Of a stretch of DNA of 39,326 nucleotides, positions 1-39,326 are shown one piece after another; position 1 is the stretch's first letter, and each line of letters starts with the position of its first letter. The stretch comes from Coriobacteriia bacterium (GTDB taxonomy: Bacteria > Actinomycetota > Coriobacteriia > WRKU01 > WQUG01). The position numbers were made by a program, and so were the translations under genes. Location of the stretch: positions 1 to 39,326 of the forward strand of contig WRFR01000016.1 of NCBI GenBank assembly GCA_009778715.1, in the 5' to 3' direction. Below the pieces are notes generated by a model. The model searched no databases, was not told the DNA's origin, and worked only from the letters and a program-made list of their open reading frames with translations.

Positions 1-755
1 CCGCACTGCGAGCAATAGATCTGAGCTGCTGGCGCTGCTACTCCCTGCTGCACAGTAACCGGCTTGATTTGCTGCACGGCGCCCGACGCTACTTGGGGAG
101 CAACGGTATTTGTCGCCAGGCTTCGCCTGATCAGGAGAAATATCCCTAGCCCCAACAACACGACCCCAAGAATAATCAAAACAGTCGCTACGGGTGGCAT
201 CCATGAATACTTGCTAATTGCAGAGATGCCGTTTTCATCCATACTGAATGAGTAGTTATTAAAACTCAGTCTCTGTGAGTCATAGAAATAATTGAGATAG
301 ATTCCGCCACCAATACACACAACGCCGAGGATGAGTGTGATTATTTCAGGAACAACTCCGCCTACATCTGAATCGGTTCCCGCCCGTTTCTCCGAAGCAA
401 CCCGCTGCTTCTTGACGAGCGTGCGAATGCCAAGAATTAGAAGTGCGACAACCTCAAGAGACACAAACACCAACATAGATATTCTTAAAGTTCCATACGC
501 CCGCGACAGATAAGTCAATAGTCCAGCAGTTTCCAAGTTGACATAACGTCCACGTGCAAAAGGCAAATAATAAAGCAAGGAAGATCCAAAGTTCACGGTA
601 AGCAGCGCAGCAATGACTGCAAAAACCAATTGCTTAGTTTGCTTTGTTCCTTCTTTAGAATTGCCCCGCCGCCTTCTTTTCAGTATTGTGACCACACAAT
701 AAAGCAGGATGGCTGCATTTAGTACAAAACTAGCAAGGTTGATCCATAATCTCAT
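1..755 (-). CDS. membrane protein with C-terminal zinc ribbon (partial, runs off left edge)
   Basis: An open frame on the minus strand starts at the ATG at 755 and stays open to base 1, about 251 codons, with no stop seen. The start has a strong ribosome binding site (GGAGGA, 3 bases upstream). The protein begins MRLWINLASFVLNAAILLY and shows about four hydrophobic segments (near residues 5-20, 40-62, 85-110 and 140-155), then another near 185-210 followed by Arg-Arg. A Gln/Ala/Val-rich linker leads to IYCSQCG at the window edge, the first half of a zinc ribbon. Zinc-ribbon membrane proteins of this kind are common in Gram-positive bacteria and mostly uncharacterised. I do not recognise a specific family. 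Its leader carries the structured RNA described at 759-952, so its translation may be switched. Confidence 0.8.
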   Translation of the reverse strand, partial: MRLWINLASFVLNAAILLYCVVTILKRRRRGNSKEGTKQTKQLVFAVIAALLTVNFGSSLLYYLPFARGRYVNLETAGLLTYLSRAYGTLRISMLVFVSLEVVALLILGIRTLVKKQRVASEKRAGTDSDVGGVVPEIITLILGVVCIGGGIYLNYFYDSQRLSFNNYSFSMDENGISAISKYSWMPPVATVLIILGVVLLGLGIFLLIRRSLATNTVAPQVASGAVQQIKPVTVQQGVAAPAAQIYCSQC

Positions 756-758
756 GTG

Positions 759-952
759 TCCTCCAATTTCACAGTACGCATCGGAGGAGTTGGACTCACA
801 AAGAGGTGCCCAACCCCTTTGCGACAAATCAGAATCAAAAACAACTGAACTAACAGCGATTTCAACCAGACTTAAGAGGTTAGGCACCTCGTTGCCTGGT
901 CAAAACTAGCCGCAAAAAAAATATAGTTCAGTTGTTAAACTGATTTGTCGCA
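759..952 (-). ncRNA. candidate riboswitch-like leader RNA, copy 1 (pseudoknot plus SD-sequestering hairpin)
   Basis: Read on the minus strand from about 952. Helix P1 pairs 951-940 with 832-821 (12 bp, perfect). A second helix pairs 935-924 with 852-841 (12 bp). Hairpin P3 pairs 900-896 with 869-865; its loop strand 890-874 pairs with 819-803 over 17 bp, two of them G-U, forming a pseudoknot. Bases 788-780 pair with 767-759 (9 bp, one G-U), covering the Shine-Dalgarno of the gene at 755. The strand 818-809 can instead pair with 794-785 (10 bp), which would free the Shine-Dalgarno. The G-U pairs are allowed only on this strand, which sets the orientation. A homologous RNA lies at 13161-13364. 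The ligand or signal is unknown; the RNA class is not one I recognise. Confidence 0.7.
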
Positions 953-958
953 TTTCCG

Positions 959-964
959 ATTATA
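959..964 (-). promoter_or_regulatory. -10 element for the leader RNA and gene at 755
   Basis: A perfect TATAAT on the minus strand lies about 7 bases before the first base of helix P1. The surrounding sequence (TATAATCGG, then A or G, then ATGC) is nearly identical to the promoter of the second RNA copy at 13149. No good -35 hexamer is visible. Confidence 0.55.
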
Positions 965-1019
965 TAGCATTGGATAGATCAAACGTAAGTAACCGCCTCA
1001 GCCTTTGCCAGTTGAAACA

Positions 1020-1052
1020 GAGGCGCGCCGAGGGCGTCGCGCCCTACGCCTC
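1020..1052. other. GC-rich hairpin
   Basis: GAGGCG at 1020-1025 pairs with CGCCTC at 1047-1052, and GGGCG at 1032-1036 pairs with CGCCC at 1040-1044 around a TCG loop. There is no following T-run on either strand, so a terminator role after thrS is only possible, not shown. Confidence 0.4.
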
Positions 1053-1080
1053 AATTGCAACTCATTACCAAACAGACCGA

Positions 1081-1181
1081 AGGGCCTCGATGGCCCTGAG
1101 GGCTGCATCAATATAAAAAGATTTTCATTAATTGATAACCAGAAGCAAACGGCTGCGAGGGCCTCGATGGCCCGAGCAGCC
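1081..1181. repeat. two related hairpins sharing a 16-bp core
   Basis: The sequence AGGGCCTCGATGGCCC occurs at 1081-1096 and again at 1158-1173. Each copy folds as a GGGCC/GGCCC stem with a TCGAT loop. The second copy is enclosed by GGCTGC (1151-1156) and GCAGCC (1176-1181) and is followed on the plus strand by a short T-run (1191-1195), so it could terminate plus-strand transcripts. On the minus strand these hairpins lie downstream of thrS. Confidence 0.5.
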
Positions 1182-1206
1182 GCAGGGTTATTTTTAGGGG
1201 TATGAA

Positions 1207-1316
1207 GAGAAATCGGAGGGGTACGAATGCGAGTTCCGCAGCCGCGCAAGGTCATGAAGTTAGCAAACGCTTACGCGGCGAGGACTGTCTGAGCAGGCGT
1301 ATCCCTCCGATTTCTC
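1207..1316 (+). repeat. structured palindromic element, copy A
   Basis: A 19-bp outer stem pairs 1207-1225 with 1298-1316, with one G-U on the plus strand. Inside are conserved blocks: CGAATGCGAGTTCCGCAGCC near 1224-1243, a GCCGCG/CGCGGC stem, and TGTCTGAGCAGGCG near 1286-1299. The same blocks occur at 13018-13136 on the minus strand, where the outer stem has a completely different sequence but is still fully paired. This suggests selection for structure (an RNA or a processed hairpin). It lies 11 bp beyond the stop of thrS. Function unknown. Confidence 0.65.
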
Positions 1317-1327
1317 ACCGACTCACA

Positions 1328-3100
1328 TTAAGGGTGCTCGGCAAGGATCTTATCCGCGACAGCAGCGACAGGCATCGCTCCCAGGTCGCCTTCGGCGCGG
1401 TGGCGGACGGAGACTTCCCCGCTCTCTGCCTCACGCTTACCCAGCACGAGCATGTAGGGGATGCGTTGCGTCTGGGCGCGGGCGATCTTGGCATTCATGC
1501 GCTCGTTAGCCTCGTCGACTTCAACGCGCAGGCCAGCAGCAGCAAGCTCAGTGGCCACGCCGCGCGCAGCCTCATTCTGGTCCTCGGAAATCGGGATCAC
1601 CATGGCCTGCGTGGGCATGAGCCACGTGGGCAGGGCGCCGTTGTAGTGCTCCAGCAGGATGCCGTAGAAGCGCTCCATCGAACCAAGGATAGCACGGTGC
1701 AGCATGTAGGGGGTCTCCGACGTGTTCTCCGCCGTACGGTACTCGGCACCGAAGAGCCCCGGCATGTTGCCGTCGAACTGGATCGTCGAGCACTGCCAGA
1801 TGCGCCCGATGGCGTCGCGCAGCTTGATGTCGATCTTGGGGCCGTAGAAGGCGCCGTCTCCCTCGTTGATCTCGTAGTCGATACCGCGCGTCTCCAGTGC
1901 GTCGCGCAGCGCTGAGGTGGCAAGCTCCCACATCTCATCAGTGCCGATGCTGTCCTCGGGGCGCGTTGAAAGCTCAGCGGTATAGCTGAAGCCGAACGTT
2001 GACATCACATAGTCGACCAGGTCGAGCAGCTTCAGCACTTCATCGTGCACCTGGTCAGGGCGCACAAGAATATGCGCATCGTCCTGTGTGAAACCGCGCG
2101 CGCGCATGAGGCCGTGGACCACGCCGCTCATCTCGTTGCGATAGACCGTGCCGAACTCAAAGATGCGCATCGGCAGCTCACGATAGCTGTGGAGATTTGC
2201 GGAATAGACCATGAGGTGGCCGGGGCAGTTCATCGGCTTGACGCCATATTCGTTGTAGCGCGCCTCCCCCTCAGCGTCCTTGCCTTCTTCCACCTGGAAG
2301 AAGAACATATCGTCCTTGTAGTGGTCATAATGACCTGACATCTTCCACATGTCGGACTTATAGATATGCGGGGTGATGACCTCGACATAGTCGCGCGCGA
2401 TCAGCTCTTTGCGCAGCCAGTCCTGGAGCAGGCGCAATGTGCGGGTGCCCTTAGGATGGTAGAGCGGCAACCCCGGACCCGCCAGCTCGTTGAAGCTGAA
2501 GAGATCGAGCTCCTTGCCGAGCTTACGATGATCGCGCTTCTCGGCCTCCTCAATAAACGTCAGGTACGAGGTCAACTCATCGGCGGTCTTAAACGCCGTA
2601 CCGTAGATACGTTGGAGCTGCTCGCGCTCCGCGTCGGCGCGCCAGTAAGCGCCCGCGACCTTGGTGAGCTTGAAGTGCTTGAGCTTGCTTGTATAGTTCA
2701 CATGCGGGCCCCGGCAGAGGTCAATGAAGTCGCCAAGCGTGTAGGTCGTGATCGTCTCGCCTTCCGGGAGCTCTGCGATGAGCTCCTCTTTAAAAGGCTG
2801 CTCTACGAACTGCGCGGCGGCCTCCTCGCGCGTGACCTCAGTGCGCGTCAGCGGCAGGTTCTGCTTCGCGATCTGGCGCATCGTGGCCTCGATCGTCTCC
2901 AGGTCGTCAGTCGAGAGCTTGTGATCACCCGGCAGCTGCACATCGTAATAGAAACCGTCTTCAATGGCCGGACCCACGCCGAAGTGAGTCCCCGGATAGA
3001 GCTGCTGGATGGCCGCCGCCATCAGATGCGCTGTCGAATGGCGCAGCATATCAAGCTCAGCCGCTTGCTGCTCCTGGGCGGAAAGGGTACATTCACACAT
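1328..3100 (-). CDS. thrS: threonyl-tRNA synthetase, lacking the N-terminal TGS domain
   Basis: Class II synthetase that charges tRNA-Thr in the cytoplasm; 590 aa. The N-terminal editing domain is present: HSTAHLMAAAIQ near residues 21-32 and CRGPHV near 129-134 supply its His and Cys residues. The catalytic core has the zinc cysteine in MNCPGH, motif 2 (FGTVYRNEMSG then GLMRARGFTQDD) and motif 3 (MLHRAILGSMERF). The C-terminal anticodon-binding domain follows (PTQAMVIPIS to the end). Most bacterial ThrRS are about 640 aa and start with a TGS domain of about 60 residues; this one begins at the editing domain. The start is fixed by AAGGAG six bases before the ATG at 3100, and no TGS-like frame lies upstream. 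It is the last gene of the tig-to-thrS run. Confidence 0.97.
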   Translation of the reverse strand: MCECTLSAQEQQAAELDMLRHSTAHLMAAAIQQLYPGTHFGVGPAIEDGFYYDVQLPGDHKLSTDDLETIEATMRQIAKQNLPLTRTEVTREEAAAQFVEQPFKEELIAELPEGETITTYTLGDFIDLCRGPHVNYTSKLKHFKLTKVAGAYWRADAEREQLQRIYGTAFKTADELTSYLTFIEEAEKRDHRKLGKELDLFSFNELAGPGLPLYHPKGTRTLRLLQDWLRKELIARDYVEVITPHIYKSDMWKMSGHYDHYKDDMFFFQVEEGKDAEGEARYNEYGVKPMNCPGHLMVYSANLHSYRELPMRIFEFGTVYRNEMSGVVHGLMRARGFTQDDAHILVRPDQVHDEVLKLLDLVDYVMSTFGFSYTAELSTRPEDSIGTDEMWELATSALRDALETRGIDYEINEGDGAFYGPKIDIKLRDAIGRIWQCSTIQFDGNMPGLFGAEYRTAENTSETPYMLHRAILGSMERFYGILLEHYNGALPTWLMPTQAMVIPISEDQNEAARGVATELAAAGLRVEVDEANERMNAKIARAQTQRIPYMLVLGKREAESGEVSVRHRAEGDLGAMPVAAVADKILAEHP

Positions 3101-3127
3101 GTGATACTCCTTGGGTGTGATCGGAAG

Positions 3128-3670
3128 TTATAAGAAACTTTTCACGTTGTCATCAGTGTGCAGGCGCTGGCTGGCCTTGCAGTAAGGGCAGACCATCCAT
3201 TCCGGCTTGATCGGTTGCCCACAGTAATCACAAGGAATGCGCAACGTCGTATTGCAGTGTGGGCACACAAGAAACTTGTCCTCGATCCCCTGGCCACAGG
3301 TCGGACAGGTCTCGCGATCGATCTGCGCCTCAAGCAGTGATAGCTCAAGCTGCTGCTCGCGCGCATCCGCTAAGAGCTCTCCCGGGCGGACGAGCGTATA
3401 GATCAAAATGATGATAAGCAGTACGAGAACCGCAAGGATACCGACCGGGCCGAAGCCATATTTTACAAGCGATAACCCAGCGAATGCCGCCACAATAGCA
3501 GCGACCACTCCTATGACCGTCCAAATTGTCGCTGCCGCGCCGCGGCGGCGGGCATCACGAAAGAGCCAGAGCAACAAAAGCGCTGCGAAGATGAAACAGA
3601 TAAGCCCCAGCGCAAATGACACGCCTTGAAAGGCCTTGCTTGAGATTATCGGGCTCAGGATATCAGACAT
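3128..3670 (-). CDS. membrane protein with double zinc ribbon
   Basis: A 180-aa protein with three hydrophobic segments (about residues 14-36, 45-68 and 72-92), a short charged helix, and a C-terminal cytoplasmic domain with four CxxC pairs: CPTCG, CPHC, CDYCG and CPYC. This is the pattern of a double zinc ribbon. The function is not known; such proteins are often thought to be scaffolds or nucleic-acid or protein binders at the membrane. It sits between folC and thrS with 27-35 bp gaps on the same strand, so it is probably cotranscribed with them. The gene at 1-755 has a similar membrane-plus-zinc-ribbon design but is not obviously a paralogue. Confidence 0.85.
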   Translation of the reverse strand: MSDILSPIISSKAFQGVSFALGLICFIFAALLLLWLFRDARRRGAAATIWTVIGVVAAIVAAFAGLSLVKYGFGPVGILAVLVLLIIILIYTLVRPGELLADAREQQLELSLLEAQIDRETCPTCGQGIEDKFLVCPHCNTTLRIPCDYCGQPIKPEWMVCPYCKASQRLHTDDNVKSFL

Positions 3671-3705
3671 AGGTTCCTCTCAGCTCTCCCGTTGAAGAAT
3701 TCCGT

Positions 3706-4971
3706 TTACGATTGTAACAGAGCGTACAAACTCAAGCTCCCTGCTACAAGGAGTGGTTCGTCATCTGTTACTTCTGCGATATCTTGCAATTCCTTGAGAT
3801 TCCATGCTGCAAGAACAGCCAGCGGGGGCTTGCCGGTCCGCACCCTGAGTTCTGCTGCCAGGTCAGCGGCCTGAAGCGCGCGCTCCGTAGGTGGCTGGAT
3901 CGCGATAAAATCACGCGCAACAGGGGACAGCGCATCAATGATACCCCGGTAGTCTTTGTCGGCGAACACGCCCAGCGCGATCGTCGGGCGCAGGCCAAGC
4001 TGGCGCAGAGTGTCCGCCAGGATGTGCGCGGCCTGAGGATTGTGGGCGCCATCATAGTAGGAAGGTGGAGCAACAGCGATACGCTCGAAACGTCCCGGGA
4101 TACGAAGCGTGTCGAGGACCTGCTGGAGGACCGGTAGTGACAAGGGGTCAGGTACTTTGTCATGTGCGCGTGACAAAGTACCTGACCCCTTGTCAGCAAA
4201 AGCCTGAACCGCCACCAGCGCGGTGGCGATGTTGGGGATCTGGTAGGGAGGCCCGGCGTAAGAGATTCCGGCAGGAAGCAGTGGGCTTTGCTCCCTGACC
4301 AGATACGAGGGGGCGCCGCATGCGCGCGCTTGATCGAGTATCAGCTGCTCGACTTCTGGCGTCACTGCTGTCATGGGCCCAAGGACCGCGGTCGAGCCCG
4401 GCTTTATGATGGCAGCTTTCTCCGCAGCGATCTTTTCAAGCGTATCGCCAAGGATAGCCTGGTGATCGAGCCCGATCCCGGTGATGACCGCAACCGCGGG
4501 ATTTACCACACTGGTCGCATCCCACCGCCCGCCGAGGCCGACCTCCAACACACCAACATCGACCTGGGCGTCACGAAACGCTACAAACGCGGCAACGGTC
4601 GTCAGTTCAAACTCAGTCAGATCGATACCGTGTTCGTCTTCGCAGAAGAACACCTCATCAAGCGCTCTCGCGAGGTCGGCGTCGCTGATGGGAGTGCCAC
4701 AGATCTCGATGCGTTCGTTGAAGTCGATCAATTCCGGTGAGGTATACAGGCCGACGCGAAGTCCCGCCGCACGCAGCAAGGCGGCAACTTGGCGCACCAC
4801 CGAAGTCTTGCCGTTTGTGCCAGCAACCTGGATCGAGGGAAAACTGTCCTGCGGGTCACCCAACAGATGGCACAGCTCACGGGTCCCTTCAAGGCTGGGA
4901 TTGATATCCCAGCGCTTGGTCGCTTTCAGGCGTGTAAGCGACCCGGTGAACGAAGAGTCTGATCGGGGCAT
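3706..4971 (-). CDS. folC: folylpolyglutamate synthase / dihydrofolate synthase, with a repeat-encoded insertion
   Basis: Mur-ligase family enzyme that adds glutamate to dihydropteroate or folates; 421 aa. The P-loop GTNGKTS is at about residues 51-57, followed by the family blocks TSPELIDFNERI, FELTTVAAF, VGLGGRWDATSV and ITGIGLDHQ. The C-terminal ligase domain has RIPGRFE and YYDGAHNP. Between NIATALVAVQAF and PVLQQVLDTL lies an extra segment, DKGSGTLSRAHDKVPDPLS, encoded exactly by the 58-bp palindromic repeat at 4138-4195. The frame is kept and conserved motifs on both sides are intact, so the enzyme is probably functional with a surface-loop insertion. It starts 15 bp after valS; no clear Shine-Dalgarno is visible, so translation may depend on valS. 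Confidence 0.95.
   Translation of the reverse strand: MPRSDSSFTGSLTRLKATKRWDINPSLEGTRELCHLLGDPQDSFPSIQVAGTNGKTSVVRQVAALLRAAGLRVGLYTSPELIDFNERIEICGTPISDADLARALDEVFFCEDEHGIDLTEFELTTVAAFVAFRDAQVDVGVLEVGLGGRWDATSVVNPAVAVITGIGLDHQAILGDTLEKIAAEKAAIIKPGSTAVLGPMTAVTPEVEQLILDQARACGAPSYLVREQSPLLPAGISYAGPPYQIPNIATALVAVQAFADKGSGTLSRAHDKVPDPLSLPVLQQVLDTLRIPGRFERIAVAPPSYYDGAHNPQAAHILADTLRQLGLRPTIALGVFADKDYRGIIDALSPVARDFIAIQPPTERALQAADLAAELRVRTGKPPLAVLAAWNLKELQDIAEVTDDEPLLVAGSLSLYALLQS
4138..4195. repeat. 58-bp palindromic BIME/REP-like repeat inside folC
   Basis: Two 25-nt arms in perfect inverted orientation (4138-4162 and 4171-4195) flank an 8-nt centre (TGTGCGCG). Each arm starts TGACAA and ends TTGTCA and contains GGGGTCAGGTAC or its complement. 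The same arms occur at 18696-18753 with a different centre. The repeat is read as coding sequence in folC. Confidence 0.9.
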
Positions 4972-4986
4972 GGGCGCAACGTAGAC

Positions 4987-7658
4987 CTATCCAAGGTCGG
5001 CGAGTTGACCGACCACTTTCTCCAGTTGTCCTTGAAGATCTTCAGCGCGCGCGCGATCCTTCTCGACGACCTCAGGAGCGGCTTTGGCAAGGAAGCCTTC
5101 ATTGCCGAGCTTGCGCTGAAGTCGATCGAACTCGACCTGCAACTTCTCCTGTTCCTTTGACAAGCGCATGCGCTCGGCTTTCAGATCAACCAGGCCTTCA
5201 AGCGGGATGAACACCTCAAGGCCCTCCCCGATCATACTGACCGATGCCGGCGGCTTGGCGACGTCAGTTCCTACCTCAAGGCTCTCGGTATTCGCCAGGC
5301 TCTCGATCAAGGCACGGCGACTTATGATGAACTCCGCCTGCCCGGACGTGGAGGTACGTATCACCGCAGCCAGTGGCGTCTTCGGACTGATGCCATAGCG
5401 GGCACGTGTTGAGCGCAACGCGCTGATGGTCATCTTGATAGACGACAGTGCGGCTTCTGCCTGCGGGTCAAGGTATCTGGCCAAGGCATCGGCGTCCGGC
5501 CAGGCGGCCCTGATCAACATCGAAGCTTGCCCTTCTCGCACCAGCGGGAGCTTGCCCCATATCTCTTCAGTCACAAACGGCATCATCGGGTGCAGCAGGC
5601 GAAGCGTCTGGTCCAACACGAAGACCAGCATACGCTGGACCTCAGCACGCTCCCCGGCGCTGCCTTGCAGGCGGCCTTTTGCCAGCTCGATATACCAGTC
5701 ACAGAACTCGTTCCACGTGAATTCATAAAGCGCGCGCGCCACCTCACCGAACTCAAACGTGTCAATGCCTTCAGAGACCTGACACACCAGCGTGGCCAGG
5801 CGCGAGAGAATCCATTTGTCAGCGGTGTGCGTCGGTTCGGGCGCCGCTGCGACCGGCGTATAGTCTTCCGTGTTCATAAGCACAAAGCGCGCGGCATTCC
5901 ATATCTTGTTAGCAAAGTTGCGGCTGGAAAGGAGTTTCTCCTCCGAAAACTTCAGATCCTGGACGCCTGTGACCTGGAGCATCAGACCAAAGCGCATACC
6001 GTCAGCCCCATAGGTCTCCATCAGGTCAAGCGGATCGACACCGGTGCCGAGCGACTTGCTCATCCGCTTGCCCTCTTTGTTGAAAACAGTCGGATGGATG
6101 ATGACGTCAGCAAACGGCACCTGCCCATCCATAAAGTACAGGCCGCTCATGATCATGCGCGCCACCCACAAGAAGAGGATGTCACGCGCGGTCGAGAGCG
6201 CTGAGGTCGGGTACCAGTAATCAACGGCCTCAGGTGCGTGAGATACGTCGCCGATGGGCCAGCCAAAGGTGGCAAAGGGCCATAACTGCGACGAGAACCA
6301 GGTGTCGAGTACGTCCTCATCCTGGCGCAGCGGTGCGCCGCAGTCGGGGCAGACCGTCAGGTCCTCTTTGCTCGCGAACTGCTTGCCACACGCGTCGCAA
6401 TAGAAGACCGGGATACGGTGCCCCCACCAGAGTTGGCGCGAGATGCACCAGTCGCGGATGTTCTCCATCCAATGGAAATAGACGTTGCTCCAGCGCGCCG
6501 GATGAAACTTCACGCGCCCGTCGCGCACGGCGTCGATAGCTGGTTGCGCCAGCGGTTTCATATCCACAAACCATTGGTCTGACAGGTAGGGTTCAATCTC
6601 GGTATGGCAGCGATAGCAGTGGCCGACCGCATGCTCATGATCCTCGATCTTTTCCACGAAACCTTCAGCGTCAAGGTCAGCCAGGATGGCCTTGCGCGCT
6701 TCATAGCGATCAAGCCCGGCGTAGACGCCGCCCAGTTCGTTGATAGCCCCGTGCTCATCAAGCACATTGATCTGCTCCAGGTCATGGCGCTGCCCTACTT
6801 CAAAGTCGTTGGGATCATGGGCGGGCGTGATCTTAACCGCGCCGGTGCCGAACGCCGGATCGACATAATCATCGGCAATGATCTCCAACTTTCGTCCGAC
6901 CAGGGGCAAAAGAGCAACAGAGCCTATGAGTTCCTGATAGCGCTCGTCATCGGGATGCACCGCAACCGCGACGTCGCCCAAGATCGTCTCCGGGCGCGTG
7001 GTCGCGACCGTGATGAAGTGGCGCCCGCCCACAGGCTTTTCCAGGGGATAATTAAGATAATGCAACCTTCCTGGCACATCCTCATGCTCAACTTCAATAT
7101 CAGAGAGCGCGGTCGTACAACGGGGGCACCAGTTGATGATACGCCGCCCGCGATAAATCAGACCCTTGTCATACCAGTCGACAAAGACCTCGCGCACGGC
7201 GCGCTGATAGCTCTCGTTCATCGTAAACCACTCGTCGGAGTAATCACAGGAACAGCCCATGGCTTTCAGCTGGTCGATAATAGTCGAGCCGTATTGCTCA
7301 CGCCACTCCCAGCACTTCTCGATAAAGGCCTCGCGCCCGACGTCGTAACGCGTCAAACCTTCCTTGGCAAGTTTCTGCTCGACCTTGTTCTGAGTCGCAA
7401 TACCCGCGTGATCGGTGCCGACGACCCAACGAGTCGCCCGCCCCGCCATGCGGTTCTTGCGGATGAGCACGTCCTGGAGCGTGTTGTTCAGAGCATGACC
7501 CATGTGCAACGATCCCGTCACATTCGGCGGGGGGATCGTGATGTCATAAGGCTCACTTGTCGAGTCGGCGACCCCTTTGAAGCACCCCTCCTTCAACCAG
7601 CGGTCGAACAGGGTCGTTTCTATCTGTTTCGGGTCGAATTGTGGAGCCAGTTCGGTCA

Positions 7659-7659
<1 letters not shown>
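4987..7659 (-). CDS. valS: valyl-tRNA synthetase
   Basis: Class I synthetase charging tRNA-Val; 890 aa, the usual length. It has the HIGH-type motif in PPPNVTGSLHMGHAL (about residues 43-57), the large CP1 editing domain (including ATTRPETILGD and GTGAVKITPAHDPNDFE), a CxxC pair (CPDCG), the KMSKS loop GKRMSKSLG, an anticodon-binding helical domain, and a C-terminal coiled coil (LKAERMRLSKEQEKLQVEFD). The start ATG at 7659 overlaps the clpX stop by one base (TAATG), which implies translational coupling. folC follows after 15 bp. Confidence 0.98.
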
Positions 7660-9062
<1,403 letters not shown>

Positions 9063-9065
9063 GGC

Positions 9066-9704
9066 CTACTTCTTCTCTTCTGGTTTCTTGCGGTTCTCGA
9101 TGACCGCATCGATCAGGCCGTAAGCCTTGGCCTCTTCGGCGTTCATGATGTTGTCACGATCGGTGTCCTCGTCAATGCGGTTTATCGGTTGGCCGGTGCA
9201 TTCAGCCAGGATGGCGTTAAGCTCTTTGCGCATGCGCAGGATCTCTTCAGCCTGGATCTTGATGTCAGAGGCCTGGCCCTGTGCACCGCCAGAAGGCTGA
9301 TGGATCAGCACGCGCGAGTGCGGCAGCGCGAAGCGCTTGCCCTTCTCGCCAGCGGCCAGCAGCACGGCGGCCATGCTCGCGCACTGGCCAATACAGATCG
9401 TTGAAACGGCTGGCTTGATATAGCGCATCGTATCGAAGATGCCGAGCCCGTCAGTCACCGAGCCGCCCGGTGAGTTGATGTAGAACTGGATTTCCTTTTC
9501 CGGATCCACGCTCTCAAGGTGAAGCAACTGAGCAATAACGATGCTCGCGCTGACTTCGTTGACCTCGCCGGTCAGAAAGACCACGCGATCGTTGAGCAGC
9601 CGTGAATAGATATCGAAACTGCGCTCCCCCCGGTTGGTCTGCTCGATGACCATCGGGACCAGCTGTGCGGTCACCGGGTCGATAGAGGTTTCATAAGTGT
9701 TCAT
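9066..9704 (-). CDS. clpP: ATP-dependent Clp protease proteolytic subunit ClpP
   Basis: Serine protease subunit of the ClpXP and ClpCP complexes; 212 aa. The catalytic Ser is in [14 protein letters not shown], the His in [10 protein letters not shown] and the Asp in DEDTDRDN, all in the standard order, with the [10 protein letters not shown] strand-loop preceding. The start ATG at 9704 has GGAG seven bases upstream. Only one clpP is in the window; many actinobacteria have two, so a second may lie elsewhere. It lies 19 bp after tig and 3 bp before clpX, a classic folding and proteolysis operon. Confidence 0.98.
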
Positions 9705-9723
9705 AAAGGCTCTCCTTACCTTG

Positions 9724-11193
9724 CTAATCTTCCTTTTTTGTTGCTGGTTTCTTCGCCGCGGGCTTTTCTGCAGCGGGCTTTTTGGCTGCCGATTTCTTGT
9801 TTGCCGTCTTCGCCGCTGGCTTTTTGGCTGCCGCCTTCGCTGCCGACTTCTTGACTGCCGGCTTCTTCGCGGCGGCTTGCTCAGCCTCGTCGACGATCTC
9901 GATCTCGGCGCTGCTGCGCAGCCACTCCAACGCGTTGCGTCGCGTCAGGTCGTCCAGCAAGTTCGTCATCAGGCCGTTTTCAAGCCAGCGCTCTTTGATC
10001 GCATCGGCCTCCATTTTGTTCGCTTCTGCGACTTTGGCTAGCTCCTCATCGGCTTCCTCTTCATCGGCCACCAGCTTCTCCGCGCGTGCCAGAGCCTCAA
10101 GCGCCAGATCCTGGCGAACACCGATCTCAGCCTGCTGACGCATCTCATTTGCAAAGGCCTGGGGATCCTGCCCCGTCATCTGAAGGTACTCGTCCAGTGT
10201 CATCTTCTCTTTCTGACCCTGCAGCATGTCGCCGAACTGCTCGCTCAGGCGCTGAAGGCGGCTCTCGATCATCTGCTCGGGGACTTCGCCTTCCATCTTT
10301 TCGACCAGGGCCGCCAGCAAGGCGTCATCCTGCATGCGCTCATACGAGGTGGCGCGCTGGTTGTTCAGGTACGTGCGTAAGGAGTCACGCAGAGCCTCCA
10401 GGGAGTCAAAGCCCATCTGCTTGGCAAACTCGTCATCAAGGTCGGGCAACTGAAAATCAGCGACCACTTTGACTTCCGCGTCAAAGTGGATGGTCTTGCC
10501 CGCAAAATCACTGTTGACGCCCGTATCCTCTATGACGAACTCTGCGGTTGCTGTCTCTCCCGCGGTTTTCCCGATCAGAGCTTCCTCGAACTGTGGCGGC
10601 ATCATCCCTTGGCCCAGGTGCAGTTCCAGGTCATCGACCTCGGAGCCCTCAAAAGGCTCGCCATCGATCGTAGAGGTAAAACTCACGATCGCAACCCCGC
10701 CCTCAGTAACTACCGCATCTTTTGGCGCGGGCAGTATCTGGCCAAAACGCTGGCGGCTCACCTCGACCTGCTGGTCGACCTCGGCATCAGTCGCCTCACG
10801 GGGCGGCATCGTGATACTTACTTTGGTGTCAGTAAGGGTCAGTTCGGGACGCAGGGCAACGGTCACCGTGTAGGTGTAGTTCTTACCCTCTTCCAGTTGC
10901 TCGGGGTCAGGGAAGTCCGCTTGCCCGACCGTGCGCAGACGCTCCTGATCGGCAGCCTGGGGATAGGTGTAGTTGATCAGGTCCTCAAGCGCCGTCGTCA
11001 GGATATAATCCCGGCCCAACTGCTGCTCCAGCACCTGGCGCGGAGCATGCCCCGGGCGAAAGCCAGGGATGCGCACGCGACTGGCAAGCCCCTTAAACGC
11101 CGAAGCGATGGTGGCGTCGACCTGCTCGGCCGGCACCGTAACCGTCAGATCGCCAGCATTATCGCCCGTTGTAGTAAATGAAGATTTAACCAT
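9724..11193 (-). CDS. tig: trigger factor with long Lys/Ala/Pro-rich C-terminal tail
   Basis: Ribosome-associated chaperone and peptidyl-prolyl isomerase; 489 aa. The ribosome-binding domain has the signature [19 protein letters not shown] (about residues 42-60). The FKBP-like domain (about 155-240) contains [17 protein letters not shown] and [16 protein letters not shown]. The helical C-terminal chaperone domain runs to about residue 435. The last 50 or so residues are a low-complexity run of AAKKPA-type units, like histone H1 tails, not found in the E. coli protein but seen in some actinobacterial relatives. It is the first gene of the minus-strand run; upstream on the minus strand there is a TACAAT at 11244-11239 that could be its -10. 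Confidence 0.96.
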
Positions 11194-11289
11194 ATATGTT
11201 TCTTTCTCTTAGTCAGAGGGGGTTAATACGCCTCATCTATTGTACCGATATATCGTAGCAAACCACTCTGACAACACGAAAACAGAATC

Positions 11290-11318
11290 AAGAGCGGCCC
11301 GAATGCCGGGCTCCTGCG
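11290..11318 (-). terminator. possible terminator after the 66-aa ORF
   Basis: On the minus strand, GAGCCCG and CGGGCCGCTC can pair imperfectly around GCATT, followed by TTGATTCTGTTTTC. The stem has bulges, so the call is weak. Confidence 0.35.
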
Positions 11319-11319
11319 A

Positions 11320-11520
11320 TCAGCGCTTCACCCAGAGAGCCGTGATCTCCCCAAAGACGTACTTGCGTTGCTCGTCAGGATCCTGATAGGTCTCCTCAAT
11401 ATAGGCGTGCGCCTCCGGCGCGCCCGCCGTGATCGCGAAGAAATCCTTACCGACCAGCCTGAACACGTTATCCGTGAGATCCTCTGGTTGTATCTGGGTG
11501 AATTGCTGCTCAAAGCTCAT
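11320..11520 (-). pseudogene. short ORF resembling an internally deleted flavin reductase-like protein
   Basis: A 66-aa frame with a good ribosome binding site (AAGGAG, seven bases upstream of the ATG at 11520). Residues 10-33 (IQPEDLTDNVFRLVGKDFFAITAG in two parts) look like the N-terminus of the flavin reductase / FMN-binding split-barrel family, in which ELTDNxFKLIGKDW is followed by ITAG and then NTMTASWGG. Here the core is absent and the sequence jumps to AYIEETYQDPDEQRKYVFGEI, which resembles the family's C-terminus. This suggests an in-frame internal deletion of roughly 100 codons. The family assignment is from memory and should be tested. It could still be expressed as a small protein. 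Confidence 0.5.
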
Positions 11521-11610
11521 CGCTTTGCTCCTTCCTGGCCTCCTGCGGGAGCCGTGACTACATGTGTTTGCTGTCTTTTAGGGGATTCCCGCTGAAAAAG
11601 ATAATCTCGC

Positions 11611-12870
11611 CTATTCAAGTAACCACTCGATAAGATTTTGATGTTTGATACCCGACATATCGCCTGTGCCAACCGTATCAAGTGTTAAAAGCGTTTTGGG
11701 ATAGTTGTCCCCAAGAGACCGCAACGGCGCAAGTTCTCTATCTAAGACCTGTTCATCCAAAACCGTCTGCGCAACTTGATAATAGTGTGTCTGATCTCCG
11801 CTCGACACAACAAAGTCAACTTCTTGTGTTCCCTGCTTACCGATAGACACTCGGTCATATCTTCTGCAAAGTTCAAGGAACACAACATTCTCAATACGCC
11901 GACCGACATCACCCGTGCTTTTCCCGAGCAGCCAAAAGCGGAATCCCAGGTCGCCGAGATAATACTTTTCAAGCGTTTGCAGATACTCCTTGCCCTTAAG
12001 GTCAAAGCGATCTACCTTGAAGAGAAGGTAGCTCTCCAGCAAAGAGTCAAGGTAATCGCTTACGGCGCCACGCGACACTTTGTTGTCGCTTTGCATGAGG
12101 GAATCCGCGATCCGCTTGATCGAACTGATATTACTGATATTGTCCGCCAGAAAAGATGCCGTTGCTCCAAAAGAGTTCATATCCATACGAGGTTTTCTTT
12201 TTGCGATATCTTTGACAATGATCGTATTGAATACGCCTTCAAGGTAGTCAAGGATATCGCGTTCGTCAGTGAGGGTCGCAGCAAAGGGAAGACCTCCGCG
12301 CGTAAGATAGCGATTGAATGCCTCCTCCTTTGAAGGAAGTGGCTCTTGAGAAAACGGGGGGTACTTGAGAGGATAGGTAAGGAATTGTCCACGCGAAGAG
12401 GGATACATCTCTTCAAGCGCAGAATAATACTCCTTAAAAGAAAAAGGATAGGCTTTGATCTCTACATAACGCCCGGTGAGATACGTCGCCAGCTCCCCCG
12501 ACAGGAACCAGGCGTTCGATCCCGTGATATAAAGATCGACATCGTCTCTCACGAAAAGCGCATCAGCGATCTTTTCAAAATCCTTCACCAGCTGGATCTC
12601 ATCAAGAAAGACATAAGTGACGCCTCTCGTGCCAAGACGCGCAACCACATAGTCGTACAGCTCTTTAGCAGTTAAAGGATACTCCTCAATAAAACTCTCA
12701 AAATTGATCGACATGATGTTCGAGTCAGAAATGCCAGATTGCAGCAAATCCTCCTGATACAATTCCATGATGGTCGATTTGCCACAACGGCGCATCCCTG
12801 TGATCACTTTGATCACATCTTTATCTTTCCACCTTTTAAGCCAATCAAGGTAATAGGGGCGACTTATCAT
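11611..12870 (-). CDS. AAA ATPase of the AAA_14/DUF4143 type
   Basis: 419 aa from the chosen start. Walker A is GMRRCGKST (about residues 24-32), Walker B is VTYVFLDEIQ, and ITGSNAWFLSGELATYLTGR is the typical sensor region. The C-terminal DUF4143 part contains KYYLGDLGFRFWLLGK and ENVVFLELCRR, then a nuclease-like strand EVDFVVSSGD. These proteins are common in anaerobes and in accessory DNA; their role is unknown. The ATG at 12870 is preferred (AAAGGA about ten bases upstream), since the earlier ATG at 12957 lies inside a palindrome that looks like an operator or promoter. Base composition is lower in GC than the operon to its left, suggesting acquisition. Confidence 0.85.
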   Translation of the reverse strand: MISRPYYLDWLKRWKDKDVIKVITGMRRCGKSTIMELYQEDLLQSGISDSNIMSINFESFIEEYPLTAKELYDYVVARLGTRGVTYVFLDEIQLVKDFEKIADALFVRDDVDLYITGSNAWFLSGELATYLTGRYVEIKAYPFSFKEYYSALEEMYPSSRGQFLTYPLKYPPFSQEPLPSKEEAFNRYLTRGGLPFAATLTDERDILDYLEGVFNTIIVKDIAKRKPRMDMNSFGATASFLADNISNISSIKRIADSLMQSDNKVSRGAVSDYLDSLLESYLLFKVDRFDLKGKEYLQTLEKYYLGDLGFRFWLLGKSTGDVGRRIENVVFLELCRRYDRVSIGKQGTQEVDFVVSSGDQTHYYQVAQTVLDEQVLDRELAPLRSLGDNYPKTLLTLDTVGTGDMSGIKHQNLIEWLLE

Positions 12871-12934
12871 CAGGAGAGTTCCTTTCCGTAACAATGCAGC
12901 TCTTTTATCATCTGCTAAACATGTCAATATATTA

Positions 12935-12966
12935 GCATTTTTATTGATATATTTCAATAAATGCTA
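12935..12966. promoter_or_regulatory. AT-rich palindrome upstream of the AAA ATPase
   Basis: TAGCATTT..ATTGA and TCAATAAATGCTA form an inverted repeat around TATATT, about 70-95 bases before the ATPase start. It could be an operator for autoregulation or a hairpin in the leader; no regulator gene is next to it. Confidence 0.45.
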
Positions 12967-13017
12967 TTAAGTTGGCAGATTATTACACGCAAACACGCTT
13001 GGGGGTTCCGCTTGTCC

Positions 13018-13136
13018 GGGATGGGGATGGGAGGGGATGCGCCTGCTCAGACATACTCGCCGCAATCGCTTCCGGCAAGCACAAGGCTTTGCGCGGCTGC
13101 GTAACTCGCATTCGCACCCCCTCCCATCCCCATCCC
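13018..13136 (-). repeat. structured palindromic element, copy B
   Basis: A 24-bp outer stem pairs 13018-13041 with 13113-13136, with a single position that is G-U on the minus strand and mismatched on the plus strand. The interior (read on the minus strand) repeats the conserved blocks of copy A: CGAATGCGAGTTACGCAGCC, a GCCGC/GCGGC stem, then TGTCTGAGCAGGCG. The outer stem is G/A-rich here (GGGATGGGGATGGGAGGGG) and unrelated to that of copy A. It lies between the AAA ATPase and the promoter of the second leader RNA. Confidence 0.65.
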
Positions 13137-13148
13137 TGCCTAATGCTT

Positions 13149-13154
13149 TATAAT
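13149..13154 (+). promoter_or_regulatory. -10 element for leader RNA copy 2
   Basis: Perfect TATAAT followed by CGGAGATGC, matching the promoter of copy 1 almost base for base. The inferred start is near 13161. No convincing -35 is seen. Confidence 0.55.
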
Positions 13155-13160
13155 CGGAGA

Positions 13161-13364
13161 TGCTACAAATCCGGCTGAAGGCAGCCGACTGAAAATCTAT
13201 TATCTTTGTGTCCAAAAAACCGGCAACGAGGCGTCTAGCCCCTATAGTCGGTTTGAGGACAGTCTTTGCCTTCTTTATCGGATTTGTAGCAAGGGGTTAG
13301 GCGCCTTCTTGCAGTTAATTACATGAATCTCCTTACCTCTGTTGTAATCACGGGGTTTGGAGAT
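13161..13364 (+). ncRNA. candidate riboswitch-like leader RNA, copy 2
   Basis: P1 pairs 13162-13173 with 13279-13290 (12 bp, perfect). Hairpin P2 pairs 13172-13177 with 13182-13187. P3 pairs 13217-13222 with 13249-13254, extended by GTCC (13210-13213) with GGAC (13257-13260). The P3 loop strand 13229-13242 pairs with 13293-13306 (14 bp, two G-U), the pseudoknot. Bases 13327-13332 pair with the Shine-Dalgarno region 13359-13364, extended by 13335-13339 with 13352-13356. The pseudoknot strand 13292-13301 can instead pair with 13331-13340 (9 of 10 positions), which would open the Shine-Dalgarno. Sequence and structure match copy 1, with compensatory changes. It lies in the leader of the methyltransferase gene. 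Confidence 0.7.
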
Positions 13365-13367
13365 CAA

Positions 13368-14453
13368 ATGGCAAACAATAGCAGCGCTCTTTCAAAAGCG
13401 AGAGTGGCGCGAGCAGATGAATTCTACACCCAGCTCGTTGATATTGAAAATGAGCTACGCCATTATCGTGAGCAACTACGTGGCAAAACAATCCTTTGCA
13501 ACTGCGACGACCCTTATGAAAGTAACTTTTTCAAATACTTCGCAATGAACTTCAATTTCCTTGGACTTAAGAAGCTCATAGCGACAAGCTTTGTACCTAG
13601 TCCAATAGCCGGCGTTCAACTGCCACTTTTCGAAATTGAAGGATTAAAAGCAACTATCGACAAAGAGCCTTTTAAGATCGAGATCCATGGAGTACATGAT
13701 CTGACTGGTGACGGATCAATCGGACTGAATGATATAGCTGAACTTTTAAAGCAGGATGAAAACGTGGCAACGCAGTTACACGGCGATAATCTGTACTGCG
13801 CTGGTGACTTTCGCAGCTCCGAATGTGTTGAACTTCTTCGTGAGGCAGATATTGTCGTCACCAACCCTCCCTTCTCGCTCTTTCGGGAATTCATTGTTCT
13901 ACTTGCTATGCTTCATAAGCAATTCCTGATTATCGGAAACATGAACGCGATCACCTATAAAGAAGTCTTCCGATTGATTATGACGAATAACTTATGGCTT
14001 GGCGAAAGCATTCATAGCGGAGATCGTGAGTTTAGGGTTCCTAAGTATTATCCGCTTGACGCAACAAGTTGCCGCGTTGACGAATTCGGGAATAGCTATA
14101 TTCGAGTAAAAGGCGTCCGCTGGTTTACGAATCTTGATGTGCCGAGCCGCCATGAAAAACTTCCACTTTATAAAACATACTCTGCCGAAGAGTATCCCAC
14201 TTACGACAACTACGCCGCAATCAACGTTAATAAGACGGCAGAAATACCCGCCGACTATTATGGCATTATGGGTGTCCCAATTTCATTTATGGACAAATAC
14301 AATCCAGACCAGTTTGAAATAATCGGCGCAAGTGATAACGGCGCTATTGATGAAAAGTATAAGCTGCCGCACTTCAAAAAGCATAATGAACCGTATATTG
14401 ATGATAAGAAACTCTACAAACGCATTTTCATCCAGCGAAAGGACAGACCGTAA
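13368..14453 (+). CDS. EcoRI-type adenine-specific DNA methyltransferase
   Basis: 361 aa. The catalytic N6-adenine motif is NPPFSLF (motif IV). Upstream there is DPYESNFFKYF near the N-terminus, and the C-terminal half has NKTAEIPADYYGIMGVPISFMDKYNPDQFEIIG, in pieces typical of the EcoRI methylase family that modifies adenine in double-stranded DNA using S-adenosylmethionine. The ATG at 13368 is preferred over 13323: it has GGAG seven bases upstream and that Shine-Dalgarno is the one caught in the leader hairpin. Its stop overlaps the next start by one base (TAATG), so it is coupled to the DUF262-HNH nuclease. AT-richer than surrounding genes, consistent with transfer. Confidence 0.9.
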   Translation: MANNSSALSKARVARADEFYTQLVDIENELRHYREQLRGKTILCNCDDPYESNFFKYFAMNFNFLGLKKLIATSFVPSPIAGVQLPLFEIEGLKATIDKEPFKIEIHGVHDLTGDGSIGLNDIAELLKQDENVATQLHGDNLYCAGDFRSSECVELLREADIVVTNPPFSLFREFIVLLAMLHKQFLIIGNMNAITYKEVFRLIMTNNLWLGESIHSGDREFRVPKYYPLDATSCRVDEFGNSYIRVKGVRWFTNLDVPSRHEKLPLYKTYSAEEYPTYDNYAAINVNKTAEIPADYYGIMGVPISFMDKYNPDQFEIIGASDNGAIDEKYKLPHFKKHNEPYIDDKKLYKRIFIQRKDRP

Positions 14454-15565
14454 TGAAGATCGAATTGCAGAATATCACCGTCCGAGAAGTCTCGGCAGGT
14501 TATGCGGATAACTCGGAGGCAGGCGTTACTGGTTACGACGACAAACTCGACATCCGACCGCCCTATCAGCGGGAGTTTATTTACAAGGACAAGCAACGCG
14601 ATGAAGTTATCCGTACCGTGCGCAAGGGATTTCCGCTCAACACGATGTATTGGGTCGTGCGCCCGGATGCTGGCTTCGAGCTGATGGACGGGCAGCAGCG
14701 CACGATCTCGCTCTGCCAGTATGTGGCGGGCGAGTTTAGCGTTGACTTCGACGGCATGCCCCAGTACTTTCATGGGCTAACTACGGCGGAACAAAATCAG
14801 ATACTGGACTACCCGCTCTCCGTCTATGTCTGCGCGGGCAGCGACAAAGAGAAGCTCGACTGGTTCAAGATCATCAACATTGCGGGCGAGAAACTCACCG
14901 ATCAGGAGCTTCGCAACGCGATCTACACGGGCCCCTGGCTGGCCGACGCCAAAGTGTGGTTCTCGAAACCGGGGGCGCCGGCGGCGCACCTCGCCGACAA
15001 GTATGTGAGCGGTACGCCGATCCGCCAGGAGTTTTTGGAGACGGCGCTTAAGTGGATCTGTGACGCGCAAGGGCTGACCACTATCGAAGAATATATGGCG
15101 CTGCACCAGTATGATGACAACGCCAGCCAACTCTGGTTGTACTTTCAAAAAGTGATCCAATGGGTGGAGGCGGTGTTTCCCCACTGGCGCAAGGAGATGA
15201 AGGGGCTTGACTGGGGCGCCCTCTACAACGCGCACAAGGATGACGATCTTGACCCGACCGCGCTGGAGGCACACCTGGCCGAACTGCTTGAGGATCCCGA
15301 GGTCAGCAACAAGCGCGGCGCCTGGCGCTTCGTCCTGGATGGAGATGAGCGCGCGCTAAGCCTGCGCAGCTTCGACGAGCGGCAGAAGCGTGAGATATTC
15401 GAGCGTGACGGCGGGGTCTGTCAGCATTGCGGCGCGGTGATCGCCGACGTCAGCGCCGGGCAGTTCGACCATGTCAAACCCTGGAGTCGCGGCGGCAAGA
15501 CTGAGGTCGATAACGGCCAGCTCCTCTGCCCGGACTGCAACGCCCGCAAGAGCGACGCCTGGTAG
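14453..15565 (+). CDS. DUF262-HNH nuclease, probable restriction partner of the methyltransferase
   Basis: 370 aa. The N-terminal DUF262 domain has the hallmark DGQQR (about residues 79-83), with PPYQREFIYKDKQRDEVIRT before it. The C-terminal HNH domain has CQHCG, then FDHVKPWSRGGKTEVDNGQL and CPDCNARKSD: an H-N-N metal site held by two CxxC zinc knuckles. DUF262 with HNH occurs in GmrSD-type and other defence nucleases. Pairing with a coupled methyltransferase suggests a restriction-modification unit in which this protein cuts unmodified DNA. The recognition site cannot be read from sequence. The first part is of moderate GC while most of the gene is GC-rich, unlike the methyltransferase, hinting at different origins. 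Confidence 0.85.
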   Translation: MKIELQNITVREVSAGYADNSEAGVTGYDDKLDIRPPYQREFIYKDKQRDEVIRTVRKGFPLNTMYWVVRPDAGFELMDGQQRTISLCQYVAGEFSVDFDGMPQYFHGLTTAEQNQILDYPLSVYVCAGSDKEKLDWFKIINIAGEKLTDQELRNAIYTGPWLADAKVWFSKPGAPAAHLADKYVSGTPIRQEFLETALKWICDAQGLTTIEEYMALHQYDDNASQLWLYFQKVIQWVEAVFPHWRKEMKGLDWGALYNAHKDDDLDPTALEAHLAELLEDPEVSNKRGAWRFVLDGDERALSLRSFDERQKREIFERDGGVCQHCGAVIADVSAGQFDHVKPWSRGGKTEVDNGQLLCPDCNARKSDAW

Positions 15566-15568
15566 AGC

Positions 15569-16081
15569 CTAAGCAGTCGTTACGTTGTTGAGTGTGATCA
15601 GTAGACCGACGATCGTGATCTCCAGCTCGACCGACTCGCCTGCCTGCGACGCGGTGAACGAGCAGGTGCTCTCGGGCCACTTGAAAGGCTTCTTGTTCAG
15701 CTTGCCCACCTGAACGAAGTTCATCGCCTGCGCGGTCTCGAATTTGAGCACTTCTCCAATGCAGACATTTCCCACCAAGGCGCCGTTGCAGTAAACGCTG
15801 AACTTTCCCCGCTGGAGTGCCTCGTTGACCTTCACGGTGACCGTTATCGGCTGTGATGTTGCGACTGTCTGTTCCATGTTCTGCGCCCTTTCCTGCTGTT
15901 GCTTCATTGCTTCCTGCCCCTTGCTCCAGGCCAGGTAGCTCCTGACGGAGATCACGCCGACAAAGACGCCCGCGACCAGGCAGATCAAGCCAAACAAGGC
16001 CTGACCTACGCTGATCAAAAGGACGCCCAGTATCAACGCAAGCACACCCCAGATGATATTGAGTATCTTGCTGAATTTCAT
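15569..16081 (-). CDS. small membrane protein with C-terminal beta domain
   Basis: 170 aa from the ATG at 16081, which has AGGAG six bases upstream. Two hydrophobic segments (about residues 5-25 and 27-45) are followed by a Gln-rich helix (EAMKQQQERAQNMEQ) and a predicted beta-rich domain with ITVTVKVNEALQRGKFSVYCNG and VELEITIVGLLI. I do not recognise the family. It follows the nuclease gene on the opposite strand, so the two converge, and lies after the leucine-rich-repeat gene, perhaps in one transcript with it. Confidence 0.75.
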   Translation of the reverse strand: MKFSKILNIIWGVLALILGVLLISVGQALFGLICLVAGVFVGVISVRSYLAWSKGQEAMKQQQERAQNMEQTVATSQPITVTVKVNEALQRGKFSVYCNGALVGNVCIGEVLKFETAQAMNFVQVGKLNKKPFKWPESTCSFTASQAGESVELEITIVGLLITLNNVTTA

Positions 16082-16126
16082 ACTTGTCTCCTGACTCGTC
16101 AACTGATCCGACCGCCTCTGGCGACC

Positions 16127-16888
16127 CTAGCTCGCAGCGACCGCCACCGTAAAGTTGATCCGCTGCTTCTTCGCGTACTTTTCGGCGCTCGATCCTGCCT
16201 GCCCAATGATCGTCAGCTCGGGCGAGCAACCCGTAAACGCAAAACTGAGCGCACCGCTCAAGGCTCCCCGCGGGGCCAGCGCATTAATGTCGTCATAGAA
16301 GGTATCGATCTGCGTGACGCTGGCGGGGATCGTAATGCTCCTCAGCTGCGCACAGCCGCTGAAGGCCGACTCCCCGATCATGCGCGCGCCTTCGGGCAGC
16401 GCCATGCTCCCCAACTTCTTGCAGCCGCTGAACGCATGATCACCGATGCGCCTGATGTGGACGGCCAGCGTCACGGACTCCAGATTTTCACAGTTTAAGA
16501 AGGCATAATCTCCGATGGTATCTGCGATGCCCGGAATAACGATTTCTTTCAGGCTCGCGCACTTTTCAAACGCGTTATCTCCGATAAGATAGACGCTCGC
16601 GGGGATCGTCACATCCACCAGGTTGATGCAGCCGCTAAAGGCGCCGCTCTCGCCACTGGTCAGACTGATCTCGCTGATGACTTTGACGCCCTCTGGGATG
16701 ACAACTCCCGTGAGGTCCTTGCATTTTTTGAAGGCCCCGTTTTCAATGCCCGTCACCGGTTTGCCCTCAACCTCAGCGAGAATGGAGATGTTGCCCGCCG
16801 CATTCGGGCTTTTGATGACCTTCGCATCCTTTTTGCCCACCGAATACCGCACGCCGTTGATCTCGCTCTTTTGACCAAACAAGCCCAT
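16127..16888 (-). CDS. BspA-type leucine-rich repeat protein
   Basis: 253 aa from the ATG at 16888 (GGGAG six bases upstream). It consists of about six LRR_5 repeats of the form IGExAFSGCxxLxSVTIP, for example IGDNAFEKCASLKEIVIPG, IGDHAFSGCKKLG and IGESAFSGCAQLRSITIPA. The N-terminus (MGLFGQKSEINGVRYSVGK) is not a signal peptide and no anchor is visible, so it is probably intracellular, unlike most BspA proteins. The C-terminal SSAEKYAKKQRINFTVA is typical of the last repeat in this family. Role unknown, likely protein binding. Confidence 0.85.
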   Translation of the reverse strand: MGLFGQKSEINGVRYSVGKKDAKVIKSPNAAGNISILAEVEGKPVTGIENGAFKKCKDLTGVVIPEGVKVISEISLTSGESGAFSGCINLVDVTIPASVYLIGDNAFEKCASLKEIVIPGIADTIGDYAFLNCENLESVTLAVHIRRIGDHAFSGCKKLGSMALPEGARMIGESAFSGCAQLRSITIPASVTQIDTFYDDINALAPRGALSGALSFAFTGCSPELTIIGQAGSSAEKYAKKQRINFTVAVAAS

Positions 16889-17128
16889 GATGATCTCCCT
16901 CCGAAGAGAACTCGCGTCAGTGTATCTCAAGGATAAGCTATCGTCGCCTTGATTCCAACTAATTCTCTGCCACTCTCTTATTTGCGAGTGATTTTTCCTT
17001 TTACTGTCAGCAATACTGGCAAAGAGCCGGCCAGCGCTGACAACATGAAATAGACGTAAAATGAGAGCAGGGTTTTTGAACTTAACGAAACAGTTTAAAT
17101 TCAGTTACGCCGGGAAAGCAAAGGGTAC

Positions 17129-17740
17129 ATGAAGAAATCTCTGATATTGTCTGCTTTTTTCGCTCCGCTTGTTCTATTCTGGGCGGTGGCGCTTCCTCTC
17201 GTTTATTTTTCTCATACCACGCTCTACTCCGCTTTTGTGCTTCCCTACTTTGTTGTTTGTTTTGTTGTAGCGCTTCTGCTCGCTTTCTTTTTCCTCTTGG
17301 ACTTTATCAGGAAGAAAAATCCATTCAGGAAAAAGGAGTGCATCATAAGCGCTGCGCTCGCCCTCGGCCTCCTGGTCACGCTTGTGAGCTCTCCTCTTAT
17401 GCTTCCTGTTGTCTGGAACCTAAAGAAACCCGCGCGGCAGCGCGTAGCGCAACGCATTATCGCCCTTGCCAGGGAAGAAGGCTACACGGATGGGTCCAAA
17501 GTAAATTTACAAAAAGACGAGTCCCACCTTTCCGATTATGGGATTGTCTACTACTACACTGACGGAAAAGTTTCCGCGGTGCTATTCTGGGACACTCAAG
17601 GAGCTCAAGGCGCCTATGGACTACTCCATGGAAGCGGAAGCATCTATGTCTCCGCGCCACGAGTAAGACCTCCCGTAAGCGCAAGTGATTTCGTGTGGCA
17701 TGAGCGTGATTCAGGACACTGGTGGATCGGGAGCGAGTAA
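17129..17740 (+). CDS. hypothetical membrane protein, possibly truncated by an in-frame stop
   Basis: 203 aa with three hydrophobic segments (about residues 5-27, 33-60 and 72-95) and a C-terminal soluble domain of about 100 residues (EEGYTDGSKVNLQKDES to HWWIGSE). AAGGG precedes the ATG. I do not recognise the family. Directly after its TAA stop the same frame continues for 33 more sensible codons to a TGA at 17842, so the original gene was probably longer. Confidence 0.65.
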   Translation: MKKSLILSAFFAPLVLFWAVALPLVYFSHTTLYSAFVLPYFVVCFVVALLLAFFFLLDFIRKKNPFRKKECIISAALALGLLVTLVSSPLMLPVVWNLKKPARQRVAQRIIALAREEGYTDGSKVNLQKDESHLSDYGIVYYYTDGKVSAVLFWDTQGAQGAYGLLHGSGSIYVSAPRVRPPVSASDFVWHERDSGHWWIGSE

Positions 17741-17842
17741 GGCGAATCCGGCGTGAATGTCTCCCTCCCCTTTGGCAAGAACATTGATCCCGCTCAGATC
17801 GCCAAGATCAGCTTTGACGACTACACGATCACGATAAAGTGA
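17741..17842 (+). pseudogene. in-frame C-terminal continuation after the stop of the membrane protein
   Basis: In the same frame as the preceding gene, immediately after TAA, the DNA encodes GESGVNVSLPFGKNIDPA and then QIAKISFDDYTITIK before TGA. It has no start codon or ribosome binding site of its own. It reads like a beta-rich C-terminal end. The simplest view is a nonsense mutation (one base change to TAA) or a sequencing error in the upstream gene. Confidence 0.55.
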
Positions 17843-17905
17843 GTCCAGACGCACCAGGATCAGTGTTCTCAACGACCAGATTCGAGTTCACTGACAGGCG
17901 GGGCG

Positions 17906-18658
17906 TTAAATCTTGGCTCTGTAGGCACGCATGGCAAAGAGGTAGGCCACGATCATGATGCCGACGCACCAGGCCAAAGCGACCCAGATGCTGCTGCCCG
18001 CTGGCTGTGAGTTCAGCAGCGCGCGGATCGTATTGGCGATCGAAGTCACCGGCTGGTTCTCCGCGAAGATGCGCAGCACCTTGGGCATCGTCGCTGTCGG
18101 TATGAAAGCCGAGCTCAAAAACGGCAGGAAGATGATCGGGTAAGAGAACGCGCTTGCGCCGTCGATCGACTTTGCCGTAATGCCCGGGATGACCGCGATC
18201 CAGGTCAAGGTAAGTGTGAACAACGCAAGGATGCCGATCACCGCAAGCCAGTTCAGGAAAGACGCGCTTGACCGGAAGCCCATGAGCAGCGCGATCGCGA
18301 TGATGATCACGACCGAGATCATATTGGACACCAGCGAAGTCAGCACGTGTGCCCAGAGCATCGCCGAGCGACTGATCGGCATGGAGTTAAAACGCGTGAA
18401 CAGCCCGTTTTGCACGTCGGTGAACAGGCGAAACGCCGTATACGAGATGCCGGAAGCGATCGCGATCAGCAGGATGCCGGGCAACAGGTAGTTCACATAG
18501 GTGGTGCCCGCGGGCAGGCTGCCTTTGAGCGCGCCACCAAAAACATAGACGAACAGCAGCATGAAGGCGATCGGCATGAGCAACACGGTGATGATCGTAT
18601 CGGGGCTGCGCAGGATATGACGCATCAGGCGCCCAAAGAGCACGATGGTCTTACTCAT
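17906..18658 (-). CDS. ABC-2 type transporter permease (DrrB-like)
   Basis: 250 aa from the ATG at 18658, which overlaps the end of the ATPase gene by eight bases (ATGAGTAA). Six hydrophobic segments are visible, with the ABC-2 signature region containing FLPFLSSAFIPTATMP before the last pair of helices. It is the membrane half of an exporter, likely for drugs or lipophilic compounds, together with the ATPase encoded upstream. A longer reading frame starts further upstream in the palindromic repeat, but overlap and typical N-terminus (RHILRSPDTI) support the shorter form. Confidence 0.93.
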   Translation of the reverse strand: MSKTIVLFGRLMRHILRSPDTIITVLLMPIAFMLLFVYVFGGALKGSLPAGTTYVNYLLPGILLIAIASGISYTAFRLFTDVQNGLFTRFNSMPISRSAMLWAHVLTSLVSNMISVVIIIAIALLMGFRSSASFLNWLAVIGILALFTLTLTWIAVIPGITAKSIDGASAFSYPIIFLPFLSSAFIPTATMPKVLRIFAENQPVTSIANTIRALLNSQPAGSSIWVALAWCVGIMIVAYLFAMRAYRAKI

Positions 18659-19496
18659 CAGGATCACTTCCCTCGCGTAACAGAGAGCCCACCGATGACA
18701 AGGGGTCAGGTACTTTGTCATGCACGCATGACAAAGTACCTGACCCCTTGTCATCGGTGATTGCGAGAAAGACGTCCTCAAGCGTTGGTTGCTTCTCAAC
18801 ATATTCAACTTTCGCGGGCGGCAGGAGCTTTTTGAGCTCATCGAGCGTGCCGTTGGCGATGATCACGCCGCCATGCAGGATCGCGACCCGATCCGCGAGT
18901 TGCTCCGCCTCATCCAGGTACTGGGTCGTGAGCAGGATCGTCGTGCCGCCATCTGCGAGCGTCCTGACGGTCTTCCAGACTTCAAGACGTCCCTCCGGGT
19001 CAAGCCCCGTCGTCGGCTCATCAAGAAAGATCACCGCCGGCGCGCCTACGAGCGACATCGCGATGTCGAGACGGCGCTTCATGCCGCCGGAGTAGGCGCC
19101 CGCCCGCTTGTTAGCCGCCCCGGCGAGCCCAAAGCGCGCGAGCAGGTCGTCAGCAACCTGAGCGGGCGCAGACACATTGCGCAGTCGGGCGATCAAGATC
19201 AAGTTCTCGCGCCCGGTGAGGATGTCGTCAACGGCGGCGAACTGCCCCGTCAGGCTGATGCTCTCGCGCACCTTCTCCGGCGCGCTGGCCACGTCAAAGC
19301 CATTCACGATCGCCGTACCCCCATCAGCTTTCAGCAGTGTCGCCAAGATGTTGATCGTGGTCGTCTTACCCGCGCCGTTACTGCCGAGCAACGCAAAGAT
19401 CTCGCCGCGCCCGACCTCGAAGTCAACGCCACGCAGGACTTCCTGGTCCTTGAAGGACTTTCGCAGCCCCTGTACCTCCAGCGCTTTATCAGCCAT
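18651..19496 (-). CDS. ABC transporter ATP-binding protein (DrrA-like), with repeat-encoded C-terminal insertion
   Basis: 281 aa from the ATG at 19496 (AGGAG nine bases upstream). Walker A is LLGSNGAGKTT, the signature is YSGGMKRRLDIAMSLVG, Walker B is VIFLDEPTTGLDP, and the family block PTLEDVFLAIT closes the conserved part. The daunorubicin-resistance subfamily has this layout. After VFLAITD the protein gains DKGSGTLSCVHDKVPDPLS, encoded by the palindromic repeat at 18696-18753, then SVGSLLREGSDPDE. The repeat is in the same reading frame as in folC. It forms an operon with padR, DUF1048 and the permease. Confidence 0.95.
   Translation of the reverse strand: MADKALEVQGLRKSFKDQEVLRGVDFEVGRGEIFALLGSNGAGKTTTINILATLLKADGGTAIVNGFDVASAPEKVRESISLTGQFAAVDDILTGRENLILIARLRNVSAPAQVADDLLARFGLAGAANKRAGAYSGGMKRRLDIAMSLVGAPAVIFLDEPTTGLDPEGRLEVWKTVRTLADGGTTILLTTQYLDEAEQLADRVAILHGGVIIANGTLDELKKLLPPAKVEYVEKQPTLEDVFLAITDDKGSGTLSCVHDKVPDPLSSVGSLLREGSDPDE
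18691..18758. repeat. palindromic BIME/REP-like repeat inside the ABC ATPase gene
   Basis: A 68-bp perfect inverted repeat (33-nt arms, 2-nt centre). Its inner 58 bp (18696-18753) has the same 25-nt arms as the copy in folC and differs only in the 8-nt centre (TGCACGCA). Here the flanks ACCGA/TCGGT and the centre also pair, extending the palindrome. Confidence 0.9.
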
Positions 19497-19520
19497 CAGG
19501 ATCCACTCCTCTTCCCCAGG

Positions 19521-19551
19521 TGACAAAAGGGTGCCTGACCCCGTTTTGTCA
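19521..19551. repeat. single-unit relative of the palindromic repeat
   Basis: TGACAAAA and TTTTGTCA flank GGGTGCCTGACCCC. The centre matches one arm of the 58-bp repeat (GGGGTCAGGTAC versus GGGGTCAGGCAC on the other strand). It lies in the 59-bp gap between the DUF1048 gene and the ATPase gene, just before the ATPase ribosome binding site. Confidence 0.75.
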
Positions 19552-19555
19552 CCCG

Positions 19556-19900
19556 TTACTTGCCGAGCTTCTCTGCCAGCGTACGATTCAGCTTCTCGCG
19601 GCGCTTCTCGATGTAGCCCTTCTCGCCATATACCAGCTGGTCGGCAAACGCGGCCACGTCCTCACCGGTGATCTCCAGCACGGGGCGACCGTCCGCCGCG
19701 CCTTCTTCAAACAGCTCTACCAGGCTCTCAAAGGACTCGATCCTTTCGGTACCTCCCGTGGCCCAAAGATACTTCTGGATCTCGTCATAAGCGATCCAAT
19801 AGTCGCCCGGCAACTCGTGCGCGCGCTTCTGCACCGCGCGATAACGCTTCTTCTCGCTCAGGTCGCCGGTTACGGTCTCTAGTATGTCTTTAGCCGCCAT
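19556..19900 (-). CDS. DUF1048 family protein
   Basis: 114 aa, mostly helical (EKKRYRAVQKRAHELPGDY, YDEIQKYLWATGG, EGAADGRPVLEITGEDVAAFA). Small proteins of this family are almost always encoded next to a PadR regulator and often an ABC exporter, as here; the function is not established. The ATG at 19900 has AAGGAG seven bases upstream and is one base after the padR stop. Confidence 0.85.
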   Translation of the reverse strand: MAAKDILETVTGDLSEKKRYRAVQKRAHELPGDYWIAYDEIQKYLWATGGTERIESFESLVELFEEGAADGRPVLEITGEDVAAFADQLVYGEKGYIEKRREKLNRTLAEKLGK

Positions 19901-19901
19901 G

Positions 19902-20222
19902 TCAGCTCTCCTTCAACTCATTTAACCGCGAGGAAACAAACTCCCACTTCTCCCAAAACGTCTTCAGCTCCGCGCGCCCCGCGTCGTTGAGCTTGAAGAA
20001 CTTGCGCGGCGGGCCCAGCTCGGATGGCTTGCGGGACGTCTCGACCAGGCCGCCCCGTTCCAGCCGGATCAGGATGGTATAGACCGTGCCTTCGACCACG
20101 TCGGTAAAGCCCAGCTCATTGAGCCGCCGCGTGATCTTGTAGCCGTAGGTCTCACCGCGGCTGATGATCTCGAGCACGCAGCCCTCCAGGACGCCTTTGA
20201 GCATCTCGGTCAGGTTATCCAT
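19902..20222 (-). CDS. PadR family transcriptional regulator
   Basis: 106 aa from the ATG at 20222, with AGGAGG six bases upstream. The winged-helix domain has the family pattern GVLEGCVLEIISRGETYGYKI and VVEGTVYTILIRLERGGLVE, then PPRKFFKLNDAGRAEL for the wing. PadR proteins repress multidrug or phenolic-acid efflux genes until a ligand binds. It heads the padR-DUF1048-drrA-drrB cassette and probably represses it through the TTAG-type repeats just upstream. Confidence 0.93.
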   Translation of the reverse strand: MDNLTEMLKGVLEGCVLEIISRGETYGYKITRRLNELGFTDVVEGTVYTILIRLERGGLVETSRKPSELGPPRKFFKLNDAGRAELKTFWEKWEFVSSRLNELKES

Positions 20223-20258
20223 CTTCCACCTCCTCTGGTCACTCACAAGAGCTTCTCT

Positions 20259-20382
20259 AGTTAGCACTACTGATATGCAGCACCACTTAGTACTACTACA
20301 TTGTGTTACTTAGTAGTAAGGATGTCAACACTAAAATAGATTATTTTGAGCATCTTGTCCTACACCATTTAGTACAAGACCA
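20259..20382. promoter_or_regulatory. cluster of TTAGTACTAC-type sites, candidate PadR operators
   Basis: Related 10-mers occur at 20261 (TTAGCACTAC), 20287 (TTAGTACTAC), 20310 (TTAGTAGTAA) and about 20370 (TTAGTACAAG). They fill the divergent intergenic region between padR and the membrane protein gene at 20460. Repetition and position suggest operator sites. The motif is not the textbook ATGT-N8-ACAT PadR site. Confidence 0.5.
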
Positions 20383-20441
20383 CAAAATCCAATCTAATGA
20401 GCACATCAAGGGTATAACTTATCCCTCCAAAAGCTCTTTGC

Positions 20442-20447
20442 TATACT
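20442..20447 (+). promoter_or_regulatory. -10 element TATACT before the membrane protein gene
   Basis: TATACT about 13 bases before the first possible ATG (20460). If this is the true promoter the transcript would start near 20454, favouring the second ATG at 20487 for translation. Confidence 0.4.
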
Positions 20448-20459
20448 GAGGCATCTGAC

Positions 20460-21266
20460 ATGAAGATAAAGAAGACAAGGATAAGAATGGGAAAAATATC
20501 TATCAAGGCCACGTTAAAAAGCGCCTTCGTTCTCTACCAGAAAAACTTCAAGAGCCTGTCGGCGTTCTCATTACTATACGCGCTCTTTATGATGTGTTCC
20601 GCCCTTTCCACTTTCTTCTTTGGCAAAAGCGTCGGCTCGCCACTGATGCTGGGACTGGCAGCGCTCCTTATGATCGCCATGTATGTGCTCCTCTTGGTAG
20701 TAGTCCCAAAAGCGATGTTAGGAATCCAGATCCATATCGCAGGTATTATCAGGGGTGAAAAGCCAGGCGTACGGGATTCTTTCACAAAAACCAAGGGAAG
20801 GGTTGCATGGCTTATTTCGAATATGATGATGCTGGTCCTCATCCTTGTTATACCTCTGCTGGCTGTCATTTACCTATTCAATGCTCTGAAAAGTCCGCTC
20901 TCTTTTCTGGTCACGATACCGCTCAGCCTGTTGTTCTTATCAGTGATCTATATGCTTGTTCCAATGATCGCATTAGAGGACTCATCTGGATTCAAAATAA
21001 AAGCGAGCTTCAGGCTGATAAAAGGCAATCATGTGCGAGTCATAGCGCTTGTATTCTTAACCGCGACCGTATTCACTCTACCAAGCAGCGTACTTCCGCA
21101 AACCGTGTTCAAGGGCCATCCTCTTGCAACCCTTATCGTTGCGGCAGTGACCAGCCTGCTCCTTGTTATCACGTTCGCGTTCGCAGAAGTTGTTCGAGGC
21201 GTCTTGTACCACCAGTTGAGCGCTCAGAATGCTTTGCCAGAGGAACCATCGGAGCCACCCGCCTAG
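20460..21266 (+). CDS. hypothetical multi-pass membrane protein
   Basis: 268 aa (259 from the alternative ATG at 20487, which has AAGGA five bases upstream and may be the true start). About six hydrophobic segments: near residues 35-55, 60-88, 118-145, 148-172, 192-210 and 222-245. A cytoplasmic loop with GIIRGEKPGVRDSFTKTKGR sits between helices 2 and 3, and SFRLIKGNHVRVIAL precedes helix 5. This resembles the membrane part of glycerophosphodiester phosphodiesterase-like or DUF975-like proteins, but I cannot assign it. It is divergent from padR and could share its operators. Confidence 0.75.
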   Translation: MKIKKTRIRMGKISIKATLKSAFVLYQKNFKSLSAFSLLYALFMMCSALSTFFFGKSVGSPLMLGLAALLMIAMYVLLLVVVPKAMLGIQIHIAGIIRGEKPGVRDSFTKTKGRVAWLISNMMMLVLILVIPLLAVIYLFNALKSPLSFLVTIPLSLLFLSVIYMLVPMIALEDSSGFKIKASFRLIKGNHVRVIALVFLTATVFTLPSSVLPQTVFKGHPLATLIVAAVTSLLLVITFAFAEVVRGVLYHQLSAQNALPEEPSEPPA

Positions 21267-21290
21267 GATTGCTATACTGGAATGCGCGTT

Positions 21291-21374
21291 GCGGGCGTGG
21301 CGGAATGGCAGACGCGCCAGGTTTAGGTCCTGGTGGGGCAACCCGTGTAGGTTCAAGTCCTATCGCCCGCACCA
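21291..21374 (+). tRNA. tRNA-Leu (anticodon UAG)
   Basis: Acceptor arms GCGGGCG and CGCCCGC pair fully and are followed by A and encoded CCA. The anticodon stem CAGG/CCTG holds the loop TTTAGGT, anticodon TAG. The long variable arm (TGGGGCAACCCG) is that of a class II tRNA, and the T loop reads GTTCAAGTC. TATACT at 21273 is a plausible -10. Confidence 0.97.
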
Positions 21375-21456
21375 ACTCAGCAGTTGCGCGAACTAACGCC
21401 AGCCAAGTCGTGCCATCCACATCGATCTTTCCACTTCCCTTGCCCCGGATTATTCG

Positions 21457-21462
21457 TATAAT
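21457..21462 (+). promoter_or_regulatory. -10 element TATAAT upstream of the sugar ABC ATPase
   Basis: A perfect TATAAT lies 56 bases before the GTG start at 21519, in the gap after the tRNA. No strong -35 is seen. It probably drives at least the ATPase gene of the amino-sugar cluster. Confidence 0.5.
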
Positions 21463-21518
21463 AGAGACGATCTACTTCAGCGAAAAGCAGGCCATTGAGA
21501 ACAGGTGGAGGATAGAGC

Positions 21519-22628
21519 GTGGCAAGTATCCAGTTAAAACACATCACCAAACGGTACCCCGGCACCACGGTACCGGCAGTTGAAGACCTCAACTTATCGA
21601 TCGAGGACAAAGAGTTCATCATTCTGGTAGGGCCGTCGGGCTGCGGAAAGTCTACCGTACTCCGTATGATCGCCGGTCTCGAAGAGATCACCGACGGCGA
21701 GATTTTCATCGGGGACCGGCTCATCAACGAAGTCGCTCCCAAGGACCGCGACATCGCCATGGTGTTTCAGAACTATGCGCTTTATCCTCATATGACCGTG
21801 TATAAGAACATGGCATTCAGCTTGAAACTGCGCAAGACCCCCAAAAAGGAGATCGACGAGAAGGTCAGGGCTGCCGCAAAGATACTAGACATCGAGTCCC
21901 TGCTCGATCGCAAGCCCCGGGCCTTATCGGGTGGCCAGCGCCAGCGCGTGGCGCTGGGGCGCGCGATGGTGCGCAACCCTTCAGTGTTTCTGCTGGACGA
22001 GCCGCTCTCGAATCTTGACGCGAAACTGCGCACCTCGATGCGCGCTGAGATCACCCGGCTGCACGAACGCCTCGGCACCACCTTCGTCTATGTCACACAT
22101 GACCAGACAGAAGCGATGACCATGGGAGACCGGATCGCGGTTATAAAAGACGGCGTCATCCAGCAGATCGACACGCCGCAGAACCTGTATGATCACCCCC
22201 AGAACCTGTTCGTGGGCGGATTTATCGGCTCGCCTCAGATGAACCTGATCGATGCGACCGTGGAAAAGGCCGCGGACGGCTACTGCGCGGCTTTCGGCGA
22301 GACTAAAATCGGGATTCCCGAGCAGGTCATGTCAGCCGCTGTCTGCGCGGACTACGAAGGCAAGCCGGTGGTACTGGGCATCAGGCCTGAGTTCATCAGC
22401 GAAACCGGATCACACTCGGAAGAGCATAACCTGATGACGGGAGACGTTGACCTCGCAGAGTCCATGGGAGCGGAGAAGTTCGTCTATTTCGCCTGCGAAG
22501 GCTGCCCCTGCATCGCGAAAGTGCCCGGAAGTAGTCCTATCCAGAGCGGAGAAAGCGTCTCCTTTGCCGTCGACTGCACCATGATCCACGCGTTCGACAA
22601 AGAGACTGGCCTGACCATAAGCAAGTAA
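21519..22628 (+). CDS. sugar ABC transporter ATP-binding protein (MsmK/UgpC type)
   Basis: 369 aa from a GTG at 21519 with GGAGG seven bases upstream. Walker A is GPSGCGKST (about residues 38-46), the Q-loop is FQNYALYPHMTV, the signature is LSGGQRQRVALGRA, Walker B is VFLLDEPLSNLDA, and the H-loop is YVTHDQTEAMT. The C-terminal half is the regulatory OB-like domain of MsmK/MalK/UgpC proteins. Such ATPases energise carbohydrate uptake (CUT1) systems and often serve several of them. Here it precedes its likely partners, the lipoprotein and two permeases. Confidence 0.95.
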   Translation: MASIQLKHITKRYPGTTVPAVEDLNLSIEDKEFIILVGPSGCGKSTVLRMIAGLEEITDGEIFIGDRLINEVAPKDRDIAMVFQNYALYPHMTVYKNMAFSLKLRKTPKKEIDEKVRAAAKILDIESLLDRKPRALSGGQRQRVALGRAMVRNPSVFLLDEPLSNLDAKLRTSMRAEITRLHERLGTTFVYVTHDQTEAMTMGDRIAVIKDGVIQQIDTPQNLYDHPQNLFVGGFIGSPQMNLIDATVEKAADGYCAAFGETKIGIPEQVMSAAVCADYEGKPVVLGIRPEFISETGSHSEEHNLMTGDVDLAESMGAEKFVYFACEGCPCIAKVPGSSPIQSGESVSFAVDCTMIHAFDKETGLTISK

Positions 22629-22776
22629 GCTATGCGGTCCAGTTCACATCGGGTATCTGCTACTATTAGAGGGACTACTTGGTTTCTTTTGAAAGGAGCC
22701 ACTACGTATTATTGTTCTTTGGAACCGCTTCTGATCATCGTCCAACTGGGAGGTGGTGCGGCCTGAACGTCATTTT

Positions 22777-22790
22777 GGCAAAGCGTTGCC
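22777..22790. promoter_or_regulatory. small dyad upstream of the binding-protein gene
   Basis: GGCAA-AGCG-TTGCC is a perfect inverted repeat 64 bp before the start of the binding protein. It resembles a LacI-family operator in size and symmetry, but no such regulator is in the window. The 225-bp gap (22629-22853) otherwise contains only a possible TATTAT near 22710. Confidence 0.3.
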
Positions 22791-22853
22791 ATGGCGCCTG
22801 CGGGTTTCATGGCGCTCACTGATCGATCTGACAACACAAACGGAGGTAATAAG

Positions 22854-24155
22854 GTGAAGAAGAAACTGACATTGATCATAGCTCTGGTCATGGTGCTTTC
22901 TATAGTGCTCATGAGCGCAGGTTGCGGTAAGTCGAACAACAACTCCACATCCTCGAGCAGCTCGCTGAAAGGGCAAAAGATCACGGTCATCCTTCCTCAG
23001 AACGAGGCGGATACCGTTGGTTTCCGCGCAGCGAAGACCAAAGAGTTCGAGAAAGAAACCGGCATCCAGGTCGAACTTATCGAGAAAAGCTGGGAAGGCG
23101 TCTCCGACGACGTTACCGGTGACCTTGCTTCTGGCGGCGGCACCTACGACGTCATCGAGTTCGATAACTCCTGGATCGCGAAATTCATTAAAAACCAGTG
23201 GGTAGCTCCCCTGGATCAATACATGACTGCTGATATGAAGAGCGGCATGGTCCCCGGGCTTCTCGATCTGTTCTCCTCAGGTGGAAAGCACTACGGGATC
23301 GTCTGGAACAACGACACCCGCTTCTATATGTACAACAGCAAGATGCTGGCCGACGCAGGCCTGTCCGCTCCTCCCAAAACCTGGGATGAGGTCGCGGCCC
23401 TTTCGAAGAAGACCGGCAAGAATGCCTACATGGACACCTACAAACAGGAACAGATGGGCACTAACGAATTGATGTTCTGCGTCTATTCCTTTGGTGGGAA
23501 CTTCGTCGATGACCAGGGTAACCCGATCGTAAGCACGGACCCCGGTGTCAAGGAAGCCTATACCTGGCTGGCACAGGCTTACAAAGATGGCGTTTTTGGC
23601 AAGGCAACGTTGACCATGGACTATGAAGAAGTCGCCCAGTCCTTTAATAACGGGGACTTCCCGCTGATGCTCCAGGCATGGCCGGGCGTGTATGCTGATT
23701 CCAACGACAGCACAAAGTCAAAGATCGTTGGCGACGTCAATGTCGCGGACTACTCAGTAAGCAAGACTGGCAATGAGCAAGTCGTCCTGACTCTTCCTGA
23801 GGCCATGGCCATTACCTCGACCTCTAAACATAAAGAGGCCGCCTGGAAATATATCGAGTATATGTCCAGCAAGTCAATGGATAAAGAGCGGGCACTGCAG
23901 ATCGGCGCGCTGCCGATCTGGTCATCGCTTTACAATGATCCTGAGCTCCTGAAGAAGTATCCGTACTGGGAGCAGTTTGGTAAGCAGGCGCAAAACTCCA
24001 AGGGTTATCCGAAGATCGTCTGGGTCGACAGTTTCTCTGACATTGTCGCCAAGGAATCTCAGAAGATCCTATCGGGCAGCGTCACCGTTGACCAAGGTTT
24101 GAACGAGATGCAAAAACTTATGTTGGACGCGCAGAAAGCGGCTGCCCAGCAGTAA
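22854..24155 (+). CDS. sugar ABC transporter substrate-binding lipoprotein
   Basis: 433 aa from a GTG at 22854 (GGAGG seven bases upstream); in-frame ATGs further up lack a ribosome site and would bury the signal. The signal peptide MKKKLTLIIALVMVL ends in the lipobox LMSAGC, with the lipidated Cys at residue 24, then a Ser/Asn linker. The mature part is a family 1 solute-binding protein (VILPQNEADTVGFRAAKTK, EKETGIQVELIEKSW, YDVIEFDNSWIAKF, ALPIWSSLYNDPEL). It should capture a sugar at the cell surface; gene context points to an amino sugar such as GalNAc or a GalNAc/GlcNAc-containing oligosaccharide. Confidence 0.95.
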   Translation: MKKKLTLIIALVMVLSIVLMSAGCGKSNNNSTSSSSSLKGQKITVILPQNEADTVGFRAAKTKEFEKETGIQVELIEKSWEGVSDDVTGDLASGGGTYDVIEFDNSWIAKFIKNQWVAPLDQYMTADMKSGMVPGLLDLFSSGGKHYGIVWNNDTRFYMYNSKMLADAGLSAPPKTWDEVAALSKKTGKNAYMDTYKQEQMGTNELMFCVYSFGGNFVDDQGNPIVSTDPGVKEAYTWLAQAYKDGVFGKATLTMDYEEVAQSFNNGDFPLMLQAWPGVYADSNDSTKSKIVGDVNVADYSVSKTGNEQVVLTLPEAMAITSTSKHKEAAWKYIEYMSSKSMDKERALQIGALPIWSSLYNDPELLKKYPYWEQFGKQAQNSKGYPKIVWVDSFSDIVAKESQKILSGSVTVDQGLNEMQKLMLDAQKAAAQQ

Positions 24156-24165
24156 TTCGCAAGCA

Positions 24166-24201
24166 GGTATCCCCGGCGCTATTCTTGGCGCCGGGGATAC
24201 C
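24166..24201 (+). terminator. strong hairpin between binding protein and permease genes
   Basis: A perfect 14-bp stem (24166-24179 with 24188-24201) with an 8-nt loop and no following T-run. In many ABC operons such a hairpin protects the binding-protein mRNA from 3' decay or attenuates reading into the permeases, giving more binding protein than permease. That role is inferred here. Confidence 0.65.
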
Positions 24202-24248
24202 TCACCGACCCACCTCGCTGGAAACAGCTAAAACCAAAGAACAGGAAT

Positions 24249-25223
24249 ATGAAGACAAAGCCACTGAAGAAACGTGAGAAGGAACCCTTTTTCGAAAGAC
24301 ATCTGGGTCCGATACTCATCACACCAAGCACCTTGGTCATCTTCGGGATATTATTTATTCCGATATTTTATGCGCTCTACATGAGCCTTAATCGGATATC
24401 GTTTCGGGGCGCCGACACGATCTATAAGTTCGCCGGGCTCCAGAACTTTATCAACTTATTCACGACCGACCCCTGGTTCAAGAGTTCTTTCCTTGTAACG
24501 CTCTTGTTCGTCATGTTGACCGTGGCGACTGAGATCGTCATCGGGGTCGCCGCTTCACTGGTCCTTAATAAGAAGTTTCACGGCCGGGGTTTCGTCCGGG
24601 GGTTGATGATACTGCCCTGGGCGATGCCGACCGTCGTCAACGCCGTCATGTGGAAATGGATCTTTAACGCCGAGTACGGCGCAGCCAATGGACTGCTCCT
24701 CAAGCTGGGACTGATCAAAACCAGTATCGCCTGGCTCGGCACGCCAAGGATGGCGTTTTTCTGTGTGTTCCTCGCAAACGTCTGGAAAGAGACCCCGTAC
24801 GTGATCCTGCTGGCGATCGCCGCCCTTTCGACGATTCCCGAGGATCTCTACGAGGCCGCCAGCATCGATGGAGCCGGAGGCTGGAAAGCATTCTGGCGCA
24901 TTACCCTGCCGATGATCAAACCGGTGCTCCTGATCTTGCTGATCACAAAAACGATCTGGGCGTTTCAGACCTTCGACCTGGTCGCGATCATGACGAGCGG
25001 GGGGCCGCAAAACGCGACGAACCTGCTCTCGTACTACATACACTTCGTCGCCTTCAAGCAGACCGATTTCGGGAGCGCGGCCGCCATGAGCTACGTCCTG
25101 TCAATGATATGTTTTGCGCTCTCATTTGTCTATATCAAAGTGTTCATGAACAAGGATGAGAACGACGAGAAGAAAATAAAAAAGCATCTCAAGAAGAAGT
25201 TAGCGGGCGCTCATGAAGGTTAA
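24249..25223 (+). CDS. sugar ABC transporter permease (MsmF/UgpA type)
   Basis: 324 aa. A Lys/Glu-rich cytoplasmic N-terminus is followed by about six membrane helices (for example ITPSTLVIFGILFIPIFYAL and FLVTLLFVMLTVATEIVI). The ATPase-contacting EAA loop is EAASIDGAGGWKAFWRI, then TLPMIKPVLLILL. It forms the channel with the next gene, which overlaps it by 11 bases. The C-terminus is very basic (KKIKKHLKKK). Confidence 0.96.
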   Translation: MKTKPLKKREKEPFFERHLGPILITPSTLVIFGILFIPIFYALYMSLNRISFRGADTIYKFAGLQNFINLFTTDPWFKSSFLVTLLFVMLTVATEIVIGVAASLVLNKKFHGRGFVRGLMILPWAMPTVVNAVMWKWIFNAEYGAANGLLLKLGLIKTSIAWLGTPRMAFFCVFLANVWKETPYVILLAIAALSTIPEDLYEAASIDGAGGWKAFWRITLPMIKPVLLILLITKTIWAFQTFDLVAIMTSGGPQNATNLLSYYIHFVAFKQTDFGSAAAMSYVLSMICFALSFVYIKVFMNKDENDEKKIKKHLKKKLAGAHEG

Positions 25224-26043
25224 GAAAGTCCTGAACCGTACGATCCTGTACTTCCTGGTCGCACTGATCATCGTAATCACGCTCGCGCCCTATCTCTGGC
25301 TTGTTATCTCAAGTTTCTCCACGAAGATCGAGCTGATGAGCCGGCAGATCTTCCTGATACCGCATAACATCACCCTTGCAAACTACAAGGATCTCATGTC
25401 GAAGGATTTCATTCCCGCAGCCATGAACAGCATCATCGTGACCTCGTCGGTCGTCGTGATATCGGTGATCATCGGAGTACTGGCCGCCTATGCGTTCTCC
25501 CGCTTCAGGTTCCGGGGAAAGAACCCCTTGTTAAACCTCTCGCTTTTCACGCAGATGATACCGCCTATTGCGCTCATCATACCGATGTTTATCATTTTTA
25601 AGCGGCTCGACCTGATAAACCATCGCATCACGCTGGTCATGATCTACCTGTCTCTGGTACTGCCGTACCTGATCTGGATCATGAAGAGCTACATCGACGT
25701 TACGCCCAAGACACTTGAAGAGGCCGCGATGATCGATGGCTGCAGCAGGTTGAAATCTTTCTTCTTTGTGGTCCTGCCCATGATATCGACGGGGCTGGCT
25801 GCGACCGTGATCTTCTCGTTCATCATCACGTGGAACGAATTCTTCTATGCGTTCAGCTTGACAAAGACCTTAGACGCCAAGACTTTGCCCGTGTTAATTT
25901 ATGACTTTAATTCCAAATTTGGGGCTAATTATGTGATGTCTGCTACGGCAGGCGTCCTGGCAAGCCTGCCACCAGTTCTGATCGCTTTGCTGTTTCAGAA
26001 ATACATTATTACCGGCCTGGCGGCAGGAGCGGTCAAAGAGTAA
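25213..26043 (+). CDS. sugar ABC transporter permease (MsmG/UgpE type)
   Basis: 276 aa with six membrane helices. The EAA loop is EEAAMIDGCSRLKSFFFVVL, followed by PMISTGLAATVIF. The periplasmic loop after helix 1 (STKIELMSRQIFLIPHNITLANY) and the AYAFSRFRFRGKN segment are typical of CUT1 family inner permeases. It starts within the previous gene, so the two are translationally coupled. Confidence 0.96.
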   Translation: MKVKKVLNRTILYFLVALIIVITLAPYLWLVISSFSTKIELMSRQIFLIPHNITLANYKDLMSKDFIPAAMNSIIVTSSVVVISVIIGVLAAYAFSRFRFRGKNPLLNLSLFTQMIPPIALIIPMFIIFKRLDLINHRITLVMIYLSLVLPYLIWIMKSYIDVTPKTLEEAAMIDGCSRLKSFFFVVLPMISTGLAATVIFSFIITWNEFFYAFSLTKTLDAKTLPVLIYDFNSKFGANYVMSATAGVLASLPPVLIALLFQKYIITGLAAGAVKE

Positions 26044-26104
26044 CCACCGATCGATGAGGCCCGCAAAGCGCCGCGTGGCACTCGCGTGATGAAAGGCAGG
26101 GCCG

Positions 26105-27109
26105 GTGCAGTATTTTCTCGGAATCGACAGCGGTGGATCAAAAGCAGCTTATGTCCTGATCGACGAGGAGGGCGCAACGCTCAGCCTGCACCTCGACGTC
26201 GGCTACAATCGTACCGCCGACCCTACCGATGTGACCGTCGGCCAGATATCAGCAGGCATCCAGAAGTGCCTCGCCTCAAGCCCGGGCCCGATAAACCTGG
26301 CGCAGATAAGTGGCGCCTGTATCGGGCTCTCTTACTACGGGGAACTCTCAGATAAAGACGCTGAGATCACCGCTGCCCTGAAAGAGGTACTCGGAGAAGT
26401 CGGCTGCTATTTCACGAACGACTGTGAGGTCGCATGGGCCGGTTCTTTGGTTGGCAAGCCCGGCGTCAATATCGTCGCGGGTACGGGAGCTATGGCCTAC
26501 GGGCAGAACGAATCGGGGACAGCGGCGCGCGCAGGCGGTTGGAACCACTTCTTCAGCGACGAAGGCTCCTGTTACTGGTTGGGCAGAAGAGCAATGGAGT
26601 TGTTCTCGAAAGAAGCTGACGGGCGCGAGCCTCGGGGCCCGCTCTACGATATCGTCTACCAGGCCTTCGCGCTTGGAAACGACTATGAATTCATCGTGCG
26701 TATGGAACAAGACTACATTGGCTCACGCCGCAAGGTCGCCGAACTTCAGCTGCTGCTCGAAGCCGCGGCGGCACAAGGCGATCTCGCAGCAGTGGCGCTC
26801 TACGAAGAGGCTACCGACGAGTTATTTACTGACATTGCCACTGTTGCGGCAACCCTCGGTCTTCTGGAAGGGGGCTTCCCCGTATCCTACTCAGGCGGCC
26901 TGTTTCGTTCTGGCAGCCAGGACGCGCGCGCCGTTGCAGCAAAAGAGAAGTACGTGGTCGCTTCTTTGCGCAAGAAAGTGGGGGCCCTTGGCGCCACGCT
27001 GCAAGAGCCGCTTCTGGAGCCCTGGCAAGGCGCGGCGCTGTGTGCGATAAGGGAGTTCTGCCCCGAGGCGCTCAACAGCGCTACCGCAAACCTGTTACAG
27101 AACACGTGA
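26105..27109 (+). CDS. BadF/BadG-type sugar kinase, probable N-acetylhexosamine kinase
   Basis: 334 aa from a GTG at 26105. It has the ASKHA kinase fold: phosphate-1 motif FLGIDSGGSKAAYVLID at the N-terminus, a central catalytic Asp region TNDCEVAWAGSL, and phosphate-2 motif NIVAGTGAMAYG. The GWNHFFSDEGSCYWLGR block is that of N-acetylglucosamine kinase-like proteins. Sugars brought in by an ABC transporter arrive unphosphorylated, so a kinase is needed; here it would make GalNAc-6-P, GalN-6-P or GlcNAc-6-P. AgaS and KbaZ immediately downstream favour the galactosamine branch. Confidence 0.85.
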   Translation: MQYFLGIDSGGSKAAYVLIDEEGATLSLHLDVGYNRTADPTDVTVGQISAGIQKCLASSPGPINLAQISGACIGLSYYGELSDKDAEITAALKEVLGEVGCYFTNDCEVAWAGSLVGKPGVNIVAGTGAMAYGQNESGTAARAGGWNHFFSDEGSCYWLGRRAMELFSKEADGREPRGPLYDIVYQAFALGNDYEFIVRMEQDYIGSRRKVAELQLLLEAAAAQGDLAAVALYEEATDELFTDIATVAATLGLLEGGFPVSYSGGLFRSGSQDARAVAAKEKYVVASLRKKVGALGATLQEPLLEPWQGAALCAIREFCPEALNSATANLLQNT

Positions 27110-27128
27110 CCTGAAAGGACCGGAAAGT

Positions 27129-28331
27129 ATGGACAGTTTCAACGTCTTTTTCGGACAAGACAAAGCGTACTTCGAAGAGCGAAGCTGTGGTTTCACCTCT
27201 GCTGAGATCGCGCAACAACCGAGGCTCTGGACCGAAACCTGCGCTCTCATGACAGAAAGCAAAGACAAGATCGCAGCTTTTCTGGCACAGGTGGGAGACC
27301 TGCGCCAGGTACAAGTGATCCTGACCGGCGCCGGCAGCTCGGCGTTTATTGGCGATGCCCTGGCGCCACTGATCGCGCGCGACACCAGGATTGATGTCCA
27401 GTCCATTCCCACGACCGACATCGTGGCTGCCCCTGACGCCTACCTGTCCGCTGACGTCCCTACCTTGCTGGTCTCTTTTGCACGCTCGGGCAACAGCCCC
27501 GAATCTGTGGGAGCGGTCCGCTACGCTCGCGCCATCATCAAAGAGCTCTCTGAAGTGGCGATCACCTGCGCCGCAGGAAGCGCGCTCTACGACTACACCG
27601 CCCAGTCGGATAACAGCCTGACCCTGGTCATGCCCGAGGGTTCCAATGACAAGGGATTTGCTATGACAAGCAGTGTCTCATGCATGATGCTGGCAGGATA
27701 TATGCTACTGGCAGGAGGCGCGACCGCTGACCTGACAGCAGACATCGACCTGCTCGCCTGCAACATCACGGACGCCGCCACGAGCTACGTTGAAGTCGCG
27801 CGGCGCTGCGCCGGGATGGATTTCGACCGGATCGCTTTTTTGGGGAGCGGCTCGCTCAAGCACATCGCGCATGAGGCTTCGTTGAAGATGATGGAGCTGA
27901 CCAACGGTACGATCAATGGGACCTTTGAGGGTTCGACCGGATTTCGCCATGGGCCCAAGAGCGTCATCAAGGACAAAACGGTCACCGTCCACCTGATCTC
28001 CCCTGATCCTTTCACGGCTCGCTACGATATCGATCTTTTGCGCGAGGTATACGGGCAAAAGAAGGGTAACATAGTCATCACCCTTTGCAGAGAGGGCGCG
28101 AGAGAGTTGCCCGGCGATGTAGTCCTGCCGGTCGCCTCGCACTGCTATCACTGCGGGAGAGCTCTCTGCACCGGGTTGGAAATGCTCGTCTTCTGTCAGT
28201 TGCTTGCCCTGTTCAAGTCGCTGTCTTTGGGTGTTACGACCGATGACCCCTCACCGACCGGTGAGGTAAACCGGGTCGTGAAAGGCGTCACCATCTATGA
28301 GCTCCCGGAGAGCGAAGAGGCCCTGCGATGA
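27129..28331 (+). CDS. agaS: galactosamine-6-phosphate deaminase/isomerase AgaS (SIS domain)
   Basis: 400 aa with two SIS domains: the first around VILTGAGSSAFIGDALAP and LLVSFARSGNSPESVGA, the second around IAFLGSGSLKHIAHEASLK and the conserved FEGSTGFRHGPKSVI. AgaS proteins convert galactosamine-6-phosphate to tagatose-6-phosphate and ammonia. The length and GFRHGPKS block fit AgaS rather than GlmS or generic sugar isomerases. It lies 19 bp after the kinase and overlaps the next gene by four bases, so the genes form one operon. Confidence 0.92.
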   Translation: MDSFNVFFGQDKAYFEERSCGFTSAEIAQQPRLWTETCALMTESKDKIAAFLAQVGDLRQVQVILTGAGSSAFIGDALAPLIARDTRIDVQSIPTTDIVAAPDAYLSADVPTLLVSFARSGNSPESVGAVRYARAIIKELSEVAITCAAGSALYDYTAQSDNSLTLVMPEGSNDKGFAMTSSVSCMMLAGYMLLAGGATADLTADIDLLACNITDAATSYVEVARRCAGMDFDRIAFLGSGSLKHIAHEASLKMMELTNGTINGTFEGSTGFRHGPKSVIKDKTVTVHLISPDPFTARYDIDLLREVYGQKKGNIVITLCREGARELPGDVVLPVASHCYHCGRALCTGLEMLVFCQLLALFKSLSLGVTTDDPSPTGEVNRVVKGVTIYELPESEEALR

Positions 28332-29659
28332 CGATGACTTTGCTCCAGCAGATCATTGCAGCGAATAAAGCAGGACAGGGTCGCGGCATCTACTCCTGCT
28401 GCTCGGCCAACATTGACGTCCTGCGCGCGGTGCTGCGCCGCGCGCGCCTGACCGGTAGCCCAGCGCTCATTGAGTCGACCGCAAACCAGGTAAACCAATT
28501 CGGGGGCTACACCGGTATGACGCCTGATAACTTCGCAGAGCTCGTGTACCGCCTTGCCCGCGAAGAAGGAGTGCCCGCCTCACAGGTCATCTTAGGCGGA
28601 GACCACCTGGGCCCCTTGACCTGGACCGATCTGCCCGAGGATGAGGCGATGGCGCATGCCGAGCGCCTGGTCGCCGATTGCGTACGGGCGGGGTATTCCA
28701 AGATCCACCTGGATACCAGCATGCGCTTGGCAAGCGATGACCCTGCGCTGGCCTTTCCGGTGACAGTCTGCGCAGCACGTGGGGCGCGCCTTGCGGCCGC
28801 TTGCGAGCAGGCCTACGCGAAGCTTCCGGATCATGATCGCTGCGGCGAGCCACCGAGCTATGTCATCGGCAGCGAGGTACCCGTGCCGGGGGGTGACGTC
28901 AAGGTCGGCGCGATGGGGGTCAGCGACCCGGACGACGCGCTCAAGACGATCGAGGCTTACCGCGCAGCTTTCGATTCCCAGGGACTGAGCGCCGCTTTTT
29001 CGCGCGTTATAGCCCTGGTACTCGAAATGGGGGTCGAGTTCCATGAGTTCACCCTTGACGAGTATGATCGGACACGCACAGCAGAACTCGTTGCCGCCAT
29101 GCGCGCCACTCCGCTTTGCATCGAAGGACACTCGACCGACTTTCAGACGGCGGCAAATCTGCGCTCCCTGTGTGAGGATGGGGTCGCCATCTTAAAAGTT
29201 GGCCCCGCCTTTACGTTTGCAGCCCGCGAGGCGCTGTACTCACTCGAGCAGATCGAGCAGGAACTTTTGGGTGACAGCAGCGACGCGGGCCTCTCGAGGT
29301 TTCGCGCGACACTGGACGAGGTCATGTGCGCCGACCCCCGGTACTGGCGCCCCTATTATCCCGGGACAGAAGAAGCGCAACGCTTTGCGCGCGCCTGGAG
29401 CTTCTATGACCGCGCGCGCTATTACTTAAATGATCCGCGGGTGCAGGCCGCGCAAAACGTGCTGCTTGAAAACCTTTCGCGCTCCCCCCTCCCCTTGCCC
29501 TTGCTCAGCCAGTATCTGCCCCGGCGATACAAGCGGGTGCGTACGGGAGCGATCCGCAACGACGCTCACGAGCTGCTCTACGACCATATCGGAGACACAA
29601 TCGATACCTATCTGGACGCCACAGGCGCCAACCAGGAAACGACTGCTCCCACCAAATGA
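28328..29659 (+). CDS. KbaZ/GatZ family protein (tagatose-bisphosphate aldolase non-catalytic subunit family)
   Basis: 443 aa with the family blocks ALIESTANQVNQFGGYTGM, VILGGDHLGP, KIHLDTSMR, YVIGSEVPVPGG and VFEFTL-like EFHEFTLDEY, then LKVGPAFTFAAREALY. In E. coli KbaZ and GatZ stabilise the catalytic aldolase KbaY or GatY. No KbaY/GatY gene is in this window. Stand-alone relatives (AgaZ) have been proposed to act as tagatose-6-phosphate kinase in other bacteria, which would fit a pathway lacking a recognisable kinase here. It overlaps agaS by four bases. Confidence 0.92.
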   Translation: MTMTLLQQIIAANKAGQGRGIYSCCSANIDVLRAVLRRARLTGSPALIESTANQVNQFGGYTGMTPDNFAELVYRLAREEGVPASQVILGGDHLGPLTWTDLPEDEAMAHAERLVADCVRAGYSKIHLDTSMRLASDDPALAFPVTVCAARGARLAAACEQAYAKLPDHDRCGEPPSYVIGSEVPVPGGDVKVGAMGVSDPDDALKTIEAYRAAFDSQGLSAAFSRVIALVLEMGVEFHEFTLDEYDRTRTAELVAAMRATPLCIEGHSTDFQTAANLRSLCEDGVAILKVGPAFTFAAREALYSLEQIEQELLGDSSDAGLSRFRATLDEVMCADPRYWRPYYPGTEEAQRFARAWSFYDRARYYLNDPRVQAAQNVLLENLSRSPLPLPLLSQYLPRRYKRVRTGAIRNDAHELLYDHIGDTIDTYLDATGANQETTAPTK

Positions 29660-29692
29660 ACGATAACGATGGCGCACGTCAGGAAGGAAACT

Positions 29693-30436
29693 ATGATCGA
29701 CACGATACTGCTCGACCTCGACGGAACATTGCTGCACTATACGCAGGATGAGTTCGTTACTGTGTATTTCGGGAAGATCCAGAAGGTATTCGCCCGCCTG
29801 GGGCTGGACCCGCAGCGTGCCACCGAGGCCATCTGGGATGGCACGAAAGCTATGATACTAAATGATGGCTCAGAGCTAAACTCAGAGCGGTTTTGGGAGG
29901 AGTTTGCACACGTGATGGGTGGTGGCTTGCCAGACGAGCAGCTGGCGCGCATTGAAGCTGCCTGCGAAGCGTTTTACTCCGGAGAATTTGATACGGTGCG
30001 CTCCATCCTGAAGAATACCGACCTCACGCTTCCCCGGCAGATGATCGACGAGCTGGCCTCGCGGGGATTTGACGTCATACTGGCCACCAACCCTCTGTTC
30101 CCCAGCTGCGCGATCACAACAAGGCTGGATTGGATCGGACTGGCGCCAGAGGACTTCAGCCTGATCACTGACTATGCCAACAGCCGCTACTGTAAACCGA
30201 ACCCTGACTATTACCGGGAGATCCTCGCAAAGGTCGGCAAAGCGCCGGATCAATGTCTCATGGTCGGCAACAACACGTATGAGGACATGGTCGCAGGCAC
30301 TCTGAGTATGGGCACCTATCTTGTCACCGACTTCCTGGAAAACGAAACCGGCCGCAACATCTCAGATTTTCAACACGGGACGCTGGAGGAAGCGGCAGGC
30401 TATCTGGCGCAGCTCCCCCCTGTTGCCGCCGTTTGA
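29693..30436 (+). CDS. HAD family hydrolase
   Basis: 247 aa from the ATG at 29693, which has GGAAGG about six bases upstream; an in-frame ATG at 29669 lacks this. Motif I is DTILLDLDGTLL (catalytic Asp pair), motif II ILATNP, and motif IV MVGNNTYEDMVAGT with the acidic residues needed for magnesium. The alpha-helical cap lies between motifs I and II (subclass I). It probably dephosphorylates a small phosphorylated metabolite; as the last gene of the amino-sugar operon it may be a housecleaning sugar phosphatase. Confidence 0.9.
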   Translation: MIDTILLDLDGTLLHYTQDEFVTVYFGKIQKVFARLGLDPQRATEAIWDGTKAMILNDGSELNSERFWEEFAHVMGGGLPDEQLARIEAACEAFYSGEFDTVRSILKNTDLTLPRQMIDELASRGFDVILATNPLFPSCAITTRLDWIGLAPEDFSLITDYANSRYCKPNPDYYREILAKVGKAPDQCLMVGNNTYEDMVAGTLSMGTYLVTDFLENETGRNISDFQHGTLEEAAGYLAQLPPVAAV

Positions 30437-30608
30437 GCAGGCGTGTGTCGCCGGCTGTAAAAGTTCAACTACTTACAGGTAGAGCTGAGTAATCCCAGTT
30501 CTACTTTTCAATTTGGTTCCTGCTCCCTCATTTCAAGTAGAATAAGAAGACTGACAAAAACGCCCTCCTAACCGACCGCCCCTCTTTCTTGATAAGGACT
30601 TCCTCATT

Positions 30609-31874
30609 ATGATCGGTAATTATGAACGCTTCGACATGGGACGCAAGCCCACCAAACCTTGGCGTGTGCTGGCGCCGATCATCTGGAGCCTTAGCTTTCC
30701 CAAGTTCTGGAGGCACCACGACAAAGTCGACAAGACCAGCCTGCCCGCAGGCCTGAAACCGCCCTACTTCCTGCTCTGCAACCACAATTCCTTTATGGAC
30801 TTCATGATCATGAGCTGCGCGACTTTCCCCCATCAAGGCAACTACGTGGTAGCGATCGACGGCTTCATCGGCATCGAATGGCTGCTGCGCCCTGTCGGCG
30901 GCATCTGCGCGCGCAAGTTCACCTTAAACATCACGACCGTCAAGAATATGCTGCGGGGCCGCGACAATGGCACGATCCAGGTCTTGTTCCCTGAAGCACG
31001 CTACTCACTCTGCGGCACTACCGCCGTCCTGCCGGAATCACTCGGTAAGATGGTGCGCAAGATGAACATCCCCGTCGTCATACTCATCATGCACGGCCAC
31101 CACATCAACTCGCCGTTCTGGCATGTGGGCAACCGAGGCGCCAAACCGCTGCACGCAGAGATGAAGCTCCTGTTCACTCAGGAAGAGGTCAAGACTCTGC
31201 CGGTCGACGAGCTCAACGCGCGCCTGAAGGAGGCTTACTTCTACGACGACTTCGCCTGGCAAAAGGAGCACGGCATACGGGTCGCCCGGAAGGATCGCGC
31301 CGAGGGGCTCCATAAGGTGCTTTACCAGTGCCCCGCCTGTCACACGGAGTATGAGATGAGCGCCCACGGCCACCTGTTACACTGCGAGCACTGCGACAAG
31401 ACCTGGGAGATGACCGAGCTGGGTGAGCTGCGCGCGCAATCCGGCGAAACCGAGTTCACGCACATTCCCGACTGGTACGAGTGGCAACGCGCTAACGTAC
31501 GTCGCGAAGTTGAGAAGGGCGACTACGCCTTCGAGTCCGAAGTACGCATCGAGTCACTGCCCAACTCAAAGGGCTTCGTGGTCTTCGAGGAGCCCGGCCA
31601 CCTCACACATAACGCGGAGGGCTTTACGCTGAGCGGCATCTGTCAGGGCGAGCCGTTCACGCAGAGCTGGCCTGTTCTCTCACTGTACTCCTGCCACATC
31701 GAGTATGACTACAAGAAGCGTGGCGACTGCATCGACCTGAACACGAATAACGATACCTTCTACCTATTCCCCCAGAGCGACACCCCGTTCTCGATCACGA
31801 AGATCGCGCTGGCCACAGAAGAGCTGCACCGCTTCCATGACGGCAAGCTCGCCTACTGGGGCGACGAGCAGTAG
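30609..31874 (+). CDS. PlsC-type acyltransferase with internal zinc ribbon
   Basis: 421 aa. The acyltransferase catalytic motif is NHNSFMD (HX4D) near residues 58-64, with FPEARYS as the second block (the usual EGTRS region) near 129-135. After the acyltransferase domain a zinc ribbon, CPACHTEYEM and CEHCDKTWEM (about residues 238-265), leads into a C-terminal beta-rich domain of about 150 residues. Lysophospholipid acyltransferases make phosphatidic acid at the membrane; the substrate of this variant with a zinc ribbon is unknown. Start ATG has a weak ribosome site (AAGGA). A possible TAGAAT -10 is at about 30536. Confidence 0.85.
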   Translation: MIGNYERFDMGRKPTKPWRVLAPIIWSLSFPKFWRHHDKVDKTSLPAGLKPPYFLLCNHNSFMDFMIMSCATFPHQGNYVVAIDGFIGIEWLLRPVGGICARKFTLNITTVKNMLRGRDNGTIQVLFPEARYSLCGTTAVLPESLGKMVRKMNIPVVILIMHGHHINSPFWHVGNRGAKPLHAEMKLLFTQEEVKTLPVDELNARLKEAYFYDDFAWQKEHGIRVARKDRAEGLHKVLYQCPACHTEYEMSAHGHLLHCEHCDKTWEMTELGELRAQSGETEFTHIPDWYEWQRANVRREVEKGDYAFESEVRIESLPNSKGFVVFEEPGHLTHNAEGFTLSGICQGEPFTQSWPVLSLYSCHIEYDYKKRGDCIDLNTNNDTFYLFPQSDTPFSITKIALATEELHRFHDGKLAYWGDEQ

Positions 31875-31889
31875 CGCCCTGACGGCGCT
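31873..31889. terminator. short hairpin between convergent genes
   Basis: AGCGCC and GGCGCT pair around CTGAC right at the end of the acyltransferase gene, followed by an ACCCC/GGGGT dyad. It may end transcription from both sides, though no long T-run is present. Confidence 0.4.
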
Positions 31890-31931
31890 GGTAACAAGTA
31901 CCCCAGGGGTGTTTGTCACCGAGCATTTCTG

Positions 31932-32501
31932 TCAGGAGAGTGAGGGCAACACCCGATGCTCCAACGCAAGGTAGGTCTTCTCGACCCACTTTGTGACAAA
32001 CGCGCGATAGAGTAGAAAAAGCACGAAGATGAGCAGGATCGTCCCGACGATGTCGAGCGGGTAGTGGTGCGCCGCAAATATCTTCGCGAAGCCGACCAAC
32101 AGCCCAAAGACCATCATCACGATCCCGAAGCGCTTGTCCAGCAGATACAGCCCGAACGCCGCACTGAAGCAGAGCGTCGTGTGGCCGCTTGGAAACGACG
32201 AGTCGTTCGCGTGCGGTAGAAGCACTTTGACCTGGGACGCCAACACGAACAGTGGCCGCGGCTCATGGATGACCAGGCCCAGCAGTTCTGCGATCACCAC
32301 GCATGCAACCACAAACACGCCCGCCGTAACGGCGCCGGTCCGCCAGCGCTCGTTCTTGCGCACGATACCCAGCACATAGACCGCCAACACGATCAACGGC
32401 ACGATGAACAGCGACCCCTGGATCAAAAATATCCCCAGGTCGTCCAATACCATCGACCGATGTACAAAACTATTAAAGAACAGCAGGATACTTTGGTTCA
32501 C
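31932..32501 (-). CDS. PAP2 superfamily phosphatase, undecaprenyl-diphosphatase-like
   Basis: 189 aa from a GTG at 32501 (AAGGAAG six bases upstream). Six hydrophobic segments and the phosphatase motifs: HEPRPLF (C1), SSFPSGHTT (C2) and AKIFAAHHYPLDI (C3). The fold and short length fit BcrC-type undecaprenyl pyrophosphate phosphatases, which recycle the lipid carrier for cell-wall synthesis and can give bacitracin tolerance, or a phosphatidylglycerophosphate phosphatase. It follows the acetyltransferase gene after 11 bp. Confidence 0.88.
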   Translation of the reverse strand: MNQSILLFFNSFVHRSMVLDDLGIFLIQGSLFIVPLIVLAVYVLGIVRKNERWRTGAVTAGVFVVACVVIAELLGLVIHEPRPLFVLASQVKVLLPHANDSSFPSGHTTLCFSAAFGLYLLDKRFGIVMMVFGLLVGFAKIFAAHHYPLDIVGTILLIFVLFLLYRAFVTKWVEKTYLALEHRVLPSLS

Positions 32502-32512
32502 GAGGCGCTTCC

Positions 32513-33076
32513 TTATAAGTCCTCGAACAGACGCCAGTAATCGGCCGGGTGACGCTCGTCAGGATGATCGGCCAGCCACCGCTGGCGGCGCGCGAGCAGG
32601 TCATCGAAGCTCCCGATAACGCGGGCAGGATTGCCACCCACCACGCTGCCTTCCGCCACATCATGAGTCACCACCGCGCCTGCAGCAATGACCGCATGGG
32701 AGCCGACCGTGATACCCGGCAGGATCAACGCTCCTGTGCCAATGAAAACATGGTCACAGACCCGGATGCAACCATAGACCTTACGCTGGTCCTCCGGATC
32801 GACCTGGGGCAGGTTGCGAAATACCAGGTCGAGCCGATCATGGCAGACAAACGTCACGTCACTTGCCACCACGACATTGCTGCCCAGCTCAACCAGCGAA
32901 GGATCGGCAGGCAGGCTCGTCGCGTGATAGTAGACATCGGCACCAATGCCCGCCAGCAGGTGGTGGCGCCTCAAGTAGGCCGCGCGCTTGCGCCCATCAG
33001 CGAGCATCGAGAAATGCAACTTGCGCAGGCGTAATCGAAAACGTCGCGCACGAAAACTCAGAGGCGTCTCAGACAT
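32513..33076 (-). CDS. hexapeptide-repeat acetyltransferase (maltose O-acetyltransferase-like)
   Basis: 187 aa. The left-handed beta-helix is seen as repeated hexapeptides (VELGSNVVVASDVTFVC, IRVCDHVFIGTGALILPG, ITVGSHAVIAAGAVVTHDV), ending in the typical GSVVGGNPARVIG. The N-terminus (LRKLHFSMLADGRKRAAYLR) is the Maa-like helical region. It would transfer an acetyl group from acetyl-CoA to a sugar hydroxyl; the substrate is unknown. AGGA precedes the ATG. It is probably cotranscribed with ferritin (36 bp upstream) and the PAP2 gene. Confidence 0.9.
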   Translation of the reverse strand: MSETPLSFRARRFRLRLRKLHFSMLADGRKRAAYLRRHHLLAGIGADVYYHATSLPADPSLVELGSNVVVASDVTFVCHDRLDLVFRNLPQVDPEDQRKVYGCIRVCDHVFIGTGALILPGITVGSHAVIAAGAVVTHDVAEGSVVGGNPARVIGSFDDLLARRQRWLADHPDERHPADYWRLFEDL

Positions 33077-33112
33077 CAGCGCTTCCTGTCCCTGCCCTGC
33101 CCTCTGCCCCGC

Positions 33113-33643
33113 CTACGCGCCAGTCTCAACGAGCGCCAGCTGTGCGGTCTGGGTATACATACGCGCAGCCATCTCCTGATCGAGCGTATGCAGCCCCATG
33201 CTATCGCTGCCAAAGTTCTGCCAACGACCAAGGTTGCTGGACGCGTTGTCTTCTTCCTCGACTTGCTCTTTCACGAACCAGTCAAGGAACTGTACGGTCT
33301 TGAAATCGCTCGCCTTCTGCGCCGCTTCAACGATTCCATAGATCAGCGCGGTCACCGACTCCTCGTGTTGCAAAGTTTGCTTCAGGATTGCCTCCAGGCT
33401 GTCGAACTCGCTCGCTGGGGCGTCGATCGCGCCCAGCTTCACCTGGCCGCCAGCGTTGAACATGAAGTTGCAGAAGATGAGCGCGTGATCCATCTCCTCC
33501 TTATACTGTACGTAGTACCAGTGGGCATAGCCGTCCAGGCTCCTGTCGCGCAGCCAGGCCGACATCGAAAGGTACAGGTTAGCCGAATACATCTCAGCGA
33601 CGATCTGCTCGTTCAGCAGCTTCTCAACATCTGGTGCAAACAT
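33113..33643 (-). CDS. ferritin (FtnA-type, non-haem)
   Basis: 176 aa four-helix protein. Iron-binding residues are visible: Glu17 in AEMYSAN, the pair in YKEEMDHALIF (Glu and His), Glu in LQHEESV, and the EQVEEED region of helix D. It stores iron as ferric mineral in 24-mer cages. AAGGAGG is seven bases before the ATG. Its promoter region shares a 14-bp box with that of the P-type ATPase next to it. Confidence 0.96.
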   Translation of the reverse strand: MFAPDVEKLLNEQIVAEMYSANLYLSMSAWLRDRSLDGYAHWYYVQYKEEMDHALIFCNFMFNAGGQVKLGAIDAPASEFDSLEAILKQTLQHEESVTALIYGIVEAAQKASDFKTVQFLDWFVKEQVEEEDNASSNLGRWQNFGSDSMGLHTLDQEMAARMYTQTAQLALVETGA

Positions 33644-33677
33644 CGCATTGCCTCCTTCACAGATTTATATCGATTGC

Positions 33678-33691
33678 TTTAGCATAGCGCA
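33678..33691 (-). promoter_or_regulatory. shared 14-bp promoter box, ferritin copy
   Basis: TTTAGCATAGCGCA on the plus strand; on the minus strand it reads TGCGCTATGCTAAA, with TATGCT as a likely -10 about 37 bases upstream of the ferritin ATG. The identical 14-mer occurs at 36109-36122 before the P-type ATPase. Confidence 0.5.
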
Positions 33692-33692
33692 C

Positions 33693-36074
33693 TCAGTCCC
33701 CTTGTGCGACTTTGGACACGTTCCTGTCGATGATCACGTCCACGATCAATTTGAGAGCCCAGAACGTGGCCAGGCTGGCGCACAGAAGTGGCGCCCAGGT
33801 CCAGGCGTTGATGCTCAGCAGGCCCGTCAGCGAGAAAAGCGTCGCGATGCGCCCGCCAACGAAGAAGAGCGCAAGAAAAGCCACGACCAACAGGCCAAGC
33901 ATCAACGTAATCAAGCGGTTGAGCGGGCGCGCTACCACGAACAGTACCGCAAACCCGATCGCCCCGATCAGAAACGCGCAGATGGTCGAAGCCTGGGCTG
34001 CGCTCAGAGCGGATCTGGCCTGGGTGACCTGCACCGCAAGCACGGCGAGAACTACCGCGAGAGCCGCGGGCAGGGAGCGCTTCAGCAGGCCATCGACGAA
34101 CCGCCCTTCGGGCTTGCGCTTGTCGGGGCGAAATGCCAGCAAAAACGTGGGGATACCAATGACCAGCGCCGTAACCGCCGTCATCTGTATCGGCTCGAAC
34201 GGGTAGGCCAAAGGCAGGAAGATAAAGATAAGCGTCAGCAGGACCGAGTAGATCGTCTTAACCAGATAAAGCGCGGACACGCTCTCTATATTGTTGATGA
34301 CCCGACGACCCTCGTTTAAGATGTTGACCATGGCGGAAAAATTCTCAGACATCAGCACGAAATCGCACACGCTGCGTGCGGCGCTGCTGCCACCGAGCAT
34401 GGCAACGCCACAATCAGCCTCCTTCATCGCCAGCACGTCGTTGACCCCGTCGCCGGTCATGCAGACCACATGCCCGTCTTGTTGCAGGGCGCGAACCATG
34501 TTACGTTTCTGATGCGGCGAGACCCGCCCGTAGACGGTATAGTCCTCCACCGCGCGGGAAAGATCGGCGTCCCCGGCAAGCTGGCTCATATCCAGAGCGA
34601 GGTCTGCGCCCTCCAGGCCAGCGCGGCGCGCGATCGCGCTCACCGCACGGGGATCATCGCCCGAGAGCACCTTGATCGCCATGCCTTGTTCTTTGAGGTA
34701 GCGAAACGTATCGGGCGCGTCTTTGCGGATCGTATCGGATAAGACGACTAGCGCCAGACCGCGCAGGCCTTCTGGCAGCTGCATCTGCTCGCCTTCCGTC
34801 AGTCCCTGGGCTGAGGTTGCCAGGCACAGCACCCGGTAGCCCTCAGCAACCAGACGGTCGACGTCGGCAGAAATTGGCGCCGCGGTGTCCGGAAATACGA
34901 AGTCCGGCGCACCCATCACGATACTGCCGCACTCAGCAAAAGACGCGCCGCTCCACTTCCGTGCCGAAGAAAACGGCGCCTTCATGGTAGCTGGCGCCCC
35001 CTCCCCGTCAAAAGGAAACGCCTTGCGCAGGGCCAGCGCGGTCGTGTTTGCATCCTGTAGCGTAGCGCACAGGCGAGCAAGGGCGCTGCTGGCAACCTCT
35101 GCAGAAGTGCCATCCAGGCAGATAAGCTCCTCAAACTTTAAAGTCCCGTCGGTGATCGTGCCCGTCTTGTCCAGGCACAGTACGTCAGAGCGGGCAAGCG
35201 TCTCGATGCTATAGAGCGACTGGACCAGAGCCTTGCGGCGGCTTAAGGAAACCGCGCCTACCATGAGCGTCAGGCCGGTGAGCAGCACCAGCCCCTGCGG
35301 GATCATGCCGGTCATCGCTGCGGCCGTGCCGAGCAGCGCGCTGGCTTTCGTCGCGCCTGCAAGCACTTTCACCAGATACAGCAGTGCGCCCAGCGGGACG
35401 ATCACAAAGGTCAGAACCCTGATGATGCCCGTCAGCACGCGCATCAGCTGGGACTTTTTCGCCTTCATCTCTTTGGCTTCGATCGTTAGCGCTGACGCAT
35501 AGCTGTCCGCGCCGACCGCCGTGACCCTGCTGGTTGCGCTGCCGGCCGTGACAAAGCTGCCTGACAGCAGCTTGTCGCCTGCCTGTTTGTGGACCGCGCT
35601 TGACTCGCCGCTCAGTTGGGACTCGTCGACATCCAGGCTTTCAGACTCCAGGACCGTAGCGTCAGCATAGATCTGATCGCCCAATGACAGACACACGATG
35701 TCATCGGGTACGATCTCATCGGGACTGATCGTTATCCTGGCGCCCTCACGGACGACGGTGGCGCTTCCTTTACCCAGGATCGAGAGCGTATCCAGCGTTC
35801 GCTTCGCGCGCAGCTCCTGAAACACGCTGACGATCGTGTTGATGACCGCCACGATCGCGAACAGGGCGTTCTTCGGTTCTCCCACCGCGATCAGGAGTAC
35901 CGCAAGCGCAAGATTGATGAAGTTAAACAGGGTGAAAATGTTCCTAAGCAGGATTTTTCCGACAGAAGAGGTGAGCCCGCCGGGTAGCACATTGACAGCG
36001 CCCGCCTCCTGGCGCTGCTTAACTTGTGTAGACGTCAGTCCTTTGTCGGAAGAGGCGCAGACCTGTTCAAACAT
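33693..36074 (-). CDS. P-type cation-transporting ATPase (PacL/CaxP-like)
   Basis: 793 aa from the ATG at 36074. The actuator motif is LSGESSAV, the phosphorylation motif CLDKTGTIT, and the hinge MTGDGVNDVLAMKEAD. About ten membrane helices are visible; helix 4 has MTGMIPQGL, where PQGL replaces the PEGL common in calcium pumps. It exports or imports a cation, most likely calcium or manganese. The longer reading frame from 36116 is not preferred: that ATG falls inside the -10 of a promoter box shared with ferritin and has no ribosome site, while 36074 has AAAAGG eight bases upstream and fits the family's N-terminus (GLTSTQVKQRQEAG). Confidence 0.94.
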   Translation of the reverse strand: MFEQVCASSDKGLTSTQVKQRQEAGAVNVLPGGLTSSVGKILLRNIFTLFNFINLALAVLLIAVGEPKNALFAIVAVINTIVSVFQELRAKRTLDTLSILGKGSATVVREGARITISPDEIVPDDIVCLSLGDQIYADATVLESESLDVDESQLSGESSAVHKQAGDKLLSGSFVTAGSATSRVTAVGADSYASALTIEAKEMKAKKSQLMRVLTGIIRVLTFVIVPLGALLYLVKVLAGATKASALLGTAAAMTGMIPQGLVLLTGLTLMVGAVSLSRRKALVQSLYSIETLARSDVLCLDKTGTITDGTLKFEELICLDGTSAEVASSALARLCATLQDANTTALALRKAFPFDGEGAPATMKAPFSSARKWSGASFAECGSIVMGAPDFVFPDTAAPISADVDRLVAEGYRVLCLATSAQGLTEGEQMQLPEGLRGLALVVLSDTIRKDAPDTFRYLKEQGMAIKVLSGDDPRAVSAIARRAGLEGADLALDMSQLAGDADLSRAVEDYTVYGRVSPHQKRNMVRALQQDGHVVCMTGDGVNDVLAMKEADCGVAMLGGSSAARSVCDFVLMSENFSAMVNILNEGRRVINNIESVSALYLVKTIYSVLLTLIFIFLPLAYPFEPIQMTAVTALVIGIPTFLLAFRPDKRKPEGRFVDGLLKRSLPAALAVVLAVLAVQVTQARSALSAAQASTICAFLIGAIGFAVLFVVARPLNRLITLMLGLLVVAFLALFFVGGRIATLFSLTGLLSINAWTWAPLLCASLATFWALKLIVDVIIDRNVSKVAQGD

Positions 36075-36108
36075 CGCTTTAGCCTTTTCGTCAGATTCCC
36101 TTAGCTGT

Positions 36109-36122
36109 TTTAGCATAGCGCA
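36109..36122 (-). promoter_or_regulatory. shared 14-bp promoter box, P-type ATPase copy
   Basis: Same 14-mer as at 33678-33691, with TATGCT at 36117-36112 on the minus strand, about 38 bases upstream of the preferred ATG at 36074. The equal spacing in both copies supports a promoter or a common operator. Confidence 0.5.
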
Positions 36123-36181
36123 TTTTTCTGAGTACCACGAGAAGTTACAGAGCTCTATCGAAGAAAACCCTGCCTCAGCAA

Positions 36182-36208
36182 GGAGCCCTGCCGGGAAAGC
36201 AGGGCTCC
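36182..36208 (-). terminator. hairpin after the vWA surface protein gene
   Basis: GGAGCCCTGC (36182-36191) and GCAGGGCTCC (36199-36208) form a perfect 10-bp stem with a 7-nt loop, 59 bases after the stop of the surface protein on the minus strand. The T-run is weak (CCTTGC on the minus strand, AAAAG on the plus side). Confidence 0.6.
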
Positions 36209-36266
36209 AAAAGACGTGAGCGGAAGGTTGCGCACTACGACAAGCACTCCATGAGGCCTGGCTGCG

Positions 36267-38816
36267 TCATGCTTCACGGCGTCGGCGACGGGCGCGTATC
36301 AGGGCGATCGATCCGAGAACAGACAGAGCAAACGGCGCCACAATCAGGCTCGCGTCTCCCGCTTGGGGCAGGCTGAGCGTTGACGTTGTCGGCTTTTTCG
36401 GTGTCGTTTTCTTTGGCGTGACTGTCTTTTGCCTCGTTTTCTTCGGCGTGATCACCTTCGGCGTCGTTTTCTTGTCAGGAAGAGCGATCGGAGGCTCCAC
36501 GATCGATTTCTGATAGACGACATTTATCACGTTCGTCAACGGATCTATGGTAATGACCGGATATCCCATGACCATGCCGTTATCATAGCCAGCAGGCTTT
36601 TCCAGGTTGATCCAGGAAGCGCCCAGGTCGGCTGTTACGTCTGCCAGAGTAAGCTGGTAGCCAGCGATAAAGAGAGTCGTACCGTTTGTTGATGCCAGCA
36701 GGTTGGTGGAGCTGACGCTCTCTTTGTAATAGTTGACCGTATAAGGATAGGTCTCTAGGCAGTAGCGTGTGTAAGGAACCGGGAATGCAACCGAACCTGC
36801 CTGCCCATTACTTGAAGTGTAATCAAGGACGGCAGAGTCATTCAACTTGACATTCTCATGCCACCCCGCCACTGAGGTATCGCGCGCCAACTGAAGCTTA
36901 TAGTCGATCGTCAACCTGTTGTCTATCTCGACCGGAACATTGATCGTGACCGTGATCTTACCAGGGCTGCCCGGCGTATAAAGCGCGGTATAGGGATAGA
37001 GCCCGGTCGTGCCATCCGGCGTACCATAATCGATCAGATTCGGGTTTCCGGAATCGATGGTTCTGTTCTCATCGATGCTCCCATCTGCCAATGCGATCTT
37101 AATATCTCCCGCAGCTAAAGCTCCGCTTGCTCCCGTCGTTACGAGCTTAAACTCTGGTCCGATCGTATCGGTAAGGGTACCTTCGCTCACCTGATAGGTA
37201 AGGTCATTCACGATCCCATCAAAGGCATCTGAGATATCAGCCGACGTCGTGGTGGTGCTGATGTCATAAGAATTCGTAGCGACCGTTTGCTTTGCCCAGT
37301 CCATAAAGGCTTTCGCGGTTTGCGTGGCTTGAGGCCAGGGCCACGTCGGATTATAGGGCGAACCAAGCAGAATGATCCTGCTGCTGTGGCTATCAGCGAT
37401 CTCTTTTAAGTGTTCAGCCGCCCAAGCCGTACCTCGCTCGATCCCGGCATAGGGATACGTTGCAGAATTCGCGGAGCTGGTCGCCAGGCCCGCGATCCCC
37501 GGATAAGCGGAGGCTGGCTGGGCAGAGGGACCTAAGGGACGAGTCAAGTTCCCGTTATACGTTTCATAGTCGCCTATTTTTATCGTGCTCTTAAAATTCG
37601 TCAACACGTCGGTATCCGTCAGGAAATTGCCAAAAGGCATACTCAGCGCCGCTATCGGTTGGGGCATGCCGTTATAATCGACAGCAATATGGCCAGGGGT
37701 AATGACGGTCTTGGCTGTGTTGGTCAAGGCGTTTGTATAAGAGTCAGTCGCGGGCGTATCTGTGCTCTCGGTCGTACCATCGTAGAAGTAGCTTCCCCCA
37801 TCGGTAAGTATAACCAGGTATTTATTCTGCGCCGGGGTCGTCGAATCGACAGCGAGCATACGCTGCGCGGCCTTGACCCCCGCCTCAAGGTTGGTTCCTA
37901 TAACCGGATTATCCATCGAATACCCAAGGGTACTGACTATGCTGCTGTTTGTGTAGGCGCCGTACACCAGCATGTTGCGCGCAGCCACCTTACTGCCCTC
38001 AAGCTGCAGAGCGCTGTTCAATGAGGCCGCAGAGGTCGATCCGGTCGCAGCGTCAGTCAACGGCATCAAGCCCGTCGTATCGTTGCCTAAGAGATAGTGA
38101 TACGATTCGCTGTACCCGCCCGCCGGCACGACGCCGGTCGGAAACGCGCTGCCTAAAGGCGCCAGGTTTTTTAGCATGGTTTGTTGATCCGCTGTAAATC
38201 CATTCATCGCACTCTGCAGAGCAGGGCCAAGGAGCGGGTTGTTCAGCGTATTCTGGACACCGTTTGACATAGCTAAGCTATACCCCATCCAGTTCAACCC
38301 GGATCCTGCCGTGAACTTTGTATAGGCCACCGTCCCAAACGATACGGCGCCCACATTGATCGTTGCGCCACGACTGACCAGGTTGTTAGCCAGATCCCCC
38401 AGGAAATCCTTTGCGTTAGCCGTCATGGGCGAGAAGCTGGCAGTGCTGTCTGTTAAAAGGACGACATCATAGGTGCTCTGGTATTCCTGGGCAGGAAGCG
38501 AGAAGGTGACGTTGCTTTGGTCATGTAAATCAAGCGACGTTGCTGATTTACTGCCCGATACGCTCTTTTGCAGATCGGCGAATGGATCGATCGTCGGTCC
38601 ATTCGGCGTCGTTGAACCGTCCGCATTGACACTAACGCCTCCGTCATATCCGATCTGCCCTTCGCCTGTCACCGCATGCGCTACCCGTGGCGAAGCCACC
38701 AATGCGCATACCATCGCGACAGAAAGCAACAAACTGAGAGTTCGAATGATAGGCACGCAGGGCTTTTCAGCAGCGCCTCTGTTCAGCTCTCTTCCTACAC
38801 TCTTTGACTCAAACAT
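36267..38816 (-). CDS. sortase-anchored vWA-domain surface protein
   Basis: 849 aa. A long signal peptide (hydrophobic core TLSLLLSVAMVCALVA, cleavage near VAHA) is followed by a von Willebrand A domain with DVVLLTDSTASF (a DxTxS form of the metal site) and YLVILTDGGSYF. Middle regions are beta-rich with isopeptide-like pilin character (TVNYYKESV). A Thr/Pro/Lys stalk (VITPKKTRQKTVTPKKTT) leads to the sorting signal LPQAG, a hydrophobic segment, and RARRRRREA. It is probably a pilus tip or adhesin exposed on the wall. GGAGG lies seven bases before the ATG. No sortase gene is in the window. Confidence 0.92.
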   Translation of the reverse strand: MFESKSVGRELNRGAAEKPCVPIIRTLSLLLSVAMVCALVASPRVAHAVTGEGQIGYDGGVSVNADGSTTPNGPTIDPFADLQKSVSGSKSATSLDLHDQSNVTFSLPAQEYQSTYDVVLLTDSTASFSPMTANAKDFLGDLANNLVSRGATINVGAVSFGTVAYTKFTAGSGLNWMGYSLAMSNGVQNTLNNPLLGPALQSAMNGFTADQQTMLKNLAPLGSAFPTGVVPAGGYSESYHYLLGNDTTGLMPLTDAATGSTSAASLNSALQLEGSKVAARNMLVYGAYTNSSIVSTLGYSMDNPVIGTNLEAGVKAAQRMLAVDSTTPAQNKYLVILTDGGSYFYDGTTESTDTPATDSYTNALTNTAKTVITPGHIAVDYNGMPQPIAALSMPFGNFLTDTDVLTNFKSTIKIGDYETYNGNLTRPLGPSAQPASAYPGIAGLATSSANSATYPYAGIERGTAWAAEHLKEIADSHSSRIILLGSPYNPTWPWPQATQTAKAFMDWAKQTVATNSYDISTTTTSADISDAFDGIVNDLTYQVSEGTLTDTIGPEFKLVTTGASGALAAGDIKIALADGSIDENRTIDSGNPNLIDYGTPDGTTGLYPYTALYTPGSPGKITVTINVPVEIDNRLTIDYKLQLARDTSVAGWHENVKLNDSAVLDYTSSNGQAGSVAFPVPYTRYCLETYPYTVNYYKESVSSTNLLASTNGTTLFIAGYQLTLADVTADLGASWINLEKPAGYDNGMVMGYPVITIDPLTNVINVVYQKSIVEPPIALPDKKTTPKVITPKKTRQKTVTPKKTTPKKPTTSTLSLPQAGDASLIVAPFALSVLGSIALIRARRRRREA

Positions 38817-38897
38817 TGGCTATCCTCCCCTTTTGCTCATCCACAGAAACAGATATAACCTGATTCTTTCCACTCTCTATGGCATATCCCACCTTTA

Positions 38898-38925
38898 ATT
38901 ATGCATTACCCCTTCGCTCTGTCAA
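38898..38925 (-). promoter_or_regulatory. sigma-70-type promoter of the surface protein gene
   Basis: On the minus strand, TTGACA (38925-38920), a 16-base spacer and CATAAT (38903-38898). The start would be near 38890, leaving a leader of about 75 bases before the ATG at 38816. Confidence 0.65.
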
Positions 38926-39022
38926 TTCTTTTTCGTTGAGTGGTCGAAGAGCGTATCGTAAGTGATATAAGCGACATAAGCGCGTAGGCTAAAACACGAA
39001 ATAAACGTCGTCTGGCGTGGCG

Positions 39023-39058
39023 TCGCAAAACGATGCGGTCTGCCTGTGAGTTTTGCGA
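39023..39058. terminator. hairpin downstream of the ABC exporter gene
   Basis: TCGCAAAAC (39023-39031) and GTTTTGCGA (39050-39058) form a 9-bp stem with an 18-nt loop. It lies about 30-65 bases beyond the ABC gene stop on the minus strand. The rest of 38926-39088 shows nothing I can assign. Confidence 0.4.
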
Positions 39059-39088
39059 GAACAAAGCCAGGCGGCGTTTAGGCGCGTT

Positions 39089-39326
39089 TTATTCGATGTC
39101 GAAGACGCCGGTGTAGAGCTGGAAGTAGTAGCCCTTCTCTTTCATCAGTTCGTCGTGGGTGCCGGTCTCGATGATGCGCCCGCCATCGATCACGCAGATC
39201 GTATCGGCGTTGCGGATCGTCGAGAGCCGGTGCGCGATCACGAAGGTCGTACGCTCGCTCATGAGCGTATCCATGCCGGATTGGATGAGCTTCTCGGTAC
39301 GCGTGTCAATGCTTGAGGTCGCCTCA
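39089..39326 (-). CDS. ABC exporter (ABCB/MsbA-type), C-terminal fragment
   Basis: The frame is open to the right edge, so only the last 78 residues are present. They start just after Walker B (EATSSIDTRTEKLIQSGM), then RTTFVIAHRLSTIRNAD, the H-loop, and the typical end IIETGTHDELMKEKGYYFQLY. This is the nucleotide-binding domain of a fused membrane-ATPase exporter, probably one of a heterodimeric pair. Confidence 0.93.
   Translation of the reverse strand, partial: EATSSIDTRTEKLIQSGMDTLMSERTTFVIAHRLSTIRNADTICVIDGGRIIETGTHDELMKEKGYYFQLYTGVFDIE

Follow-up and report, generated by a model that had tools for sequence, protein, structure and literature searches.

Does the leader of the gene at position 755 of this Coriobacteriia contig contain a regulatory RNA of a new class and, if so, how would it act? 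The window examined is the whole stretch of 39,326 nt. The first-pass annotation, made from the sequence alone, proposed a translational riboswitch of an unrecognized class on the minus strand: a 12-bp P1 behind a TATAAT element, a 17-bp pairing between an internal loop and the 3' flank, a 9-bp hairpin over the Shine-Dalgarno (SD) before the ATG at 755, and an alternative 10-bp pairing that would engage the anti-SD strand. All of these elements are present, as is the second window copy that it announced (Table 1). The 207-nt stretch with copy 1 folds with z = -7.7 relative to shuffles. The gene itself had been called a zinc-ribbon membrane protein; the call rests on a CSQC motif at the C terminus, where the contig ends, and no Pfam match accompanied it.

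Table 1. Positions of the two window copies, their parts, the genes behind them and the nearby palindromes.
Feature	Position	Strand	Remarks
Copy 1 RNA	951-799	-	
-10 element TATAAT, copy 1	959..964	-	7 nt before P1; from sequence
P1 5' strand, copy 1	940..951	-	12 bp with 832-821; family covariation
P1 3' strand, copy 1	821..832	-	pairs with 951-940; family covariation
P2/P3 5' strand, copy 1	924..936	-	13 bp with 852-840; P2/P3 covary in family
P2/P3 3' strand, copy 1	840..852	-	sequence and family covariation
P4 5' strand, copy 1	896..905	-	pairs with 869-860; family covariation
P4 3' strand, copy 1	860..869	-	sequence and family covariation
P4 loop strand (pseudoknot 5' strand), copy 1	874..890	-	17 bp with 819-803
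Switch strand (pseudoknot 3' strand), copy 1	803..819	-	also 5' part of hairpin H6
Hairpin H6, copy 1	821-814 with 806-799	-	
Anti-SD region able to pair with switch strand 818-809	785..794	-	10 bp
Anti-SD strand of SD hairpin, copy 1	780..788	-	9 bp with 767-759
SD strand TTGGAGGA, copy 1	759..767	-	11 nt before ATG
Gene downstream of copy 1: membrane protein, possible C-terminal zinc ribbon	3..755	-	cut by contig end
Copy 2 RNA	13162-13309	+	two compensated P1 changes; 16-bp loop pairing
-10 element TATAAT, copy 2	13149..13154	+	
P1 5' strand, copy 2	13162..13173	+	pairs with 13279-13290
P1 3' strand, copy 2	13279..13290	+	family covariation
P4 loop strand, copy 2	13228..13243	+	16 bp with 13307-13292
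Switch strand, copy 2	13292..13307	+	
Anti-SD ATCTCC, copy 2	13327..13332	+	pairs with GGAGAT 13359-13364
SD GGAGAT, copy 2	13359..13364	+	
EcoRI-type adenine methyltransferase gene under copy 2	13368..14453	+	Pfam PF13651, E 5e-137
Second gene: GmrSD N-terminal domain and HNH nuclease	14453..15565	+	Pfam PF03235, PF01844
ERIC-like palindrome copies	window 1198-1329 (-); window 13010-13140 (+); G000:C19:23543-23674; G000:C3:38710-38832		

A covariance model built from the two window copies (c1 and c2) picked up three further copies in this genome and five across three related ones, all Coriobacteriia. Refined on ten hand-aligned copies, the model recovered 18 copies (37-126 bits) in 6 of 14 genomes of one Coriobacteriia order: five each in G000 and G002, three in G010, two each in G003 and G005, and one in G007. 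Judging by the sample codes of three of the six carrier genomes, we take their source to be termite gut. Beyond the order, scans of 400 genomes from the class and 397 from the phylum, run under stricter filters, yielded no convincing member. A genome-wide pattern scan gave five true matches, all on contigs of Coriobacteriia MAGs already in the set, the rest being chance. Spread by phages or plasmids was considered and rejected; no match pointing to such carriage was found, and viral matches to the short loop pattern were chance. Our literature search, which had most subscription journals outside its reach, found no report of the RNA.

Scanning Rfam 15 with cmscan under permissive filters gave no significant family for the window copy or for ten homologue loci, and raiA, Collinsella-1, cobalamin, T-box, Termite-flg and Termite-leu gave no covariance-model match, in agreement with the first-pass remark that the conserved loop sequence was not recognized from a known class. 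Rfam thresholds were reached only by tRNA and DUF3800-XI RNA, both outside the element; the latter (RF02975) lies at L039:510-556, about 1 kb upstream of copy G2e. A known class of metabolite riboswitch, diverged too far to be recognized, would account for a logic that resembles, by analogy, that of cobalamin or preQ1 switches (a loop-loop or loop-strand contact governing SD access); against the empty scans we consider it quite improbable. For the c-di-GMP classes, no GGDEF was found in G000 (5 copies), G003 or G010, drafts that are 78-95% complete and carry 10 of the 18 copies, and the two GGDEF-richest genomes showed no RNA copy. This makes c-di-GMP an unlikely ligand.

All 18 copies share a P1-P2-P3 stem, a P4 hairpin with a loop of about 24 nt that pairs over 14-17 bp with the strand just 3' of P1 (the switch strand), and, some 7 nt ahead of P1, an AT-rich element resembling a -10 box. 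Two-sided changes occur in 12 of 12 pairs of P1 (98.6% of cells paired, 18 homologues), in 7 of 7 modelled pairs of P4 and in 27 of 30 pairs of P1-P4 as a whole (covariation score 0.79 vs. 0.27 shuffled and at most 0.12 for slid partners), counts that lean towards the structure since the 18-sequence alignment was fitted to P1-P4. The pseudoknot was left out of the search model; it has two-sided changes in 8 of 17 pairs, a number reached in 0 of 500 shuffles, with 21 two-sided cells vs. 5.3 in shuffles and a covariation score of 0.38 (slides, 0.08-0.20). Pairing each loop with its own switch strand gives -29.3 kcal/mol vs. -22.3 with swapped copies (p = 0.00005). Compensatory change is seen in every helix of this domain, and in the pseudoknot, over 17 more homologues. 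H6, the hairpin formed by the switch strand, is paired in 96% of cells; neither H6 over the family nor a small hairpin within the P4 loop showed covariation. A kissing-hairpin version, in which these two hairpins would meet, was rejected, the long pseudoknot being the part that covaries.

Cells with G-U outnumber those with A-C by 50 to 5 in the pseudoknot and by 60 to 13 in P1-P4, an excess that points to an RNA of this strand and extends to the whole family what had been noted for the minus strand of copy 1. It bears directly on whether the pairing could instead be the inverted repeat of a palindromic or mobile DNA element of the REP/BIME kind. The 3' hairpin CAAAGGGGTTAGGCGCCTTTTTG does resemble REP-like palindromes (CACAAAGGGGTCAGGCACCTTTGTG) of other Coriobacteriia, and loop and switch strands resemble an inverted pair. 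REP/BIME elements or MITEs would have near-identical, dispersed copies and strand-symmetric pairing; here the copies are divergent while keeping their pairing and a fixed spacing to the -10-like element and start codon. Apart from the RNA copies, the window's own genome matches the REP-like pattern perfectly at a single site. Together with the G-U asymmetry, this makes a DNA-level origin of the pairing extremely unlikely.

The REP-like palindromes were seen at loci L046, L047, L048, L049, L051 and L052, and at L028; their likeness to the 3' hairpin may reflect common origin or chance. A separate, ERIC-like extragenic palindrome of about 120 nt has a conserved core (CGCCTGCTCAGACA ... GGCTGCGNAACTCGCATTCG) and outer arms that vary but stay complementary, and its window copies have no Rfam match. 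This genome has four copies of it, and three of these precede an RNA copy in the same orientation, at a distance of 20-265 nt. The palindrome also occurs in G001, G012 and G013, where no RNA copy was found, and therefore seems independent of the RNA.

The 5' bulge is A-rich and conserved (consensus near GACUGAAAACUYAAUA). P1, P2 and P3 (about 23 bp) match P4 plus pseudoknot (about 25 bp) in length, so that a fold-back into two parallel stacks hinged at this bulge, a geometry we infer, would bring the loop to the base of P1.

We think it probable that this is a cis-acting, riboswitch-like RNA regulating translation of the gene behind it. Transcription would start at P1 or within a few nucleotides of it, and the P1-P2-P3 and P4 arm would fold back, with the 24-nt P4 loop pairing to the switch strand right after P1. 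As long as the pseudoknot holds, the anti-SD would be free to close its hairpin over the SD, leaving the gene silent. With the pseudoknot unformed or broken, the switch strand (typically GGGGUUAG) would capture the anti-SD (typically CUAAUCCU), probably during transcription and before the SD emerges, and a ribosome could then bind. The signal would most likely be a small molecule, with a binding site around the A-rich 5' bulge and the ends of the P4 loop; this is our leading guess, with a protein or RNA trigger as its main rival.

In each of the 18 copies, 41-93 nt separate H6 from an assignable start codon on the same strand, placing the homologues upstream of genes as the first-pass annotation predicted; in G2d the frame opened by that codon is very short, and the target of this copy is unsure. 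In the copies read by eye, leader-peptide frames that could open at the 5' end meet a stop codon within about 2-16 codons, and a leader peptide was rejected on that basis. In nearly every copy the SD lies, in part or for the most part, in the stem of a leader hairpin. Stable SD hairpins of this kind would suit an RNA thermometer, or a static leader structure that answers to no specific signal. A thermometer has no need of 150 nt of conserved upstream structure and a pseudoknot that covaries, and the pairing of switch strand and anti-SD would be left unexplained; we hold this reading to be quite improbable.

That pairing is specific to the copy. For 17 of 18 copies, pairing of the switch strand is stronger with the actual leader than with shuffled ones (combined z about -8), and the value for own switch strand with own leader is -12.9 vs. 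-11.2 when swapped (18 copies, p = 0.003). Matched changes in switch strand and anti-SD are seen in G7 (GAGGUUAA/UUGACCUC), G10a (AAAGGGGC/GCCCCUUU) and G10b (GGGGUUGG/CUAACCCC). Given that an anti-SD will tend to pair with any strand rich in purines, some of the rival pairing comes automatically. In 13-14 of 18 copies the leader strand that pairs with the SD shares positions with the stretch targeted by the switch strand; the overlap is absent in c5, G2c, G2d and G2e, and across about a third of the copies it is either small or lacking. In copy 1 the rival helices share only 4 nt (785-788), so that pairing of switch strand and anti-SD would free only about half of the SD.

In nearest-neighbour folding, mean predicted SD access is 0.27 with the pseudoknot formed and 0.30 once it is opened (0.39 if H6 is blocked as well), and the rise is clear mainly in c3, G2a, G2b and G10a. 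In copy 1 it goes from 0.01 to at most 0.21. With so modest an equilibrium effect, the choice between pairings, if real, would be a kinetic one made during transcription.

Copy G2c (L035 / L058) departs from this pattern: switch strand and leader form a terminator-like hairpin followed by T6, with an AbiE-like pair downstream. Perhaps this variant acts on transcription, with the sign reversed, or else is an RNA that stands alone. That the whole family might consist of small RNA genes merely located before other genes would fit this hairpin and the apparent promoter of their own; no such terminator was seen in the other copies, start codons lie within the short distances given above and each switch strand is matched to its own leader, which makes it very unlikely.

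The target genes showed no metabolic theme. Zinc-ribbon membrane proteins follow c4, G2a, G5b and perhaps c1, and lipoproteins or secreted proteins follow c3, G2b, G2e and G7. In two genera (c2 and G3b) the RNA precedes an EcoRI-type methylase with a GmrSD/HNH gene, the second G3b gene being read as such by eye from its likeness to the c2 gene; the methylases are 44% identical, and the RNA is present at both EcoRI-type methylases found in the order. For the c2 methyltransferase the start is probably ATG 13368 rather than the first ATG of the frame (13323), because of SD position and homology. In the AbiE-like pair after G2c only the nucleotidyltransferase has a clear Pfam match. G10a precedes an RNase H-like protein, and there are unknowns among the targets as well. 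Copies c1 and G2a both lie behind thrS and are close in sequence; their downstream proteins have no detectable similarity, as if the RNA stays while the adjoining gene is exchanged.

Functionally mixed targets would also be expected of a general stress or defence regulon, in which the same cis switch is worked by a protein, by an antisense or small RNA on the P4 loop, or by an RNase rather than a small molecule, and the conserved P4 loop would be an ideal target for such a factor. A single shared partner in trans would keep the loops constant. Instead, loop and switch strand co-vary copy by copy, even within one genome (G5a vs. G5b, G10a vs. G10c), which indicates an intramolecular partner. 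We regard a trans-acting trigger as a serious though less probable alternative to a metabolite.

We conclude that the two window copies belong to a real, uncatalogued family of cis-regulatory RNA with the anatomy of a translational switch, in keeping with the original proposal. 'Riboswitch' in the strict sense is a candidate label only, ligand binding and direction of control being predicted and unproven. Opinion is evenly balanced on the fuller reading: a new riboswitch class of one Coriobacteriia order, with a new ligand, controlling envelope and phage-defence genes through a 24-nt loop that folds back to pair over up to 17 bp. Rfam lacks this well-supported family, which has an unusually long loop-to-flank pseudoknot and several copies per genome; among its targets are an AbiE-like pair and, in two genera, a system with an EcoRI-type methylase. 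Should the signal be a metabolite, defence and surface functions of gut bacteria would be coupled to a small molecule, and the identity of the ligand could be tested directly with 18 natural variants to hand.

Among known systems, the raiA and Collinsella-1 RNAs are likewise structured RNAs from this part of the tree, and differ in giving no cmscan match at any threshold tried. Termite-flg and Termite-leu are structured RNAs named for termite-gut DNA (PMC2864571). They too are different, with no cmscan match to the new RNA. In the cobalamin riboswitch (RF00174), SD access is governed by base pairing of an aptamer loop to a hairpin or strand lying directly 3' of P1. The new RNA has the same loop contact just 3' of P1, which would govern SD access, but its contact reaches 14-17 bp, it has no four-way junction, and it matches neither the sequence nor the covariance model. 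In H-type pseudoknot switches (preQ1, SAM-II, fluoride), it depends on a pseudoknot immediately before the gene whether or not the expression platform is free. The gene-proximal position is shared; the domain of the new RNA is much larger, and its pseudoknot strand is a partner of the anti-SD, not the SD itself. In antisense kissing systems of the CopA/CopT type, complementary loops begin with a short kissing contact that may extend. The new RNA has complementary loop sequences likewise able to start short and extend, but carries both strands in one molecule, where they co-vary copy by copy.
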